Assembly (NCBI RefSeq): GCF_030824435.1
Contig: NZ_JAVBXS010000020.1
Coordinates: forward strand, 124,001-188,000
Length of the DNA: 64,000 nucleotides
Reading direction: 5' to 3'
Source: Rheinheimera sp.
GTDB lineage: Bacteria > Pseudomonadota > Gammaproteobacteria > Enterobacterales > Alteromonadaceae
Shown here: positions 1 through 64,000 of the stretch, in pieces
How positions within the stretch are numbered: the first letter of the stretch is position 1
How the letters are laid out: the number at the start of each line of letters is the position of its first letter
Program-made: the position numbers and the translations under genes
Notes under the pieces: model-generated
Database searches by the model: none
The model's input: only the letters and a program-made list of their open reading frames with translations
What the model was told of the DNA's origin: nothing

Positions 1-2
1 AT

Positions 3-455
3 ATTTTTAACTTAGCCAGGTTTGTGCAATGGCCTCAACTTAACGGCAGCAGCTTTCAGATTTGCCTGCTTGGCCAGTCGCAACCCAAACTCACCAACCA
101 GCTGCAACAGGGCACCAAAGACAAAACCATCCAGTCATTGCCGGTACATATCCTTGCTCTGGATCCGGCAGAAATATCCTTAGCTGAAGCCGGCGAACAG
201 CTGCAGTGGTGCCGGGTGTTGTATCTGACGGCTGATCCGTCAGATATGGGCTGGACTGAGCTGCCACAACTTAATCAACCGCATATCTTACGAATTGCCG
301 CTCCTCAGCTTGCAGCCAACCCTTATTCGCAGGTGGATTTGGTAGTTGAGCAAGGCCGGATTTTATTGTATGTCAACAGCGACAGCTTGCAGCAGTCAGG
401 TTTACAGGTAAATCCAGCGTTGTTGTCTATTGCCAGGCAAAGGGCAAAATTATGA
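3..455 (+). CDS. YfiR-like (DUF4154) periplasmic protein, 5' end outside window
   Basis: The reading frame is open to the left edge, so the real start and signal peptide lie outside; a GTG at 24 is only the first possible start inside the window. The visible part begins with an aromatic segment followed by the FQICLLG strand, and it ends with a VDLVVEQGRILLYVN strand and a helix containing NPALLSIARQ. This is the C-terminal pattern of YfiR/HmsC-type DUF4154 proteins. In the Pseudomonas YfiBNR system YfiR is a periplasmic repressor of a membrane signalling protein. Its stop overlaps the start of the next gene (ATGA, 452-455), so the two are translationally coupled and probably act together, with this protein sensing in the periplasm for the kinase. 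Family call is fairly sure; the partner role is inference. Confidence 0.72.
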   Translation: MFNLARFVQWPQLNGSSFQICLLGQSQPKLTNQLQQGTKDKTIQSLPVHILALDPAEISLAEAGEQLQWCRVLYLTADPSDMGWTELPQLNQPHILRIAAPQLAANPYSQVDLVVEQGRILLYVNSDSLQQSGLQVNPALLSIARQRAKL

Positions 456-2047
456 AAAAAGTGTCGTTTCAGCACAAAGTATTCTGGGGTTTTGTGCTGG
501 TTGCTTTGTTGAGTCTTTGTCTGGTTGTATTGCCGGTGCTTTGGAACATTAGTAATCAGTTTCAAATTCAGATGGAGGCATACAGTCGTTCACAATCCAA
601 AGTGCTGGCTGATATGGGCGCTGCCGCCATGATGTTTGATCAGGAGGAAAGTGCGTCCCTGTTATTAAAATCGCTGCAACAATCACCCGATATTTTGCGG
701 GCAGCTTTATATAAAACTGAAGGCACACAACAACGGCTATTTGCGTCATATGGTCCTGCGGCACCAGCGCAGATAAACCCGGCAGAATATCAGCAGCCCA
801 TTCATGTTCCTGGTTTTTACCGGCTGGTAACGCCTGTGACCCTGGATAACAACGTCATCGGTTATTTGTTGTTAGACAGCAACTTAGTTCCAATGGAACG
901 CAAATTAACCCAAAGTTATGCATTAGTTTTTATGGCAGTGCTGATTGCCATAGTGCTTGCAAGCTGGCTGGCATTGCGGCTGAGCCGTTCTTTATTACAA
1001 CCACTGGCCGACCTGCGGGCTGTCACCGGATCTATTGCCGATACCAAAGATTACAGCCGCAGAGCGCAGCTGTCTGATGATCCTGATCTGGCTATTTTTA
1101 TCCGTTCTTTTAACAGCATGCTTGATGTCATTCAGCACATTAACCAGCTGCAACAAGACAAAGAACAACAAGTGCTTGAGCTGAATAAAACGCTGGAGCA
1201 AAAAGTTGCTGAACGTACCGCCCAATTGGAAAACAGCCTGAATGATTTAAAAAGCACCCAAAGTGCATTGGTTGAGCGCGAGCGACTGGCATCACTCGGT
1301 GGTCTGGTGGCCGGCGTAGCCCATGAAATCAATACCCCTGTTGGTGTGGCAATGACGGCCGTGACCCATTTAACCTACCTGACACAACATCTGACTGAAG
1401 AGCTGCAGGATGGCACTTTAAGCAAATCAAGTTTGTTAAAGCATATTGGTGAACTGAATGAAAGTGCGCTGATTATCCTAAAGAATCTGGAGCGCGCCGC
1501 TGAACAAATCCGCAGTTTTAAAATGGTTGCCATTGACCAGTCGACCGAAGAAGCGCGTGAGTTTTATTTATTGGAATATTTGCAAAATATTGTGTTGTCG
1601 TTGCGACCCCAACTGAAAAAAGGCGCTTATCAGGTGACACTGGATATAGACCCGGCGCTGCAGCTGTATAGCTTTCCGGGCGTTTATTCGCAGATTTTTA
1701 CCAATCTGATTATGAATTCATTGATCCATGGTTTTGCCGGGCAAGCACAAGGTGAAATCCGCATTGAAGCCCGGCTGCAACCCAACTACCTGCAGCTGAA
1801 TTATTACGATAACGGCAAAGGTATAGATCCAAAAATCAAACCCAAATTGTGGGATCCTTTTGTCACCAGCAACCGGCAACAAGGCGGCAGCGGTTTAGGA
1901 ACCTACATTTTGTATAACTTAATTACCCAGGCGCTCAAAGGCCGTATTGACCTGGTGGAAGACGTGCCCAAAGGGGTGCATTTTGCTTTATTAATCCCGC
2001 TGACAGAGCGCAAAATTGGGGTTGATCACCATAATAATCAGGCCTGA
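452..2047 (+). CDS. Membrane sensor histidine kinase
   Basis: 531 residues. A first membrane helix at about 12-33 and a second at about 152-174 enclose a periplasmic domain of about 120 residues. A HAMP-like linker follows (about 176-230), then a coiled coil (about 230-270, ending VERERLASLGG), then the HisKA H-box AHEINTPVG with phospho-acceptor His291. The HATPase part has an N-box region (NLIMNSLIHG), DNGKGI at about 453 and GGSGLG near 487. No receiver or effector domain is fused and no response regulator gene is adjacent, so the output partner is unknown. It overlaps the YfiR-like gene by 4 nt. In the classical YfiR system the membrane partner is a diguanylate cyclase, so a kinase here would be a different output for the same type of sensor. 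Kinase assignment is sure; the signal is unknown. Confidence 0.9.
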   Translation: MKKVSFQHKVFWGFVLVALLSLCLVVLPVLWNISNQFQIQMEAYSRSQSKVLADMGAAAMMFDQEESASLLLKSLQQSPDILRAALYKTEGTQQRLFASYGPAAPAQINPAEYQQPIHVPGFYRLVTPVTLDNNVIGYLLLDSNLVPMERKLTQSYALVFMAVLIAIVLASWLALRLSRSLLQPLADLRAVTGSIADTKDYSRRAQLSDDPDLAIFIRSFNSMLDVIQHINQLQQDKEQQVLELNKTLEQKVAERTAQLENSLNDLKSTQSALVERERLASLGGLVAGVAHEINTPVGVAMTAVTHLTYLTQHLTEELQDGTLSKSSLLKHIGELNESALIILKNLERAAEQIRSFKMVAIDQSTEEAREFYLLEYLQNIVLSLRPQLKKGAYQVTLDIDPALQLYSFPGVYSQIFTNLIMNSLIHGFAGQAQGEIRIEARLQPNYLQLNYYDNGKGIDPKIKPKLWDPFVTSNRQQGGSGLGTYILYNLITQALKGRIDLVEDVPKGVHFALLIPLTERKIGVDHHNNQA

Positions 2048-2048
2048 A

Positions 2049-2071
2049 CTGCGGTGTTTATGCCACCGCAG
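2049..2071. terminator. Hairpin between convergent kinase and adenosine deaminase genes
   Basis: A perfect 8 bp inverted repeat, CTGCGGTG (2049-2056) and CACCGCAG (2064-2071), lies just after the kinase stop and 55 bp before the stop of the convergent gene. There is no T run on either side, so it is at best a weak or factor-assisted terminator. Confidence 0.3.
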
Positions 2072-2125
2072 CTGCGCCCTCTGCAACAAAAAACCTGGAG
2101 CCAGCTGGCTCAGCAATAAAACGGC

Positions 2126-3355
2126 TTAATAAATAAAACCGTATTTACGCGCTACCTTGTCAAAATACTCCAGACACTGTTTGGCATATTCGCGTTTTTC
2201 CACATAACTGCCCGGGAAAAAGCTCTTTTTAAAACCATAAGCCACTATGTCTTTTAAGCGTTTCAGCGGAATATCAAAGTTATCAACAGCAAGCTGATAT
2301 TCACGGCTGACCGTAGTGTTCGACACCAAACGGTTGTCAGTACAAATCACTGTTGCCATGCGGTTTTCCAGCATATCGCGGAATTTATGTTGTTTGATAT
2401 CGGTAATGGCAGGGTTGGTCTGCAGGTTGGACGTCAGACAGACTTCAATGGCAATACGTTTATCGGCAATATAAGACGCCAGTTCTTTGATATAACGTTG
2501 TTTATCGGTGATATTCGGGTCTTTAATCATGTCAGGAATAAACATCGAATAACCATGACCAATACGGTCGGCGTAACATTCAGTAATAGCCTCAAACACC
2601 GACTCGGCGCCATAAGCTTCACCGGCATGCAGGGTTTTTAACAAAAAGTGTTGATGGGCATATTCATACACTTCTTTAAAATTATGTGCCGGATAACCTG
2701 ACTCCTGCCCGGCTAAATCCAGCGCCACTATCGGCACACCCTCTTCATCGCGCAAACGTACACTGGCACGCACCAGTTCCATCGCCGCCAGTTTAATCAC
2801 CTGCATAGGTTCAAAATCGCGCATCAGCTGGAACAAATTGGTGTAATAAGGGGAAAAACCTTTGTCGCCAAACATCCGCATGGCGCAGTTGATAATGCCA
2901 TACGCAAAAGGTGGTTTGTCGCCGGCAATAACCGCAGCTTGTTGATTATATTCAGTTTGCGCACGTTTTAAGCCGTTGTTCACTGCATGCATGACTTTGT
3001 CAAAATCAATACCTGCTGGTAAATCAATCAGCAGCTGTGGCGCAAAACGCACTTCAATATAATTAACGCCTTCCTGCTGGTTATCAATGGCCAGCTCGTA
3101 AGCGGCCTGCTCCAGGTTTTCCATGTTCCGCAGCACACCACAAGTGTATTGGAAACAATGCAGGTATTCGCCAAGGTTGTTATAAGACTCTTTAAACACC
3201 AGCTCTTTTAAACCCGCCACTGTATTGGATGGCAGTGTTAACTGGCTGCGTTTGGCCATGTCGATCAAAGACTCTAAACGCAAGCTGCCATCCAGGTGCA
3301 GGTGCAAATCAGACTTTGGCATTTCTTTAATAAAATCAGCGGAATAAAACGGCAT
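2126..3355 (-). CDS. add: Adenosine deaminase family protein
   Basis: Predicted zinc hydrolase that deaminates adenosine or deoxyadenosine to (deoxy)inosine for purine salvage. The HLHLDGSLR motif near the N-terminus supplies two zinc ligands, LHAGEAYG carries a further His and the catalytic Glu, and CLTSNLQT and ICTDNR...SREYQL correspond to the late metal and substrate motifs. At 409 residues it is longer than the roughly 330 of E. coli Add because of inserts around the middle, a length also seen in related marine gammaproteobacteria. I chose the ATG at 3355 (protein begins MPFYSADF) with a GAAGAG-like site upstream; a TTG at 3424 would add 23 residues with no family counterpart. Convergent with the kinase gene. 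Confidence 0.85.
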   Translation of the reverse strand: MPFYSADFIKEMPKSDLHLHLDGSLRLESLIDMAKRSQLTLPSNTVAGLKELVFKESYNNLGEYLHCFQYTCGVLRNMENLEQAAYELAIDNQQEGVNYIEVRFAPQLLIDLPAGIDFDKVMHAVNNGLKRAQTEYNQQAAVIAGDKPPFAYGIINCAMRMFGDKGFSPYYTNLFQLMRDFEPMQVIKLAAMELVRASVRLRDEEGVPIVALDLAGQESGYPAHNFKEVYEYAHQHFLLKTLHAGEAYGAESVFEAITECYADRIGHGYSMFIPDMIKDPNITDKQRYIKELASYIADKRIAIEVCLTSNLQTNPAITDIKQHKFRDMLENRMATVICTDNRLVSNTTVSREYQLAVDNFDIPLKRLKDIVAYGFKKSFFPGSYVEKREYAKQCLEYFDKVARKYGFIY

Positions 3356-3470
3356 TGGCAGGCTCTTCGCAAAACAAACTTGGTTTTTAGTTATAGCAGC
3401 TGGTCGCATCGGGTGCGATAACAAAAAATGTGGTTTTGCAGGGAGTGTAAAACAACAAGAAGGAAGTAAA

Positions 3471-3557
3471 TGGTGCCCGGGGCCGGACTTGAACCGGCAC
3501 GCCCTTTCGAGCGAGGGATTTTAAATCCCTTGTGTCTACCGATTTCACCACCCGGGC
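3471..3557 (-). tRNA. tRNA-Leu (anticodon UAA)
   Basis: Read on the minus strand this is an 87-nt cloverleaf. It has a 7 bp acceptor stem GCCCGGG/CCCGGGC, the D-arm TGGTGAAATCGGTAGACA, the anticodon stem-loop AGGGA-TTTAAAA-TCCCT giving anticodon TAA, and a long variable arm (CTCG..CGAAAGGGCGT type) typical of a class II tRNA. The T-arm contains GGTTCAAGTCC. The CCA end is encoded (tgg at 3471 on the plus strand). Confidence 0.97.
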
Positions 3558-3596
3558 AGAGTCATGTGTGCAGAAAGCACTGGCAGAACGGCGCGC

Positions 3597-3626
3597 ATTT
3601 TAAGCCTGAGTCTGGCAAATTGTCAT
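3597..3626 (-). promoter_or_regulatory. Probable promoter of tRNA-Leu
   Basis: On the minus strand an ATGACA -35 (5/6 to consensus) and a TAAAAT -10 (5/6) are separated by 18 bp. A GCGCGCC discriminator follows the -10. GC-rich discriminators are typical of stringently controlled stable-RNA promoters. Confidence 0.55.
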
Positions 3627-3787
3627 GTTATTTTTGCCATTTACGGCAAAAAAATGTCAGTTTGTTGCTTTTTCCAGCAAAAACGGCAAATAAACCGACA
3701 CGACAAAGCTGATGATACTGCTAGAAAATTCGCCACACAGTTGCAGCTTGTACAAAATAAAACCTGCTGGTTTGGCCATCTATACTG

Positions 3788-3816
3788 TTGCATTTCCAAA
3801 AGTGCCGTGATATTAC
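3788..3816 (+). promoter_or_regulatory. Probable leu operon promoter
   Basis: TTGCAT (3788-3793), a 17 bp spacer and TATTAC (3811-3816) would place transcription start near 3823, about 37 nt before the leuL start codon. This leaves room for the leader peptide and attenuator. The rest of 3558-3859 holds only the tRNA promoter and AT-rich sequence without a convincing gene. Confidence 0.5.
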
Positions 3817-3859
3817 TAAAAGCATCAGGCATATTGCTGACGAATTAACCAGAATTTTT

Positions 3860-3943
3860 ATGAACAGCCAAAACCGTGTAAACGCCATTATTCTCAACCT
3901 CCTCGTGCTCCTACTCAGGCCACGGGGTTTTGTGCATTGGTAA
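3860..3943 (+). CDS. leuL: leu operon leader peptide (attenuation)
   Basis: A 27-codon reading frame that starts ATG AAC AGC and ends TGG TAA. Within eight consecutive codons (residues 12-19, sequence LNLLVLLL) six are Leu: CTC, CTC, CTC, CTC, CTA, CTC. It is followed at once by a stem competing with a rho-independent terminator and then by leuA, the classical layout of leucine attenuation. Ribosome stalling at the Leu codons (3893-3916) would leave 3918-3931 free to form the antiterminator; completing translation to the stop at 3943 would cover it and let the terminator form. Too short for usual gene callers. The call rests on Leu density, position and the RNA structures. Confidence 0.9.
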   Translation: MNSQNRVNAIILNLLVLLLRPRGFVHW

Positions 3944-3965
3944 CACGCGTTTACCGGAACCAGCA

Positions 3966-3995
3966 AAAACCCCGAGCCACAGGCCGGGGTTTTTT
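3966..3995 (+). terminator. leu attenuator (rho-independent terminator with antiterminator)
   Basis: AAAACCCCG (3966-3974) pairs with CGGGGTTTT (3985-3993). The stem is extended by GCC/GGC around an ACA loop and ends in a T run. An identical CGGGGTTTT copy lies at 3923-3931 inside leuL and can pair with the same 3966-3974 arm; GGC at 3918-3920 extends that alternative stem. The two structures are mutually exclusive, as expected for leucine-dependent attenuation of leuABCD. Confidence 0.88.
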
Positions 3996-4048
3996 GTTAC
4001 CTCAAGGTCTGATAACGGGATAACAAATCAGCGACAGAGGGACAAAAT

Positions 4049-5602
4049 ATGAGCGGCCAAGACAAAATCTGGATTTTCGACACCACCTTAAGAGACGGCG
4101 AACAGGCATTACGCGCCAGCTTAAGCCATAAACAAAAAATCCAGCTGGCACATGCCATTGCCAGGTTAAACGTCGACGTAATGGAAGTGGGTTTCCCTGT
4201 GTCCTCCCCCGGCGATTTTGAATCTGTGCAGGCCATAGCGCAAAGCGTAAAAGGGCCAATTATTTGTGGCCTGGCCCGCGCCGTCAGCGCCGATATTGAA
4301 GCCTGTGGCGCCGCGTTAAAAGACGCCGAACGCCGCCGTATTCATACCTTTATCGCCACCTCGCCACTGCATTTACAATACAAATTACGCCGCACCTTAG
4401 AACAAGCCACCGAACAAGCTGTTGCTGCCATTCAATTGGCTCGTCGTTTTACCGATGACGTGGAATTTTCCTGCGAAGACGCTGGCCGCACACCCATTGA
4501 TGATTTATGCCGTATTGTTGAAGCCGCCATTAAAGCCGGTGCCCGCACCATTAATATTCCGGATACCGTTGGTTACACCATCCCGAATGAATTTGCGCAG
4601 ATCATCACCGGCCTGCGTAACAAAGTGCCGAATATCGATCAGGCCATTATCAGTGTGCATTGCCATAACGATTTAGGTTTAGCCGTCGCCAATAGCATTA
4701 GCGCCATTCAGGCCGGTGCGCGGCAGATTGAATGTACCGTTAATGGTATTGGTGAGCGCGCAGGCAACTGTTCGCTGGAAGAAGTGGCGATGATTATTAA
4801 AACCCGCGCCGATGTATTGCCGTTTTATACCGATATTAAAAGCACCGAAATTTACCGCTCCAGCCATCTGGTCAGCCAGATTTGCCATATGCCCATTCAG
4901 CCAAACAAAGCCATTGTTGGTGAAAACGCTTTTGCCCACAGCTCGGGCATTCACCAGGATGGCATGTTAAAAGCGCAAAACACTTATGAAATTATGTCGC
5001 CGGAGCAGGTTGGTATTCGCCAGAACGAATTAAACCTGACCTCACGCTCTGGGCGCGCCGTCATTGCCCACCGTTTAGCCGAATTAGGTTATGGCAAAGA
5101 AGATTATGATTTAGAACAGATTTATACCGCTTTTATCGCGCTTGCCGACCAAAAAGGCCGGGTTTTTGATTACGACTTAGAAGCTTTGGTGTTTTTCCAG
5201 AATCTGCAGGATGACGACGAACATTACCAATTAGAGTTTTTAAGCTCCAGCACCCACACCGGCCATGTGGCCAGCGCCACTGTTGGCATTAAAGCAGGTG
5301 ACGAAGTATTTACTGAAGCAGCCACAGGCAATGGCCCGGTCGAAGCCGCATTTTCGGCCATTCACCGCGTAGCCAAACTGGATGTGAAAATGGTGGATTA
5401 CAACTTACAGGCCAAAGGTGAAGGTGAAAACGCCTTGGGTCAGGTCGATATCATCGCCGAATATCAGGGCCGTCGTTATCACGGTGCCGGCTTGGCTACC
5501 GACATAGTCCGTTCGTCGGTGCTGGCTTATGTGCACGTGTTAAACCTGATTGAACGCAGCAAACGCATTGATGCAGCAAAACAAGCGCGAAAACTGGCCT
5601 GA
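4049..5602 (+). CDS. leuA: 2-isopropylmalate synthase
   Basis: Catalyses the first committed step of leucine synthesis, condensing acetyl-CoA with 2-oxoisovalerate. At 517 residues it has the usual length. The N-terminal TIM barrel starts with the DRE-TIM motif TTLRDGEQ (Arg15, Asp16, Glu18), and the metal-binding HCHNDLG follows near residue 205. The C-terminal part from about 390 ([26 protein letters not shown]) matches the LeuA allosteric dimer domain that senses leucine. First gene of leuABCD, 54 nt downstream of the attenuator, so it is probably controlled both by leader-peptide attenuation and by product inhibition. Confidence 0.98.
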
Positions 5603-5616
5603 ATTGGCCGGTATGA

Positions 5617-6738
<1,122 letters not shown>

Positions 6739-6740
6739 AA

Positions 6741-8162
6741 ATGGGCCGTACCCTTTACCAAAAAATTTACCAAAGTCACGTGGTCGGTTCATTAAACGGC
6801 AGCACCGATTTATTGTTTGTCGACCGGCATCTGATCCATGAAGTCACCAGCCCGCAGGCATTTTCCGGTTTAAAACTGGCCGGTCGCAAAGTACGGCGGC
6901 CGGATTTAACCTTCGCCACTATGGATCACAATACCTCAACCCAGGTGCGCAGCTACGACGCCGCCGGTGAAACCTCGCGCAAACAGCTGGAAGCACTGGC
7001 CGCCAACTGCGCTGAAAATGGCATTGAATTGCTGGATTTATATCATCCGGATCAAGGCATAGTGCATGTGATAGGCCCAGAGCTTGGTTTAACCCAGCCT
7101 GGCATGGTGATTGTCTGTGGTGATTCGCACACCTCCACCCATGGCGCTTTTGGTGCTATTGCTTTTGGCATTGGTACCTCTGAAGTAGAGCACGTGCTGG
7201 CCACCCAAACCTTACCGCAACAAGTGGCCAAAACTTTAAAAGTGGAAGTCACAGGCCGGTTATCGCCTTTTGTCACGCCTAAAGATGTGATTCTGGCAAT
7301 TATCGGTAAATTAGGCACAGCTGGTGGCAATGGTTATGTGGCGGAATTTTGTGGTGAAGCCATTCGTGGCATGACGATGGAAGGCCGCATGACGCTGTGT
7401 AATATGAGCATCGAAATGGGCGCCAAAGCCGGTTTAATTGCGCCGGATGAAACCACCTTTGCTTATTTACAAGGTAAACCACATGCGCCAAAAGCAGAAC
7501 ACTGGGATGCGGCCGTTGCCTACTGGCAATCGCTGTATTCCGATGATGATGCTGTGTTTGATACTGTGGTGAGCATTGACGGCAGCCAAATCCGGCCACA
7601 AATCAGCTGGGGTACCAATCCGGAACAAGTGATTGCGGTCGATCAACCAGTGCCGGCGCCTGAGTCTTTTCAAGATTTAATTAAAGCCGATGCTGCCAAA
7701 CGCGCTTTAACCTATATGGGGCTGGAAGCCGGTCAGAAGCTGACTGATATTGCCGTTGATGTAGTCTTTATCGGCTCTTGCACCAATAGCCGCATTGAAG
7801 ATTTACGCGCTGCTGCCGCCGTGGTTGGCAGCCAAAAAGTGGCTTCTGGTGTACGTGCTTTGGTGGTGCCGGGTTCAGGCCAGGTGAAACGTCAGGCAGA
7901 AGCTGAAGGTTTGGCCGATGTATTTAAAAACGCCGGTTTTGAATGGCGCGAACCTGGTTGCTCTATGTGTTTAGGCATGAATGACGACCGCGTTGATGCC
8001 GGTCAGCGCTGCGCCTCCACTTCCAACCGTAACTTTGAAGGCCGTCAGGGCCGAGGCAGCCGCACCCATTTAGTGAGTCCGGCGATGGCAGCTGCAGCCG
8101 CTATTGCCGGTAAGTTTGTGGATATTTCTAAGATGTCAGTCACTCAAGGAGCGCAGGCATGA
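6741..8162 (+). CDS. leuC: 3-isopropylmalate dehydratase large subunit
   Basis: Large, Fe-S-bearing subunit of isopropylmalate isomerase, which interconverts 2- and 3-isopropylmalate with LeuD. 473 residues. The three cluster cysteines are in [12 protein letters not shown] (one) and [11 protein letters not shown] (two), both near the C-terminus as in aconitase-family proteins. [14 protein letters not shown] near residue 130 is a further family signature. It overlaps leuD by 4 nt (ATGA), consistent with coupled production of the two subunits. Confidence 0.98.
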
Positions 8163-8761
8163 GCCAGATTTTTGCAAAGGGTTTAGTCTGCCCACTGGAT
8201 AAAAATAACGTTGATACCGACCAAATTATCCCAAAACAGTTTTTAACCTCAGTCAGCCGTGACGGTTTTGCCGAAGCGTTGTTCTTTGACTGGCGTTATC
8301 AGGCTGACGGCAGCGCCAATCCGGAATTTATTCTGAATGAACCGCAATACCAAGGCGCTTCCATTTTGCTGACCCGCACCAACTTTGGTTGTGGATCATC
8401 ACGCGAACACGCGCCCTGGGCCATTCAGCAATATGGTTTTAACGTGGTTATTGCCGAAAGTTTTGCCGATATTTTCTTTAATAACAGCGTCAACAACGGC
8501 ATGTTGCTGATTAGTTTAAGCGCGTCAAACATCGAATTTTTGTTTAACCGCTGCAAACAAGGGCCACAACAATGGCAAATTGATTTGGCAAATCAGGAAA
8601 TTCTGCTGGGCAATAATGCCGCTGTAGGTTTTGCCATGGATCAGGACGTCAAACAACGGTTGTTGTCTGGGCTGGATTTTATCGGTGCCAGCGAAACCTT
8701 AAGTGCGCAGATTGACCAATACGAAAAGCAACGCCGTCAGGCGACTCCCTGGCTAGGCTAA
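8159..8761 (+). CDS. leuD: 3-isopropylmalate dehydratase small subunit
   Basis: Small, swivelling subunit of isopropylmalate isomerase. 200 residues. Recognised by [14 protein letters not shown] at the start, [14 protein letters not shown] near residue 80 and [16 protein letters not shown]. Last gene of the leu operon; a strong bidirectional terminator follows at 8861-8890. Starts inside leuC's stop by a 4 nt overlap. Confidence 0.98.
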
Positions 8762-8860
8762 TGGGCCTGGCTGAGTTTAATGGACCTGCGGACTTTAATA
8801 GACTGAGTGGCTGCGCTGACAAAAACCCGCAGCCACCACTGAATCTGAGGTTTTCCGCAT

Positions 8861-8890
8861 AAAAAAACGCAGGAACATCCTGCGTTTTTT
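8861..8890. terminator. Bidirectional terminator between leuD and proA
   Basis: A perfect stem ACGCAGGA / TCCTGCGT with an ACA loop, flanked by A runs on the left and T runs on the right. It can stop transcripts from leuABCD on the plus strand and, read on the other strand, from proBA. Confidence 0.85.
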
Positions 8891-8996
8891 GTTTTTAACT
8901 CAGAGCTCTGCGCTGTAAATCCAGGCTGTAAAGCTGAACTGTAACGTTGTGTAGGGGCGCTGGACTGGCAGCTGCGTCTGTCAACAACCCCTGCTG

Positions 8997-10289
8997 TTAA
9001 CCACGCACCTGGCCATCACCTATGACTATATATTTTTCGGTGGTTAAAGACTCCAGCCCCATTGGACCATAAGCGTGTAACTTGCTGGTGGAAATACCAA
9101 TTTCGGCACCCAACCCCAGCTCGCCGCCATCGGAAAAGCGCGACGAAGCATTTACCATCACCACAGCAGAGTTAATGGCTTTTAAAAAGCGCTGAGCGCG
9201 GCTGATATCCTGGGTACAAATGACTTCGGTATGGCCTGAGCTGTGTTGTTCAATATGCGCGACAGCAGCAGCAAAGTTGTCGACCACCTTTACCGACATG
9301 GCAAGCGCCAGATATTCAGTATCAAACTGATCGTCAGCGGCTTGTTGCGCCTGTGGCAACAAAGCTACTGTTTTGCCACAACCAAACAGCTGCACGCCTT
9401 TTTCTGTTAAAGCCTTGCCTGCTAATGTTAAAAATTCAGCGGCAATATCGGCATGCACCAACAGGGTTTCCAGTGCATTACAAACACCCGGCCTTTGGGT
9501 TTTGCCGTTGAGCAGCAGCGCCAGCGCCTTGTTAAAGTCGGCGGCTTTATCGACAAATAAATGACAAACACCTTTGTAATGCTGGATCACCGGAATACGG
9601 CTATGTTCACTGACAAAACGGATTAAACCTTCACCACCCCTTGGTATCACTAAATCCACAGTGTTGTTTTGCTGCAACAGTTGCAGCAATAAATCCCGGT
9701 CCGGATTTGGCAATACACTAATAGCAGCAGGATTAATTTGATGGGTCACCAGCACCTGTTGCAGCACTTTGGCAATGGCGAGGCTGGAATGTAAAGCCTC
9801 ACGGCCACCCCGTAGAATCACCGCATTGCCCGATTTAAAACACAAAGCGCCGGCATCTGCTGTGACATTGGGCCTTGCTTCATAAATCATCGCGATGACA
9901 CCAAGTGGAATACGCATGCGCCCCACCTGAATGCCATTCGGCCTTGGCGCCAACTGGCGGATTTGACCCACAGGGTCGGCCAGGCTGGCAATTTGCCGCA
10001 CTGCGCCCGCCAGCGCATGAATGCGCTCCCGGGTTAATAACAACCTGTCCTGCATAGCTTCGGCTAAACCATTGGCGACAGCGTTTTGCATATCCAGCTG
10101 ATTTTGTTCCAGAATACTGCTGGTTGCCGCTTCCAGTGCATCCGCCATCGCCAGCAACACCCGGTTTTTTTCCGCTTCAGATAACTGCGCCAGTTGCCGG
10201 CTGGCCGCTTTTGCTTGTTGGCATAACGCCGCTATGTCTACTGCTTGGCCAACCGCCTGGTCTACCCCTTGATCAAACTGGTTTTGCAT
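8997..10289 (-). CDS. proA: Gamma-glutamyl phosphate reductase
   Basis: Reduces gamma-glutamyl phosphate with NADPH to glutamate semialdehyde in proline synthesis. 430 residues. The catalytic Cys is in KTQRPGVCNALE; RMRIPLGVIAMIYEARPNVT and SGNAVILRGG are ALDH-superfamily signatures of ProA, and HTEVICTQD plus the late GLGAEIGISTSKLHAYGPMG region complete the family pattern. It is the second gene of proBA: its ATG shares one base with the proB stop (TGATG). Ends 107 bp before the shared terminator. Confidence 0.97.
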   Translation of the reverse strand: MQNQFDQGVDQAVGQAVDIAALCQQAKAASRQLAQLSEAEKNRVLLAMADALEAATSSILEQNQLDMQNAVANGLAEAMQDRLLLTRERIHALAGAVRQIASLADPVGQIRQLAPRPNGIQVGRMRIPLGVIAMIYEARPNVTADAGALCFKSGNAVILRGGREALHSSLAIAKVLQQVLVTHQINPAAISVLPNPDRDLLLQLLQQNNTVDLVIPRGGEGLIRFVSEHSRIPVIQHYKGVCHLFVDKAADFNKALALLLNGKTQRPGVCNALETLLVHADIAAEFLTLAGKALTEKGVQLFGCGKTVALLPQAQQAADDQFDTEYLALAMSVKVVDNFAAAVAHIEQHSSGHTEVICTQDISRAQRFLKAINSAVVMVNASSRFSDGGELGLGAEIGISTSKLHAYGPMGLESLTTEKYIVIGDGQVRG

Positions 10290-11401
10290 CAGAGTTGCTC
10301 CATCAAAACTAAATCGTCGCGGTGAACCGCCACTTCACTTGGGCAATAACCCAATACAGCTTCAATTTGTGCACTGTGAATGCCTTTGATTTTATTCAGC
10401 TCAGGTGCGCTGTATTGGCAAACCCCTTTGGCAAGTTTGTCGCCTGTACTGCTGACCAGCCAGATAGCGTCACCTTTATCAAAATCACCTTTGACTGCCA
10501 CCACACCTTTGGCCAACAACGAAGCGCCTTTGTGCAATAAAGCATCCACAGCACCGGCGTCTAATGTCACTTCGGCACTGGCTTTGCTGCTATGTAATAA
10601 CCAGTGTTTTTTTGCACTTAAATGGCCGGTTTTAGCACAAAACAAGGTTCCTGCCGATCCCCCTTTCAGCAGCGCATCAAAACTGCTGGCCTTCTGGCCA
10701 TTGATGATCAGCGTTTCAATACCCTGCGCTGCCGCTTTGGCAGCAGCCTGTAATTTAGTCACCATGCCACCTGTACCCACGGCATGATGGCTGCCACCGG
10801 CCATGGCATAAATGTCCGGCGTGATGCTTTCAACCTGCGGAATAAACTGCGCGTCTGGATTGGTTCTTGGGTTGGCGTTGTATAAACCGTCAATATCGGA
10901 GCAGATAATTAAGGCATCAGCGTCTACCACTATCGCCACCATAGCGGCCAGGTTGTCGTTGTCGCCCACTTTCAGCTCAGCTGTTGCCACAGTGTCGTTT
11001 TCATTGACCACAGGCACAGCACCATGGCTTAACAAGGTGCGTAAGGTATTGTCGATATTCAGATATCTTTTACGGTCGCGTAAATCATCATGGGTTAACA
11101 ATATCTGCGCACAAGGCCAATCCAGCAGTTTGCTCCAGAGCATCATCATCTGGCTCTGACCAATAGCTGCCATGGCTTGTTTGACGTTGATGGGCAGCGG
11201 CTGATGGCTAAAGGGAATAGCAGCGCGGCCTGCAGCCACACTACCACTGGAAACTAATACCACTTCCACACCCTGTAATTTGCATTCGCTGATAAAGCGG
11301 GCAATCGCCAGCAAATAACGGGTGGAACAACCTTTGCCTTCAGGTGCAATCAAAGCACTACCCACTTTGATCACAATCCGCTTCCAACGCAGCGCGTTCA
11401 T
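10289..11401 (-). CDS. proB: Glutamate 5-kinase
   Basis: ATP-dependent phosphorylation of glutamate, the first and feedback-controlled step of proline synthesis. 370 residues: an amino-acid kinase domain (about 1-255; KVGSALI, VSSGSVAAG, NENDTVAT, FGDND-like VGDNDNLAAMVA, GTGGMVTKLQAA) followed by a PUA domain (about 275-365). The long form with PUA is usual in gammaproteobacteria. Start ATG at 11401 lies downstream of GAGGG. Proline synthesis would be completed by ProC, which is not in this window. Confidence 0.97.
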   Translation of the reverse strand: MNALRWKRIVIKVGSALIAPEGKGCSTRYLLAIARFISECKLQGVEVVLVSSGSVAAGRAAIPFSHQPLPINVKQAMAAIGQSQMMMLWSKLLDWPCAQILLTHDDLRDRKRYLNIDNTLRTLLSHGAVPVVNENDTVATAELKVGDNDNLAAMVAIVVDADALIICSDIDGLYNANPRTNPDAQFIPQVESITPDIYAMAGGSHHAVGTGGMVTKLQAAAKAAAQGIETLIINGQKASSFDALLKGGSAGTLFCAKTGHLSAKKHWLLHSSKASAEVTLDAGAVDALLHKGASLLAKGVVAVKGDFDKGDAIWLVSSTGDKLAKGVCQYSAPELNKIKGIHSAQIEAVLGYCPSEVAVHRDDLVLMEQL

Positions 11402-11631
11402 GCTGTTAAAACCCTCTGTTATTGTTTTTTAATTCAGCAGGAGCTTAACTTTTCAGACGTATATATGTCCAGCTGAATCCAGTGGCCGGACAAGCAGGTA
11501 AAACCACCACAAATTCACTGGCGTCAGCGCTGTTGTCTGACTACACTGCCGCGGCCTAACGCCTACAGATTCAGCCAAAATTCAGTTCTGCCGGACTAGG
11601 CTGCCTTTATTGCTTTTATCAAGGACTACTG

Positions 11632-12270
11632 ATGAATACACGTCATTATTTGGTTGCCGCTTTGTGCACCAGCTTAGCTTTAAGTGGTTGTGCCACTATC
11701 ACGCAAAACAACACCACTAAAGGTGCCGCTATTGGCGCTGCTGTTGGTGCTATTGCCGGTAAAGCTACCGGCAACCACAAAAACAAAAGATTAGCCATTG
11801 GCGCAGCTTTAGGTGCTTTAACCGGTGCTGCTGTTGGCCGTTATATGGACAATCAGGAACAAGCTTTGCGTGACCAGCTGTCCGGCACCGGTGTAAAGGT
11901 GTATCGCGATGGCGACATTTTGCGCCTTGATATTCCGGCTCAGGTGACTTTTGCTGTGGGTCGTAGCGATATCCGCGCCGATTTATATCCGGTACTCAAC
12001 GACATCGCCAAGGTATTGGGTGAATACAACAAAACCATGCTGGTGATCACAGGCCACACCGACGACACAGGCCCAATGAACCTGAATATGCAGTTGTCGC
12101 AGTCCCGTGCTGACGCGGTAAAAAGTTACCTGATAGCCCAGCAGGTCGACCCTATCCGGCTGGAAACCCGCGGTGTAGGCCCGAATTATCCGGCAGTGCC
12201 AAATACCAATGAAGCCAACCGCGCAATGAACCGCCGGGTGGAAATTCATATCGAACCAGTGACCGAATAA
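11632..12270 (+). CDS. OmpA-family outer-membrane lipoprotein (YiaD-like)
   Basis: 212 residues. The N-terminus has a lipoprotein signal with lipobox LSGC (Cys19). A glycine-zipper segment follows (about 30-75, repeated GAAIGAAVGAIAG-like motifs with AIGAALGALTGAAVG), then an OmpA C-terminal peptidoglycan-binding domain (about 95-207). That domain contains ITGHTDDTG, LSQSRADAVKSYL and NRAMNRRVEI, including the Asp and Arg that bind diaminopimelate. Probably tethers the outer membrane to the wall. E. coli YiaD has the same glycine-zipper plus OmpA order. Single gene; RBS CAAGGA upstream of ATG. Confidence 0.9.
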   Translation: MNTRHYLVAALCTSLALSGCATITQNNTTKGAAIGAAVGAIAGKATGNHKNKRLAIGAALGALTGAAVGRYMDNQEQALRDQLSGTGVKVYRDGDILRLDIPAQVTFAVGRSDIRADLYPVLNDIAKVLGEYNKTMLVITGHTDDTGPMNLNMQLSQSRADAVKSYLIAQQVDPIRLETRGVGPNYPAVPNTNEANRAMNRRVEIHIEPVTE

Positions 12271-12478
12271 GTTTGTCCCAGGGGCGGTTTATTGTTGTTT
12301 TTAAGCTGCCCTTTTTTCCTGCGAACTCTGCGCCGTATACCCAGCGTCCACTCAATACCGCCCACTCAACAAACCTGATGCTGGTTTTGAATGTCAGCAC
12401 AATAGCCCGCCGCCACACTGTTTAATCTGGCGAAAAAACGTTAGTCTTGGCCGGTTTTGACATCAAGGGCAATTTTGC

Positions 12479-13324
12479 ATGCAGTTATTAATCTGGGTGA
12501 CGCTGATCTGGTCTTTTAGTTTTTCGCTGATTGGTGAATTTCTGGCGGGAAAAGTAGACCCTTATCTGGCCGTTGGTAGTCGCATGGCGTTGGCGCTGTT
12601 GTTATTTTTACCCTGGTTAATCCGTTATAAAACGCCGCCAAAACAAGCGGCAGCTCTGGCCGGCATTGGCGCTGTGCAACTTGGGTTGATGTATCTGTTT
12701 TTTTATCACAGTTTTTTATATCTGACAGTGGCTGAAGTGTTGCTGTTTACTATTCTGACGCCGGTTTATGTGGTGTTGTTTGACCGGATTTTGCAACAAA
12801 AACCCATCAGTTGGCGCTGGCTTGGCCCGGCAGCTCTGGCCGTTTCAGGTGCTTTGGTGATCCGTTTTTCACCGCCTACTACAGATTTTTGGTTAGGTCT
12901 GTTGTTGGTGCAGGCCGCCAACTTATGTTTTGCTTTTGGTCAGGTGGCTTACCGCCAGCTTGCCCTTGGCAGCAGCATGCAACAACAACAGAGTTTTGGT
13001 TGGTTTTTTGTTGGTGCATCGCTGGTTGCTGCTTTAGGCGCCTGGTTGTTTGCCGACTGGCAAAAAGCGCCACAAAGCACCAGCGAATGGGCCATTTTGG
13101 TTTGGTTGGGTTTGGTGGCATCAGGTATTGGTTATTGGTTGTGGAATGCCGGCGCCCGTCAGGTGAATGCTCACCAGCTGGCTGTAATGAACAATTTATT
13201 GATCCCCGCCGGTTTATTGGTGAATTTTGTGCTTTGGCAACAACAAGTCAACTGGCTGACTTTTAGTCTGGGGTCGGTATTGATAGTGGCGAGTTTAAGC
13301 TGGGGAAAAAGGCTCAACAATTAG
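12479..13324 (+). CDS. EamA/DMT-family membrane transporter
   Basis: 281 residues with about ten hydrophobic helices arranged as two EamA halves (about 1-130 and 140-278). The family pattern is visible in IWVTLIWSFSFSLIGEFLAGKVDP, where the helix 1 Trp/Ser motif is followed by a charged loop, and in SRMALALLLFLPW and TPVYVVLFDRIL. DMT permeases export or exchange small metabolites such as amino acids or amines; nothing nearby shows the substrate. Convergent with the next gene, leaving only 14 bp. Confidence 0.85.
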   Translation: MQLLIWVTLIWSFSFSLIGEFLAGKVDPYLAVGSRMALALLLFLPWLIRYKTPPKQAAALAGIGAVQLGLMYLFFYHSFLYLTVAEVLLFTILTPVYVVLFDRILQQKPISWRWLGPAALAVSGALVIRFSPPTTDFWLGLLLVQAANLCFAFGQVAYRQLALGSSMQQQQSFGWFFVGASLVAALGAWLFADWQKAPQSTSEWAILVWLGLVASGIGYWLWNAGARQVNAHQLAVMNNLLIPAGLLVNFVLWQQQVNWLTFSLGSVLIVASLSWGKRLNN

Positions 13325-13338
13325 CTGAGCCTGATATA

Positions 13339-13791
13339 TCAGTTAACGGCGTATTGGCGTTGCAAAGTGCTCATTTGATGATGTAATGCCGTTAATTCCT
13401 GCTGCTGTTTTTGCTGTTGCTCAGCAAATTCCTGCCGCAATTTTTGCATTTTTTGATTTAACATCGCCAGATAGTTCGACTTGGCGCCTTTTTTCTGTGC
13501 TTCGTAATATTCATCTTCCAGCGCTGTTAACTGCTTCTTTTGCTGCTGCTCAAGTACAGACAATTGATATTCCAGATAACGGCCTTTTTTCTTCAGGCCT
13601 TCCATCTGTTGATCTGACTTTTTATTGCTGCTGAGGATCACATTGCCGGCGCTGACCTCTTGGGTTAACTCGGCACTTTCCTCACATGGGAACTGACTAA
13701 AAGTAACTTTGCCGTCCTGTTCGCATTGATATACGTTGGCTTGTGCACCAGCGGCACAAAGTAATAATAAACAAAGACTATGACATTTCAT
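13339..13791 (-). CDS. DUF4124-type secreted protein with coiled coil
   Basis: 150 residues from the ATG at 13791, preceded by GGGAGA; a longer frame to 13842 lacks an RBS and would disrupt the signal peptide. Signal peptide about 1-18 (ends GAQA), then a short DUF4124-like unit (NVYQCEQDGKVTFSQFPC with two Cys), then a long Gln/Lys/Glu-rich coiled coil (about 55-145). DUF4124 proteins are envelope proteins of unknown role. Probably periplasmic. Confidence 0.7.
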   Translation of the reverse strand: MKCHSLCLLLLCAAGAQANVYQCEQDGKVTFSQFPCEESAELTQEVSAGNVILSSNKKSDQQMEGLKKKGRYLEYQLSVLEQQQKKQLTALEDEYYEAQKKGAKSNYLAMLNQKMQKLRQEFAEQQQKQQQELTALHHQMSTLQRQYAVN

Positions 13792-13932
13792 CGGCAGTTC
13801 TCCCAACTTGAACGTTAAATGTACAGAAGCATTTAAGATCAAGCAAGTACTGAACCAACAAAGTTACATATTTCTGACAGCATCACAAATTGCTAACAAC
13901 CAAAACCGCTGGCACAATAAGCCTCAAAGCCT

Positions 13933-14793
13933 TTAATCACGCAGCTTGCGGCGCATAAAGTTAGGCCATGCCATGGCAGCCTGATGAATGTCGGCATTGT
14001 AATATTCGGTGGAAAAACCGGCATTATCGGCGTCTTCACGACGGAAGCCGTCAAAAGGCTGACCTTTGCGTGCCATAGTGCATGTCCACCAACCACTTGG
14101 GTAAACCATTTGTGGAAAATTCAAGGTTTGCAGCTGCGCAAAACCCGCGTCTTTCATCGCTTCACGCATGGCGTTCAGCAGCTCCAGATGAATAAGCGGT
14201 GACTCACTTTGTTGCACCAGAATGCCACCTGGTTTTAAAGCGTTAAAACAGCTTTGATAAAAAGCACGGTTAAATAAACCTTCACCAGGGCCAATAGGGT
14301 CAGTTGAATCAACAATCACCACATCCAGGCTTTCAGGCGCAGCTTCACGCATATATTTAATGCCATCATCAAACAGTAATTGAACGCGCGGGTCTGAATT
14401 GGAAGCACAAAGTTCAGGGAAATATTGTTCGGCCATGCGGGTGACCTGCTCATCAATATCTATCTGAGTGACAGCTTGTACTGATCGATGTTTCAGCACT
14501 TCACGTAAGGTACCGCAATCGCCGCCGCCGATGATCACCACCTGCTGCGGATTTGGATGAGTAAACAATACCGGGTGGCTTAACATCTCGTGGTAAAGGA
14601 AATTTTCCCTGCTGCTCAGCATAATAACGCCATCGATCACCATCATATTGCCGAACTCTGTGGTTTCGTAGACTTCAATATGTTGGAAAGGGGACTGAAC
14701 TTCAGCTAACTTCTGGTGAATTTGCAGGGAAAACGCACTTCCGCTAGGTTGGAAAATTTCGGTAAACCATTGTTTAGAATTAAGTTCTGACAT
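13933..14793 (-). CDS. speE: Spermidine synthase
   Basis: Transfers an aminopropyl group from decarboxylated S-adenosylmethionine to putrescine. 286 residues from the ATG at 14793 with GGAGCT upstream; an upstream ATG at 14865 is less likely. Motifs: VVIIGGGDCGTLREVLKH for SAM binding, TQIDIDEQVTRMAEQYFPEL, and the catalytic region VIVDSTDPIGPGEGLF with the essential Asp. Divergent from speA, with a 129 bp shared upstream region, so the two polyamine genes may be co-regulated. Confidence 0.96.
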   Translation of the reverse strand: MSELNSKQWFTEIFQPSGSAFSLQIHQKLAEVQSPFQHIEVYETTEFGNMMVIDGVIMLSSRENFLYHEMLSHPVLFTHPNPQQVVIIGGGDCGTLREVLKHRSVQAVTQIDIDEQVTRMAEQYFPELCASNSDPRVQLLFDDGIKYMREAAPESLDVVIVDSTDPIGPGEGLFNRAFYQSCFNALKPGGILVQQSESPLIHLELLNAMREAMKDAGFAQLQTLNFPQMVYPSGWWTCTMARKGQPFDGFRREDADNAGFSTEYYNADIHQAAMAWPNFMRRKLRD

Positions 14794-14922
14794 AGCTCCA
14801 CTCCGGGCACTGGCAAAGGGGGCAATTATTTTGCCAGTGAAGCCGCTTTGGGACAAATTTTTCATGTTTTTTTGCTGCTATTGCACTTAAAATAGCGACC
14901 TAATTTTTTGAAGGGCACGACA

Positions 14923-16809
14923 ATGGCAGAATGGGGTATCGACAAAGCAAGATCCATCTATAACGTAGCAGTCTGGAGCGAAGGCTATTTTGATGTCAAC
15001 GCACAGGGCAATCTCGTTGCTTATCCGGATCAGGATCACAGCAAACCAGGCATTAGCTTTCCGGAGCTGACTGCACGTTTTAAAGAAGAAGGATTAACGC
15101 TGCCGGTTTTGGTACGTTTTACCGATATTCTGGAACATCGTGTTGATACGCTGATCAAGTCTTTTGCCAAAGCCAAGCAAGAGCGCGAGTATCAGGGCGA
15201 ATACACAGCAGTTTACCCAATTAAGGTAAACCAGCAGTTTTCAGTGGTCAGTAAACTGGTCAGTCACCACAGTGGTAAAGTGGGTCTGGAAGCAGGCTCT
15301 AAACCAGAACTGATGGCCATTTTAGGTGTCACTGAACAACCACTGCGTATTGTTTGTAACGGTTATAAAGACAGCGAATTCCTGCGCCTGGCCACTATTG
15401 GCCAGATGATGGGCCACAGTGTTTATGTGGTTGTGGAAAAACTGTCTGAATTAAAAACCTTAATCCGCGAAATAGACAGCCTGGAAGCGGCACCTTTTAT
15501 CGGTATCCGTATCAAGCTGAATTCAGTGGGTAAAGGCAAATGGCAAAACACCGGTGGTGAAAAAGGTAAGTTTGGTTTAACTGCCACTCAGGTTCTGCAA
15601 GCCATTGATATTTTAAAAGAAGCTGGCAAGTTAGATTTATTGCAACTGGTGCATTTCCATATTGGTTCACAAATTGCGAATATCCGTGATATTCACAATG
15701 CTATCCGTGAATGTGCCCGTCATTATGCTGAACTGCGCACCTTAGGTGTGCCTATCACTACAGTTGATGTCGGTGGTGGTTTAGGTGTGGATTACGAAGG
15801 TTCGAACTCACGTTCAGCTTGTTCAATGAACTACACCATGTACGAATACGCGCGCAACGTAGTGTATGGTTTAAAAGAAGTCTGTGACGAATACGATTTG
15901 CCACATCCAAACATTATCACTGAATCTGGCCGCGCTATGACAGCCCACCACGCTGTACTGGTCACAGACGCTATCGACGTGGAAAGAGCACCTGGCCTGC
16001 GTCATCTGCCGGAGCCAAGTGAAGATTCACCTCAGGTAGTCTGGGCTTTGTGGGATTCTTACCAGAACGTGACTTCACGTTCTGCGGTTGAGGCTTACCA
16101 CGACGCTGTGCATTATTTTACCGACGCCCACGCCCAATATGTGCATGGTCTGCTGACGTTAAAAGACTGGTCGTTATTGGAGCAGATTTATTTTGCCACC
16201 ATTAACAAAGTGAAAGACAAGCTGGACTTATCTTCACGTTCACACCGTGAAATTCACGATGAGCTGAATGAAAAACTGGCCGACAAGTTATTCGTTAACT
16301 TCTCATTGTTCCAGTCAATGCCGGATGCCTGGGGTATTGATCAGCTGTTCCCGGTAATGCCACTGGAACGGATGAACGAATCGCTGGAACAACGCGCCAT
16401 TATTCAGGACATCACCTGTGATTCTGACGGTGCGCTGAAAAGTTATGCCGACGGCAACGGTATTGAATCCAGCTTGCCATTACCGGCCTATAAAGAAGAT
16501 GAACAATACCTGCTGGGTATGTTTATGGTCGGTGCTTACCAGGAAATTCTGGGTGATTTGCACAACCTGTTTGGCGACACCGACTCAGTGCACGTTGAAC
16601 TGAACAGTGACGGCAGTTATAAACTGACCAACGCCATTAAAGGTGACACTGTGGCTGACGTATTACGTTATGTGCAGTTTGACGCGGAAAAGCTGTTGCA
16701 GTCGTATAAAAACCAGCTGGCCACTTCGAAGTTTAATGCTGCCCAACAAGCCTCTATGCTTGATGAGCTGAAAGCCGGTGTTTATGGTTACACCTATTTC
16801 GAAGATTAA
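14923..16809 (+). CDS. speA: Biosynthetic arginine decarboxylase
   Basis: PLP- and Mg-dependent decarboxylation of arginine to agmatine, the entry to putrescine by the agmatine route. 628 residues from ATG 14923, downstream of GAAGGG; a TTG at 14908 would add five residues. YPIKVNQQ near residue 100 carries the PLP lysine. HFHIGSQIANIRDI, VDVGGGLGVDYEG and TESGRAMTAHHAVLVTD are alanine-racemase-fold and substrate motifs of SpeA. The agmatine-processing gene (speB or aguA/B) is not in the window. A clear terminator follows at 16873. Confidence 0.97.
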   Translation: MAEWGIDKARSIYNVAVWSEGYFDVNAQGNLVAYPDQDHSKPGISFPELTARFKEEGLTLPVLVRFTDILEHRVDTLIKSFAKAKQEREYQGEYTAVYPIKVNQQFSVVSKLVSHHSGKVGLEAGSKPELMAILGVTEQPLRIVCNGYKDSEFLRLATIGQMMGHSVYVVVEKLSELKTLIREIDSLEAAPFIGIRIKLNSVGKGKWQNTGGEKGKFGLTATQVLQAIDILKEAGKLDLLQLVHFHIGSQIANIRDIHNAIRECARHYAELRTLGVPITTVDVGGGLGVDYEGSNSRSACSMNYTMYEYARNVVYGLKEVCDEYDLPHPNIITESGRAMTAHHAVLVTDAIDVERAPGLRHLPEPSEDSPQVVWALWDSYQNVTSRSAVEAYHDAVHYFTDAHAQYVHGLLTLKDWSLLEQIYFATINKVKDKLDLSSRSHREIHDELNEKLADKLFVNFSLFQSMPDAWGIDQLFPVMPLERMNESLEQRAIIQDITCDSDGALKSYADGNGIESSLPLPAYKEDEQYLLGMFMVGAYQEILGDLHNLFGDTDSVHVELNSDGSYKLTNAIKGDTVADVLRYVQFDAEKLLQSYKNQLATSKFNAAQQASMLDELKAGVYGYTYFED

Positions 16810-16872
16810 GGTACACTGACACAGGTCGGAGCAGTCGCACTCTTCATGCCACTGCAATGACCAATGAGATAC

Positions 16873-16899
16873 AAAGAGCAGCTCCGCCTGCTCTTTTTC
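16873..16899 (+). terminator. Rho-independent terminator after speA
   Basis: AAAGAGCAG (16873-16881) pairs with CTGCTCTTT (16888-16896) around a CTCCGC loop, with further T residues. It lies 63 nt after the speA stop and just ahead of the acyltransferase RBS. Confidence 0.8.
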
Positions 16900-16916
16900 T
16901 TTGTGGAGGAAAACCT

Positions 16917-17807
16917 ATGTTGCACTTTTTACCTAAGCCATTGATTGGCATCATTTCTTTTATGATGTATCTGATCAACACCCTGTTCTGGGCTTGCCCC
17001 ATTTTGTTATTGGCCATCTTAAAACTGCCACCGGTGCGGTTATGGCAGGTTGGCATTACTTATCTGCTCGACACCTGCGCCAGCGCCTGGATCAGTCTGA
17101 ACAATATGACCAGCCGTTTATTCAGCAAAATTCATTGGGATGTTAAAGGTTTAGATAAGCTGTCGGTAAAAGACTGGTACCTGGTGATCGCCAACCATCA
17201 ATCCTGGGTGGATATTCTGGTGTTGCAAAAAGTAATGAACCAGCAAGTGCCTTTTTTAAAATTTTTCCTGAAAAAAGAGCTGATTTATGTGCCTGTGATA
17301 GGCCTGTGCTGGTGGGCGCTGGATTTTCCTTTTATGAAACGCTACAGCGCAGCTTTTTTAAAAAAATACCCAGAGCTCAAAGGCCAGGATATAAAAACCA
17401 CCCGCAAGGCCTGCGAAAAATTCCGTTATAAACCAGTGTCGGTGATGAATTTTCTCGAAGGCACCCGCTTTACACCAGAAAAACAACAACAGCAACAATC
17501 GCCATTCCAACATTTATTAAAACCCAAAGCCGGTGGCATTTCTTTTGTGTTAAACGCTATGGGTGAACATCTGCATAAATTGCTGGATGTGACTATTTAT
17601 TACCCGAAAGGCGCACCAACTTTCTGGGATTATATCTCTGGCAAAGTGCATGACATCAAGGTTAGAGTGCGGGTACTGCCTATTGACCAGAACCTGATAG
17701 GTGACTACGAAGATCCACAGTTTCGCGAGCGTTTTCAGTTATGGGTTAATCAGCTATGGCTGGACAAAGACCAGCAACTGATCAGGTTGCAACAGGGAGA
17801 AGTATGA
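16917..17807 (+). CDS. PlsC-type membrane acyltransferase (first of tandem pair)
   Basis: 296 residues from ATG 16917 behind a strong GTGGAGGA site. N-terminal hydrophobic segments (about 8-40) precede a PlsC domain: block I ANHQSWVDIL (NHxxxxD, HX4D-like catalytic motif), block II KFFLKKELIYVPVIG, block III NFLEGTRFTPEK and block IV-like region. It resembles the YihG branch of 1-acylglycerol-3-phosphate acyltransferases, which acylate lysophosphatidic acid or related lysolipids at the inner membrane. Overlaps the second copy by 4 nt (ATGA). Confidence 0.88.
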   Translation: MLHFLPKPLIGIISFMMYLINTLFWACPILLLAILKLPPVRLWQVGITYLLDTCASAWISLNNMTSRLFSKIHWDVKGLDKLSVKDWYLVIANHQSWVDILVLQKVMNQQVPFLKFFLKKELIYVPVIGLCWWALDFPFMKRYSAAFLKKYPELKGQDIKTTRKACEKFRYKPVSVMNFLEGTRFTPEKQQQQQSPFQHLLKPKAGGISFVLNAMGEHLHKLLDVTIYYPKGAPTFWDYISGKVHDIKVRVRVLPIDQNLIGDYEDPQFRERFQLWVNQLWLDKDQQLIRLQQGEV

Positions 17808-18739
17808 TGTTGATGGAGTTATTCCGGCTGTTGCGTGCGCCTTTTGCACTGGCACTTTTTACGCTGAATCTGAGCTTGTGGGGCTGTATTGTCACTCTAT
17901 GTGGTGTGCTCAAACTATTGTTGCCAGTGCCGGTATTGCAAATTCAGGTGTCACGACTGGCACACTGGGCATACCGCCACTGGTCTTTACACAACCGCCA
18001 GTTGATTGGTTTATTTAACAAGGTTGAGTGGCAACTGTCTGGCCTGACAGAGCTGAAGCAAGACAGCTGGTATTTGTTAATTTCCAACCATAAAAGCTGG
18101 CTGGATATTCCGGTGTTAAGCCAGTTTGCGCTGGAGCGTATTCCGGAGCCGAAGTTTTTTTTAAAAGAAGAACTCAAATGGGTGCCTTTTATTGGTTCGG
18201 CATCCTGGGCGCTGGACATGCCTTTTATGAAAAGGTACAGCCAGGCGCAAATTCAGAAAAACCCGGCGCTGAAAGGCAAAGACATCGAAACCACAAAAAA
18301 GTCCTGCGAAAAGTTCCGCCACACGCCTACCACTATCATCAATTTTGTTGAAGGCACCCGCTTTACCAGCAGCAAACAAAAACACAAAAACAGCCCGTTC
18401 CGCCATTTATTACCAGCCAAAGCCGGTGGTATTGCTTTTACGCTGGCCAGTATGGGTTCGCAGTTTGATGCTGTATTGGATGTCACACTGATTTATCCGG
18501 ATAACCCAAACCATGTACTGGTAGATATGTTGCTCGGTAAATTAAAACGGGTGGTGATTCAGGTGGAAGTGCTGCCGGTTAACGACCACATTATTGGTGA
18601 TTATTTTAACGACGAAGCTTTTCGCCAGCGGTTTCAGCTATGGCTGAACCAAAGGTGGGTGCATAAAGACCAGCAAATCAGTCATTACCTGGGTACAGCG
18701 CCTGTCACTCTGACTGAGCTGGATTGTTCGTCGGTTTAA
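17804..18739 (+). CDS. PlsC-type membrane acyltransferase (second of tandem pair)
   Basis: 311 residues, start ATG 17804 inside the stop of the first copy with GGGAGA upstream (an ATG follows at 17807). Same architecture: N-terminal hydrophobic region, SNHKSWLDIP catalytic block, KFFLKEELKWVPFIG, NFVEGTRFTSSK. The two proteins align along their whole length and are evidently a tandem duplication, now diverged. Stop overlaps the convergent methyltransferase gene by 4 bp. Confidence 0.88.
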   Translation: MMLMELFRLLRAPFALALFTLNLSLWGCIVTLCGVLKLLLPVPVLQIQVSRLAHWAYRHWSLHNRQLIGLFNKVEWQLSGLTELKQDSWYLLISNHKSWLDIPVLSQFALERIPEPKFFLKEELKWVPFIGSASWALDMPFMKRYSQAQIQKNPALKGKDIETTKKSCEKFRHTPTTIINFVEGTRFTSSKQKHKNSPFRHLLPAKAGGIAFTLASMGSQFDAVLDVTLIYPDNPNHVLVDMLLGKLKRVVIQVEVLPVNDHIIGDYFNDEAFRQRFQLWLNQRWVHKDQQISHYLGTAPVTLTELDCSSV

Positions 18740-19917
18740 CGATAAGCACTGATCAGCAGATTGCGTGGGGTCACACTGGCCTCACACAGCTGCTGTAACT
18801 GCACCTGATAACCCTGCTCCACCAGATACAAAGCCCGGTCCAGCACCAACCACAATTCCAGCGGCCGACGGAATAAATGCTGTACTAGCTCAATACGCCT
18901 TTGTAACAACAACAAGGCTTGCGCCTGCTGTAAATAACACAAACCATCTTGTTGTACCGGCCAATGCAGCTGATGCTGTGAAGCTGCCCACTTGGCAAAA
19001 GCGGCAAATTCACCACTAAACCAGTGTTTGCCAGTGGAAGCTAGTGGCTGATAAAGCTCACTGCCTGTTTGTTCGTTGTGCCATAACTGATAAGCACGGC
19101 GCCATAACACTTCGGTATGGCGCAAACGCCGCACCCGTTCACCGCCGGTATTGTGCCCCTGCACCGACAGTTTCAGTTCCTGTTTTGTCAGTTTCAACTG
19201 ACTCTGCGCCGCCAGTTGCGACAGCGGCTGGTAAAGATCCCCTTGTTGCAAATGATAACAACAAGGCAGCAGATGCAGTTCAGCACAATTCGCCGCTACA
19301 CCGGCCTGCAACGCCACCCGGTGTAAATCACCACATGCATGTAAAGCCACCAGTTGATCAACACCGCTAAAAACCTGTTGTTGTTCACCTTGCAGCACAT
19401 TGTGTTCAATAAAGTTCTGTTTTAGTTGCAGTTTGTCGGCTTGTTGTTGCCCCTGCTGACATAACTCAGCCTGCCATTCCAGACTACGAACTTCATTGTG
19501 GTAAGCAAAACAAAGCACTTTTCCCAGATGGCCTTTACCGGCGCACCACTCCAATACAGTGCCGTCTTTTTTGCCAACAGCTTCGGCAAAAAGAGAAATT
19601 TGTTGCCACTTGCGCCCACCTATATCGGTACTAAGCCAAAAGGGCAAACTGAGGCCTTTGGCCTGAAAAAATGGCAGCTGCGGCATCAGTTGAAATAACA
19701 ACGGAAAAAAACCGGCAAAATAGTGTTGTTGTAGAACCGGGTTTTGGTCAATGGCATCACATTGTTCCAAACTCAAAGACAACAACAAGGCGTTCAGTTC
19801 AGCATCGGCAAAAGGCAAAGCTTTTGCCTGCATAGGCTGTAGTCGCCACTGCGGCTGTAGTTGTAGCAGTAACTGGTCCAGCTGGAAAAACCACAACTTC
19901 AGATCATCAGTCAGCAC
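18736..19917 (-). CDS. SAM-dependent methyltransferase (PF13679-like)
   Basis: 393 residues, GTG start at 19917. The central region has the SAM-binding motif LEWCAGKGHLGKVL (about 142-155), an acidic residue after the second strand (SLEW), and later ALHACGDLHRVAL and LLPCCYHL. The HACG and PCCY pair is characteristic of the Methyltransf_32 family, found in proteins with uncertain RNA or protein substrates. The N-terminal 130 residues and C-terminal 90 residues are not recognised. The cysteines of PCCY could bind metal. No operon partner. Confidence 0.75.
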   Translation of the reverse strand: MLTDDLKLWFFQLDQLLLQLQPQWRLQPMQAKALPFADAELNALLLSLSLEQCDAIDQNPVLQQHYFAGFFPLLFQLMPQLPFFQAKGLSLPFWLSTDIGGRKWQQISLFAEAVGKKDGTVLEWCAGKGHLGKVLCFAYHNEVRSLEWQAELCQQGQQQADKLQLKQNFIEHNVLQGEQQQVFSGVDQLVALHACGDLHRVALQAGVAANCAELHLLPCCYHLQQGDLYQPLSQLAAQSQLKLTKQELKLSVQGHNTGGERVRRLRHTEVLWRRAYQLWHNEQTGSELYQPLASTGKHWFSGEFAAFAKWAASQHQLHWPVQQDGLCYLQQAQALLLLQRRIELVQHLFRRPLELWLVLDRALYLVEQGYQVQLQQLCEASVTPRNLLISAYR

Positions 19918-20063
19918 AGGCTATCCGGTTATAAAGGGCAAATCAGGTTGTTATTATACGAAGCCAGCCGCCGACAAAGCCAGCATTGTCAGTGGACATG
20001 GCTAGCCACTACGCGGCTGTTATGCCAGACTAAAGCATCTTAGGTTGAATGCAGAGATAGCCG

Positions 20064-20453
20064 ATGAATGATTTAGTCCGTGTGATGCATGTCGAAGATG
20101 ATCAATCAATTCAGGATGTTGCCAGAGTAGCTCTGGAGATAGTCGGAGGTTTTCAGGTTTGCACCTGTAGCTCAGGCCAGGAAGCTCTGGACAAATTTAC
20201 CGTATTTTCGCCGCAACTGGTGCTGCTGGATGTGATGATGCCAGGTATGGATGGCCCTACCACCCTCAAACAACTGCAACAGATGTTTGATTTACGCCAG
20301 GTGCCTGTCGTCTTTATGACAGCCAAGGTGCAGGCCAGCGAGATTGAATCTTATAAAGCGCTGGGAGCCAGTGATGTAGTGGTCAAACCTTTTGATCCTA
20401 TGACGTTGTCGAGCCAAATCCGGCAGATCTGGCTCGACAGTCAGCAGCCTTAA
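20064..20453 (+). CDS. Single-domain response regulator
   Basis: 129 residues, essentially only a CheY-like receiver. Conserved acidic pair HVEDDQS near residue 10-13, phospho-acceptor Asp in VLLDVMMPGMDGP (about 57), Thr in FMTAKV (about 88) and Lys in VVKPFDP (about 110). Without an output domain it must act by protein contact, for instance with a flagellar, diguanylate cyclase or kinase partner; no kinase is adjacent. Convergent with the FHA gene, overlapping by 4 bp. Confidence 0.93.
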   Translation: MNDLVRVMHVEDDQSIQDVARVALEIVGGFQVCTCSSGQEALDKFTVFSPQLVLLDVMMPGMDGPTTLKQLQQMFDLRQVPVVFMTAKVQASEIESYKALGASDVVVKPFDPMTLSSQIRQIWLDSQQP

Positions 20454-21421
20454 TCCTGTTCCTGACGTTCTTTGGCAGCAGCCTCAAACAGGCTGTTGCT
20501 GCTTTGGGCAAAATCTTCGGCACTGACCGCAGTGTTCAGATAAAAACTCAGGGGTAATAAACTGTGGTCAAACTGCGGTGCCAGCTGACGGGATTCATCA
20601 AACCAGAAACCCAGCCCCAGACTTTGTACACTGAGTAACAGCGCCAGACCAAAAGCCATCGCCATTTTTTTAAATACACTAATTTGCATCGCCAGATAAA
20701 AGTTGGCACCAAGCAACAAAGTTAATATCACCAGTCGGCCGGCTTCCTGCAGCCAGTTGATGGCGGCAGCACCATCAAAACTGAAGTTCATGATCACCAT
20801 CAGCGCCTGCCATACCGCCATCACACTCAGACCAATAAAAGTAATACCCAACTGAGGTAAAAATCTGGCTTCGTGCTGATTGATTTTGGACCAGAGCGCC
20901 AACACTGCTGGCCATAAAGTTAATACCAGCAACAACAAAGGCAAATTCACCAGACTACGCGACCACTGTGCCTGCTGCTGCTCAGGTGCCGCCAGCCAGA
21001 TATGAAATACTTCTTCGAACAGCATAAACAACAATAACAACAGGATCAGCCCCAGATGGCCACAACGCAGCAGGCGTTGTTCCAGCGGATTAAATGGCAA
21101 GGCCGGCGCCACCTGATGGGCATCGTCATAAATCCGCACCGCCTGTTCACCAAGCCAGCACAACTGGCCGGATTGCAGCTGTTGAGGTTCCGTTAACGGC
21201 TGTTTTGGCTGCAGATAACTGCCATTCATCGACGCCAGATCACGTAATATCCACTGGCCTTCTTCATCCAGCACCAGCTCGGCATGATGGGGACAAATAT
21301 GTTTGTCGTACAAAATAACGTCGTTGTCGTAAGCCCGCCCCAACGCCACTCTGTGTTGGCTGAACTTATGGCGTTCCGTCACTTTATGTTGTTTATTCAG
21401 CACCTCAATAATTATTGCCAT
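20450..21421 (-). CDS. FHA-domain membrane protein
   Basis: 323 residues. N-terminal FHA domain (about 20-95; VALGRAYDNDVILYD, HAELVLDEEG, LRDLASMNGSYL), which binds phosphothreonine peptides in the cytoplasm. It is followed by about five hydrophobic helices (about 130-275) and a polar tail. The start overlaps the 3' end of the protease gene by 10 nt, so the two are co-translated. A cytoplasmic phosphopeptide reader in the membrane beside a periplasmic protease suggests signalling across the membrane, but no kinase is nearby and the partner is unknown. Confidence 0.85.
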   Translation of the reverse strand: MAIIIEVLNKQHKVTERHKFSQHRVALGRAYDNDVILYDKHICPHHAELVLDEEGQWILRDLASMNGSYLQPKQPLTEPQQLQSGQLCWLGEQAVRIYDDAHQVAPALPFNPLEQRLLRCGHLGLILLLLLFMLFEEVFHIWLAAPEQQQAQWSRSLVNLPLLLLVLTLWPAVLALWSKINQHEARFLPQLGITFIGLSVMAVWQALMVIMNFSFDGAAAINWLQEAGRLVILTLLLGANFYLAMQISVFKKMAMAFGLALLLSVQSLGLGFWFDESRQLAPQFDHSLLPLSFYLNTAVSAEDFAQSSNSLFEAAAKERQEQD

Positions 21422-22668
21422 AATACTGCCTCACTGAATTTGCGGGCAAAAGCCTGTGCATTGTCCTGACTGACCCCAGACAAGGTAAAGTGGCTGATCA
21501 CCCCTTGTTGCTGATGGTCCAGCGAAGCCGCCAGATATAACACGTCAAACAAGGTGGCAAAGTTACGATAAGCACGGACACAAAAAATGGTTTTGGCATG
21601 CTGACCATTGTGTTGTTGCACCACCTGATGCTGGCACTCAAAAGGCGTGACATCTTCTTTACTGGCCTGATTGTCGGCATTGGCACTGCTGATATTCTGT
21701 TGGTAACGGTTAAAAAACTGCAGCGGGTGCAAACCAACACCATGCAACCATTCAAACTGCATCTCAATACGACCGGTACTAAACTGTTGCGACAGGAAAA
21801 TTTCTTCTCCCTGACTACAAAACGCCGCCACTTTTTTCAGCTGGTCTTTGCTTTTTTCCACATTGGATTCACCCCAACAACGGATAAAAGGCACCACTTC
21901 ATCCGGCACCTTGCCGGGGCCAAAATCTTTGAGTTGCCAGTTGGCGGATAAAATTTCACTGAACATTTTTTGCTGGCTGTCAAACAGCTGTTGTTCAATC
22001 TGTTTAGGCAGGTCGGTATTGCTGTTTTGTTGCTGATAACTGGTCAATAACCTGGATAACGCATCGGCCGGTACCAGAAAACCCAGCTGATTGCCGGCAG
22101 AAGCCACATTCACACCCACCACTTTACCGCTGGCATCCACTGTGGGGCCACCACTCATGCCGGCGTTTACAGCACCGGTAAAATGGATCCTTGGGTAATA
22201 ACTGTATTTTTGTAAGCCGTTATAGGTGCCTGGCACCAGGATCATACCCAAATCATGGGGATTACCGAGCGAATACAAAGTTGCGCCCTGTACAGGTTTT
22301 TCCGCTTGAATACTGAATCTTTCTACTGGTTGGTAATCAGTTTGTACTAAAGCCAGGTCGTTGACCACGTCCACTGCCAGCACTGTTAAAGCGCCTTTTT
22401 GCTGATTCGCCGCCAGATATTCCAGCTGATACTTCTCCGGAAACAACACCGCTTCAGACACCACATGGTAATTAGTGACCAATAAATTCGCCTGCTCCAG
22501 CACAAAACCTGTGCCTATAGATGCTTTGGCGCCCGAAGCTTTTTCCAACACCCGCACCTGCAATAAAGCAGGTTCATAACGGGCAAATAATTGTTCCGCT
22601 GAATCAGCCCGCACCTGCAAAGTGGTGACCAGCAACAGCAAACTACAGCAGTACCAAATCCAGCGCAT
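21412..22668 (-). CDS. Trypsin-like serine protease, exported
   Basis: 418 residues with an N-terminal signal peptide (about 1-21). The catalytic triad is visible: His68 in VTNYHVVSE, Asp104 in VVNDLALVQ and Ser172 in AGMSGGPTVD. This is the S1C/HtrA-like pattern, but no PDZ domain follows; the roughly 220-residue C-terminal part is unrecognised. Probably periplasmic. First gene of a two-gene unit with the FHA protein (10 nt overlap). Confidence 0.85.
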   Translation of the reverse strand: MRWIWYCCSLLLLVTTLQVRADSAEQLFARYEPALLQVRVLEKASGAKASIGTGFVLEQANLLVTNYHVVSEAVLFPEKYQLEYLAANQQKGALTVLAVDVVNDLALVQTDYQPVERFSIQAEKPVQGATLYSLGNPHDLGMILVPGTYNGLQKYSYYPRIHFTGAVNAGMSGGPTVDASGKVVGVNVASAGNQLGFLVPADALSRLLTSYQQQNSNTDLPKQIEQQLFDSQQKMFSEILSANWQLKDFGPGKVPDEVVPFIRCWGESNVEKSKDQLKKVAAFCSQGEEIFLSQQFSTGRIEMQFEWLHGVGLHPLQFFNRYQQNISSANADNQASKEDVTPFECQHQVVQQHNGQHAKTIFCVRAYRNFATLFDVLYLAASLDHQQQGVISHFTLSGVSQDNAQAFARKFSEAVLWQ

Positions 22669-22740
22669 AACAGATCCTTGTGAGCTCAGATGCCAGCATG
22701 CATCCGCAATAACAGCCAGAATGCTGGCTGTTTTGCAAAG

Positions 22741-23583
22741 TTAATACAATAAACTATACAGCTTGCGCCGGTAACTGGCCGTCAGTGCGTCGCCTTTTGG
22801 CTGCACCGCCAGCATATCCAGCATCAGCTTTTTGCTTTCGCCAAAATTTAAATCCTGTTGCAGAATTTTGTATAACAGCGCCAGCGCATCCGCCACCCTG
22901 TTGGCTTGCTGGTATTGCACTGCCAGTTGCTGGCAAAGTAATAAATTATCAGGGTCAGTCGCCAGCTGTTGCTCCAAAGCGCGGATCTCCGGGCTGTCAG
23001 CCGCTTGCTCCGCCAGCTCAATCAATGAAAGCACCTGCTGATACAAAGCATCCTGATCGGCCATCAGCACTGTGCTGATTAAACTGCGGGCTTCGTCAAT
23101 TTTGCCAAGAGATGCGGCGCTATAAGCCAGCAATTTGCGGATATCCACCCGTTCCGGCGCTATTTGCTGCGCCTGTAATAACAACGGGTAAGCTTCTGTC
23201 CATTGTTGCGCAGCCAGCATAGTCTCAGCTTGCGCCAACAATAAATCTTCAGCTTTAGGTAAATAAGGTTGCAACCGCTGGCGTATTTGCGCGTCACTCT
23301 CAACACCAGCAAAACCATCAACCGGCTGACCATTTTGAATAAACATAGTGGTAGGTAAACTGCGTACGCCAAATTGCATCGCCAGTTCCTGATCCTGGTC
23401 GCAGTTCACCGAAGCCAGCACCAATTGCTCAGGGTAAGCACTGCTGATGGCTGATAATAACTGCAATAATTCTTTGCTTTGAGCAGAACGTTCGGACCAG
23501 AACGCAAAAATCACCAGTTTTTGTTGTGACAACGCCAGCAATTCCCGCACATTTTCAAAACTAGCCGCAACCTGATTCACCAA
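22741..23583 (-). CDS. YbbN/CnoX-like thioredoxin-fold co-chaperone
   Basis: 280 residues: an N-terminal thioredoxin fold (about 1-108) and C-terminal TPR-like helices (about 115-280), the YbbN arrangement. The redox site is degenerate: FAFWSERSAQSKELL has Ser-Ala-Gln-Ser where thioredoxin has CGPC, so no disulfide chemistry is expected at that site. E. coli YbbN (CnoX) also lacks a normal CXXC and works as a chlorine-activated holdase handing clients to DnaK and GroEL. The cis-Pro loop SLPTTMF is kept. A similar chaperone role is inferred. Confidence 0.85.
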   Translation of the reverse strand: MVNQVAASFENVRELLALSQQKLVIFAFWSERSAQSKELLQLLSAISSAYPEQLVLASVNCDQDQELAMQFGVRSLPTTMFIQNGQPVDGFAGVESDAQIRQRLQPYLPKAEDLLLAQAETMLAAQQWTEAYPLLLQAQQIAPERVDIRKLLAYSAASLGKIDEARSLISTVLMADQDALYQQVLSLIELAEQAADSPEIRALEQQLATDPDNLLLCQQLAVQYQQANRVADALALLYKILQQDLNFGESKKLMLDMLAVQPKGDALTASYRRKLYSLLY

Positions 23584-23987
23584 GACAACACCTGTAGCTG
23601 ATTTAACTTATTGATTTAATACTATGTGGTCAGACCCGCCTTTTTGCAAGCCACACCAGCGCTGTTGCCCCAAATGTCAGCAGCCTGCAAAAAAAGCCAG
23701 CAAACAGCGGTTAAAAGCGGCAAAAAGAAGTCGACAAGGCTTTGGTTTTTCCCGTAAAGTAACAACTTCACGAGCCTCCAGAATGAACTTCTTTGAAAAG
23801 AAGTCACCACTAAAAACCGGGCCGTAGTTTGAAATTTTTGTTGCCAGTGCCTTACGCTGCCAACCTAATCCACGTAGCAAAAAATTTCTTGTTTCGACAA
23901 GACCCAACCGGAACTGCAACTGAGTGTTTTTTAAACTTCAGCCACAGTGCCGATATTTTTGCATACGCAAACTATGAGACCGAAGTC
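23584..23987. other. 404 bp region upstream of ilvI, no certain gene
   Basis: Stop-free on both strands over much of its length: a 67-codon frame on plus (23624-23827) and an 80-codon frame on minus (23677-23919). Neither looks like a known protein and neither has a good RBS. An 18 bp perfect palindrome ACTTCTTTG/AAAAGAAGT-type lies at 23787-23804. No branched-chain-rich leader peptide was found. It may hold a repeat element plus the ilvI promoter. Confidence 0.4.
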
Positions 23988-25724
23988 ATGAGCCAACAAA
24001 ACCAACCAGAAATGCTGTCTGGCGGTGCCATGTTAGTTCGCGCCCTGCACGATGAAGGCGTGGAATACGTTTATGGTTACCCCGGCGGCGCCGTGTTACA
24101 TATCTATGATGCGCTGTTTCAGCAAAATGATGTGAAGCATGTGCTGGTCCGCCACGAACAAGCAGCAACCCATATGGCGGACGCATATGCCCGCGCCAGC
24201 GGCAAAGCTGGCGTCGTGCTCGTCACTTCAGGCCCGGGCGCCACCAATGCTGTTACCGGTATTGCCACTGCTTATATGGATTCGATTCCGATGGTAGTGA
24301 TTTGCGGTCAGGTGATGAGCCACCTGATTGGCGATGATGCCTTCCAGGAAACCGATATGATGGGCATTTCCCGCCCTATCGTAAAACACAATATGTCGGT
24401 GCGTAACCCGGCTGATATTCCGATGATGGTGAAAAAAGCCTTTTATATCGCCCAAAGTGGCCGCCCAGGCCCTGTGGTGCTGGATATTCCAAAAGACATG
24501 ACCATCCCGAGCCAGAAATTCCCTTATGAATATCCAAAAGAGATCAAACTGCGCTCTTATAACCCCAATGCCAAAGGCCATCCGGGTCAGATTAAAAAGG
24601 CGCTGCAAACTTTATTGGCAGCAAAAAAACCTGTGTTGTATTCAGGCGGTGGGGTGATTTTAGGTCGTGCCTCTGAAGAGCTGACCGAACTTGCCAGAAA
24701 GTTAAATTTACCTGTGACCAATACCCTGATGGGCTTGGGCGCTTATCCGGCGTCGGACGCACAGTTTATTGGTATGTTGGGTATGCACGGCAGTTATGAA
24801 GCCAATCAGGCCATGCATAACGCCGATGTGATTTTTGCCGTTGGCGCCCGTTTTGATGACAGGGTGACCAACGCCACCAAAAAATTCTGCCCGAACGCCA
24901 CCATTATTCATATTGATATTGACCCGGCCAGCATCTCCAAAACCATCAACGCCCAGGTGCCTATTGTTGGTCTGGTGAAACCTGTGTTGCAGGAGATGTT
25001 GAGTCAGTTAGATAAACTGGACGGAAAACTGGATCAAGCCGCTCTTCAGCAGTGGTGGGATCAAATTAATCAATGGCGTGAAGTGCATGGCGGCCGTTAT
25101 GAACAGCGTGCAGATTTACTGAAACCACAAGCCGTGATTGAAGCAGTACACCGCCATACCCAAGGTGACGCTTATGTCACCTCTGACGTTGGCCAGCACC
25201 AGATGTTCGCCGCCCAATATTACAAGTTTGATAAACCAAATCGTTGGATCAACTCAGGTGGCCTCGGCACCATGGGTTTTGGTTTGCCTGCTGCCATGGG
25301 CGTCAAGCTGCATTACCCTGACGCTGAAGTAGTTTGTGTCACGGGTGAAGGTTCTATTCAGATGAATATTCAGGAACTGTCGACCTGCAAACAATATGGC
25401 CTTGGGGTCAAAATCATCAACCTCAATAACGGTTATTTGGGCATGGTGAAGCAGTGGCAGGATATGAACTACGATTCGCGTTATTCAAGCTCCTACATGG
25501 ATTCACTGCCGGACTTTGTCAAACTGGCCGAAGCTTACGGCCATGTTGGTATTCGCGTCACCAGACCGGAAGAGCTGGAGCCTGCGCTGGAACGCGCTTT
25601 TGCCTTAAAAGACCGTTTGGTGTTCCTCGATATTCATATTGACCCGAAAGAGCACGTGTACCCAATGCAAGTGCCGGGTGGCGCTATGAATGAAATGTTC
25701 TTAAGCAAAACGGAGCGGACTTAA
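23988..25724 (+). CDS. ilvI: Acetolactate synthase large (catalytic) subunit
   Basis: Thiamine-diphosphate enzyme forming 2-acetolactate or 2-aceto-2-hydroxybutyrate, the common first step of valine, leucine and isoleucine synthesis. 578 residues from ATG 23988; a long upstream extension of the frame to 23829 is not family-like. The catalytic Glu is in [31 protein letters not shown] follows, and the ThDP motif runs [12 protein letters not shown] to [11 protein letters not shown]. Length and a 163-residue small subunit immediately downstream fit the IlvI/IlvH type rather than IlvB/N or IlvG/M. It feeds 2-oxoisovalerate to LeuA encoded in the same window. Confidence 0.95.
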
Positions 25725-25725
25725 G

Positions 25726-26217
25726 ATGCGGCATATTATCGCAGTATTGCTGGAAAACGAGTCCGGCGCTTTGGCCCGTGTGGTAGGTTTATTTGCCCAG
25801 CGTGGTTATAACATTGATTCTTTAACAGTTGCCGCCACTGAAGATCCAACTTTGTCGCGGTTGACGCTGGTGACAAGGGGTGACGACCAGGTCATTGAAC
25901 AAATCACCAAACAGCTGCACAAGCTGATTGAAGTGGTGAAGCTGGTGGATTTAAGCGAAAGTGCACACATTGAACGTGAACTGATGATGGTGAAAGTAAA
26001 AGCCAGCGGCGATCAACGGGAAGAAGTAAAACGTTGTGCCGATATCTTCCGCGGTCAGATTATCGACGTTTCGCCAACCACTTATACCATTCAGGTGGTG
26101 GGCACTTCAGAAAAGCTGGAAGCTTTTATTGAAGCCATGAGCAATACGCAAATTCTGGAAGTGGTTCGCACCGGGGTATCCGGTATTTCCCGGGGCGAAA
26201 AAGCACTGGCACTCTAA
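25726..26217 (+). CDS. ilvH: Acetolactate synthase small (regulatory) subunit
   Basis: 163 residues, the length of E. coli IlvH. N-terminal ACT domain (IIAVLLENESGALARVVGLFAQRGYNI and SLTVA.TEDPTLSRLT) that binds valine for feedback control, followed by the C-terminal ALS_SS_C domain (ELMMVKVKASGDQREEVKR onwards). The ATG is one base after the ilvI stop, so the subunits are co-expressed. A very strong terminator follows. Confidence 0.96.
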   Translation: MRHIIAVLLENESGALARVVGLFAQRGYNIDSLTVAATEDPTLSRLTLVTRGDDQVIEQITKQLHKLIEVVKLVDLSESAHIERELMMVKVKASGDQREEVKRCADIFRGQIIDVSPTTYTIQVVGTSEKLEAFIEAMSNTQILEVVRTGVSGISRGEKALAL

Positions 26218-26302
26218 GCTGGCAACATTGTTGATAGCATTGGTGGCAGCATTGTTGCCTGGCGTTTTTGGTGCTTTGGCTTTCAGCAACCTCTGATAAA
26301 AC

Positions 26303-26334
26303 AAAGGGCGATGTTATATAACATCGCCCTTTTT
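26303..26334. terminator. Terminator after ilvH
   Basis: A near-perfect palindrome with arms AAAGGGCGATGTTA and its complement, about 14 bp, ending in TTTTT on the plus strand. The complementary strand ends in an interrupted T run, so it may also stop transcripts of the convergent antiporter gene (stop at 26368). Confidence 0.88.
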
Positions 26335-26367
26335 AGTTCGTGGGGTCAGCGCAATGCAAACTAACAG

Positions 26368-27663
26368 TCAGCCGGTTTTTAATGCGGTTGAGTCGGTATC
26401 CAGCAATGGTGATGAAGACTTATGTTTGTCCTTGGCCATATGCCGGCCATACACCAGCTGAAACAATGGCGTTGCCATTAAAGTGGTGACTATTGCCATT
26501 AACACCATAATGGAAAACAACCCTTGTTGAATGACACCATAACTTAAAGCAATATTGATAATAATCAGCTCCATCAGGCCTCTGGAATTCATCAGAGCGC
26601 CAACGGCCATAGCGGTGCGGTTATCGGCGCCCCCAATACGGGCCGCCGCCCAGCAAGCCACCCCTTTGGCAAAAATAGAAGCCGCCAGAATCACCAGCGC
26701 TGTCGACAGCACCTGCCAGGAACCCAATACATCCAATTGGGTTTTCAGACCTGAGTAGGTAAAAAACATCGGTAACAGTAAAAACACGGTAATTTTGTTC
26801 AGTCTGGTGCTGATGAGTTCTGTCAATTTGCCGCGAGGCATGGCAATCCCCAATAGGAAACCACCAAAGACCGCATGCAAACCCACCCATTCCATGGAAT
26901 AAGCGGACAAAGCCCACAGCAACAAGACCAGCAAAAGTTGTGATGAGGTTAACACCCCGCTTTGCTGCACTTTATCCGCCAGCGGTTGTAACCAGCCGCG
27001 CGCTTTCAGCAGCATAAAAGAGGCATATAACACACCACCAATCACGGCTTTAATGGCAAGCTCAGTGCCACCACCAAAGCTGGCCAACACCACAGCAAGT
27101 ACTATCCAGGCCGCAGCGTCATCAATAGCGCCGGCCGCCAGCGCCAGCGTGCCTAAAGCAGTGCCTGCCAGTTTACGTTCATAAATAATGCGCGCCAGCA
27201 TTGGAAAAGCAGTAATGGCAATAGCAGCACCCATAAAAAGTGCAGCGTTGGCGTAAGAAATATTTGGGGCGAATAAGCCGGGTTGATCAAGCAGCCACAG
27301 GCATAACAAAGCGCCAACGGCAAAAGGCACTATCATGCCTGCCAGTGACACCCCAACCGCGCTACGCGCCTGCTGCCGGAATAGCTGGGTATTAAACTCC
27401 AGCCCCACCAGAAACATATAAAGGCCCACCCCAATCTGGGCGCCTATATACAAGATGGGCATAGTCTCGGCGACAAAAATACTTTGTTGCAGTTCCGGCA
27501 GCAGAAGGCCAAATAACGAAGGTCCAAGCACCACACCGGCTATCATTTCACCCACCACCCGGGGTTGGCCGATAAATTTGGCCAGATAACCAAACAGCTG
27601 GGCGGCCAGCAGAATAAGTACTAACTGCTGAGCAAAAGCCCAGGCCAACTCCATATTTGTCAT
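26368..27663 (-). CDS. CPA2-family cation/proton antiporter
   Basis: 431 residues with about 12 hydrophobic helices. Family signs include GYLAKFIGQPRVVGEMIAGVVLGPSLFG near the start, LYMFLVGLEFNTQLF, ALAAGAIDDAAAWIVLA with the two adjacent Asp of the ion-binding site, HAVFGGFLLGIAMPRG and LMNSRGLMELI. No RCK/TrkA-N domain is attached, so it is not a full KefB/C. It exchanges Na+ or K+ for protons at the inner membrane; the ion is not determined. Confidence 0.9.
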   Translation of the reverse strand: MTNMELAWAFAQQLVLILLAAQLFGYLAKFIGQPRVVGEMIAGVVLGPSLFGLLLPELQQSIFVAETMPILYIGAQIGVGLYMFLVGLEFNTQLFRQQARSAVGVSLAGMIVPFAVGALLCLWLLDQPGLFAPNISYANAALFMGAAIAITAFPMLARIIYERKLAGTALGTLALAAGAIDDAAAWIVLAVVLASFGGGTELAIKAVIGGVLYASFMLLKARGWLQPLADKVQQSGVLTSSQLLLVLLLWALSAYSMEWVGLHAVFGGFLLGIAMPRGKLTELISTRLNKITVFLLLPMFFTYSGLKTQLDVLGSWQVLSTALVILAASIFAKGVACWAAARIGGADNRTAMAVGALMNSRGLMELIIINIALSYGVIQQGLFSIMVLMAIVTTLMATPLFQLVYGRHMAKDKHKSSSPLLDTDSTALKTG

Positions 27664-27932
27664 AGTTTGACTCGCTATTGCTTTAGTTTTTTACGGCAAA
27701 GTAGGGTAGTGGCAACTTTGTAATTGATGTACCGGCTTAAATCCGGTTGGCAGCCGGCTAAAACCGGTCTGATAATTTTATAAAAACCACCTTATAGCCG
27801 GCAGCAGACCATTGCAAGTGAATTTGTAGTAAGGCCTTTCATCACCTTGAAATGCACGCATTTATTACTACGGCGCCTAGGCAATACAACGCATTTCTGG
27901 CATGCTGCTGCTTTTAGGGTGGGGAGCTATTT

Positions 27933-28205
27933 ATGTCGAATCACGAGTCAGAACAGCTTGATCAAAGCCTGTTGTTTGAAGTCATCGAAAATCAGCTGGC
28001 CGATGCTTATCCGGCCAAAGTTAAAGCCACTTTAATGCGTTTACGGATGACGGGTCATAGTCAGGAAGAAGCGATGGAGCTGATAGCCTGTGCTTTGGCG
28101 CCGGAGATGTTGGCCGTAGTGGAACAGCAGCAACAGTTTAATCTGGCCCGTTATGAACAACATCTGGACTTATTGCCGGAAACCCCCTGGTTAGCCGCTG
28201 AATAA
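27933..28205 (+). CDS. Small protein of unknown function
   Basis: 90 residues, acidic, with no signal peptide or membrane helix. It starts behind GGGGAG. The sequence looks helical (VKATLMRLRMTGHSQEEAMELIACAL resembles a helix-turn-helix pair but is probably just a helical hairpin). Not recognised. It is 41 nt upstream of the Sel1-repeat lipoprotein and possibly co-transcribed. The 27664-27932 interval before it holds several ACCGG/CCGGT-type repeats but no clear promoter. Confidence 0.65.
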   Translation: MSNHESEQLDQSLLFEVIENQLADAYPAKVKATLMRLRMTGHSQEEAMELIACALAPEMLAVVEQQQQFNLARYEQHLDLLPETPWLAAE

Positions 28206-28246
28206 TCGTCTTTTTATTGATAGCTGAAGCAGGGAATCAAGCTGTG

Positions 28247-30163
28247 ATGTTACGCCTTCTGTGCCTCTGTTGTTGCCTGTGGTTATTGTCGGCTTGCCAA
28301 AGCCGCCCTGCTGCCCATTCTGCTGCCAACCTCTATCTGCAAACCATCGATAACTTAGCCGACGCAGAACAACTACCGCCTTACAGCACTTTGTATCAGA
28401 GTTATTTGCAAAGCCCGGCAGTGGAAAAAACAGCCCTTGCCTGGCAACAGTGGCAACAAAAGGTTGATGGCAAAAACTGCCGGCAACTGGACTGGCAACA
28501 AGGACAAAAAGACAATTTCTGGACTCTGGCTTTTTATCGTCAGGCGATCAGATGTTTTAGCGAACAAGCCGACAATAACAACAACGAATTAAAACACTGG
28601 CATGCTTATCTGAATTATCTGCGTACTGGTTTATTGCAAACTGGCCATGGCCGCACTGCTTATGCCGCTTTTCAAATTAATATGTATCAGGACGCACATG
28701 ACTTAGTGCAGCTGCTGGGTATGCAGGTATTGGATTATTACGCTGAATTATCCTCAAGTAACAATGCTTTGCATTATGTACTGCAGGTCTATGACAGCAG
28801 CGATCAGAAGTTTAAGGCGATTTATTTTGAAAATCAGCGTTATCTGCATGCGCTGGACCAGATCCCTTTTCCTTTTACCGGTCTGGTCGATGGTTGGGGC
28901 CGGCAAATGCAGCCGGAATATGCAAAAACCAATTCAATGTTGTTATTGCCATTGGCCATGCTGCAACAACAGGCTGGCCAGTCGGAACAGGCAGCCAGCC
29001 TTTACCAACAAGGTATCAGCGAAGGCTCACATCAGGCCGCAGTTAAACTGGCCGAACTCTGTTATCAGGCCAGTCTGGAGCTGAAAAAAAGCCAATGTCA
29101 TCAGTGGCTATTGGCTGCGGCAGACGATGACTATGTGCCTGCCTTGCAGTTTTTATTGTTCCTGCACCAGAGTGGCAGGCTTGGCGCTGTCGACAAGGGC
29201 AATATCAAAGAACAACTGCAGCTGATCAATCAGCTGGCTGGCGCCGGACAGGCCGAATTACAGCTATCCCGTTATTATTTTGGCAACAAATTTGGCAAGT
29301 CAGATCCTGCTCAAGGGGATTTTTGGTTAAAAGCAGCTGCCGCTGCCGGCATGCAAGATGCCAAAGCTTTTTATCTGCTGTCGCAACTTGAGCAGCATCC
29401 GGAAAAAACTACTGAACTCAGTCAACAACTAAAACCTCTGGCTGAACAAGGCAATAGTGTTGCAGCCTATCTCTACGCATCACAACTGATACAACAACAA
29501 CCTGTCTCTCCTTCCGCGGCAGCAGAAGCAGAACAATATCTGTTACAAGCCAGCCAGAACTGGCACCCTGAAGCGCTTTTTCTGCTGGCTTATGGTTACG
29601 AAGAAGGTGTTTTTGGTGCACCTCAACCACAACTGGCGCTGCAATATTACCAACAGGCGGCAGAACGCTTTTTCAGCCGGGCTATGTTGCGGCTTGGCAC
29701 CTTATACCGCGACGGCATCAAGGTGCCGAAAAACAGCGAGCTGGCCAACCGCTGGTTTATGTTATGTAGCAAACAGGGCAACAGTGCCTGTGCTTTTAAC
29801 GCAGCTTTAATGTTTGATGATGGCGACGGTGTGCCGCAGAACTACCAGACAGCTGCAAACTTTTATCAATATGCTGCAGCTCAGGGTTACGCACCGGCAA
29901 AAAACCGGCTGGCCTTGTTATATCTGTTTGGCAAAGGCCTGAAAGAAGACAGCAACAAAGCGCTGCAATTATTTGCAGAAGCGGCAGCTGCCGGCAGTCA
30001 CAGTGCCAACTATTATCTGGGACTGTTGTATTTTGAGGGCAAAGTAGTACCCCGCGATTTTGCCAAAGCCAAATTATATTTTGAACAAGCGGGCCAACAC
30101 CCTAATGCCATTCGTTATTTACAAAACTGGCAACAAATGACCGGACAGCCGGACAAGCCCTGA
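28247..30163 (+). CDS. Sel1-repeat lipoprotein
   Basis: 638 residues from ATG 28247. Lipoprotein signal with lipobox LLSAC (Cys17). The N-terminal 220 residues are unrecognised. From about residue 230 a long series of Sel1-like/TPR repeats runs to the C-terminus, recognisable by A..LY..G....A...L motifs such as AMLRLGTLYRDGIKVPKN, ACAFNAALMFDDGDGVPQN and SANYYLGLLYFEGKVVPRD. Sel1-repeat proteins usually act as protein-binding scaffolds; in the envelope they are often linked to secretion, motility or cell wall complexes. Specific role unknown. Confidence 0.85.
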   Translation: MLRLLCLCCCLWLLSACQSRPAAHSAANLYLQTIDNLADAEQLPPYSTLYQSYLQSPAVEKTALAWQQWQQKVDGKNCRQLDWQQGQKDNFWTLAFYRQAIRCFSEQADNNNNELKHWHAYLNYLRTGLLQTGHGRTAYAAFQINMYQDAHDLVQLLGMQVLDYYAELSSSNNALHYVLQVYDSSDQKFKAIYFENQRYLHALDQIPFPFTGLVDGWGRQMQPEYAKTNSMLLLPLAMLQQQAGQSEQAASLYQQGISEGSHQAAVKLAELCYQASLELKKSQCHQWLLAAADDDYVPALQFLLFLHQSGRLGAVDKGNIKEQLQLINQLAGAGQAELQLSRYYFGNKFGKSDPAQGDFWLKAAAAAGMQDAKAFYLLSQLEQHPEKTTELSQQLKPLAEQGNSVAAYLYASQLIQQQPVSPSAAAEAEQYLLQASQNWHPEALFLLAYGYEEGVFGAPQPQLALQYYQQAAERFFSRAMLRLGTLYRDGIKVPKNSELANRWFMLCSKQGNSACAFNAALMFDDGDGVPQNYQTAANFYQYAAAQGYAPAKNRLALLYLFGKGLKEDSNKALQLFAEAAAAGSHSANYYLGLLYFEGKVVPRDFAKAKLYFEQAGQHPNAIRYLQNWQQMTGQPDKP

Positions 30164-30303
30164 CAGCCTCTCTGGTCGATTATTTAATAACCGGTTGTTT
30201 TACAACGATCTGTATTCAATTGGTGACTAAATGTAATGGCGCTGGCATCCAAAGTGGGCTGTCGTTTAAGCTGCGGCTTATATTCAAATCCGGAGTAAGC
30301 CCA

Positions 30304-31083
30304 ATGCAGAAAAAAACCGCCCCAGTACTGGCCTGTCTGGCCGCAGCCATCACCTTTGTTTGTGCCCCTGTCAGCGCAACAGTGGTGCTGGTAAAAACCA
30401 GTCTGGGTGATTTTGAAGTGAATCTGTTTGATCAAACCACACCAGCCACAGTCAATAATTTCCTGGCTTATGTCAAAAATGGCAGTTATCAAAACACCAT
30501 TTTTCATCGCAGTGTCAAAGGTTTTGTATTGCAAGGTGGTGGTTTTCGCTTCAGCGGAGACAACAATGCACCTTTTACCGCAGTGCCACAGCTGGCTCCA
30601 GTGGTGAACGAACCTAAGTTGTCGAATGTGCGTGGCACCATCGCCATGGCTAAAATTGGCGGCAATGCCAACAGCGCCACCAACCAGTGGTTTATTAATT
30701 TAGGTGACAACAGCGCCAATCTCGATTTACAAAACGGTGGTTTTACCGTTTTTGGTCAGGTGACGGGCACCGGCATGGAAATCATAAACGCTATCAGCGC
30801 TCTGCCAAACAATCTAAATACCAATTACCCGGAAGTACCACTGCGTAACTACACTGCAGCCGATGGCACCGCCAAAACACCGGTAACCAGCAACAATCTG
30901 GTGACTATTGAAAGCATCACTGTAATTAATGCCGAAGTGAACACAGCCGCCGGTCTTACACCAAAAGCCAATACACTGATCACTTCACAACCGCCAAGCA
31001 GTGGCGGCTCTTCAGGTGGTAGTTTGGGCTGGTTCAGTCTGTTGGCTGCTGCCCTGCTGGTATGGCGTCGCCGCGCCGTTTAA
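30304..31083 (+). CDS. Secreted cyclophilin-type peptidyl-prolyl isomerase with GlyGly-CTERM tail
   Basis: 259 residues from ATG 30304, which follows GGAG. Signal peptide about 1-24. Cyclophilin domain about 25-210 with VNNFLAYVKNGSYQNTIFHR, GFVLQGGGF and NSATNQWFINLGDN, so a proline isomerase for envelope or exported proteins. After a spacer (212-235) the C-terminus is [13 protein letters not shown]-hydrophobic-WRRRAV: a Gly-rich motif, a membrane helix and a basic end, that is a GlyGly-CTERM signal. In known systems such tails are cut by rhombosortase and the proteins go to the cell surface by type II secretion. No rhombosortase is in the window. Confidence 0.9.
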   Translation: MQKKTAPVLACLAAAITFVCAPVSATVVLVKTSLGDFEVNLFDQTTPATVNNFLAYVKNGSYQNTIFHRSVKGFVLQGGGFRFSGDNNAPFTAVPQLAPVVNEPKLSNVRGTIAMAKIGGNANSATNQWFINLGDNSANLDLQNGGFTVFGQVTGTGMEIINAISALPNNLNTNYPEVPLRNYTAADGTAKTPVTSNNLVTIESITVINAEVNTAAGLTPKANTLITSQPPSSGGSSGGSLGWFSLLAAALLVWRRRAV

Positions 31084-31129
31084 CAGTTCTGCGTCAGTGA
31101 CCGGTGGCACGCAGAGATTGCGTTGGTAC

Positions 31130-31351
31130 TTATTCCGGCTCCCGGTCACTTTTTTCCCCAGCCAGCTTTTCCTCAGCCAGGTTTTTTGTCAGTTTGCTCA
31201 GGCAAGTTTCACAATAACAATAGCTACCTGATGGCAACCCAGCGCGCTCAGCCAGCCCAAAAGGCAAGCGGAAACACCAGCAACTTTCAGGCGCAGCCCC
31301 TGCTGTTATTGCACATTGATTTTCCGCACCACAGCCAGGACAAATATTCAC
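31130..31351 (-). CDS. Cysteine-rich CWC-family small protein
   Basis: 73 residues. I place the start at GTG 31351, which overlaps the benE-like stop by 4 nt (GTGA) behind GGGGCGG; the frame is open further upstream inside that gene. The sequence has CPGCGAENQCA, a central CWCF and CYCETCL, the paired-cysteine pattern of the Cys_rich_CWC family (PF14375). Probably binds zinc. Function unknown in the family. Confidence 0.78.
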   Translation of the reverse strand: MNICPGCGAENQCAITAGAAPESCWCFRLPFGLAERAGLPSGSYCYCETCLSKLTKNLAEEKLAGEKSDREPE

Positions 31352-32547
31352 AGTCCGCCCCGGCGCCAGTTCAGCAATAACATCGTTAAAACCCCCACAA
31401 CTAAACCCCAAAAGGCTGAGGCAATACCAAAAAAGCTCACACCTGAAGCCGTCACCAAAAATGTCAGCATAGCGGCGTCTCGGTGAGGTGTATCAGCACT
31501 GGCGATAGCCAGATTAGCGGCAATAGTGCCAAGCAGCGCAACACCTGCCACTGTCGCCACCAGAGCCTCTGGAAAAGCAGCAAAAAGTGCCACAACTGTA
31601 GCGCCGGCAAGGCCAGTCAGCAGGTAAAACACACCGGCGGCGATGCCGGCAGTGTAACGTTTTGTTGCATCAGGGTGAGCCTCAGGACCGCTACAAATTG
31701 CCGCAGTAATAGCAGCCAGATTAATAGAAAAATTACCAAAAGGGGCTGTCAGTATTGTGATAAAACCCGTCCAACTGAGCAGTGGCGACACCGGAACCTG
31801 ATAACCACTGGCACGAAGCACAGCCAGACCCGGAATATTCTGTGACGTCATAGTTACCAGAAACAACGGAATACCCACACCTAACAAAGCTGGCAAAGAC
31901 CAGGAAGGCGTTATCCAGACTAACTCCACCCATCTGAGCTCGACCGTGGAAAAATCCAGTTGTGCACTGAGCAGGCAAAACAACAAGCCACCACAAAGCA
32001 CCAAAGGCACTGCATAACGCGGTATAAATCTTTTTGCCAATAAAAACAGCACTAACATCACTAGCACCAGCAAAGGTAAAGTCTGCATACTGCTGAAAAT
32101 GGCCAGGCCAAATTTTAATAAAATGCCGGCCAGCATAGCCGCTGCTATCGGCAGCGGAATACGACTGGCAACTTTGTCAAACCAGCCGCTGAGCCCAAGT
32201 AACAGAGTCAGCGCAGCACTGAATATAAAAACACCCACAGCTTGTGGCAATGTGACATCGGTCAGGCTGCTGGCCAACAAAGCTGCGCCCGGAGTGGACC
32301 AGGCCGTCAGCACTGGCGCTTTAAAATACCAGGAAAAACCAATACAGGTGATGCCCATCGCAAAACCCAAAACACCAATCCAGGAAGCCATCACCGCCTG
32401 ATCGGCACCAAAGGCACTGGCGGCCTGAAACACAATAGCCACTGAGCTGGCAAAACCAACCAGTACAGCGACAAAACCCGCAACGACAGCAGACAGACTC
32501 CAGTCGGTACTTTGCCTGTTTTTTTCCGGCATAAGCTGAGATCCCAT
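31348..32547 (-). CDS. BenE-like benzoate/H+ symporter
   Basis: 399 residues from ATG 32547 with AAGG upstream; an ATG at 32532 is also possible. About 12 hydrophobic helices. The BenE family pattern is seen in AVVAGFVAVLVGFASSVAIVFQAA, FKAPVLTAWSTPGAAL, VTMTSQNIPGLAVLRASGY and TAPFGNFSINLAAITAAICSGPEAHPD. BenE proteins import benzoate or related aromatic acids, but no catabolic genes lie nearby, so the substrate is open. The start lies 11 nt downstream of the GNAT stop (overlap region) and all three genes 32824-31130 look like one operon. Confidence 0.85.
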   Translation of the reverse strand: MGSQLMPEKNRQSTDWSLSAVVAGFVAVLVGFASSVAIVFQAASAFGADQAVMASWIGVLGFAMGITCIGFSWYFKAPVLTAWSTPGAALLASSLTDVTLPQAVGVFIFSAALTLLLGLSGWFDKVASRIPLPIAAAMLAGILLKFGLAIFSSMQTLPLLVLVMLVLFLLAKRFIPRYAVPLVLCGGLLFCLLSAQLDFSTVELRWVELVWITPSWSLPALLGVGIPLFLVTMTSQNIPGLAVLRASGYQVPVSPLLSWTGFITILTAPFGNFSINLAAITAAICSGPEAHPDATKRYTAGIAAGVFYLLTGLAGATVVALFAAFPEALVATVAGVALLGTIAANLAIASADTPHRDAAMLTFLVTASGVSFFGIASAFWGLVVGVLTMLLLNWRRGGL

Positions 32548-32557
32548 ATCGCTGGCC

Positions 32558-32824
32558 TTAACGCAAAAATTTGGCAACATACCAACAACTGGCAACTATT
32601 TGTAGCTGCCGGGCACGGGCCCAACTCAAACCTGCCCGCACCAGTTGTTCTGCCAGCCCCTGCCCGCGCGCTACTTCCGGCACAAAGGTGTGAGTAAAAT
32701 TTACCTGCATCGGCTTGCCCGCGGCATCAGTACTCAGCTGGTAGTCAAGCCGGGCTTGTTGTCCCTGAACATCCAATACAAAACACTGCTGCTCTGGCAG
32801 ATGACGAATAACAGCCTGACTCAT
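32558..32824 (-). CDS. YjdJ-like small GNAT acetyltransferase
   Basis: 88 residues. The whole protein is a compact GNAT_CG-type domain (PF14542, E. coli YjdJ): FTHTFVPEVARGQGLAEQLVRAGLSWAR holds the acetyl-CoA loop RGQGLA and VASCWYVAKFL ends the fold. Substrate unknown. First gene of an apparent operon with the BenE-like and CWC genes. Confidence 0.85.
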   Translation of the reverse strand: MSQAVIRHLPEQQCFVLDVQGQQARLDYQLSTDAAGKPMQVNFTHTFVPEVARGQGLAEQLVRAGLSWARARQLQIVASCWYVAKFLR

Positions 32825-33065
32825 AGCGGATCCTTAAATGATGATAAGTTAAATGCTTGTTCTGACAGAACTTCCACTTTACGCCGCAGCGTTGCAAAGT
32901 GCCAGCCTACAGACCACTCGCCAGATAGCAAAAGCCGGAGAACACCATCAAAGCCACAGTGCCAAACCGATAAAACAGCAGGCAAAACGATGTTTTCTTG
33001 TTAATCTACCAAAAATCTCAGAACACCGGCCCAAATGGCCCGGTTTACATTCAGGTGGAGTGGTT

Positions 33066-34247
33066 ATGACCAGCATTGGCACCCCGGCCAGCCCAGGCAG
33101 TACCAAAGTATTGCTACTTGGCGCCGGCGAGTTAGGTAAAGAAGTTTGTATTGAATTAAAACGTTATGGCTGTGAAGTAATAGCGGTAGACCGATATGTG
33201 AATGCGCCGGCCATGCAGGTTGCTGATCGCCATTATGTGATTTCGATGTTAAACGGTGCGGCTTTGCGTCAGCTGGTGATTAAAGAAAAACCCGATTTAA
33301 TAGTGCCTGAAATTGAAGCTATTGCCACCGCCACTTTACTGGAACTGGAGCAGGAAGGTTTTCAGGTGATCCCGAGTGCCCGTGCTGCACATCTGACGAT
33401 GAACCGGGAAGGCATCCGTCGCCTCGCGGCTGAAGAGCTGGCGTTGCCAACGTCCCGTTACCAGTTTGCTGATGATCACAACAGCTACCTCGCTGCAGTG
33501 GCCGCTATTGGTTACCCTTGTGTGGTCAAGCCGATAATGTCGTCCTCCGGCAAAGGCCAATCCGTGTTGAAATCGACCGCCGATGTTGAAGCCGCCTGGG
33601 CTTATGCTCAGGAAGGCGGCAGAGCCGGTAAAGGCCGGGTGATAGTGGAAGCCTTTGTTGATTTTGACTACGAAATTACCTTATTGACTGTGTGTTCCAT
33701 CAGCGGCACTCAGTTCTGCGCCCCTATCGGCCATCGGCAGGAAAAAGGCGATTATCGCGAATCATGGCAGCCACAAGCTATGTCTGAGGCTGCGCTTGCT
33801 AAAGCAGAAGATTATGCCCGTCGTATTACTGCATCTTTGGGTGGCCGTGGCGTTTTTGGTGTTGAGCTTTTTGTTAAAGGTGATGATGTCTGGTTCAGTG
33901 AAGTGTCGCCACGGCCACACGACACCGGCATGGTCACACTGATGTCGCAAAACCTGTCTGAGTTTGCATTACATGCCCGCGCTATTCTCGGTCTGCCCAT
34001 TCCGGCGATACGGCAGCTTGGTCCAACGGCTTCAGCGGTATTACTGGTGCAGGGACAATCACAACAGATGCGTTTTCATGGACTTGACCGCGCTCTGACT
34101 GAAGCAGATACTGAAATTCGTTTATTCGGAAAACCTGAAGTACAGGGTGAACGCCGACTTGGCGTTGCCCTGGCGCAGGCTGAAACTGTAGCGCTGGCCG
34201 TCAAAAAAGCTCTGAACGTGATCAGTCATATCAGAGTGGAGTTATAA
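33066..34247 (+). CDS. purT: Formate-dependent phosphoribosylglycinamide formyltransferase
   Basis: ATP-grasp enzyme that uses formate and ATP to formylate GAR in purine synthesis, an alternative to PurN. 393 residues from ATG 33066 (RBS AGGTGGAG), the E. coli length. The frame continues upstream to 32853 but that part has no family similarity. Motifs: [11 protein letters not shown] nucleotide-fold start, [26 protein letters not shown] for ATP binding, [29 protein letters not shown] near the metal site. No folate is needed for this route. Confidence 0.97.
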
Positions 34248-34266
34248 CCGGACACAACTACTGCAA

Positions 34267-34357
34267 AGAGTTGATGGCAAACTTTGCCACTCTGCAGAGT
34301 TGTCTCCTACACTAAGAAACTGATAGTCAGCATCATTGTGCACTGAACTATCAGTTT
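34267..34357. promoter_or_regulatory. Palindromic sites ahead of the ParA gene (possible operator or centromere)
   Basis: Two structures lie between purT and the ParA gene. GGCAAA-C-TTTGCC (34276-34288) is a perfect palindrome, extended outward by AGAGT/ACTCT. AAACTGATAGT (34317-34327) and ACTATCAGTTT (34347-34357) form an 11 bp inverted repeat with a 19 bp gap. Similar repeats before partition genes serve as binding sites for the ribbon-helix-helix protein. Role is inference. Confidence 0.45.
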
Positions 34358-34418
34358 AACCTGCAGTTCTGCAGCAGCAGTGCTGAATTGTCGTGGTCGC
34401 AACGAAGAGGGAATGTGC

Positions 34419-35117
34419 ATGATTTTGTTAGTCGGTGGGGAAAAAGGCGGGAGTGGCAAAAGTTGTCTGGCCCAAAATATCGCCGTGTATTTTTCAACCC
34501 AGAAAAATGCCAACGTGATTCTGGTGGATTGTGATCCGCAGCGAACCACGTCTGATTGGGTGCAGGAACGTCACCTGTCACCGAACGTGCAATGGATCAA
34601 CTGTGTACAAATGTACGGCAAGATCCGTTATGAACTGAAGAGCCTTGAACACCACTATGACTATGTCATCGTCGACTGTGGTGGTCAGGATAGCGTGGCG
34701 CTGCGTTCCGCCATGTCGGTTGCGTCTCATGTATTGTTACCACTGCGGCCAAAACGCCGTGACTTAAAAACACTGGAACACTTAGAAGATTTAGTCAGCA
34801 ACTGTAATGTCGTGAACCCGGACATGATTGTTGCTTGTGTTCTGACCCAATGTCCGTCGCTACCAAATCAGGCCAATCGTATACTCGATGCCAAAGAAGT
34901 GGTACGCAGCTTTAATTTACGGGTTTTAAACGGCGTAACTTACAGCCGCAACATCTACGATGACAGCGAAGAAAAGGGCATGTCAGTGATGGACACTGAG
35001 CCGGATGGTAAAGCGGCTACCGAAATCAAAGACATTATTGTTGAACTGATGGCAATGAAGGCAATTCAAGAAGATGGCATTGACCGATCTGAAAAGAAAT
35101 TCAACACGATCGAATAA
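34419..35117 (+). CDS. ParA-family partition ATPase
   Basis: 232 residues from ATG 34419 with AGAGG upstream; ATG 34413 sits too close to the RBS. Deviant Walker A GGEKGGSGKS with the signature Lys9, then VILVDCDPQRT (Walker A' Asp) and DYVIVDCGGQD (Walker B). No N-terminal HTH, so it is of the short class Ib type of plasmid partition ATPases. It overlaps a ribbon-helix-helix gene by 44 nt. On a chromosome such a pair may be a plasmid remnant or a positioning system for another cargo. Confidence 0.85.
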   Translation: MILLVGGEKGGSGKSCLAQNIAVYFSTQKNANVILVDCDPQRTTSDWVQERHLSPNVQWINCVQMYGKIRYELKSLEHHYDYVIVDCGGQDSVALRSAMSVASHVLLPLRPKRRDLKTLEHLEDLVSNCNVVNPDMIVACVLTQCPSLPNQANRILDAKEVVRSFNLRVLNGVTYSRNIYDDSEEKGMSVMDTEPDGKAATEIKDIIVELMAMKAIQEDGIDRSEKKFNTIE

Positions 35118-35421
35118 ACGCGCTTTCACCGTGGAAGAATTTATTGCCGATGCTGAAAACTATGCGATGGGTATTCCCAAAATCGTAAGTGTCAGACAGG
35201 CACCGGAAGAAGATTCAGCAAACCTGCTGAGTCAGGGGCCAATGCGTCATGCAACTTTCACTTTAAGTGCCGAAGCGATTGAAGTGTTAAATGCACTGAG
35301 TAAAGAAACTGGCGTATCAAAATCAAAACTGATCCGCCAGCTTATTCTCAGCGTCAACGAGCAAAATCAAAGTGCCGCTGTTGGAGTTGGCAAGTCAGTG
35401 GTGGTTAAAAAGGTAGAATAA
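35074..35421 (+). CDS. Ribbon-helix-helix partner of ParA
   Basis: 115 residues, ATG 35074 behind AAGAAG. Residues 1-55 are basic and probably disordered. A ribbon-helix-helix fold runs about 58-93: the strand RHATFTLS, then AEAIEVLNALSKETGVSKSKLIRQLI. Ends in a Val/Lys-rich tail. The small centromere-binding proteins of class Ib par loci have this fold and position, so it probably binds the palindromes upstream and stimulates the ATPase. The basic N-terminus fits an arginine-finger tail, as in those proteins. Confidence 0.75.
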   Translation: MALTDLKRNSTRSNKRAFTVEEFIADAENYAMGIPKIVSVRQAPEEDSANLLSQGPMRHATFTLSAEAIEVLNALSKETGVSKSKLIRQLILSVNEQNQSAAVGVGKSVVVKKVE

Positions 35422-35439
35422 TACTGCGATGCGGTCTGA

Positions 35440-35802
35440 TTAATGCTTCAGACCGCTGCGGTTGTTTTCTATCACCCGGCACACCTGTTTAATGCTGTCG
35501 CCATAAAACTGCGGGTGAAATTGCTTTTCAATACAATAACGCTGATAAAACTCAAGAATATTCTCTGTGCTGCTGGCAACCTGCGCTAATTCAGCTTGTT
35601 GACCTTTGCCAAGATCGGCACCAATTTCAGCAAAACGTGTTGTAATTGCCCTGATACTCTGATCAGATTTTACTTTGCTGGCATTTTGGGTTGAGTCACT
35701 GAATTTGGCATAAAGTTGCTGTTTATAAGGCAGCAGTACCGGGTGGTCTGACAATGTTGCCAGAGCCAACACTAACACGATAAACCATAAGACTTTTTTC
35801 AT
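35440..35802 (-). CDS. Unknown membrane-anchored small protein
   Basis: 120 residues from ATG 35802 (AAGGTG upstream). An N-terminal hydrophobic segment (about 3-20) is a signal anchor or uncleaved signal; the rest is polar and likely helical, with two Cys (YCIEKQ and QVCRVIE) that could form a disulfide in the periplasm. Not recognised. Ends 18 bp from the convergent ribbon-helix-helix gene. Confidence 0.6.
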   Translation of the reverse strand: MKKVLWFIVLVLALATLSDHPVLLPYKQQLYAKFSDSTQNASKVKSDQSIRAITTRFAEIGADLGKGQQAELAQVASSTENILEFYQRYCIEKQFHPQFYGDSIKQVCRVIENNRSGLKH

Positions 35803-36178
35803 CACTACACCTTTTATTCCGGCACCTGCTTCTGTGCGCAACGCCCTATTCTACGCATAAAATGCTATGAACGAAATCCGGCACTATAGTTTGCTGTGGA
35901 TCACAACAAAGGACAACAACGGGTTGTCACCATTGTTGACACTTAACTGTCGTCAAAGTTTACATAACTTCAGCTGAACCTGCGCTTTATCAGCTGTTTA
36001 CCACAAGCCCAACTCTGGTACAAAACTTGCCTTTTAATAAAGCAGAATCAAGATACAACCCGGACTTGATCTACCGCAATGCAGGCAAGACCATGATCCA
36101 TCAGCATTTACTGCTATAATCGCCCCACAGTGCCGGACATCGACTATTCCGGCGCAGTTGCAGCATCAGAGGTACAGC
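35803..36178. other. 376 bp intergenic region upstream of ccoG
   Basis: No convincing gene. It contains GACAAC/GTTGTC inverted repeats near 35912-35928 and a TTGACA (35936-35941) followed after 17 bp by TTTACA, a weak forward promoter candidate. The right part holds the FNR-like site and TATAAT described separately. Confidence 0.4.
36066..36120 (+). promoter_or_regulatory. Possible FNR-dependent ccoG promoter
   Basis: TTGAT-CTAC-CGCAA (36066-36079) resembles the FNR/Anr box TTGAT-N4-ATCAA, with a degenerate right half. A perfect TATAAT (36115-36120) follows and there is no good -35. The centre lies about 54 bp before the expected start, which is not the classical -41.5 position. Oxygen control of ccoG is usual, so the site is plausible but unproven. 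Confidence 0.35.
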
Positions 36179-37597
36179 GTGGAACCACAACAAAAGCAAC
36201 AGGCAATCCCTATCAAAGTGGATATGCATAATCCTAAAGAGCAGAAAAACTACCCGGCACGGGACAGGATTTATGTGCGGGCTGTAAAAGGTTTGCATCA
36301 AAGATTACGCCGTAATATGGGCTTTATTTTTATGGGCTTGTTTATGTTATTGCCCTGGCTGCAGTTTGACGGCCATCAGGCTATTTTGCTCGATATTGGC
36401 GAACAGAAATTTAATATATTTGGTATGACCTTATGGCCACAAGACTTCACCATCATGGCCTGGATTTTTGTGATCGGCGCTTATGCGTTGTTTTTTGTTA
36501 CGACCTTTTATGGTCGGGTCTGGTGTGGTTATCTCTGTCCACAGACGGTCTGGACCTTTATTTTTATCTGGTTTGAAGAAAAAATTCAGGGCAGTCGTAA
36601 CAACAGGATGAAGCTGGACAAAGATCCCTGGTCAGCTTCCAAAGTGTTCAAAAAAGGCCTGACCCACTTCGCCTGGCTGGCGTTTTCGCTGTTAACTTCG
36701 TTGATTTTTGTTGGATATTTCACACCTGTTGATCAACTGTTTATCGACTTCTTCAGCTGGAATACCAGTTTCTGGGCTGTGGTTTCGGTATTGTTTTTTA
36801 TGGTTTGTACCTATGGCAATGCCGGCTGGATGCGGGAAATTATGTGCACCCACATTTGTCCTTATGCCCGCTTTCAGTCAGCCATGTTTGATAAAGATAC
36901 CTTTACCGTCACCTACGACACTGTGCGTGGTGAAAATAGGGGGCCAAGGTCACGCAAAGACACAGATTACAAAACTAAAGGCCTCGGCGACTGCATCGAC
37001 TGCAACCTCTGTGTGCATGTCTGCCCTACCGGTATTGATATCCGTAACGGTTTGCAATACGAGTGCATCAACTGTGGTGCCTGCATTGACGCCTGTGACG
37101 ACACCATGGACAAAATGGGGTACGCCAAAGGCCTGATTAGCTACACCACAGAACATAGTCTGGTTGGTAAAACCACCAAAGTAATACGGCCAAAATTGCT
37201 GGGTTATTTTGTGGTGTTGCTGGTTGTTTGCACAGCCTTTGCCTGGACACTCTGGACCAGAATGCCGGCCGAGCTTGACGTAGTGCGCGACAGGGGCAGT
37301 TTGTTCCGCGAAACGGATGAAGGGTTGATTGAAAACACCTACACCTTAAAAATCATTAACAAATCGCAGCAGGATCAAACCTTTGTGCTCAGTTTCACCG
37401 GGCTGGAACAAGCCAGCTGGATTGGTGAAACAGAAATCACTATCAAAGGCGGCGACACAGCCGGTATTCCAATCAGCCTGTCGCTGGACCCGGCAGATGC
37501 AAAAAAACCTGTGATGGATATTGAGTTTCAGGTGCGTGACAAAGATGAACCAGAAATTGAATTGACGCAGGGCAGCAAGTTTTTCGCCGGACGTTAA
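36179..37597 (+). CDS. ccoG: CcoG-type cytochrome cbb3 oxidase accessory protein
   Basis: 472 residues from GTG 36179, with GAGG at 36169-36172; a TTG at 36158 lacks an RBS. About five membrane helices surround two 4Fe-4S clusters of ferredoxin type: CIDCNLCVHVCPTG and CINCGACIDACDD. WCGYLCPQTVW and CTHICPYARFQ are further Cys-rich family motifs. The C-terminal periplasmic Ig-like domain (about 350-472) is FixG-like. CcoG is a membrane copper reductase needed for cbb3 oxidase assembly. The ccoNOPQ genes are not adjacent. Confidence 0.95.
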   Translation: MEPQQKQQAIPIKVDMHNPKEQKNYPARDRIYVRAVKGLHQRLRRNMGFIFMGLFMLLPWLQFDGHQAILLDIGEQKFNIFGMTLWPQDFTIMAWIFVIGAYALFFVTTFYGRVWCGYLCPQTVWTFIFIWFEEKIQGSRNNRMKLDKDPWSASKVFKKGLTHFAWLAFSLLTSLIFVGYFTPVDQLFIDFFSWNTSFWAVVSVLFFMVCTYGNAGWMREIMCTHICPYARFQSAMFDKDTFTVTYDTVRGENRGPRSRKDTDYKTKGLGDCIDCNLCVHVCPTGIDIRNGLQYECINCGACIDACDDTMDKMGYAKGLISYTTEHSLVGKTTKVIRPKLLGYFVVLLVVCTAFAWTLWTRMPAELDVVRDRGSLFRETDEGLIENTYTLKIINKSQQDQTFVLSFTGLEQASWIGETEITIKGGDTAGIPISLSLDPADAKKPVMDIEFQVRDKDEPEIELTQGSKFFAGR

Positions 37598-37700
37598 CAT
37601 TACAACACAGGAGCAGCGGCGCAAGCTGCTGCTCCGATAAAGCCATCGCAGTCTTGTGGATAGCCGGTTACACTGCACCCTGGTTGCAACGAGGTGTGCT

Positions 37701-38684
37701 ATGAGCGCCGCTTTTGATTTTTCTGAATTATCTCCCGATGTCATTCTTGATGCCTGTCAGCATTACGGTTTTTATGCTGAATCGGGCTTGCTGGCGTTAA
37801 ACAGCTACGAAAACCGCGTTTATCAGTTTAAAGCCGATGATGGTCAGCGTTATGTGGTGAAATTTTACCGGCCACAACGCTGGAGTCAGGCGCAAATACT
37901 GGAAGAACACCAGTTTGCGTTTGAGCTGGCCGCCGCCGAAATTCCGGTAGTAGCACCACTTTTAATTGATGGGCAATCGTTATTACCTTTTAAAGGTTAT
38001 CATTTTGCGGTATTCCCAAGCCGTGGTGGCCGGGCTTTAGAGCTTGATGACGACGAACAACTTTGCCAGCTGGGCCGGTTTTTAGGCCAGTTACATCAGC
38101 TTGGCAGCGCCAAAGCTTTTGTGCACAGGCCAACCTTGTCGGTGCAGGCTTTTATCAGCGATAGCCGCAGCTTTTTATTGCAACATGGCGAATTCAGCAA
38201 TCACACCGGCCAGCAACTTGACCAGTTGTTGCAACAGATAGAGTTGCTTTGTCAGCAACAATTTAAACCAAAAAATACCATTCGCTGCCATGGCGATTGC
38301 CACCCGGGCAACCTGTTTTACCATCAGCAACCTTTTTTTGTTGATCTGGATGACTGCCGGCAGGCACCTGCCATACAGGATTTATGGATGATGCTGGGCG
38401 GCGAAATACCGGAACAAAGACTGAGGCTGGAACTGCTGCTGGAAGAATATCAGCAGTTTTGTGATTTTGATTTTGCGGAACTAAAACTGATCGAAGCACT
38501 CAGAGCGATGCGGATGGTGCATTATATGGCGTGGCTTGCCAGACGCTGGACAGACCCTGCCTTCCCTTTGCATTTTCCCTGGTTTAATACCGAAGGATAC
38601 TGGCAACAACAGCTGGTGGTACTCCATGACCAGATTCATCGATTGCAGCAGCCGCCTTTGCAAATGTATCCGTATGATTATTAA
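37701..38684 (+). CDS. srkA: Stress response kinase A (YihE-like)
   Basis: 327 residues from ATG 37701, RBS GAGGTG. APH-type protein kinase fold: YENRVYQFKADDGQRYVVKFYRP supplies the ATP Lys, RCHGDCHPGNLFY the catalytic Asp and metal Asn, FFVDLDDC the DFG-like Asp. E. coli SrkA (YihE/RdoA) is a Ser/Thr kinase protecting against envelope stress and MazF-type death. As in E. coli it lies directly upstream of dsbA, supporting the assignment. Confidence 0.93.
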   Translation: MSAAFDFSELSPDVILDACQHYGFYAESGLLALNSYENRVYQFKADDGQRYVVKFYRPQRWSQAQILEEHQFAFELAAAEIPVVAPLLIDGQSLLPFKGYHFAVFPSRGGRALELDDDEQLCQLGRFLGQLHQLGSAKAFVHRPTLSVQAFISDSRSFLLQHGEFSNHTGQQLDQLLQQIELLCQQQFKPKNTIRCHGDCHPGNLFYHQQPFFVDLDDCRQAPAIQDLWMMLGGEIPEQRLRLELLLEEYQQFCDFDFAELKLIEALRAMRMVHYMAWLARRWTDPAFPLHFPWFNTEGYWQQQLVVLHDQIHRLQQPPLQMYPYDY

Positions 38685-38804
38685 TAGTTAAACGCCAAAG
38701 GTGAAAGCCGCTATACAGCCGAATTTACCTTGGTGTAAGCTGTGCGCCAGCGAATAGCCAGCGCACTGGCAATGGACAATAAAAAGTAACTCTGGAACTG
38801 AAAC

Positions 38805-39443
38805 ATGAAAAAATTAATGATGTGGTTTGCAGCGGCTTTATTGCTGGTACCGGCAGCACAAGCTGCGGATAAATATGAAGAAGGTGAACATTATCAGGTC
38901 ATTTCTGAACAAAAAACGGCCAAACCGGAAGTAAAAGAGTTTTTCTCATTTTATTGCCCACACTGTCACTCCTTTGAACCTGTGGTGCAAAGTCTGGAAA
39001 AGTCGTTGCCTGAAGGCGTTAGCCTGAAAAAATTCCATGTTGATTTTATGGGTGGCGCCAAACAAGAAACCCAGGCTGCGTTAAGTCGCGCTATGGTTGT
39101 TGGCAAAGTAAAAGGCAAAGGCAATGAGGTGAATCGCGCTTTGTTTGAACACATTCATACCAAACGCCAGACATTTGCCAGCGAACAGGACATTCGTGAA
39201 GTGGTATTAAGCGCGGGTATTGATGCCGCTGATTACGATAAAAACATCAATAACTTTGTGGTGAAATCACAAGTTAGCCTGATGCAAAAAGAACAAAATA
39301 CTCTGACAAAATCACGGGTGCTCAATTCAGTGCCAACCTTTATTGTTAACGGCCGTTACAAACTGGATATCAGTAAACTGGACCAGGCCAATCTGGAACA
39401 GGATTTAAAAGGCCTGATCAACTATCTGCTGCAGCTGCCATAA
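38805..39443 (+). CDS. dsbA: Thiol:disulfide interchange protein DsbA
   Basis: 212 residues with a signal peptide (about 1-21, ends AAQA-AD). Thioredoxin fold with the helical insert of DsbA; active site FYCPHCHSF (Cys51, Cys54) and the cis-Pro loop NSVPTFIVNG. Periplasmic oxidant that introduces disulfides into exported proteins. Follows srkA as in E. coli, and is followed 21 nt later by a second DsbA-like gene. Confidence 0.95.
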   Translation: MKKLMMWFAAALLLVPAAQAADKYEEGEHYQVISEQKTAKPEVKEFFSFYCPHCHSFEPVVQSLEKSLPEGVSLKKFHVDFMGGAKQETQAALSRAMVVGKVKGKGNEVNRALFEHIHTKRQTFASEQDIREVVLSAGIDAADYDKNINNFVVKSQVSLMQKEQNTLTKSRVLNSVPTFIVNGRYKLDISKLDQANLEQDLKGLINYLLQLP

Positions 39444-39464
39444 GCAGTATCCGGAGGTTTTACC

Positions 39465-40106
39465 ATGTTGCGTTCTTTTGTTGTTGCCGCTATGGCCTTG
39501 TTGTTTGTGGCTTGCTCCGCTGAAGCAGACAAATTTGTTGAAGGCACCCACTATGAAGTGGTTGCAGAAAAAGCCACAGCCAAACCAGAAGTGAAAGAGT
39601 TTTTTTCATTTTATTGTGGTCATTGTTTCCGCTTTGAGCCTGTGGTCAACAAACTGGCCAGCCAATTGCCGAAAGGTGTCGAACTGGAAAAAGTCCATGT
39701 AGATTTTGTACAGGCGGCAGCGCCTGAAATGCAAAATGCTTTAGCCCGTGCTTATGTGGTTGGCAAAACCTCAGGTCAGGGAGAAAAAGTTGCCGCGATG
39801 ATTTTTGATTATATTCATCTGAAAGGCGCTTCATTCGGCAGCGAAAACGATATCCGCAATCTGTTGTTGGTTAATGATTTTGATGCCAAAACCTTTGATG
39901 CCAAAATCAACAGTATGCCTACAGTGGCTGCGGTAAATGCAATGAAAACGGCGCAAAATAAATGGTCGGAAAACCGGGTATTAACTGGTGTGCCTATGTT
40001 GTTGGTGAACGGTAAATACAAACCTAAGTTTGACAAGCTGAACCCTGAGAACTTTGATCAGGAACTGCAGCAGCTGGTGACTTTTTTACTGGCGAAAAAA
40101 GACTGA
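39465..40106 (+). CDS. Second DsbA-like protein with CGHC active site
   Basis: 213 residues, collinear with the preceding DsbA (same KTAKPEVKEFFSFYC block), so a tandem duplication. The active site is FYCGHCFRF: CGHC instead of CPHC, the PDI-type dipeptide, which should shift redox potential. The cis-Pro loop is TGVPMLLVNG. The signal region LLFVACSAEADKF contains both a possible lipobox (FVAC, Cys17, unusual Phe at -3) and a signal peptidase I site AEA-DK, so it may be a lipoprotein or soluble. RBS GGAGG. Confidence 0.9.
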   Translation: MLRSFVVAAMALLFVACSAEADKFVEGTHYEVVAEKATAKPEVKEFFSFYCGHCFRFEPVVNKLASQLPKGVELEKVHVDFVQAAAPEMQNALARAYVVGKTSGQGEKVAAMIFDYIHLKGASFGSENDIRNLLLVNDFDAKTFDAKINSMPTVAAVNAMKTAQNKWSENRVLTGVPMLLVNGKYKPKFDKLNPENFDQELQQLVTFLLAKKD

Positions 40107-40117
40107 GTTATGTGCTG

Positions 40118-40149
40118 AAAAAGCCCGGCATCAGGCCGGGCTTTTTTTT
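40118..40149 (+). terminator. Terminator after the dsbA pair
   Basis: AAAAAGCCCGGC pairs with GCCGGGCTTTTT around an ATCAG loop, followed by more T. It closes the srkA-dsbA-dsbA2 unit. Confidence 0.9.
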
Positions 40150-40212
40150 GTCTCTGCGCAACAGCTAAAATCGCTGATTCCCCAGCCCGCCAAACTAAGG
40201 TATAACGGCAGC

Positions 40213-41073
40213 ATGAAAATTCCGAAAAGAATCCAGCCACTGGTTGATGAAGGCCTGGTTGATGAAGTGCTGCGCCCGCTGATGAGTGGCAAAGAAGCTG
40301 CAGTGTTTGTGGTGCGCTGTGGCGACCAAATCCGCTGCGCCAAAGTGTACAAAGACGCCAATATGCGCAGTTTTAAACAAGCGGTGCAGTATCAGGAAGG
40401 CCGTAAAGTCCGGAGCTCACGCCGTGCCCGAGCTATGGAGAAAGGCTCGCGTTATGGCCGGGAGCAGCAGGAACAAAGCTGGCAACAGGCTGAAGTTTCA
40501 GCTTTAGCAAAACTGGCGGACGCCGGAGTGCGGGTGCCGGAACCTTATGGTTGTTATGACGGTGTTTTGCTGATGGAGCTGGTGACAGATGCCGAGGGTG
40601 ATGTAGCACCACGCCTCAACGATGTCGCCATGTCCACCGAACAGGCGATTGAAGATCACGCCATTATGATGCGTTACATTATGCGGATGCTGGGTGTTGG
40701 TCTGGTGCATGGTGATTTGTCAGAGTTTAACGTTTTGGTTGACAGTTATGGCCCTGTGATTATCGACCTGCCACAAGCTGTTGATGCTGCAGCAAATAAT
40801 AATGCAGGTTGGATGCTGGAACGCGACGTCAACAACATGACGCAATATTATGGTCAGTTTGCGCCAGAGCTGTTAACCACACAGTTTGCCAAAGAAATCT
40901 GGGCACTTTACCAGGCCGGCGATTTTGACCCGGAAGCTGAGTTAACAGGGCAATATCAGGCGCCCACGGCAGCTGCCGATGTTGACGCAGTGCTGGAGGA
41001 AATTAAAGCCGCTTTTGCCCAGATGCAGGAACGGCAGTTGCGTCAGCAAGAACAGGATGACGACCCGTTCTGA
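40213..41073 (+). CDS. RIO1-family serine protein kinase (PA4780-like)
   Basis: 286 residues. RIO kinase signs: SGKEAAVFVVRCGDQIRCAKVYKD with the ATP Lys, LVHGDLSEFNVLV with catalytic Asp and metal Asn, and PVIIDLPQAVD in place of the DFG motif. RIO kinases are ribosome-maturation factors in archaea and eukaryotes; the bacterial PA4780 group phosphorylates itself, with physiological targets little known. Ends with a Gln/Glu-rich helix (about 255-286). Separate transcription unit after the dsbA terminator. Confidence 0.92.
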   Translation: MKIPKRIQPLVDEGLVDEVLRPLMSGKEAAVFVVRCGDQIRCAKVYKDANMRSFKQAVQYQEGRKVRSSRRARAMEKGSRYGREQQEQSWQQAEVSALAKLADAGVRVPEPYGCYDGVLLMELVTDAEGDVAPRLNDVAMSTEQAIEDHAIMMRYIMRMLGVGLVHGDLSEFNVLVDSYGPVIIDLPQAVDAAANNNAGWMLERDVNNMTQYYGQFAPELLTTQFAKEIWALYQAGDFDPEAELTGQYQAPTAAADVDAVLEEIKAAFAQMQERQLRQQEQDDDPF

Positions 41074-41168
41074 TTTGTGCTGATTCAGGCATTTAAATAA
41101 CAAAACCTAACAATTAAACAACCTCTGTTTGATGCATGATAAAACATCTGCCGAACGGAGTTTGCCCT

Positions 41169-41657
41169 ATGAAATCACCGCTGCTTTTTGTTATTGGCCT
41201 GTTGTTAAGTGGCTGTAACAGCGACACGCCGAACATCTCCGAACCGCCAGCCCCAGGCAAATATGCTTTTGCCGTGGTGTATGAAAACCATTCCTGGAGC
41301 AACAGCAAAAAGGGTTTGGTGATCACTGGGGCCGGTGATATTTACCGTTATGACATTTCGGCGGTAAACCCAACCAGCATCCTGCATCAGGACAAGCTGA
41401 CAGAAGCAGATCTCAGCCGTTATTTTGAAGCAGCCGAATATCGGTTTGTCGAACAAATAGCACCTGCTCAGCTGCAAAATTTTTGGTCCACCGCAACTAA
41501 AAGCAATAGTGCTTTATCTGAGCCAACAAGTATTTGCCGCGATGCCGGGGTTTTTCAGTATCTGGCTTTTAGTTATGACAAAAACAGCCTGAGCTACCGC
41601 TATATCAAACCGGCGACTTCCGCATCCAGCATTCAGACGTCGCCATTCAGCCGGTGA
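41169..41657 (+). CDS. Unknown lipoprotein, probably frameshifted at its 3' end
   Basis: Annotated frame encodes 162 residues with a lipobox LLSGC (Cys16), RBS CGGAG before ATG 41169. Not recognised. The last 15 codons (after SYRYIK) look unlike the rest, whereas the shifted frame from about 41605 continues open to a TAG at 41741-41743 and reads YQTGDFRIQHSDVAIQP... with normal composition, ending WCSGM. One missing T in a TATTAT-like tract (41603-41608) would restore a product of about 190 residues. So this may be a pseudogene or a sequencing error. Confidence 0.55.
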   Translation: MKSPLLFVIGLLLSGCNSDTPNISEPPAPGKYAFAVVYENHSWSNSKKGLVITGAGDIYRYDISAVNPTSILHQDKLTEADLSRYFEAAEYRFVEQIAPAQLQNFWSTATKSNSALSEPTSICRDAGVFQYLAFSYDKNSLSYRYIKPATSASSIQTSPFSR

Positions 41658-41764
41658 AAGACTATCTGATGAACAAAGCGCTGGCGCTGGAAATCGCCTA
41701 CAAACTTGACCCCGAAGGGAATAACTGGTGTTCTGGTATGTAGCGACGGTAAGAGGAAACCAAA

Positions 41765-42310
41765 ATGCGGCTGGAGCGTGAACAAAGTCTGGTAGTGCTG
41801 ATTGATATGCAACAAAAACTGGCGCCAGCCATCCATGAAACCACACAGGTGCAGCAGGCAGCACTCTGGGTGCTGGAAGTTGCCCAACAATTACACGTTC
41901 CTGTATTTGCCACTGAACAATATCCACAAGGTCTGGGCGAAACAGTCCCAGTCTTAAGACACTTAATAGCGCCTGTTCATATCTTCAGCAAAATACATTT
42001 TAGCGCGCTGCGTGAACCCGATATCCGTCAGGTGATCCAGCAGCAACAACGTCAACAAATCGTCTTAATTGGCACTGAAACTCATGTTTGTGTGTTGCAA
42101 ACGGCGTTGGATTTGTTGAGCAGTGGTTATCAGGTTTTTGTGGTGGCAGCTGCTGTTGGTTCGCGTACTATAGAAAACAAACAACTGGCGCTTAGCAGAT
42201 TACAACAAGCGGGCGCCAGCATTATCAGTCTGGAAATGCTGGCATTTGAATGGCTGGATAAAGCCGGCAATGACAAATTCAGAACGCTGAATCAAGGCTG
42301 GATCCGTTAA
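41765..42310 (+). CDS. Isochorismatase-family hydrolase (YcaC-like)
   Basis: 181 residues covering one cysteine-hydrolase domain. Catalytic triad as seen: Asp in VVLIDMQQKLAP, Lys in FSKIHFSAL, Cys in GTETHVCVLQTALDLL. The VFVVAAAVGSRTIENKQLAL segment follows the nucleophile as in YcaC-type proteins. Substrate unknown. Starts 25 nt after the possible extended end of the previous lipoprotein gene. Confidence 0.85.
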   Translation: MRLEREQSLVVLIDMQQKLAPAIHETTQVQQAALWVLEVAQQLHVPVFATEQYPQGLGETVPVLRHLIAPVHIFSKIHFSALREPDIRQVIQQQQRQQIVLIGTETHVCVLQTALDLLSSGYQVFVVAAAVGSRTIENKQLALSRLQQAGASIISLEMLAFEWLDKAGNDKFRTLNQGWIR

Positions 42311-42353
42311 CACCAGATGTGGTCTGGCACAATCTGCAAACACCAGACAGAAG

Positions 42354-42818
42354 TTATTCAGTCAGGATTTCAACTGCTGTTGGCACCAGCTGCCAGCTAA
42401 CCAGAGGTTTAGTGACAGTTGTAACATCAAAATTTTCGCCCGACGCTTTTGCCTGCGCCGCCAGTTGCTCACGGCTTGAGGCTAAATCCAGTTCAGTTTT
42501 TACCAGTTGCCCCATTGCCAACGCCTGTTTGCCACGGGCACTCAGCGGAAACACCATATCACCGTCACGCACTTTAATTTTCAGTTGTTGGCTACCGGCA
42601 ACAGCCAGCTGCATCCAGCAGCCCTTTTTCTGACAAACACTGACAATTTCACCTTGCACAGTGATGGTTTTACCGAGGAATTGTGCCGGATTTGCCTGCA
42701 CTTCACTGATACTGGTTATTAAAGTCTTATCCACTGAACCACCAAACTGCAATGGCGCCGCCATCAGCTGAACGCTGAAAAATACCGGCGCCAGCAACAT
42801 TGCCAATCTGCTCTTCAT
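42354..42818 (-). CDS. DUF4920-type exported protein
   Basis: 154 residues from ATG 42818 (GGAG upstream). Signal peptide about 1-21 (MLLAPVFFSVQLMAA). Mature part has GKTITVQGEIVSVCQKKGCWMQL, an OB-like strand region with two Cys that could bind metal or form a disulfide, and VRDGDMVFPLSARGKQALAMGQLV; this matches the DUF4920 pattern. Periplasmic, function unknown. Confidence 0.75.
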   Translation of the reverse strand: MKSRLAMLLAPVFFSVQLMAAPLQFGGSVDKTLITSISEVQANPAQFLGKTITVQGEIVSVCQKKGCWMQLAVAGSQQLKIKVRDGDMVFPLSARGKQALAMGQLVKTELDLASSREQLAAQAKASGENFDVTTVTKPLVSWQLVPTAVEILTE

Positions 42819-43014
42819 CCTGGTCTCCAAAACGCTTTAAGTGTTGTTGATTTATTAATTTCTGTATTTTCAGTGATATATCATAGCAATATCAGAATTT
42901 TGTCAGTCTTTTAGCCTGCTGCCGTAGTGAAATCAGACGCGTAAAGTTTCACTATAGCTTTGGTACTACAGCTACTTCAACACAAGTTAACAATCAAGGT
43001 TGGGAGAAATTCTG

Positions 43015-43260
43015 ATGAATACCAGTGGTATTAATAATCTGCAAAATCAATATGCACTCTACAGCGGCACAACAAGCAGCACAGGGTCAGCAACAACGAC
43101 AACAACCACACAAAATACTGTCAGCAGCACTGCAGACACTGTCACCATCAGCCCGGAAGCTTTGGCGTTGCAACAGGCGACTGATACCCAGAATGTTATT
43201 GCTCCACCAACAGATACCCCTTCAGCAGGCGGTGGTGCTAGTGCCCGGCCTCCGCTCTGA
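43015..43260 (+). CDS. Small Ser/Thr-rich protein of unknown function
   Basis: 81 residues from ATG 43015 behind GGGAGA. It is low complexity: a run of Thr, Ser, Gln and Ala, with DTVTISPEALALQQA in the middle. No signal peptide. The start and RBS are good, but no homologue is recognised. First of three genes in one direction (43015-44131). Confidence 0.5.
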   Translation: MNTSGINNLQNQYALYSGTTSSTGSATTTTTTQNTVSSTADTVTISPEALALQQATDTQNVIAPPTDTPSAGGGASARPPL

Positions 43261-43287
43261 TTCCACTGCATAGGTAAGGCAATCATA

Positions 43288-43827
43288 ATGGAAAGCAAGT
43301 TTTACGAAATACTAAAAACCATTAGTCCTGAATCACAAATTTTTGTTTATATTGCTCAGTATGGTGTTATTGGCTACCTCATGCTGCTTGTGATCGCCTT
43401 GATATACGAGCGCAAACTTAACTCAATTACGATTTCGATTTTTGTGGTCTATTTGAGTTGGGTAGTATGCAGAGGCGTCATGCCTTTGCTTTACGACATA
43501 GCATCAGGCCCTGAGTTGTACAACAAATTTGCATGGTACGGTAGTTGGATAGCAATTGACGTGTTTTGTGTTTGGCTTATTTATTACCTGCACCAAGTAC
43601 AGAAGCTAAGGGCTACTCAGTTATCACTAGTGGTCTCAATGTCTTTTATAGCAACATCCATTATCCAAGCCATTGACTTTATTGACAGAGCTACGTTGCA
43701 AAGCAGTTTTTTTGCATCCGCTTATCAAGTATTGATTGCGATTTTTAATACCGGCATGTTGCCACTTATTGCCTACTTCTGGCTGGTGGAAATTCGTAAA
43801 CGTCGATTGATAGTCGCAGGAGCATAA
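43288..43827 (+). CDS. Unknown polytopic membrane protein
   Basis: 179 residues with about five hydrophobic helices (roughly 15-38, 45-65, 83-105, 112-132, 142-165) and a basic tail. No known family recognised. Base composition looks more AT-rich than neighbouring genes, which may mean foreign origin. It lies one base before the next gene and 27 nt after the small Ser/Thr-rich gene, so the three are probably one operon. Confidence 0.6.
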   Translation: MESKFYEILKTISPESQIFVYIAQYGVIGYLMLLVIALIYERKLNSITISIFVVYLSWVVCRGVMPLLYDIASGPELYNKFAWYGSWIAIDVFCVWLIYYLHQVQKLRATQLSLVVSMSFIATSIIQAIDFIDRATLQSSFFASAYQVLIAIFNTGMLPLIAYFWLVEIRKRRLIVAGA

Positions 43828-43828
43828 A

Positions 43829-44131
43829 ATGGCATTATTCCTAATTTTGGTGACTTTCATTCTGCTAATTCTGGCAATGCATCTGCATTTAAAACTATGG
43901 CAACTGGCTAAAGAACCGCAGATTTTTGCCGAAGTTGCTGTTGAACTACAACAACGAGCACACGATTTGCTGGTGCGCAAAGATCAACTGGATGCCAGGC
44001 AAAGTGTCGACGCCAGTGTTGAAAACGAACATTGGCGTAATGATGTGGCGCAATATATGGAAGATTATGAACAAGAAGCACTGGCACGTAGCAGAGTGCA
44101 TTTAGGTCGTAAAACCCCGTCTCTTTCCTGA
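43829..44131 (+). CDS. Unknown single-helix membrane protein
   Basis: 100 residues: an N-terminal membrane helix (about 2-24) and a cytoplasmic, Gln/Glu-rich helical domain with no known family. ATG two bases after the previous stop, TAG-less, behind AGGAG (GCAGGAGCATAA). Ends in a hairpin AACCCCGTC/GACGGGGTT at 44113-44138 that lacks a T run. Confidence 0.6.
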   Translation: MALFLILVTFILLILAMHLHLKLWQLAKEPQIFAEVAVELQQRAHDLLVRKDQLDARQSVDASVENEHWRNDVAQYMEDYEQEALARSRVHLGRKTPSLS

Positions 44132-44345
44132 CGGGGTTGCATCGGCAAGCCAAGTTATACCACCACAACCATGCAACATCAGACGCATCTTTTGCCCAAA
44201 CTAATCTTCTGTTTTTGGCGAAAACAATCAATCTGTTTTGCTGAAAATTAGTGGATAGTATCAGTCTGGGCTGGTATCTCAGCTTGACCGCCTACGGCTT
44301 AAACAACCTTGTCCGATGCAACGTAAATCCAAATCAGGCACAACC

Positions 44346-45542
44346 TCAGCCGCCGCTGTTGCTGTTCGTTTTTGTCGTTTTTTGCGCCAACCGCATATGC
44401 TGTTGTGGACTTAATACCTGCTGCCAGAACCAGCCAGCTAAAGGCCCTGTCACATCAGCTTCGGCGTTAGTTAATAACACCAGGCCGTAACCACTTTGTG
44501 GTGAATAAGCAATATAAGGCCGGTAACCATCTACCACACCGGCATGATAATACAGACGTTCGTTATCATACTGCACCATACGCCAGCCACGGCCATACCA
44601 GGCACTCACCTGTTTAAACTGCTGCCAGACCGGCCAACGTGGCTTGCCCGGCATTCTGGTTAATGGCTGTTGTAACTGATGAAGTATGTCTTGTGGCAAT
44701 ACATCAGGTCTTTGCCCCAGCATTGCCTGCAGATAAATAGCCAGATCACGTGCGCTGGCATTGACTCCGGCAGCTGTGCTGACACGGTAAAAATTGGCTT
44801 TGGGTTTAACCTGACGCCAGCCTTTACCACCCCGCTCATGTGGCATGGCTTTATTGCGTGACGCCAGTAAAGGTGCCAGACCAACAGAAGCGGTTTGCAT
44901 GCCCAAAGGCTGGAATAAACGCTGCGCCAATAAGTGCTCATATCTTTGCCCTGTCGCACGTTCTAATGCGTTGCCAAGTAAACCAAAAAACACATTCTGA
45001 TAGCTGTAACAACGCCCGAGCGGGCAGACCGGACTTAACTCACGCAGTCTTGGCAAAATTTGCGCCGGGGTTTGATCCGCTTCAATCAAATCTTCAAAGG
45101 CATGAGCCCAGAAACCACTGCTGTGAGATAACACTTGCTCCAGTGTCAGGCTTTGGGTCAGTTCTTCAGTTCTGAGCTGAAGTTCAGGCACATATTTCGA
45201 TAAAGCTTGTTGCAACTGCAGTTGTTGGGCTTGTTGTGCCTGCACCAGACTGACACCGGCAAAAGTCTTTGACACTGAAGCCAGACGAAAGACAGTGTCG
45301 GCATTAACCATGGCACGTTCGCCAACAGCACGCACACCATAATGACCCAGCTTCAGAATGCGGTCGCCCTGCACTATGGCATAAGCCCCGCCCGGTACTT
45401 TAGCCTTTTGCAGTTTCTCCCTGAATTGTTGTTCAAAACTGCTGATAAGCTCAGCTTCTGACAAAGGTGCGGCCGACAAAGCCACACTAAACAATGCCAA
45501 AACAACCAAAGCCCCGCCTAAACGTGATATAGATGCAAACAT
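44346..45542 (-). CDS. Class C beta-lactamase-fold serine hydrolase
   Basis: 398 residues from ATG 45542 with GGAG upstream. Signal peptide about 1-21. Three active-site motifs: FRLASVSKTFAG (SxxK), YSYQN (Tyr-X-Asn type) and YHAGVVDGY (His-Ala-Gly in place of KTG). The HAG motif is common in EstB/AmpH-type esterases and peptidases rather than true AmpC, so hydrolysis of beta-lactams is not assured. Third gene of an operon with a BlaI-like repressor and an M56/M23 protein: 51 nt after that gene's stop, in the same direction and with no terminator between. Confidence 0.85.
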   Translation of the reverse strand: MFASISRLGGALVVLALFSVALSAAPLSEAELISSFEQQFREKLQKAKVPGGAYAIVQGDRILKLGHYGVRAVGERAMVNADTVFRLASVSKTFAGVSLVQAQQAQQLQLQQALSKYVPELQLRTEELTQSLTLEQVLSHSSGFWAHAFEDLIEADQTPAQILPRLRELSPVCPLGRCYSYQNVFFGLLGNALERATGQRYEHLLAQRLFQPLGMQTASVGLAPLLASRNKAMPHERGGKGWRQVKPKANFYRVSTAAGVNASARDLAIYLQAMLGQRPDVLPQDILHQLQQPLTRMPGKPRWPVWQQFKQVSAWYGRGWRMVQYDNERLYYHAGVVDGYRPYIAYSPQSGYGLVLLTNAEADVTGPLAGWFWQQVLSPQQHMRLAQKTTKTNSNSGG

Positions 45543-45593
45543 GCCAAACTCCAAAAAATAACCTTAAATCCCACCGCTGATACTTTGTATTGC

Positions 45594-46991
45594 TTAAGGC
45601 AAAGCAGGTAAATACAACATCGGGTCCTGCTGCACACCAAAGTGCAACAATTCAAAATGCAAATGTGGTCCTGTCGCTTTGCCACTGCTGCCAACTCCGC
45701 CTATCAACTCACCTGCTGCCACTTTATCACCCGGTTTTACCTGGCTCTGTTGCAGATGGGCATATAGGGTCTGATAACCATCACCATGGTCGAGCAATAC
45801 CACTAAACCAAAATTGCGATCCAAACTGTTGTCATCAGCTATCAGCACCCGGCCAGGCGCTACAGCAAGCACATGGTCGCCGCTGCGGCCTGCCAGATCC
45901 AATCCCAGATGCGGTTTGTATTGCCGGATGGCACTTTTCACCCCATAACCAGAATTTACGGCCACCTGTTGTAACGGCCACTGCCACTGCTCTGGCGCAG
46001 CGCGCTGCCACGAAAACTGGCTTAATACCAGATGACAACAAGCCATCATCAGCAGGGTTACCAGTGCCAACAACAACAATTTTCCGGCAGGCCACAACGG
46101 CACTGGTTGAAACAATTGGGATAATCGCTGCCGGTAAAACTGTTCGTCAAATGTCTGCCCGGTAAAACCGGCACTGACCTGACTGGCGTGCTGCTGATAC
46201 TTCAGACTGGTCAGCATGGCTTTGCCGTAACTTAAAGCCAGCTCCGGTTGTTGGGCCAACACCTGTCTGTCAACACTGAGCTCCATCGCACGGATAAAAG
46301 CAGTTTCCAGCTTTTGCACCACAGGATTAAACCAACACAAAACGCCCAATAACCGCCAGCACAACAATTGTTGTGGATCACGCCGACGCACATGGCAGAG
46401 CTCATGCTGCAACAGCAGTAGCCGCTCGGCAGGTGGAAAAAAGGCAAAGTTGGCCGGTAACACCAGATGCAAACGGAAAAAACCAAACACAAAAGCTGAA
46501 CTGGCACCCTGTTGTTTCAGTTGTAATAAACCAAGTTGTTCTGTTAAACCGGCAGCCGAAGTTTCATTGATACCTGTTAATAAATCGGTGGCACTGACAG
46601 CTTGCGCTTTGCGACATAACAGCTGTAGCTGCCGCCATTGTCTGATGAGTTGCCATAACCGCCAGGCTGCACCGCTAATCCAGCATGTGAACACCAACAA
46701 AACCAGCAGATCTGCACCACCCAGTTTTTGTTGTAAACCCGGGTGCATAGGTGCTGCAACCCAATAAGCTGCTGTGCCTACACCTTGCTGCAACAACTGC
46801 GGTGGCATGATCCAGTCTTGTTGCCATTGCAGCGGTGGCCAAAGCGGTAAGCTACAACAAAGCAGCACCAGCCAATAACCTGCCGGCCACTGCGCCAGAG
46901 CTGGGATACGACGTAATAAAACCTGCAGAGCGGTCCACAATAAATAACTCCAGCCGACAAAAACAACCAGCTGCACCAGTACCAGCAACAT
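45594..46991 (-). CDS. BlaR1-like M56 membrane peptidase fused to M23 (LytM) peptidase
   Basis: 465 residues. About four hydrophobic helices surround an M56 zinc peptidase with HELCH (His196, Glu197, His200), the fold that cleaves BlaI/MecI in BlaR1/MecR1. The C-terminal third (about 340-465) is an M23 endopeptidase with HLGLDLA (His361, Asp365) and HLHFEL (His443, His445), the LytM zinc motifs. BlaR1 has a penicillin-binding sensor at this position, so this protein would sense or cut peptidoglycan. Its ATG shares a base with the repressor stop (TAATG). Confidence 0.9.
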   Translation of the reverse strand: MLLVLVQLVVFVGWSYLLWTALQVLLRRIPALAQWPAGYWLVLLCCSLPLWPPLQWQQDWIMPPQLLQQGVGTAAYWVAAPMHPGLQQKLGGADLLVLLVFTCWISGAAWRLWQLIRQWRQLQLLCRKAQAVSATDLLTGINETSAAGLTEQLGLLQLKQQGASSAFVFGFFRLHLVLPANFAFFPPAERLLLLQHELCHVRRRDPQQLLCWRLLGVLCWFNPVVQKLETAFIRAMELSVDRQVLAQQPELALSYGKAMLTSLKYQQHASQVSAGFTGQTFDEQFYRQRLSQLFQPVPLWPAGKLLLLALVTLLMMACCHLVLSQFSWQRAAPEQWQWPLQQVAVNSGYGVKSAIRQYKPHLGLDLAGRSGDHVLAVAPGRVLIADDNSLDRNFGLVVLLDHGDGYQTLYAHLQQSQVKPGDKVAAGELIGGVGSSGKATGPHLHFELLHFGVQQDPMLYLPALP

Positions 46992-47374
46992 TAGTCAGCC
47001 GCCTTTTGTTGTGCCGCCAGCCGCGTTAATAACAGCTCCAGCTCGGCAATTTCACTGGCATTCACCAACTGACTGCCGGCAAACATGGCTACGGGCACAG
47101 GCCCTTTTAACTCAAAAATACGACTGGCAAAATCCTGGGCAAAAGCAGCCAGGGTACTGACTTTATCCGCCAGCGCGCTGTAATTGTTTTTATGACCCTG
47201 ACTTTCGAAACTTACCAAACCTTTTTCTGTCATACGCTCCAGCGTTTTGCGGGTAGAGGAATAACCCCAGCCCAGCACATGCACCAGCTCGTCGTGCAGT
47301 TCACGGGCTGTTAGTGGCTGTTTTAACCACAAGAGTTTGAGTATTTCCAGTTCCGGAGCTGTTGGTTGTTGCAT
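46991..47374 (-). CDS. BlaI/MecI-family transcriptional repressor
   Basis: 127 residues from ATG 47374 with GAGG upstream; a frame upstream to 47452 includes the operator region. Winged-helix pattern PTAPELEILKLLWLKQPLTARELHDELV, then YSSTRKTLERMTEKGLVSF with the recognition helix, and a C-terminal helix for dimerisation (about 85-127). MecI/BlaI repressors are cleaved and inactivated by the M56 domain of their sensor. First gene of the three-gene operon; two inverted repeats lie 38-87 bp upstream of its start. Confidence 0.92.
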   Translation of the reverse strand: MQQPTAPELEILKLLWLKQPLTARELHDELVHVLGWGYSSTRKTLERMTEKGLVSFESQGHKNNYSALADKVSTLAAFAQDFASRIFELKGPVPVAMFAGSQLVNASEIAELELLLTRLAAQQKAAD

Positions 47375-47411
47375 AACCTCACCACAATAAAAAAGCGCAG
47401 TGCACGCATAG

Positions 47412-47461
47412 TGCGACAAATGTCGCAGCACTGCAAGCAAAAACTGCGACATCAGTCGCAG
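47412..47461 (-). promoter_or_regulatory. Paired operators of the BlaI-like repressor
   Basis: Two similar inverted repeats upstream of the repressor gene: TGCGAC-AAAT-GTCGCA (47412-47427) and CTGCGAC-ATCA-GTCGCAG (47444-47461), both with arms CTGCGAC-like and a 4-bp spacer. Centres are 33 bp apart, about three helical turns. Other BlaI operators have TACA/TGTA cores, so this would be a different sequence. The first copy may overlap the promoter. Confidence 0.7.
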
Positions 47462-47609
47462 CTATAGAAAAATGAGGAAAAACAAAAACATTGCAACGAT
47501 AGTTGTCAAATAACACTTCCAGATGGCTTGAAGCTACAAACTCAAAGCCCCATGTTAGAACATATTCAGGTCAGCGCTGCTGACTGTATTTTATTATTCA
47601 GGAGTTGTT

Positions 47610-48173
47610 ATGTCTGTTGCCCGTCGTTACACCTTGCCAGTGTTGTTATCTTTTTTCCTGACCAGTTGTGGTTATTTCAGTGCCGATCCAAAACAACTGG
47701 CTGAACAGGCCTGGCTGGCCAAAGATCAACAATTAGCAGCTGCTGTCACACAAATCCGGGAACAAGGACTGGATGCTGTAGCGGCTTCAGCAGAAGCCGG
47801 TTCAGTTGCAGCTTGTGTAGCAGCCACACTGACGGCAGACCCATTGGGCAAACTGATTAGCGTTGAAGGAGCTTTGGCCGAATCTGCTAAAGTGGCGCAA
47901 TTATTGGCTGACTTAGAGCAGCTGTTACAACAGGATTTCAGCTTTGATCAGTTGGCCAGCGCTCTGGAAAAAAGCGCAGCTGCAGCCACTTATGCCAAAA
48001 CACTGATTGAACAACAAGGACTGGAACAGGCGCTGCTGACATTAAAACAAATGGTGACCGCCAGCACTGCGGTGGCGCAGCAGGATTTGGGAGTTCATTT
48101 GCAGTCCTTATTACAATCTTGCAAGAATGCGGCGCCAGCAGAACCCACCACAACGGCATCACAAAAAGTCTGA
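47610..48173 (+). CDS. Ala/Gln-rich lipoprotein, function unknown
   Basis: 187 residues from ATG 47610 (RBS AGGAG). Lipoprotein signal with FLTSC (Cys20). The rest is helical and rich in Ala, Gln, Leu (a repeated heptad-like pattern), with no recognised family. It is divergent from the BlaI operon, about 150 bp from the operators, so it may share regulation. Followed by a strong terminator. Confidence 0.65.
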   Translation: MSVARRYTLPVLLSFFLTSCGYFSADPKQLAEQAWLAKDQQLAAAVTQIREQGLDAVAASAEAGSVAACVAATLTADPLGKLISVEGALAESAKVAQLLADLEQLLQQDFSFDQLASALEKSAAAATYAKTLIEQQGLEQALLTLKQMVTASTAVAQQDLGVHLQSLLQSCKNAAPAEPTTTASQKV

Positions 48174-48212
48174 GTCACACTATATCTGCTGAATCAGCCC
48201 TGGGTAAAAAAT

Positions 48213-48241
48213 AAACGGCGACTTATGTCGCCGTTTATTTT
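48213..48241. terminator. Bidirectional terminator between convergent genes
   Basis: AAACGGCGAC (48213-48222) pairs with GTCGCCGTTT (48227-48236) around TTAT. T runs on both strands. It separates the lipoprotein gene from the giant protein gene. Confidence 0.85.
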
Positions 48242-48243
48242 GC

Positions 48244-51200
48244 TCAGAACTGATAACGCAGATGCAGCAGATATTGGTTTACGTCCGCCGGCTCCAATAA
48301 CACACGCTGGTAACTGATGCCAGCCTGCCAGGCAGGGCTTAACTTATAATTCAGCGTCAGCCCGGAAAACCAGTCAGTGCCATCCAGTTCCTGAGTTAAA
48401 GTGGTTGCCGCCATTTTACTGCTCAGATCTGCTTGCCAGTGCATCACCCCAAGCGGTAGTTCAAATTGCCAGTCATTCAGCTGCCAGAATTGCCAGCGTA
48501 CAGCGGCCGACACCCCATCACCCAATACCGGTGTGGCCTGTGCCACCAGCTGCTGATATTTGGCCGCATCCAACACAGAACCGGAAATAGTGGCACTGCC
48601 TTCACCCAGTTTTTGGTAACCAAGCTCAACAGCCAGATTGTCGAGCAGACGATAACCCGCCAGCAGCTGATAGCCAGTGTCAGTGTTGTCAGTGCTGATC
48701 AGACTGCCTTGCGGCAGGTTAAATTGCCGCGAACCGGCTTCACTCTGGCCAGCACCCAGCTGCAGATAAACATCTGCAGCTGCCGCCTGGGTTGTCGCCA
48801 GCATGGCGACAACAAACACCACTAGCAAGCTGGCACGACGGCGCCAGCCCGCTAACACCGCCAGCCCGAGCAGCATCCAGCCACCACTGCTGCCACCTGA
48901 AGATTTATTCTCCACCACCACATTCTGGTACGCCTTGACGGTCACAGTGACAACAGCACCGGCTTCACCACCTTTGCTGTCACGGATACGGTAACTCAAC
49001 TGATCTGTACCGCTAAAACCGGCTTTTGGTGTGTATCTCAGCTGGTTGTCAGCTTCGATACGCACTGTACCTTGCTGCGCTGTTGCACTGATCACTGTTA
49101 ATGCATCCTTGTCGATGTCCTGATCGTTGACCAGCACATTGATAGTGATAGCGGTGCGATCGTCGGTACTGGCACTGTCATTCACCGCAACCGGCGCAGT
49201 ATTAAAGTACACAGACACAGCTCCAGGGTCGACCACTGCAGAGTTCACCAGGCCATCATCATCGTTGGCTCCACCGTCCTCTATGGTCAGTTGCACACAC
49301 ATATGGCCGGCAGTCAGGCCCGGCGTCCAGTCTGCAGCACCAGGTGGTGGGCAATAACCCGGATTACCTGCGGCAGAATGCAATGCATTGTCTGCATCTT
49401 GGACAAAAGTCACCCAACGACCACGCTGATATTTACGATATACCGCATTGGCCGGAATGGCGGCTCTTTGTGGCAACACCACCCGCACCGACTGACCAGG
49501 GGTTGGCAAATCGCGGATAGCAAAGTCAAACACACCACCCACAGGCTCAAAAGCCGGATCAACCACTAAACCATCAAGTTGCCCTACCTCTTCGTCCAGC
49601 ACCTGCACCCCACCCGAAGTTCCGCCTCGGGCAAATAAACCCAGACCACAACGTACACCGGGGTCACATTCAACCAGGTAAGCATTGCTGGTATTGCCCT
49701 GCTGCGGCAGGATATTCGGCGACGGCATATTGTCCAGATAATTTGGAATGCCGTTGTCGTCGGTATCCCCTGTACCTTCCTGCTGGTCATTAAAACCATC
49801 GCGGTCTGTATCGGTATTAACATCTAACACCGGTAAGCTGGCGATAATGCGGAAATAAATCGAAGCCTGCACAGGGGCGCCTGCTGAGTCTGTCACCGTC
49901 AGCTGTACCTGATGACTGCCATTTAAACCTGCAGCACTAAAAGTTCTGCTGGCATCGGTAGTGTTGCCGTCGGTGTCAGCTAAACCGCTGGTCGCCGACC
50001 AATCGTAACTGTGTGAATCACCTTTATTGGCATCTGTGACCTGTGCTGTGACCACCACAGGCCCGCCGTTGGGTGTAATCAGGCTGGTATTGACACCACC
50101 CTGTGTGATACTCAGATTCACCACGGGCGGAATATTTCCACTGCGGATATCAATGCTATGTTTATTGGCTGCGCCGTCATTCAGGCCCTCACCCAACACA
50201 ATCACCAGTTGACTGTCATTGAGTCCGGTGACCTGCGCCAGAGTCAGCGGAATGTCCACTTCCAGCTGCCCTGCCTGGGTGAATGTGGCTATCCCATCCA
50301 CCAGATTATGCTCAGCTGCAGTGGCAGTAGTTTCAATAGTATCAATAACATAAGGCACACTCAGCGGATACTGTGGCGCGTTGCCATTTAACAGCACCTT
50401 AAAGCTCACCTCACTGCCACGGATGGCAACTTGTGATTTGCTCAGTGACACCAGCGGCTGAATATCCAGTTGTTGTATGGCTTCACCACTGACTCCCACC
50501 GCATTGATGGCTTTCCAGCTGACGTCATGACGGCCTGGTGGCAACAAAATAGCGCCATCTTTTGTTAAACCGCCAACAGTCACAGTGCAGCAGTCATTGC
50601 CCGATACCCCGTCTTTGGCCAGTTTTTTCAACGCAGCCTCTAGCTCGGCCTGACTGGCATTGGCCGGCAGTCCCAACAATTGACGCATAGTCACAGGCGT
50701 AAATAAGCCTGTGGCATTTAATATCAAAGTCTCTGGCGCCGTGACTATCGGCTGCAACGGATCAACAGTGGCAATAACTTCCAGATCAAAAGCAGCTAAA
50801 GAAGTGCTGGTTGTACCGTCACTGACACTAATCACAATACCCGAAGTTGTGCCGGTATCGCTGCCAGCCGGAGTGCCGGTTAAGGCACCGGTGGCAGTAT
50901 CAAAACTGGCCCAGTCTGGTTTGTTGCTGATACTGAAAGTCAGGGTGTCACCAGTGTCGATATCCGAAGCCGTTGGCACAAAACTATATGCTGTGTCCTG
51001 ATCCAGACTGGTGGCTGGAGTACCGCTAATCGTTGGGGTATCGTTCACTGCCGCTATCAGTACATTGACAATGATACTGTCGCTTGTTGTGCCATCACTG
51101 ACCTCAACTGCAAAGCTGTCACTGCCATGGTAGTTGGCTTCTGGTGTGTAACTGACCACGCCTGCACTAACACTGGCTGTACCATTAGATGCCGCACTAC

Positions 51201-54200
51201 CGATACTCCAGCTAAGCGGGTCATTATCCGCATCTGTGGCATTCAGCGTCAGCGCAAAAGCAGTTGGTGTACCGTCTTCACTCATATTGACGCTGGTAGC
51301 GGCACCTTGTGTGATCTCAGGCGCCTGATTGGCTGCCACTGGCGTCACTGCATTTGACGTCGCTGAAGCCGCGCTGGTGCCGGCAACATTAGTTGCTGTC
51401 ACAGTAAAGCTATAAGCAGTACCATTGTTTAAGCCGGTAAAAATAAAAGGTGACGCTGTAGCAGCTTTGCTGACACCGCCAGGACTGGCTGTCACTGTGT
51501 AACCTGTTATGGCACTACCGCCATTTGACGCCGGCGCGCTAAAGGTCACTGTTGCCTGAGCATCTCCCGCTGTTGCTGCCCCTATAGTTGGCGCGCCTGG
51601 CACCACTGCATTCACAGTGAAACTACGGGACACCTGAGGCGCCGCCAGATAGCTGCCGTTACCGGCCTGATCGGCATTAATGGTACAGGTGCCGGCAGTG
51701 ACAAAAGTCAGCAAACCACCACTGGTAATGGTACAAACTCCCGGGGTTGATGAGGTGAAAGTCGGGGTCAAGCCTGAATCTGATGTCGCCGTCAGCGTTG
51801 GGCTGGTGTCAAAATTTTGTGCGCCCGGGTTATTAAAAGTAATAGTCTGAGTGGCTGCCGGTGTAATCGAATTAGAGGCACCGGAAGCAGGACCTGTACC
51901 GGCAACGTTATCTGCAGTGACGGTAAAGGTATAAGCCTGACCATTGGTTAAACCTGTCACCACTATGGGTGAAGCAGCACCACTCACCGGCGCTACATCA
52001 GGCGGGCTCACAGTCACGGTATAAGCTGTAATAGCAGTACCACCGGTATTTGCAGGTGCGACAAAAGCAACGCTGGCCTGGGTGTCACCGGCTATGGCTG
52101 TTCCTATGGTTGGAGCGCCCGGAACTACCGGACTTACGCTGAAAGAACGGCTCACTTGCGTTGCAGCCAGGAAGGACGAGTCTCCTGCCTGATCGGCATT
52201 AATAGTACAGGTTCCTGTCGCTATAAAGGTCAACACACCACCACTGGTAATAGTACAAACCCCGGTGGTTGATGAAGTGAAAGTGACCACATAACCACCA
52301 CCAGCCGACGAAGTTGCGCTCAATGTTGGAGAAGTACCAAAGTTCTGAGCCCCCGGATTCGCAAAGGTAATTGTTTGTGGTGAGGCAGGCGTGATGGAGT
52401 TGGACGCCGCAGAAGCAGCACCTGTACCTGCAGAGTTAGTGGCCGTCACCGTAAAGGTATAAGCAATGCCATTGGTTAATCCTGTCACTGTAATAGGCGA
52501 GCTGGCACCCGTACCTGTTGCACCGCCTGGACTTGCTGTCACTGTATAACCAGTGATAGCCGCACCGCCAATACTGGCAGGCGCAGTAAAAGCCACTGAC
52601 GCCTGGGTATCACCAGCAGTGGCAGTACCAATAGTTGGTGCGCCCGGAACTACCGCATTCACAGTAAAAGTCTGGGTGACCGTAGTGGCGGCATTGGTCG
52701 CCGAATCACCTGCCTGATCTGCATCTATAGTACAGCTACCCGCAGTCACAAAGGTTAGGGCACCACCACTGGTAATAGTACAAACCCCTGTGGTCGATGA
52801 GCTGAAAGTAACAGTTAAACCGTCAGTTCCAGTGGCAGAGTCAGCTGTAGCCGTCAGTGTTGGAGTAGTTCCAAAGTTCTGCGCACCAGGGTTAGCAAAA
52901 CTGATAGTTTGCGCACCTTTAGGCGTGGCTGAGTTGGAAGCGCCGGAAGCAACACTGGTACCCACAGCGTTTGTTGCAGTCACGGTAAAGGTATAAGCAG
53001 TGCCGTTATCTAAACCTGTTACAGTTGCAGTACAAGCCGCAGGCCCTGCGCAAGTACCAAAGGCACCGCCCGGGCTGGCTGTCGCAGTGTAAGTGGTAAT
53101 AGCAGAACCGCCGTTGCTGCCAGGTGCACTGAAGGTCACAGCAACCTGACCGTCACTCGCTGTTGCAGTGCCTATGGTCGGGGCGTCAGGTGCTGATATG
53201 GCGTTGCTGGTGGTGATGCCATTACCGGTTAAATCCGCCACAACAACGGCGGCATCGGCACCAGCAGTCCAATCTTCAGCCGCAGCCAGATTGTAAGTGG
53301 TGGCATCATTCGAACTGGTACCGTTTTTATTTAACAGCAAATTAATTGCATTTTTGTCTGTGGCACTGAGAGTCAAAGTGACACTGGTACCCGAAGTAAT
53401 TTCAACATTCGAGGTGTCGGTTAGGGTGTAAGTGCTGCCACCTTCACCGGTCAGGGTAAATTTGTTAGCCACTATATCGTTGCTGGCACCGTTTAATTTC
53501 AGCAAACCTGTGCCTGTTACCACCAAAGCGCCGGTTGATGCATTGTAAGTTGCACTGGTGATAGTTGGCACAGCCACATTGCTGACAGTAACGCCATTTC
53601 CTGTGGTATCAGCAATAGCCACAGCGGTGTCAGCACCGGCATTCCAGTCTTCAGCGGCTGCCAGATTATAAGTTGTAGCTCCTGTTGAGCTGGTGCCATT
53701 TTTATTCAGGATCAGGTTGGCAGCGGCTCTGTCCGTAGCACTCAGGGTCAGTGTAAAACTGCTACCTGAAGTAATTTCGACATTTGAGGTGTCGGTCAGG
53801 GTGTAAGTGCTGCCACCTTCACCGGTCAGGGTAAATTTATTGGCAATAATTTCATTCGTGGCACCACTGAGTTTTTTCAGGTTGGTCCCTGTTACCGCCA
53901 ATACACCAGTACTGGCATCATAAGTGGCGGATGTCACTGTCGGTGCCGCCACAGTTGCTGTTACACCATTGCCCGTTAAATCTGCGGTAGCAGCCGAATT
54001 AGCAATAAAACCAGCGGCACCTGCCAGGTTATAGGTTGTACCGCCTGTTGAACTGGTGCCATTTTTATTTACTATTAAATTAACCGCAGCCATGTCGGTG
54101 GCACTTAGGGTCAGGGTAAAAGCAGTGGCCGAACTAATTTCCACATTGGCAGTATCGGTCAGGGTATAAGTGCTGCCACCTTCACCTGTAATAGTAAAGG

Positions 54201-54933
54201 TATTGGCCACCACATCATTGGTTACACCAGCAGTTGCGGTAAAGTTGGTGCCGGTAACAACCAAAGCGCCGGTTGAGCTGTTATAAGTGGCTGAGGTAAC
54301 AGTGGGAGCAGGCACTACAGGGTCGTCAATCACAATATTATTAATGGAATGATTAGTGGCAGCTTGAGTTCCTTGATAACCTCCAGCTGAAATATATAGT
54401 CTGACCTCATCAACATAATCAAAAGTGCTATCCAATGAGATGTTCATTGGCGTGGCGCTGGGGTCATATGCCTCAAAGCTGGTGGATGCTACTTCAGCTG
54501 CATTACGATATCCTTTTATCGTCACTGTCGTGCTTTCTGTCTCTCCCCAGTTGTAATACTTAAACCCATTAATCTGAAACTCACTGCCATCACTGGACTT
54601 AATCGCCATGCCTTTGGTGCCATTATTCACAGCCCATGTTAAACCAGAATAACTGTTATCCGAACTAAACATAAAACTGTTATCTTCCCAGGATAAAGTT
54701 CCGAAGTTTGTGCCAGCCACATCGGTAATATTTAAAACTTGCATGTTAATCCAGGCAATGCTGGATGAACCGCCCTCACCATCCTCTGCTATGCCATCAG
54801 TCCATGCACCTCCACCATCGCTGGTGAAATTTAACGAAATCGGCGCAGCCAATACTGGCATGGCAACTAAACCCAGGATCACCCAAAAAAACAGGTATGT
54901 TTTGAGCAGGGCATTTTTCATATTAATTTTCAT
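48244..54933 (-). CDS. Giant multi-domain surface protein with GlyGly-CTERM-like tail fused to outer-membrane barrel
   Basis: 2229 residues, ATG 54933 (a second ATG at 54921). Signal peptide about 1-29. Regions: unknown N-terminal domain (30-205); three repeats of about 120 residues beginning PTVTSATY (near 209, 339, 461); four FN3-like domains (near 581, 761, 938, 1113) alternating with [12 protein letters not shown]-type modules; cadherin/Ig-like domains (1199-1400); a PKD-like domain; a TSP3-like Ca-binding stretch [11 protein letters not shown] (about 1713); and a VCBS/cadherin-like domain (about 1911). At about 2003-2028 comes SSGGSSGGW, a helix and WRRR, a GlyGly-CTERM-like signal, but the frame continues into [18 protein letters not shown] (second signal-like) and an 8-stranded barrel ending YQF. 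Adhesin-like cell-surface role is inferred. Confidence 0.85.
51340..54310 (-). repeat. Internal domain repeats in the giant protein gene
   Basis: The FN3-like units (about 530 bp period, 51340-53200) and the PTVTSATY units (about 365-bp period, 53200-54310) are similar at DNA level. Examples are the recurring GGTGCGCCCGG near each FN3 start and the recurring CTGCCACCTTCACC in the second set. They arose by tandem duplication and could recombine, changing protein length. Confidence 0.7.
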
Positions 54934-55068
54934 CCGTTATGTGGTGGAAACGATAAAGCACCAGCGAAAAAAACAAGCAACAGGCTTACTTCGGAACTTG
55001 CTATGGGTACAATTTTTTTGGCACAGCAACACAGGTGCTGCTGTGCAAATACAACAATAAACATTTCA

Positions 55069-55683
55069 TTAGTTGCGCGGAGGATAAATACCTTCAAGGG
55101 CAATAATAAAATTCATCCCCAGATAAGGGTTTCGAATCGGCAATGGCTGACTTCCGCCAGCTGGTTGGACAGTTACATTAACATTCAGCGTTGTGTTGAT
55201 AGTTTCTGGATTAGCGAGGGTAACAGGGGTAGTCAGCTTATCTGACCAAATTGCGGCTGAAGGTGGCCCGCCTGCGCTAGATGCACCCAAAATATTATTG
55301 GTTGTTGAAGGTGTTGTTGATGCGTTTGACGCTGTGCCAGCCACTTGCAATGAACCTACACTTGTCGCAGTCGCTGCAGTGGTGGCCCCATGGGTATGTG
55401 TAGGCATCTGGGCGGCAAGAATGGTGACATTTTCAGTCCCGGCCTGTTCCCCCAAAGTAACAGGCGACAACCCTGGCGATTGGCCTGTGCCTACCGGAGC
55501 TCGGCCTCCGAGGTTTGGCAATGCAAAAGTGCTGACACCATCACCACCATAGCTGGTACTTAATAGTGAAAACAAAGCGCTGTTTGTTGCAATTGACATG
55601 AGCTGGCCATTACAAAAAGCCCAGCCTTGTGGGGCATAATTACCGGCAAACATGCGGATTTCGCCTAAAAACGGATCAGACAT
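55069..55683 (-). CDS. Phage tail-collar (microcystin-dependent MdpB-like) protein
   Basis: 204 residues, ATG 55683 behind AAGGAGAG. N-terminal FLGEIRMFAGNYAPQGWAFCNGQ is the tail-collar domain signature; TFALPNLGGRAPVGTG follows, then a Ser/Thr/Ala-rich repeat region and a C-terminal NPYLGMNFIIALEGIYP. Such proteins occur outside prophages in many bacteria, often alone; no other phage gene is near. It is 135 bp upstream of the giant protein gene in the same direction and could share its transcript. Confidence 0.88.
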   Translation of the reverse strand: MSDPFLGEIRMFAGNYAPQGWAFCNGQLMSIATNSALFSLLSTSYGGDGVSTFALPNLGGRAPVGTGQSPGLSPVTLGEQAGTENVTILAAQMPTHTHGATTAATATSVGSLQVAGTASNASTTPSTTNNILGASSAGGPPSAAIWSDKLTTPVTLANPETINTTLNVNVTVQPAGGSQPLPIRNPYLGMNFIIALEGIYPPRN

Positions 55684-55921
55684 TTAAACTCTCCTTAGTC
55701 AGTTTTATTGATGGTTAGGGTGTAAAATCCTTATACAAAACAATGTCCGCCTGAACTGATGATGTTGCATTTACCCCATGCGGGTCTGTTCTGAGGTTAT
55801 TCCGCTGTGACAACCATTGTTGCCGCAAAAATATTCAAGTCATTGATTCAAAGAAGGAACCATTCAAAGCTAGGCGATATGAGGCAAAACATCAACCCGC
55901 AACCAAATTGGAAACATAAAT

Positions 55922-56410
55922 TTATTGCCAGCACAGCTGCAGGTGGTTGCCGTTTTGGCTTTGCAGCTGAAAACCATGGCGCAGATAAAATTGCAAAGCG
56001 CCGTCATTTTGTTGCTCCACCCGCAGTTGCAGCCCTAACTGCTGCTGTTGGGCATATTGTTGCAAGGCTGTCATCAACTCACTACCAAGCCCTCGCCCAC
56101 TATAGACGGGCAACAACGCCAGATCAGTGATATGCAAATAATCCGGATGGCGCGCCAGGATCAGCCGGCCAACCGGCTGTTGTTGCAACGTCAGCAGATA
56201 AAATTCGGGTTTTGGTGTTTGTTGCTGATAACTCTGTTGTTGTAACTGAAACTGCTGGTGCAGCAACTGTTGCACCATAACCTCAGGCAAACCACTGTTG
56301 GCAAAATAACTGTGATTGGCAGCAAACAGCTGCCGGAAAAAACCATCATCATCAGGCGAAGCCAGCCGCAGCAACAGGGGGCAAACTGATTCGTCGGGCT
56401 GCAGCAACAT
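55922..56410 (-). CDS. GNAT-family N-acetyltransferase
   Basis: 162 residues. GNAT motifs: ITDLALLPVYSGRGLGSELM carries the acetyl-CoA loop (SGRGLG), and LRVEQQNDGALQFYLRHGFQLQ ends the fold. The middle is rich in Gln. Substrate unknown. Adjacent to the tail-collar gene but separated from it by 238 bp with no clear features. Confidence 0.85.
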   Translation of the reverse strand: MLLQPDESVCPLLLRLASPDDDGFFRQLFAANHSYFANSGLPEVMVQQLLHQQFQLQQQSYQQQTPKPEFYLLTLQQQPVGRLILARHPDYLHITDLALLPVYSGRGLGSELMTALQQYAQQQQLGLQLRVEQQNDGALQFYLRHGFQLQSQNGNHLQLCWQ

Positions 56411-56617
56411 TGATGTTCCTTTTTAATCGCCTGCAAATTTAACCCACCAATGTACCAGACCCAAAGCTGACCAGTCATGCTGGCAGCTGAATCGGTAAAT
56501 TAATTAACATCAGGGAGTTGCACCTTAAAAACAGCACAGAGGCAGGCTTTGGTATGACTGGCAAAAACCATAGATCCGCCCGCCACTGCAGCTTAAAGCA
56601 TCAAAACAAAGGTTTTG

Positions 56618-57091
56618 TTACAACCAGCGCCGGACTTTTTGTTGATATTGCAAAAACTCAGCGCCAAACAAAGTGGTGAGCGCCCGCTCTTCCGGTTTAA
56701 TCTGAAACTGATTCAGATACCAGACAAAAAACGGCAAAGGCACAAAAGCACTCAAATCTGACAGCCATAAAGCCCAGCCAATCAGCAGCAATAACATGCC
56801 TAAATACATAGGGTTACGGCTATAGCGGAAAATGCCGTTTTGCACCAGCTGACTGGCATTGGCCGGTAATAAAGGGTTTACCGTGGTTTGAGCACTGCGA
56901 AAGTTCAGCACACCCAGCACAGCAACAGTCACTCCGGCCGCCAGCCAAATTCCGGCTAAAAACAAACGCCAGCCCAATAGTTCCAGCGGGATCAGCTGCC
57001 ATAAATTAATGTTATGGCCAAGCCAGAACATCAACACAGCAAAAATGACTAACAACAACAGCGGGGGAATTTTAAGTTCAAGGCGGGACAT
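56618..57091 (-). CDS. Isoprenylcysteine/phospholipid methyltransferase-like membrane protein
   Basis: 157 residues from ATG 57091 with GGAG upstream. About four membrane helices. GIFRYSRNPMYLGMLLLLIGWAL and PEERALTTLFGAEFLQYQQKVRRWL are the SAM-binding motifs of the PEMT/ICMT family. Bacterial members methylate small or lipid substrates that are mostly unknown. Confidence 0.85.
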   Translation of the reverse strand: MSRLELKIPPLLLLVIFAVLMFWLGHNINLWQLIPLELLGWRLFLAGIWLAAGVTVAVLGVLNFRSAQTTVNPLLPANASQLVQNGIFRYSRNPMYLGMLLLLIGWALWLSDLSAFVPLPFFVWYLNQFQIKPEERALTTLFGAEFLQYQQKVRRWL

Positions 57092-57161
57092 CAGAAACTC
57101 CATCTTGCAAAAACAGGCAATCCTTTGCCTGTTTTATCAGCGTTCTGAAAAAAGTGCCAGC

Positions 57162-58478
57162 TTAATCAATGATCTTGTGAACTATAGGGTGAAGTGTTGG
57201 CGCTTTGTCACTAAAAGTTAAAGCGGCCAGATATTCACTGCTGGCTTTGTCGGCTGCTTCTTTTGAAGCTGCATGTACCCGCGCCAACACCTCGCCTTTG
57301 CCAACTTTTGCGCCAAGGGCAAGCACATCACTAAAGCCAACGGCCGGATCTATCACCTGGGACGGATGTGCTCGGCCACCACCTAAACGCACCACGGCCA
57401 TACCCACAGCAACAGTGTCGCTGCTGGCAAGGAAGCCATCTTGTGGCGCCAGAATATCCTGCACCACAGGCGCTGCCGCCAGATATTGTTGCGGTTTTTC
57501 CATCAAGTCGGCCGGGCCGCCCATGGCAGCAACCATTTTTGCAAAAATCTCCGCTGCTTTGCCCGACGTTAAACTGTGTTCCAACGCTTTAATAGCACTG
57601 GCTTTATCAAGCTGTAAACCGGCCAGTTGTAACATGCTGGCACCCAGCTCTAAAGTCACCTGGTGTAGCCTTGGCTCACGGTATTTGCCGGTTAAATAAT
57701 CCAGCGTTTCCAATACTTCCAATACATTACCTGCGGTAGCGCCCAGGCATTCGTTCATATCGGTGAGCAAGGCCTGCGTTTTTACACCAGCGCCTTTGGC
57801 AGTGTTCACTATGCTGGTCGCCAGCGCTGAAGCATCAGCCACGTTTTTCATAATGGCGCCTGAACCAATTTTGACGTCCATCGTCAGCACATCAAGGCCT
57901 GCCGCCAGCTTTTTCGACAAAATAGAAGCGGTAATAAGCGGAATAGATTCCACAGTGGCGGTGACATCACGAATAAGATACAAACGGCGATCCGCCGGCG
58001 CTAATTCAGCACTTTGGCCAACTATCACACAACCTAAACGTGCCACTTCAGCCTGAATTTTGGCAAGCGGCTGAGTGCAGCTATAACCGGGAATAGTTTC
58101 CAGTTTATCCACAGTGCCGCCGGTATGGCCAAGGCCACGGCCGGCAATCATTGGCACATAAGCACCACAAGCGGCAATCATCGGCGCCAGCATTAAACTC
58201 ACTTTGTCGCCAACACCGCCGGTGGAATGTTTATCCACAACAGGGCCATTGAGTTTACCGGCCCAGTTTAACACTGAGCCCGAGTCGCGCATGGCACGGG
58301 TTAAGGCCACAGTTTCTTCGGTGACCATACCATTTAAATAAATGGCCATCGCAAGGGCTGCTGTCTGGCCTTCGCTAAAGCTGTTGTCGGTAATGCCTTT
58401 GACAAACTGCTCTATGGCCGCCTGAGGTAACTGGCCACCATTACGTTTTAATTTGATAATTTCCTGAGGTAAATACAC
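57162..58478 (-). CDS. deoA: Thymidine phosphorylase
   Basis: Phosphorolysis of thymidine to thymine and deoxyribose 1-phosphate. 438 residues, GTG start at 58478 behind GGAG. Family signs are KHSTGGVGDKVSLMLAP near 84, LEHTGGTVDKLETIPGY-like GLGHTGGTVDKLE, SKKLAAGLDVLTMDVKIGSGA and the C-terminal PYNP_C domain. Follows cdd by 12 nt, so both nucleoside salvage enzymes are co-transcribed. Confidence 0.97.
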   Translation of the reverse strand: MYLPQEIIKLKRNGGQLPQAAIEQFVKGITDNSFSEGQTAALAMAIYLNGMVTEETVALTRAMRDSGSVLNWAGKLNGPVVDKHSTGGVGDKVSLMLAPMIAACGAYVPMIAGRGLGHTGGTVDKLETIPGYSCTQPLAKIQAEVARLGCVIVGQSAELAPADRRLYLIRDVTATVESIPLITASILSKKLAAGLDVLTMDVKIGSGAIMKNVADASALATSIVNTAKGAGVKTQALLTDMNECLGATAGNVLEVLETLDYLTGKYREPRLHQVTLELGASMLQLAGLQLDKASAIKALEHSLTSGKAAEIFAKMVAAMGGPADLMEKPQQYLAAAPVVQDILAPQDGFLASSDTVAVGMAVVRLGGGRAHPSQVIDPAVGFSDVLALGAKVGKGEVLARVHAASKEAADKASSEYLAALTFSDKAPTLHPIVHKIID

Positions 58479-58490
58479 TTTGGGCTCCGG

Positions 58491-58937
58491 TTAAGATTTG
58501 GCAGCAGCGCTGGTATCAACTTTGGTGCTTTCAGCTAAATATAATGGCGTAAAAGCGCTGGGTAATAATTCGCCCAAGGTCCACTGCTGGATTTGGCCTA
58601 AATGGTTGCAACTGGCAACAGGGCTTTGTGGGGTAAAAAATTCGGCAATCACCTGACGGCAGATACCACAAGGTGGTGTCAGTTTTTCCTGCGGAGTAAA
58701 CACCACCAAAGCCTGAAACTGACGTTCACCTGCCACTACAGCGGCAGCAATAGCGTTACGTTCAGCACAAGTGGTACCGCCATAAGAGGCGTTTTCAACG
58801 TTACAACCGGTATAAATTTTGCCGCTTTGTGCCAGTATGGCAACACCCACCGGAAAGTGGCTGTAAGGGGCGTATGCTTGCTCAGAGGCAGCGCGGGCTT
58901 GTTGTTGCAGTAAAGCCCAATCGACAGATGTTTTCAT
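58491..58937 (-). CDS. cdd: Cytidine deaminase
   Basis: Zinc enzyme deaminating cytidine and deoxycytidine. 148 residues. Catalytic motifs TCAERNAIAAAV (zinc Cys and catalytic Glu) and PCGICRQV (two zinc Cys) are both clear, with GCNVENASYGG before. Short form of Cdd (tetrameric type). First gene of cdd-deoA. Confidence 0.97.
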   Translation of the reverse strand: MKTSVDWALLQQQARAASEQAYAPYSHFPVGVAILAQSGKIYTGCNVENASYGGTTCAERNAIAAAVVAGERQFQALVVFTPQEKLTPPCGICRQVIAEFFTPQSPVASCNHLGQIQQWTLGELLPSAFTPLYLAESTKVDTSAAAKS

Positions 58938-59082
58938 CTACTGAAAATCTCAGGTTTGTCAGGGCAGCCTGTTATGCACCGATTTTTACGCAGAATCAAG
59001 AGTGGCTTTGGCAAAATTGCCGAAATTACTCACAGATTGTTGTTTTTCGCTACAAAGTAGCAACAACTATACTGCCGGATGG

Positions 59083-60264
59083 CTAAATACCACCGGCAGC
59101 CTGTAAAACGCGGGCACGGCGGCTAAATAACCAGACCGACGCAAATAACCAAAGCGCCACCAGCGGTAACATCCAGAATGCAGTGCCAATACCAGCCACA
59201 TTGGCCCAAAGTCCGGTGCCAAGGCCAGCCAGCTGACAACCAAGCGAACCACCAATATTCGACAAACCAGACAACACCGGGCCGTTACGGGCGTCCAAAT
59301 CCATAGCGGCAGAAAGCAAGAGCGGATAAACGCCACCCAAACCCAGCCCTAGCAAGCCATTGCCTAAAGATAACAACAGCGTGCTATCCGCCAGCTTTAA
59401 TAACAAAGCACCGGCCAAGGTCATCATCACTAATAAACGCAGCAAACGGGTGGCCCCCAGATAAGGGATGAGGTACGCAAAACCTAAACGGCTCAACACC
59501 ATACCACCGGTAAACCAGGCAAAAATTAACCTGGCCTGCTCAGTTGGGTACAAGAGTGCCGAACTGGCGTAACTGACAAACCAATTACCATTACCCCATT
59601 CCACAGCCCCATAACCAAACATTGCCAAAGCCAAAGCCACAAAAACCGGCTGTTTTAATACTGCTTTGTACGACAAACTGTGTTTTGGCGCTTCGGCAGC
59701 TGTAGGATCTGCTTTAACCTGACGCGCAATCAACAAAGCATAGGCCGCCAGCAACACCAGCAGCAGCGCCAGCAAACGCAGAGGCCAGCGCCAGTCGGGC
59801 AACCACCAGTACATCACCACCACCAGAAAAGGCGCCGCCAAAGTGCCAAGGCTAAACATAAAATCCATCAGCCCCATCATTTTTGCTCTTTTGTTGGCAT
59901 GCAGCCTGGCTATCAGGGTGTGACCAATGGTGAACATTACAGAGCAAAAAAGCCCAAACAAAAAAATGCCCAATAGCAGATGCCAGGCGTATTGTGCCAA
60001 AGAAATGCCAAGCAGAATCACAGTTTCAAGCAGCGCTAAACTGGCAAAAAGTTTCAGGAAATTAAACTTCTGCACATATTTGCCACCCAGATAAGCGCCA
60101 GTCACAGTGCCAAGCGCCATCACCATAAAAAACCAGCCACTTTGCGCCGCAGTCATGCCAAGTTCGCTGTTCAGATCAGGCAATAACACGCCCCACAGGA
60201 TGATTAATAAACCAAGCAGGAAAAAACCACTAAAAATAAGGGCTGTTGGGTGAAATCTGGACAT
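59083..60264 (-). CDS. MFS transporter
   Basis: 393 residues from ATG 60264 (GGAG upstream). About 12 hydrophobic helices in two halves. Motifs include LPDLNSELGMTAAQSGWFFMVMALG, GAYLGGKYVQKFN (the loop 2-3 signature) and NGLLGLGLGGVYPLLLSAAMDLDARNGPVLSGLSNIGGSLG. Resembles sugar/FucP- and YfmO-like MFS carriers; substrate unknown. It sits downstream of a terminator, so it has its own promoter, but no clear one was found. Confidence 0.85.
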   Translation of the reverse strand: MSRFHPTALIFSGFFLLGLLIILWGVLLPDLNSELGMTAAQSGWFFMVMALGTVTGAYLGGKYVQKFNFLKLFASLALLETVILLGISLAQYAWHLLLGIFLFGLFCSVMFTIGHTLIARLHANKRAKMMGLMDFMFSLGTLAAPFLVVVMYWWLPDWRWPLRLLALLLVLLAAYALLIARQVKADPTAAEAPKHSLSYKAVLKQPVFVALALAMFGYGAVEWGNGNWFVSYASSALLYPTEQARLIFAWFTGGMVLSRLGFAYLIPYLGATRLLRLLVMMTLAGALLLKLADSTLLLSLGNGLLGLGLGGVYPLLLSAAMDLDARNGPVLSGLSNIGGSLGCQLAGLGTGLWANVAGIGTAFWMLPLVALWLFASVWLFSRRARVLQAAGGI

Positions 60265-60304
60265 CTGCTTAGGCTCCGTTGGCCGGAAAAACCGCATTAT
60301 AAAG

Positions 60305-60342
60305 CAAAAAACAGCAATGTAAGCGCTTTACATGGCTGTTTT
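60305..60342 (-). terminator. Terminator between omega-amidase and MFS genes
   Basis: On the minus strand a long imperfect hairpin, arms AAAACAGC and ATGTAA-like with complementary right half, ends in TTTTTT. The centre contains a TGTAAGCGCTTTACA core that resembles a LacI-family operator. I favour terminator for the upstream operon. Confidence 0.7.
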
Positions 60343-60388
60343 ATATGGTGCACAAATGTAATCAGCCGCAGGGCGACCTGTTATGGCT

Positions 60389-61180
60389 TTACAACAACTG
60401 AAATTCGTCGGCATCCAGCATGACCGGGAATTTTTGCCGGAATTGTTGTAATTCGCCCAGGTTCAGTGTGGCAAACAACACACCGGCCTGATGAGGTTCG
60501 ACGCTTGCAAGCGGCTGACCCAGGTAATCCAACACCACCGAATCACCGCTGTAGTGAAAACCGTTGTTATCACTGCCGACTCTGTTACAACCCAGCACAA
60601 AAGCCTGATTTTCAATAGCGCGGGCGGCCAATAAAGTGCTCCAGATCTGACTGCGCGGCTGCGGCCAGTTGGCGACATAAATCAGCGCGTCATAATCACC
60701 CTGGTTACGGGCAAAAACCGGAAAACGCAGGTCGTAACAGACTTGCAGCATCAAACGAAAACCGCGGTATTCCACCACTTTACGGCAGCTACCCGCCATA
60801 TAATGCTGATGTTCATCTGCCATCCGGAACAAATGTTTTTTGTCGTAATAGTCAATCTGACCATCAGGGTGCACAAACAACAATCTGTTATGGATACCTT
60901 CAGCAGTTTTAATAGCAACGGAGCCACAAATGGCCCACTGATACAACATCGCCTGTTGCTGCAGCCAAAGCACTGTAGGCCCTGTCATCTCTTCGGCAAT
61001 TTGTGTACTTTGCATCGAAAAACCACTGTTAAAAGTTTCCGGCAATACCACTAAATCAAGGTCTCTGAGGCTGGTAAAAAGCCGGGTAAAATGCGCCCTG
61101 TTCGCAGCCGCGTCTTGCCACACCAACTCAGACTGAATAACGGCCACCTTCAGGCTTGTTGTTATCGGCTTAACCGGCAT
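60389..61180 (-). CDS. yafV: Omega-amidase (YafV-like nitrilase family)
   Basis: 263 residues, ATG 61180 behind GGAG. Nitrilase triad: Glu in VVLPETFNSGF, Lys in YYDKKHLFRM, Cys in MLQVCYDLRFPVF. YafV-type enzymes hydrolyse 2-oxoglutaramate and 2-oxosuccinamate, the ketoacid products of glutamine transamination. It overlaps the end of an aminotransferase gene by 19 bp, consistent with a transaminase plus omega-amidase pair. Confidence 0.9.
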   Translation of the reverse strand: MPVKPITTSLKVAVIQSELVWQDAAANRAHFTRLFTSLRDLDLVVLPETFNSGFSMQSTQIAEEMTGPTVLWLQQQAMLYQWAICGSVAIKTAEGIHNRLLFVHPDGQIDYYDKKHLFRMADEHQHYMAGSCRKVVEYRGFRLMLQVCYDLRFPVFARNQGDYDALIYVANWPQPRSQIWSTLLAARAIENQAFVLGCNRVGSDNNGFHYSGDSVVLDYLGQPLASVEPHQAGVLFATLNLGELQQFRQKFPVMLDADEFQLL

Positions 61181-62313
61181 AAACGCTCCGCAGCTTGTAA
61201 TAAGGTATTGTCCTGTTTAGCAAAACAAAAACGGATAATTTTGCTGTCTTGTTCCTGGCGGGAAAATACCGACAAAGGAATAGCAGCCACCCCTACTTCG
61301 GTAGCCAGCCAATGGCAAAAACTGACATCATCCAGCTCACTGATAGCACTGTAATCGGCCAGCTGAAAATAAGTACCGGCACAAGGCAATAATTGAAATT
61401 TGCTTTGGCTGAGCAAGGCGGCAAAACGGTCGCGTTTTTGCTGATAAAAACCGGCAAGCTCTGTCACCAGTTCAGGCGAAGTTTCCAAAGTGGTGGCAAT
61501 GGCGTATTGCGCCGGGGTAAAACTGGAAAAAGTCACATACTGGTGGATTTTCCGGAATTCGACGCTGAGCGCAGCTGGCGCTATACAATAACCCAGCTTC
61601 CAGCCGGTGACATGGAAGGTTTTGCCAAAAGAGCTGACGATAAAACTACGTTCCTGTAGTGCAAATAACTGATGAGCGCTGAGCTGTAACGCACCATCAA
61701 ACACCATATGTTCATACACTTCATCGCTGATACAAAACAGCCCGTGTTGTTGCACCAGATCAGCCAACGCCAGCCAGTCATCCTGACTAAACACCATGCC
61801 GGTTGGGTTATGCGGGCTATTCACAATAATCAGTTTGGTTTGGTTTGTGACTCTGCGGTGCACAGCTGGCCAGTCAATGCGGTAATCCGGCGCCGTCAGC
61901 TGAATATGCACAGTTTTACCACCGGCCAGTTCCACCGCTGGCTGATAACTGTCATAAGCAGGGTCAAATACCAGCACTTCATCACCGGGCCGCACCAGCG
62001 CCTGAATGGCAACAAAAAGCGCTTCGGTGGCGCCTGAGGTGATAGTCACTTCAGTGTCAGCATTCACCACCCGGCCGTAACAACGCTCGGTTAACCTGGC
62101 AATTTGCTGGCGCAATTCCGGCACTCCGGCCATAGGCGCGTATTGGTTTTTTCCGGCAAGCACCTGTTGGTTCAACTGCTGTAACAGCAGTTCCGGTGCC
62201 GGAAAGTCTGGAAAACCCTGTGATAAATTAATGGCTTGCTGCTCGAGCGCCAACTGAGACATCTGGGTAAAGATAGTGGTACCAACCCAGGGTAACTTAC
62301 TGCGCAAATCCAT
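61162..62313 (-). CDS. ybdL: Methionine/glutamine-type aminotransferase (YbdL-like)
   Basis: 383 residues from ATG 62313 behind AAAGGAGC; the frame is open upstream to 62424 without an RBS. PLP class I fold: ITSGATEALFVAIQAL, SPHNPTGMVFS, and the PLP lysine in VSSFGKTFHVTGWKLGY. The family transfers the amino group of methionine (and kynurenine) to ketoacids. With the omega-amidase it forms the methionine transamination step that closes methionine salvage. Confidence 0.9.
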   Translation of the reverse strand: MDLRSKLPWVGTTIFTQMSQLALEQQAINLSQGFPDFPAPELLLQQLNQQVLAGKNQYAPMAGVPELRQQIARLTERCYGRVVNADTEVTITSGATEALFVAIQALVRPGDEVLVFDPAYDSYQPAVELAGGKTVHIQLTAPDYRIDWPAVHRRVTNQTKLIIVNSPHNPTGMVFSQDDWLALADLVQQHGLFCISDEVYEHMVFDGALQLSAHQLFALQERSFIVSSFGKTFHVTGWKLGYCIAPAALSVEFRKIHQYVTFSSFTPAQYAIATTLETSPELVTELAGFYQQKRDRFAALLSQSKFQLLPCAGTYFQLADYSAISELDDVSFCHWLATEVGVAAIPLSVFSRQEQDSKIIRFCFAKQDNTLLQAAERLCRLSR

Positions 62314-62407
62314 AAAGCTCCTTTTAACATCATTTTGCAGTCTGGTTGAAGAGCCTGATGCTAGCATTTTTGCTTTGCAGTTGTCTGTTACAGCCGAAAA
62401 AAACGGC

Positions 62408-62464
62408 TTGGCCTGCAGTGACACAGAATGCTATTATTTGAGACATTTCAACGTATAGACGTCT
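62408..62464 (+). promoter_or_regulatory. Promoter with a MetJ-like box ahead of the MtnB-like gene
   Basis: TTGGCC (62408-62413), an 18 bp spacer and TATTAT (62432-62437) form a candidate promoter. At 62457-62464 there is a perfect AGACGTCT, the MetJ consensus 8-mer, preceded directly by CAACGTAT (5/8) and followed by AAACATAA (4/8). MetJ binds at least two adjacent boxes, so one strong and two weak ones are borderline. The site lies downstream of the promoter. Confidence 0.45.
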
Positions 62465-62474
62465 AAACATAAAG

Positions 62475-63107
62475 ATGAACAAATCAACCAGCAGCAACCA
62501 ACTGAATCCCTACGCTATTCAACTTTGCACTTTAGGCCGTTGGATCAGTGCCAAACAATGGACACCTGCCGGCAGCGGTAATTTTTCCATCCGAAGTGGC
62601 GAACACAGTGCTTTGTTCACACCACAACACAAAGACAAAGGTGAGCTGAGCCCACAGGATTTAACACCTTTGTCATGGCAAAGTGGCGAAGCCAGCCTGA
62701 GCGCACAACTGGCGTCTGGTAGTTTGTTGCATGTTGCGCTTTACCAACAGTTCAGTTCAGCCAAAGTGGTGCTGCAAACCCAGTCGTTAGCAGCAACAGT
62801 CTTCTCCAGACTGGTAAAAGCAGATCAACATCTGTTTTGTGGTTATGACTTGCAACAGACCATTGAGCCGCAGCAAAACAGCAATTCAGGCCTGAGCTTA
62901 GCCATTCTGGATGCCAACAACCCTTGGCCTTTGCTTGCCGCAGAAATTGGCCGCCGTCAGCATGAACTGACCTCTGGTTTATTACTGCGAGGTCAGGGTT
63001 TGTATGTCTGGGCTGATAGTCTGGAACAAGCCAAACGACAGCTGGAAGCCTGGGAATTTTTATTAAGCTGCGAGCTGGAGCGGCTTAAAGTGTCAGGTTT
63101 ATGGTAA
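62475..63107 (+). CDS. MtnB-like protein lacking all three zinc-ligand histidines
   Basis: 210 residues, class II aldolase fold resembling methylthioribulose-1-phosphate dehydratase (MtnB). ARGSLLHVALYQQF and LLLRGQGLYVWADSLEQAKRQLEAWEFLL align well with MtnB. But HTHS is QTQS here (Gln101, Gln103), RGHG is RGQG (Gln174) and a Glu-type residue in GYELQK is Asp125. All three zinc ligands are lost, so it cannot bind metal in the usual way and may be a pseudoenzyme or have a new role. No other mtn gene follows. Weak RBS. Confidence 0.8.
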   Translation: MNKSTSSNQLNPYAIQLCTLGRWISAKQWTPAGSGNFSIRSGEHSALFTPQHKDKGELSPQDLTPLSWQSGEASLSAQLASGSLLHVALYQQFSSAKVVLQTQSLAATVFSRLVKADQHLFCGYDLQQTIEPQQNSNSGLSLAILDANNPWPLLAAEIGRRQHELTSGLLLRGQGLYVWADSLEQAKRQLEAWEFLLSCELERLKVSGLW

Positions 63108-63302
63108 CAAGCCTATTAAAAGGCTGCGGTTTTGTATCAGTGCTAACCATAATGCTGCTGCGTCATCCTGGTGCAAAAACGCGCCACAATAACGCAGCAG
63201 GCGCAAAGCACTCCATAAATTTATTATATTTTTCAGCATGTTAAATGCAGGAACAACAATTGCTACAGTCAGCTTCTCTGATGAACATGGAGCAGTTGCC
63301 AC

Positions 63303-64000
63303 ATGGCCGTTCATACCCCACTCCGAGGTTTACGCTGTTTTTGCGTTGCCGCTGAATGTTTAAGTTTTAAAGAAACCGCCAGTCAGTTGTATCTGACCCC
63401 TTCGGCTGTCAGCCATCAAATTAAACAACTGGAAGAAAACCTTGGTTTTAGTTTGTTTGAACGCCAGACCCGTGCTGTAGTGCTGACGGCAGAGGGCAGA
63501 CGTTTTTATCAGGCCATTCAGCCGGTATTACAAAGTTTATCCGCAACAGTGGCTGAGTTTTGCCAGACCAAAAGAGAGCAGGTGGTGAGTATCACTTTGC
63601 CGGAGTTTTTTGCCAGCGAGTTTTTTGTGCCGAGGTTAGTCGGCTGGTCCAGTCAACATCCACAGGTAAATTTACGGCTGGAAACAGTAAAGTCGCGCCA
63701 GGAAAGCAGCCGCCACACCGATTTACAAATAGTGCTGGCCAGCAGTAAACCTACAGATAAAACCTCCTATCAGTTATTCCCCATTAGTTATGTGCCGGCT
63801 TGTAGCCCGGAATGGTATCAGCGCCTGCAAGGGGAACCCGGTGAATTGCCTTCGCTGGAAACAGTGCCACTGATAGTGCATCAGGCCAGACCCTGGTGCT
63901 GGCATCAGTGGGCCGATCAGGCTGGTTATGACGATTTCAGACCCAGACAAATTATTCAACTCGACAGTATGTTTAGTGTTGCCCGCGCCGCACAACAGGG
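63303..64000 (+). CDS. LysR-family transcriptional regulator, 3' end outside window
   Basis: Open reading frame without stop to the right edge, at least 232 residues. N-terminal winged HTH: GLRCFCVAAECLSFKETA, QLYLTPSAVSHQIKQLEE and ENLGFSLFERQTRAVVLT, close to the GcvA/LysR pattern, followed by the start of the effector domain. RBS GGAG lies about 12 nt before ATG 63303. Target genes unknown. Confidence 0.9.
   Translation, partial: MAVHTPLRGLRCFCVAAECLSFKETASQLYLTPSAVSHQIKQLEENLGFSLFERQTRAVVLTAEGRRFYQAIQPVLQSLSATVAEFCQTKREQVVSITLPEFFASEFFVPRLVGWSSQHPQVNLRLETVKSRQESSRHTDLQIVLASSKPTDKTSYQLFPISYVPACSPEWYQRLQGEPGELPSLETVPLIVHQARPWCWHQWADQAGYDDFRPRQIIQLDSMFSVARAAQQ

Follow-up and report, generated by a model that had tools for sequence, protein, structure and literature searches.

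The window, the whole stretch of 64,000 nucleotides analysed here, carries on its minus strand a frame that an ATG opens and that runs through 2229 amino acids without an internal stop (Table 1). Residues 14–28, within the N-terminal signal, are the most hydrophobic stretch of the whole protein. Profile searches found four stretches of fn3 and a number of Big_9/cadherin-like domains in the passenger, together with a choice-of-anchor U domain (NF041766) at residues 1799–1907 and a last Big_9 domain at residues 1911–1998, and the best reading of this part is a giant Ig/fn3 adhesin of the surface type. Judged by hydropathy alone, there is no other membrane segment between the N-terminal signal and the tag, the next peak reaching 1.61. 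The passenger is followed by a GlyGly-CTERM tag, a second hydrophobic segment and an OmpA-like barrel. An earlier note on this DNA had placed these three parts in one open frame, and this was borne out, as there is no stop between them. It had also located the tag at residues 2003–2028 or thereabouts; the motif was confirmed but the numbering was not, since the first letter of SSGGSSGGW is residue 2011 and the last of WRRR is residue 2033, five to eight residues later.

Table 1. Parts of the 2229-residue frame and their positions in the window.
Feature	Residues	Position	Strand	Basis
Whole polyprotein gene (proposed)		48244..54933	minus	ORF reading and fused homologues
N-terminal Sec signal peptide region	1–30	54844..54933	minus	by eye and hydropathy
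Passenger		48940..54843	minus	profile matches: fn3, Big_9/cadherin-like, choice_anch_U
Internal GlyGly-CTERM tag (SSGG, membrane helix, WRRR)	2011–2033	48835..48903	minus	TIGR03501
Second hydrophobic segment, read as internal signal peptide, ending in AAAA with D next	2034–2053	48775..48834	minus	hydropathy and aligned profile
OmpA-like outer-membrane barrel, C-terminal F	2054–2229	48247..48774	minus	Pfam, model, fold search
Internal ATG (M2020), candidate second start	2020	48874..48876	minus	Shine-Dalgarno energy −4.9 kcal/mol

The internal tag, the second hydrophobic segment and the barrel

In a genome search, the NCBI GlyGly_CTERM model TIGR03501 scored 20.2 bits at positions 48835–48900, above its curated cut-off of 15.5. 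When the whole protein was run against NCBIfam with hmmscan, this model was absent and a weak MYXO-CTERM match was listed instead. In the excerpts of PMC3237569 (Haft and Varghese), GlyGly-CTERM tags are described as occupying the extreme C-terminus, a position proposed there to aid substrate choice; in the window 196 residues follow the tag. The genome itself holds eight tags over the TIGR03501 cut-off; seven have at most 28 residues behind them, and the exception is the tag of the window. In four other genomes, 23 of the 25 tags over the cut-off have at most 20 residues behind them, and the remaining two are internal and lie in the same barrel family. These counts agree with the statement of the earlier note that GlyGly-CTERM tails normally end proteins. 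A literature search of openly licensed PMC papers, including excerpts of PMC3237569, PMC6219818 and PMC13393428, found no internal GlyGly-CTERM tag. By eye, a CPPPG...CVQL pattern of choice-of-anchor U was seen shortly upstream of several internal tags.

The genome contains the rhombosortase gene that the earlier note had proposed to look for (165 bits against a cut-off of 84), and also GspD, the secretin of the type II secretion system (T2SS; 542 bits). Of the GlyGly-CTERM features that were tested, the window protein lacks only the terminal position of the tag.

When 15-residue hydropathy peaks were ranked, leaving out those less than 16 residues from a stronger peak (the tag helix among them), the second hydrophobic segment, [20 protein letters not shown] (residues 2034–2053), came second, behind the N-terminal signal. 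All 52 fused frames that were studied in detail contain a helix, a basic loop with a net charge of +2 to +9 and a second hydrophobic segment. The presence of the tag in these frames is partly a matter of selection, because most of them (47 of 52) were picked by a match to the tag end of the query. The charge pattern of helix, loop and segment agrees with a hairpin whose loop lies in the cytoplasm. When the 52 second segments were aligned at the start of the barrel, charged residues clustered at positions −20 to −23 and hydrophobic residues formed a core from −8 to −19; Leu, Ile, Val, Met and Phe were scarce from −1 to −7, where the share of small residues was 62% at −2 and 67% at −4. A similar layout is seen in 14 two-gene barrels, whose signal peptides served as a yardstick. 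Signal peptidase requires small residues two apart before the cut. By its sequence, the second segment has the n-h-c layout of a signal peptide with small residues two apart at its end.

We also considered the mere presence of a −3/−1 cleavage word as evidence for a signal peptide, and rejected it in favor of the position-resolved layout: the word occurs in 51 of the 52 second segments (44 with Ala), shuffled segments have it about as often (49.3, and 44.0 with Ala), and the tag helices contain it in 43 and 33 cases. In L112 the putative cleavage site, ALA before D, is preceded by Lys (by eye); the last residues of the second segment of L106, LTAC, form what we take to be a lipobox-like word; and in L257 an extra domain lies between the second segment and the barrel.

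The barrel matched PF01389 (OmpA_membrane) with 34.6 bits against a cut-off of 21, and PF13505 (OMP_b-brl) with 48.6 bits against 28.7. In an AlphaFold model of the tail, the mean pLDDT was 73, with the barrel mostly at 65–95 and the hairpin below 50. The best PDB match of this model in Foldseek was OmpA (9fzd), with an E-value of 6.8e-10 and a TM-score by target length of 0.77. DSSP on the model gave ten strand pieces from the start of the barrel on, and a count of eight strands rests on the match to OmpA. The family profile also recovers OmpA chains by sequence, with a best E-value of 0.00035, and in two relatives (L107 and L127) the barrel is joined to PF00691, the two together making a whole OmpA; L146 has an arrangement of the same PF00691 type by eye. 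A Pfam search of the window protein gave no match to the autotransporter barrel PF03797. In L127 this profile gave a match under its cut-off (20.1 against 26 bits).

We compared the window with its nearest relative by pN/pS, calculated over short stretches. The tag stretch (residues 2003–2033) differs at 3 of 31 residues, with a pN/pS of 0.115, and the barrel at 13 of 175 residues, with a pN/pS of 0.087. The second segment differs at 9 of 20 residues (pN/pS 0.88) and the N-terminal signal at 20 of 29 (pN/pS 0.59). A constrained tag followed by a loose yet hydrophobic second segment fits a tag that is cut and a signal that is then discarded. Fast evolution of the second segment was rejected as a general mark of the family: it holds for the window pair, and of 71 same-genus pairs, which are not independent of one another, 43 show lower conservation in the second segment than in the barrel (means of 0.68 and 0.76).

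Fused and two-gene relatives

The search for homologues with and without the fused barrel, proposed in the earlier note, yielded a nonredundant set of homologous barrels, of which 98 lie in fused frames, 23 belong to adjacent two-gene versions and 19 are lone. Redundancy was judged on the last 120 amino acids, and the set required a profile match reaching into the later half of the barrel, so that shorter ones such as L198 were omitted. A script had called 95 barrels fused, 24 split and 21 other; after reading, L077, L035 and L148 were assigned to the fused frames and L197 to the lone barrels, with L035, which runs into a contig end, and L148, whose tag is degraded, both counted as fused. Among the 97 frames of at least 600 amino acids that hold the barrel, the tag is present in 95 (94 by the script and L077 by eye), and the exceptions are L148, with its degraded tag (TSRGS), and L238, which has none. 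Two other apparent tagless fusions were rejected. L236/L256 has an N-terminal signal of its own and no tag gene upstream, and L247 has a tag and a second segment farther upstream.

The closest relative found is that of Rheinheimera sp. 4Y26, which is 89% identical over the tail and has the same order of parts. Because this relative and dozens of distant ones keep the order, the arrangement is not a product of chance. The fused relatives with names include Rheinheimera species and Shewanella sp. HN-41, S. morhuae, S. oncorhynchi and S. profunda. A contig scan with the window protein alone found no relative, and relatives were found with an alignment as the query. In the family, a query made of tag and barrel matched 102 of 295 genomes; in the genus, all 22 genomes matched a longer query, not all of them with the barrel. 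In a sample of the order, a long fused frame was found in 31 of 394 genomes from 10 families among the matches listed, where a match had to start at or before query position 27, have an E-value below 1e-20 and lie in a frame of more than 600 amino acids without a stop; G383, G424 and G436 are fused as well and fall outside the 31 by the start rule. In a sample of the class, 37 of 369 genomes matched at 1e-12, and several of those that were read proved to be fused cassettes behind other passengers. The earlier note had allowed for homologues that always end at the GlyGly tail and leave the barrel to a separate gene, which is at variance with the 98 fused frames. Its proposal of a gene fusion that keeps both parts, or of a polyprotein, gains support from the fused and the two-gene versions together and from the presence of both signals in the fused frames that were read.

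In the sample of the order, rhombosortase (E-value of 1e-18 or better) was found in 29 of the 31 genomes with a long fused frame among the matches listed, versus 236 of 394 overall. Fisher's test for this association gave p = 3e-5 (2e-4 without the own family), to be taken as a guide value, as related genomes are not independent. The two fused genomes with no rhombosortase over the cut-off, G398 and G455, contain only weak rhomboid matches; their assemblies consist of 130 and 180 contigs, and that of G455 is 80% complete. Inside the family, co-occurrence is uninformative because rhombosortase is near-universal there (over the cut-off in 287 of 295 genomes).

In the 23 two-gene loci, the tag gene has a normal stop, and the gene that follows it encodes the barrel with a signal of its own. 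The barrel starts between −11 and +1 nucleotides from the stop of the tag gene in 20 loci and at exactly −4 or −1 in 16 of the 23, the start codons having been picked by hand from position and Shine-Dalgarno strength, with alternatives in some cases. The start is ambiguous in L245 and L249 and lies at +27 in L240. As a background, 6 of 31 co-directional neighbor pairs in the window are equally close according to a crude gene finder. The closeness of start and stop therefore suggests that the two products are tightly coupled in either state.

The two states interchange. L098 (split) and L100 (fused) are sisters in one genus, and a 2-nucleotide indel just after the tag helix switches the state between them. 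A tree built quickly and without bootstraps from 77 barrels (52 fused, 16 split and 9 lone), in which several branches are long, requires at least nine changes between fused and split with the lone rows removed, and its starred branches alone force at least four changes of the split label.

Proposed processing of the fused chain and rival explanations

We consider it likely that the gene encodes a natural polyprotein, in which a rhombosortase cut at the tag would release a surface adhesin and a signal peptidase I cut after the internal signal would release an outer-membrane barrel. The kept signals and the two-gene homologues suggest that two mature proteins are made from one chain. In the proposed sequence of events, the N-terminal signal would start Sec export of the giant Ig/fn3 adhesin, and the GlyGly-CTERM helix would act as a stop-transfer segment that leaves RRR on the cytoplasmic side. 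Transfer would then restart for the barrel at the second hydrophobic segment, acting as an internal signal peptide, so that tag helix and second segment lie in the inner membrane as a hairpin. Rhombosortase would cut at Gly-Gly, the new C-terminus of the adhesin would gain a glycerophosphoethanolamine-type lipid moiety, and the T2SS would carry the lipidated adhesin to the surface. A cut at Gly-Gly, a lipid moiety and a T2SS route to the surface have been reported for VesB of Vibrio cholerae in the excerpts of PMC6219818, and a glycerophosphoethanolamine-type modification and T2SS-dependent surface display after the Gly-Gly cut in those of PMC6219818 and PMC13393428. Signal peptidase I would cut behind the second segment and free the barrel for BAM. 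A single translation event would set adhesin and barrel at 1:1, so that a single gene probably gives rise to equal amounts of two proteins of the cell surface; in other lineages, two genes with overlapping stop and start achieve this coupling. The two products may be partners at the surface, where the barrel may anchor or present the adhesin, as the earlier note suggested. Several observations sit less well with the polyprotein: the excerpts of the rhombosortase papers concern terminal tags, two fused genomes have no rhombosortase over the cut-off, L148 is fused with a degraded tag, and the AlphaFold model places the hairpin below 50 pLDDT.

An alternative is that the chain is never cut and that the barrel is a covalent outer-membrane anchor of the adhesin, in the manner of an autotransporter. 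The single open frame and the C-terminal barrel behind a surface-type passenger would suit such an anchor, but the tag is constrained and is kept in nearly all long frames, homologues work as two proteins, the window has no PF03797 match, and the two hydrophobic segments would hold the N-terminus of the barrel in the inner membrane. Tagless fusions could be under-sampled because the search queries include the tag. We regard an uncut chain as unlikely.

It is also improbable that the barrel is made mainly from an internal translation start in the fused gene, with the fused product being incidental. The candidate start, M2020, put forward in the earlier note as a way to make the barrel also alone, lies in the membrane helix of the tag, and the GGTGG upstream of it pairs with the anti-Shine-Dalgarno sequence at −4.9 kcal/mol. 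This value is at the weak end of the range for the barrel starts of 16 two-gene pairs (−3.9 to −11.9 kcal/mol), and other starts in the linker of the window have −3.5 kcal/mol or weaker. Some relatives retain a start codon and a Shine-Dalgarno site at the junction, as in fused L100, where the overlap start (GTG, −7.9) is still visible, and in several Rheinheimera relatives GGAG lies ahead of TTG or GTG codons before the basic loop. However, the Shine-Dalgarno-like words fall in the glycine codons of the tag, as does the GGTGG of M2020, or in a conserved AGA stretch, and ribosomes must read through the junction because no stop exists there. A start at M2020 would moreover give the product the N-terminus [14 protein letters not shown], which puts a hydrophobic stretch and RRR ahead of the signal-like segment. 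An extra internal product from M2020 is possible on these sequence features and is not needed by the polyprotein reading.

Sequencing error or the recent loss of a stop codon, which the earlier note had raised and with which the existence of adjacent two-gene versions would agree, is highly improbable for the window and refuted for the family, because the fused frame recurs in independent Rheinheimera and Shewanella genomes, in 10 families of the order among the matches listed and in further families of the class, with constraint on both sides of the junction.

Returning to the polyprotein, a wider claim would be that it represents a widespread class in which, through an internal tag, rhombosortase and signal peptidase I release a lipid-anchored adhesin and a barrel at 1:1 that form one surface unit, and in which the cassette of tag, loop, signal and barrel has been repeatedly fused and unfused across Gammaproteobacteria and joined to different passengers. 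For this wider claim we see the chances as evenly balanced. To our knowledge, bacterial polyproteins are rare. If the claim is true, rhombosortase can act on substrates in which the tag is followed by a second membrane segment and a further domain, and bacteria balance an adhesin against an outer-membrane partner by polyprotein processing. Related genes in fused and two-gene form inside one genus offer natural test pairs, and tag searches limited to protein ends will miss the class with internal tags.

Comparison with known systems

The choice-of-anchor U domain (NF041766) is present in the passenger, and by itself it implies neither a barrel nor a polyprotein. The AcfA family barrel (NF033908) matches the N-terminal part of the window barrel weakly, at 33 bits, far under its curated cut-off of 100. 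OmpA-like barrels (PF01389/PF13505; PDB 9fzd, 1bxw) resemble that of the window in fold, profile match and C-terminal Phe, whereas the window barrel would be made behind another secreted protein with an internal signal peptide.

FbcH, the cytochrome bc1 precursor of Bradyrhizobium, is a polyprotein that signal peptidase splits at an internal signal sequence. The proposed processing of the window protein is alike in this respect. Unlike the window protein, FbcH gives rise to inner-membrane respiratory proteins, without a sorting tag, a rhomboid or an outer-membrane product.

The GlyGly-CTERM/rhombosortase system (TIGR03501/TIGR03902; VesB, RssP) is matched by the window in the tripartite tag over the cut-off, in the N-terminal signal (by eye) and in the rhombosortase and T2SS secretin of the genome. 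The known tags are terminal, whereas that of the window is internal and is followed by a second signal-like segment and a barrel.

A reduced form of the locus

In Rheinheimera sp. UBA8519 (G008), the homologous locus L271, which lies on the minus strand and is also numbered L158, retains nothing of the barrel but its C-terminal 132 residues, inside a frame of 149 amino acids. This remnant is 87–88% identical to the window barrel, and the outer neighbours of the frame match, by eye, those at the window locus. The remainder of the giant gene, together with the gene for the collar-domain protein, seems to have been lost.

Neighbouring genes and a second tagged protein

The collar-domain gene adjoins the giant gene immediately upstream on the same strand, and its product is possibly a partner of the giant protein or possibly a neighbour by chance. 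The window holds a second carrier of the GlyGly-CTERM tag, a peptidyl-prolyl isomerase.

Other features of the window
Feature	Window position	Strand	Remark
Cyclophilin-type peptidyl-prolyl isomerase (PF00160)	30220-31083	+	ordinary GlyGly-CTERM tag at the usual terminal place
Beta-lactamase/esterase-like gene with BlaR-type-like and BlaI-type-like regulator genes	44346-47452	-	by eye
Phage tail collar domain protein (PF07484)	55069-55683	-	92.5 bits

Variants among fused relatives

Genome G230 carries two fused polyprotein genes (L125), whose ends are about 12 kb apart. In another fused relative (L106, genome G291), the second hydrophobic segment closes with a lipobox-like LTAC and is followed by a long linker to the barrel; the barrel may be released from this product as a lipoprotein. 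At eight loci of Rheinheimera relatives (L079, L080, L083–L086, L088 and L089), a GGAG word is located upstream of TTG or GTG codons just ahead of the basic loop that precedes the second segment, a combination that represents a possible internal start. Initiation at these codons, if they are used, would give a short signal peptide of the ordinary kind.
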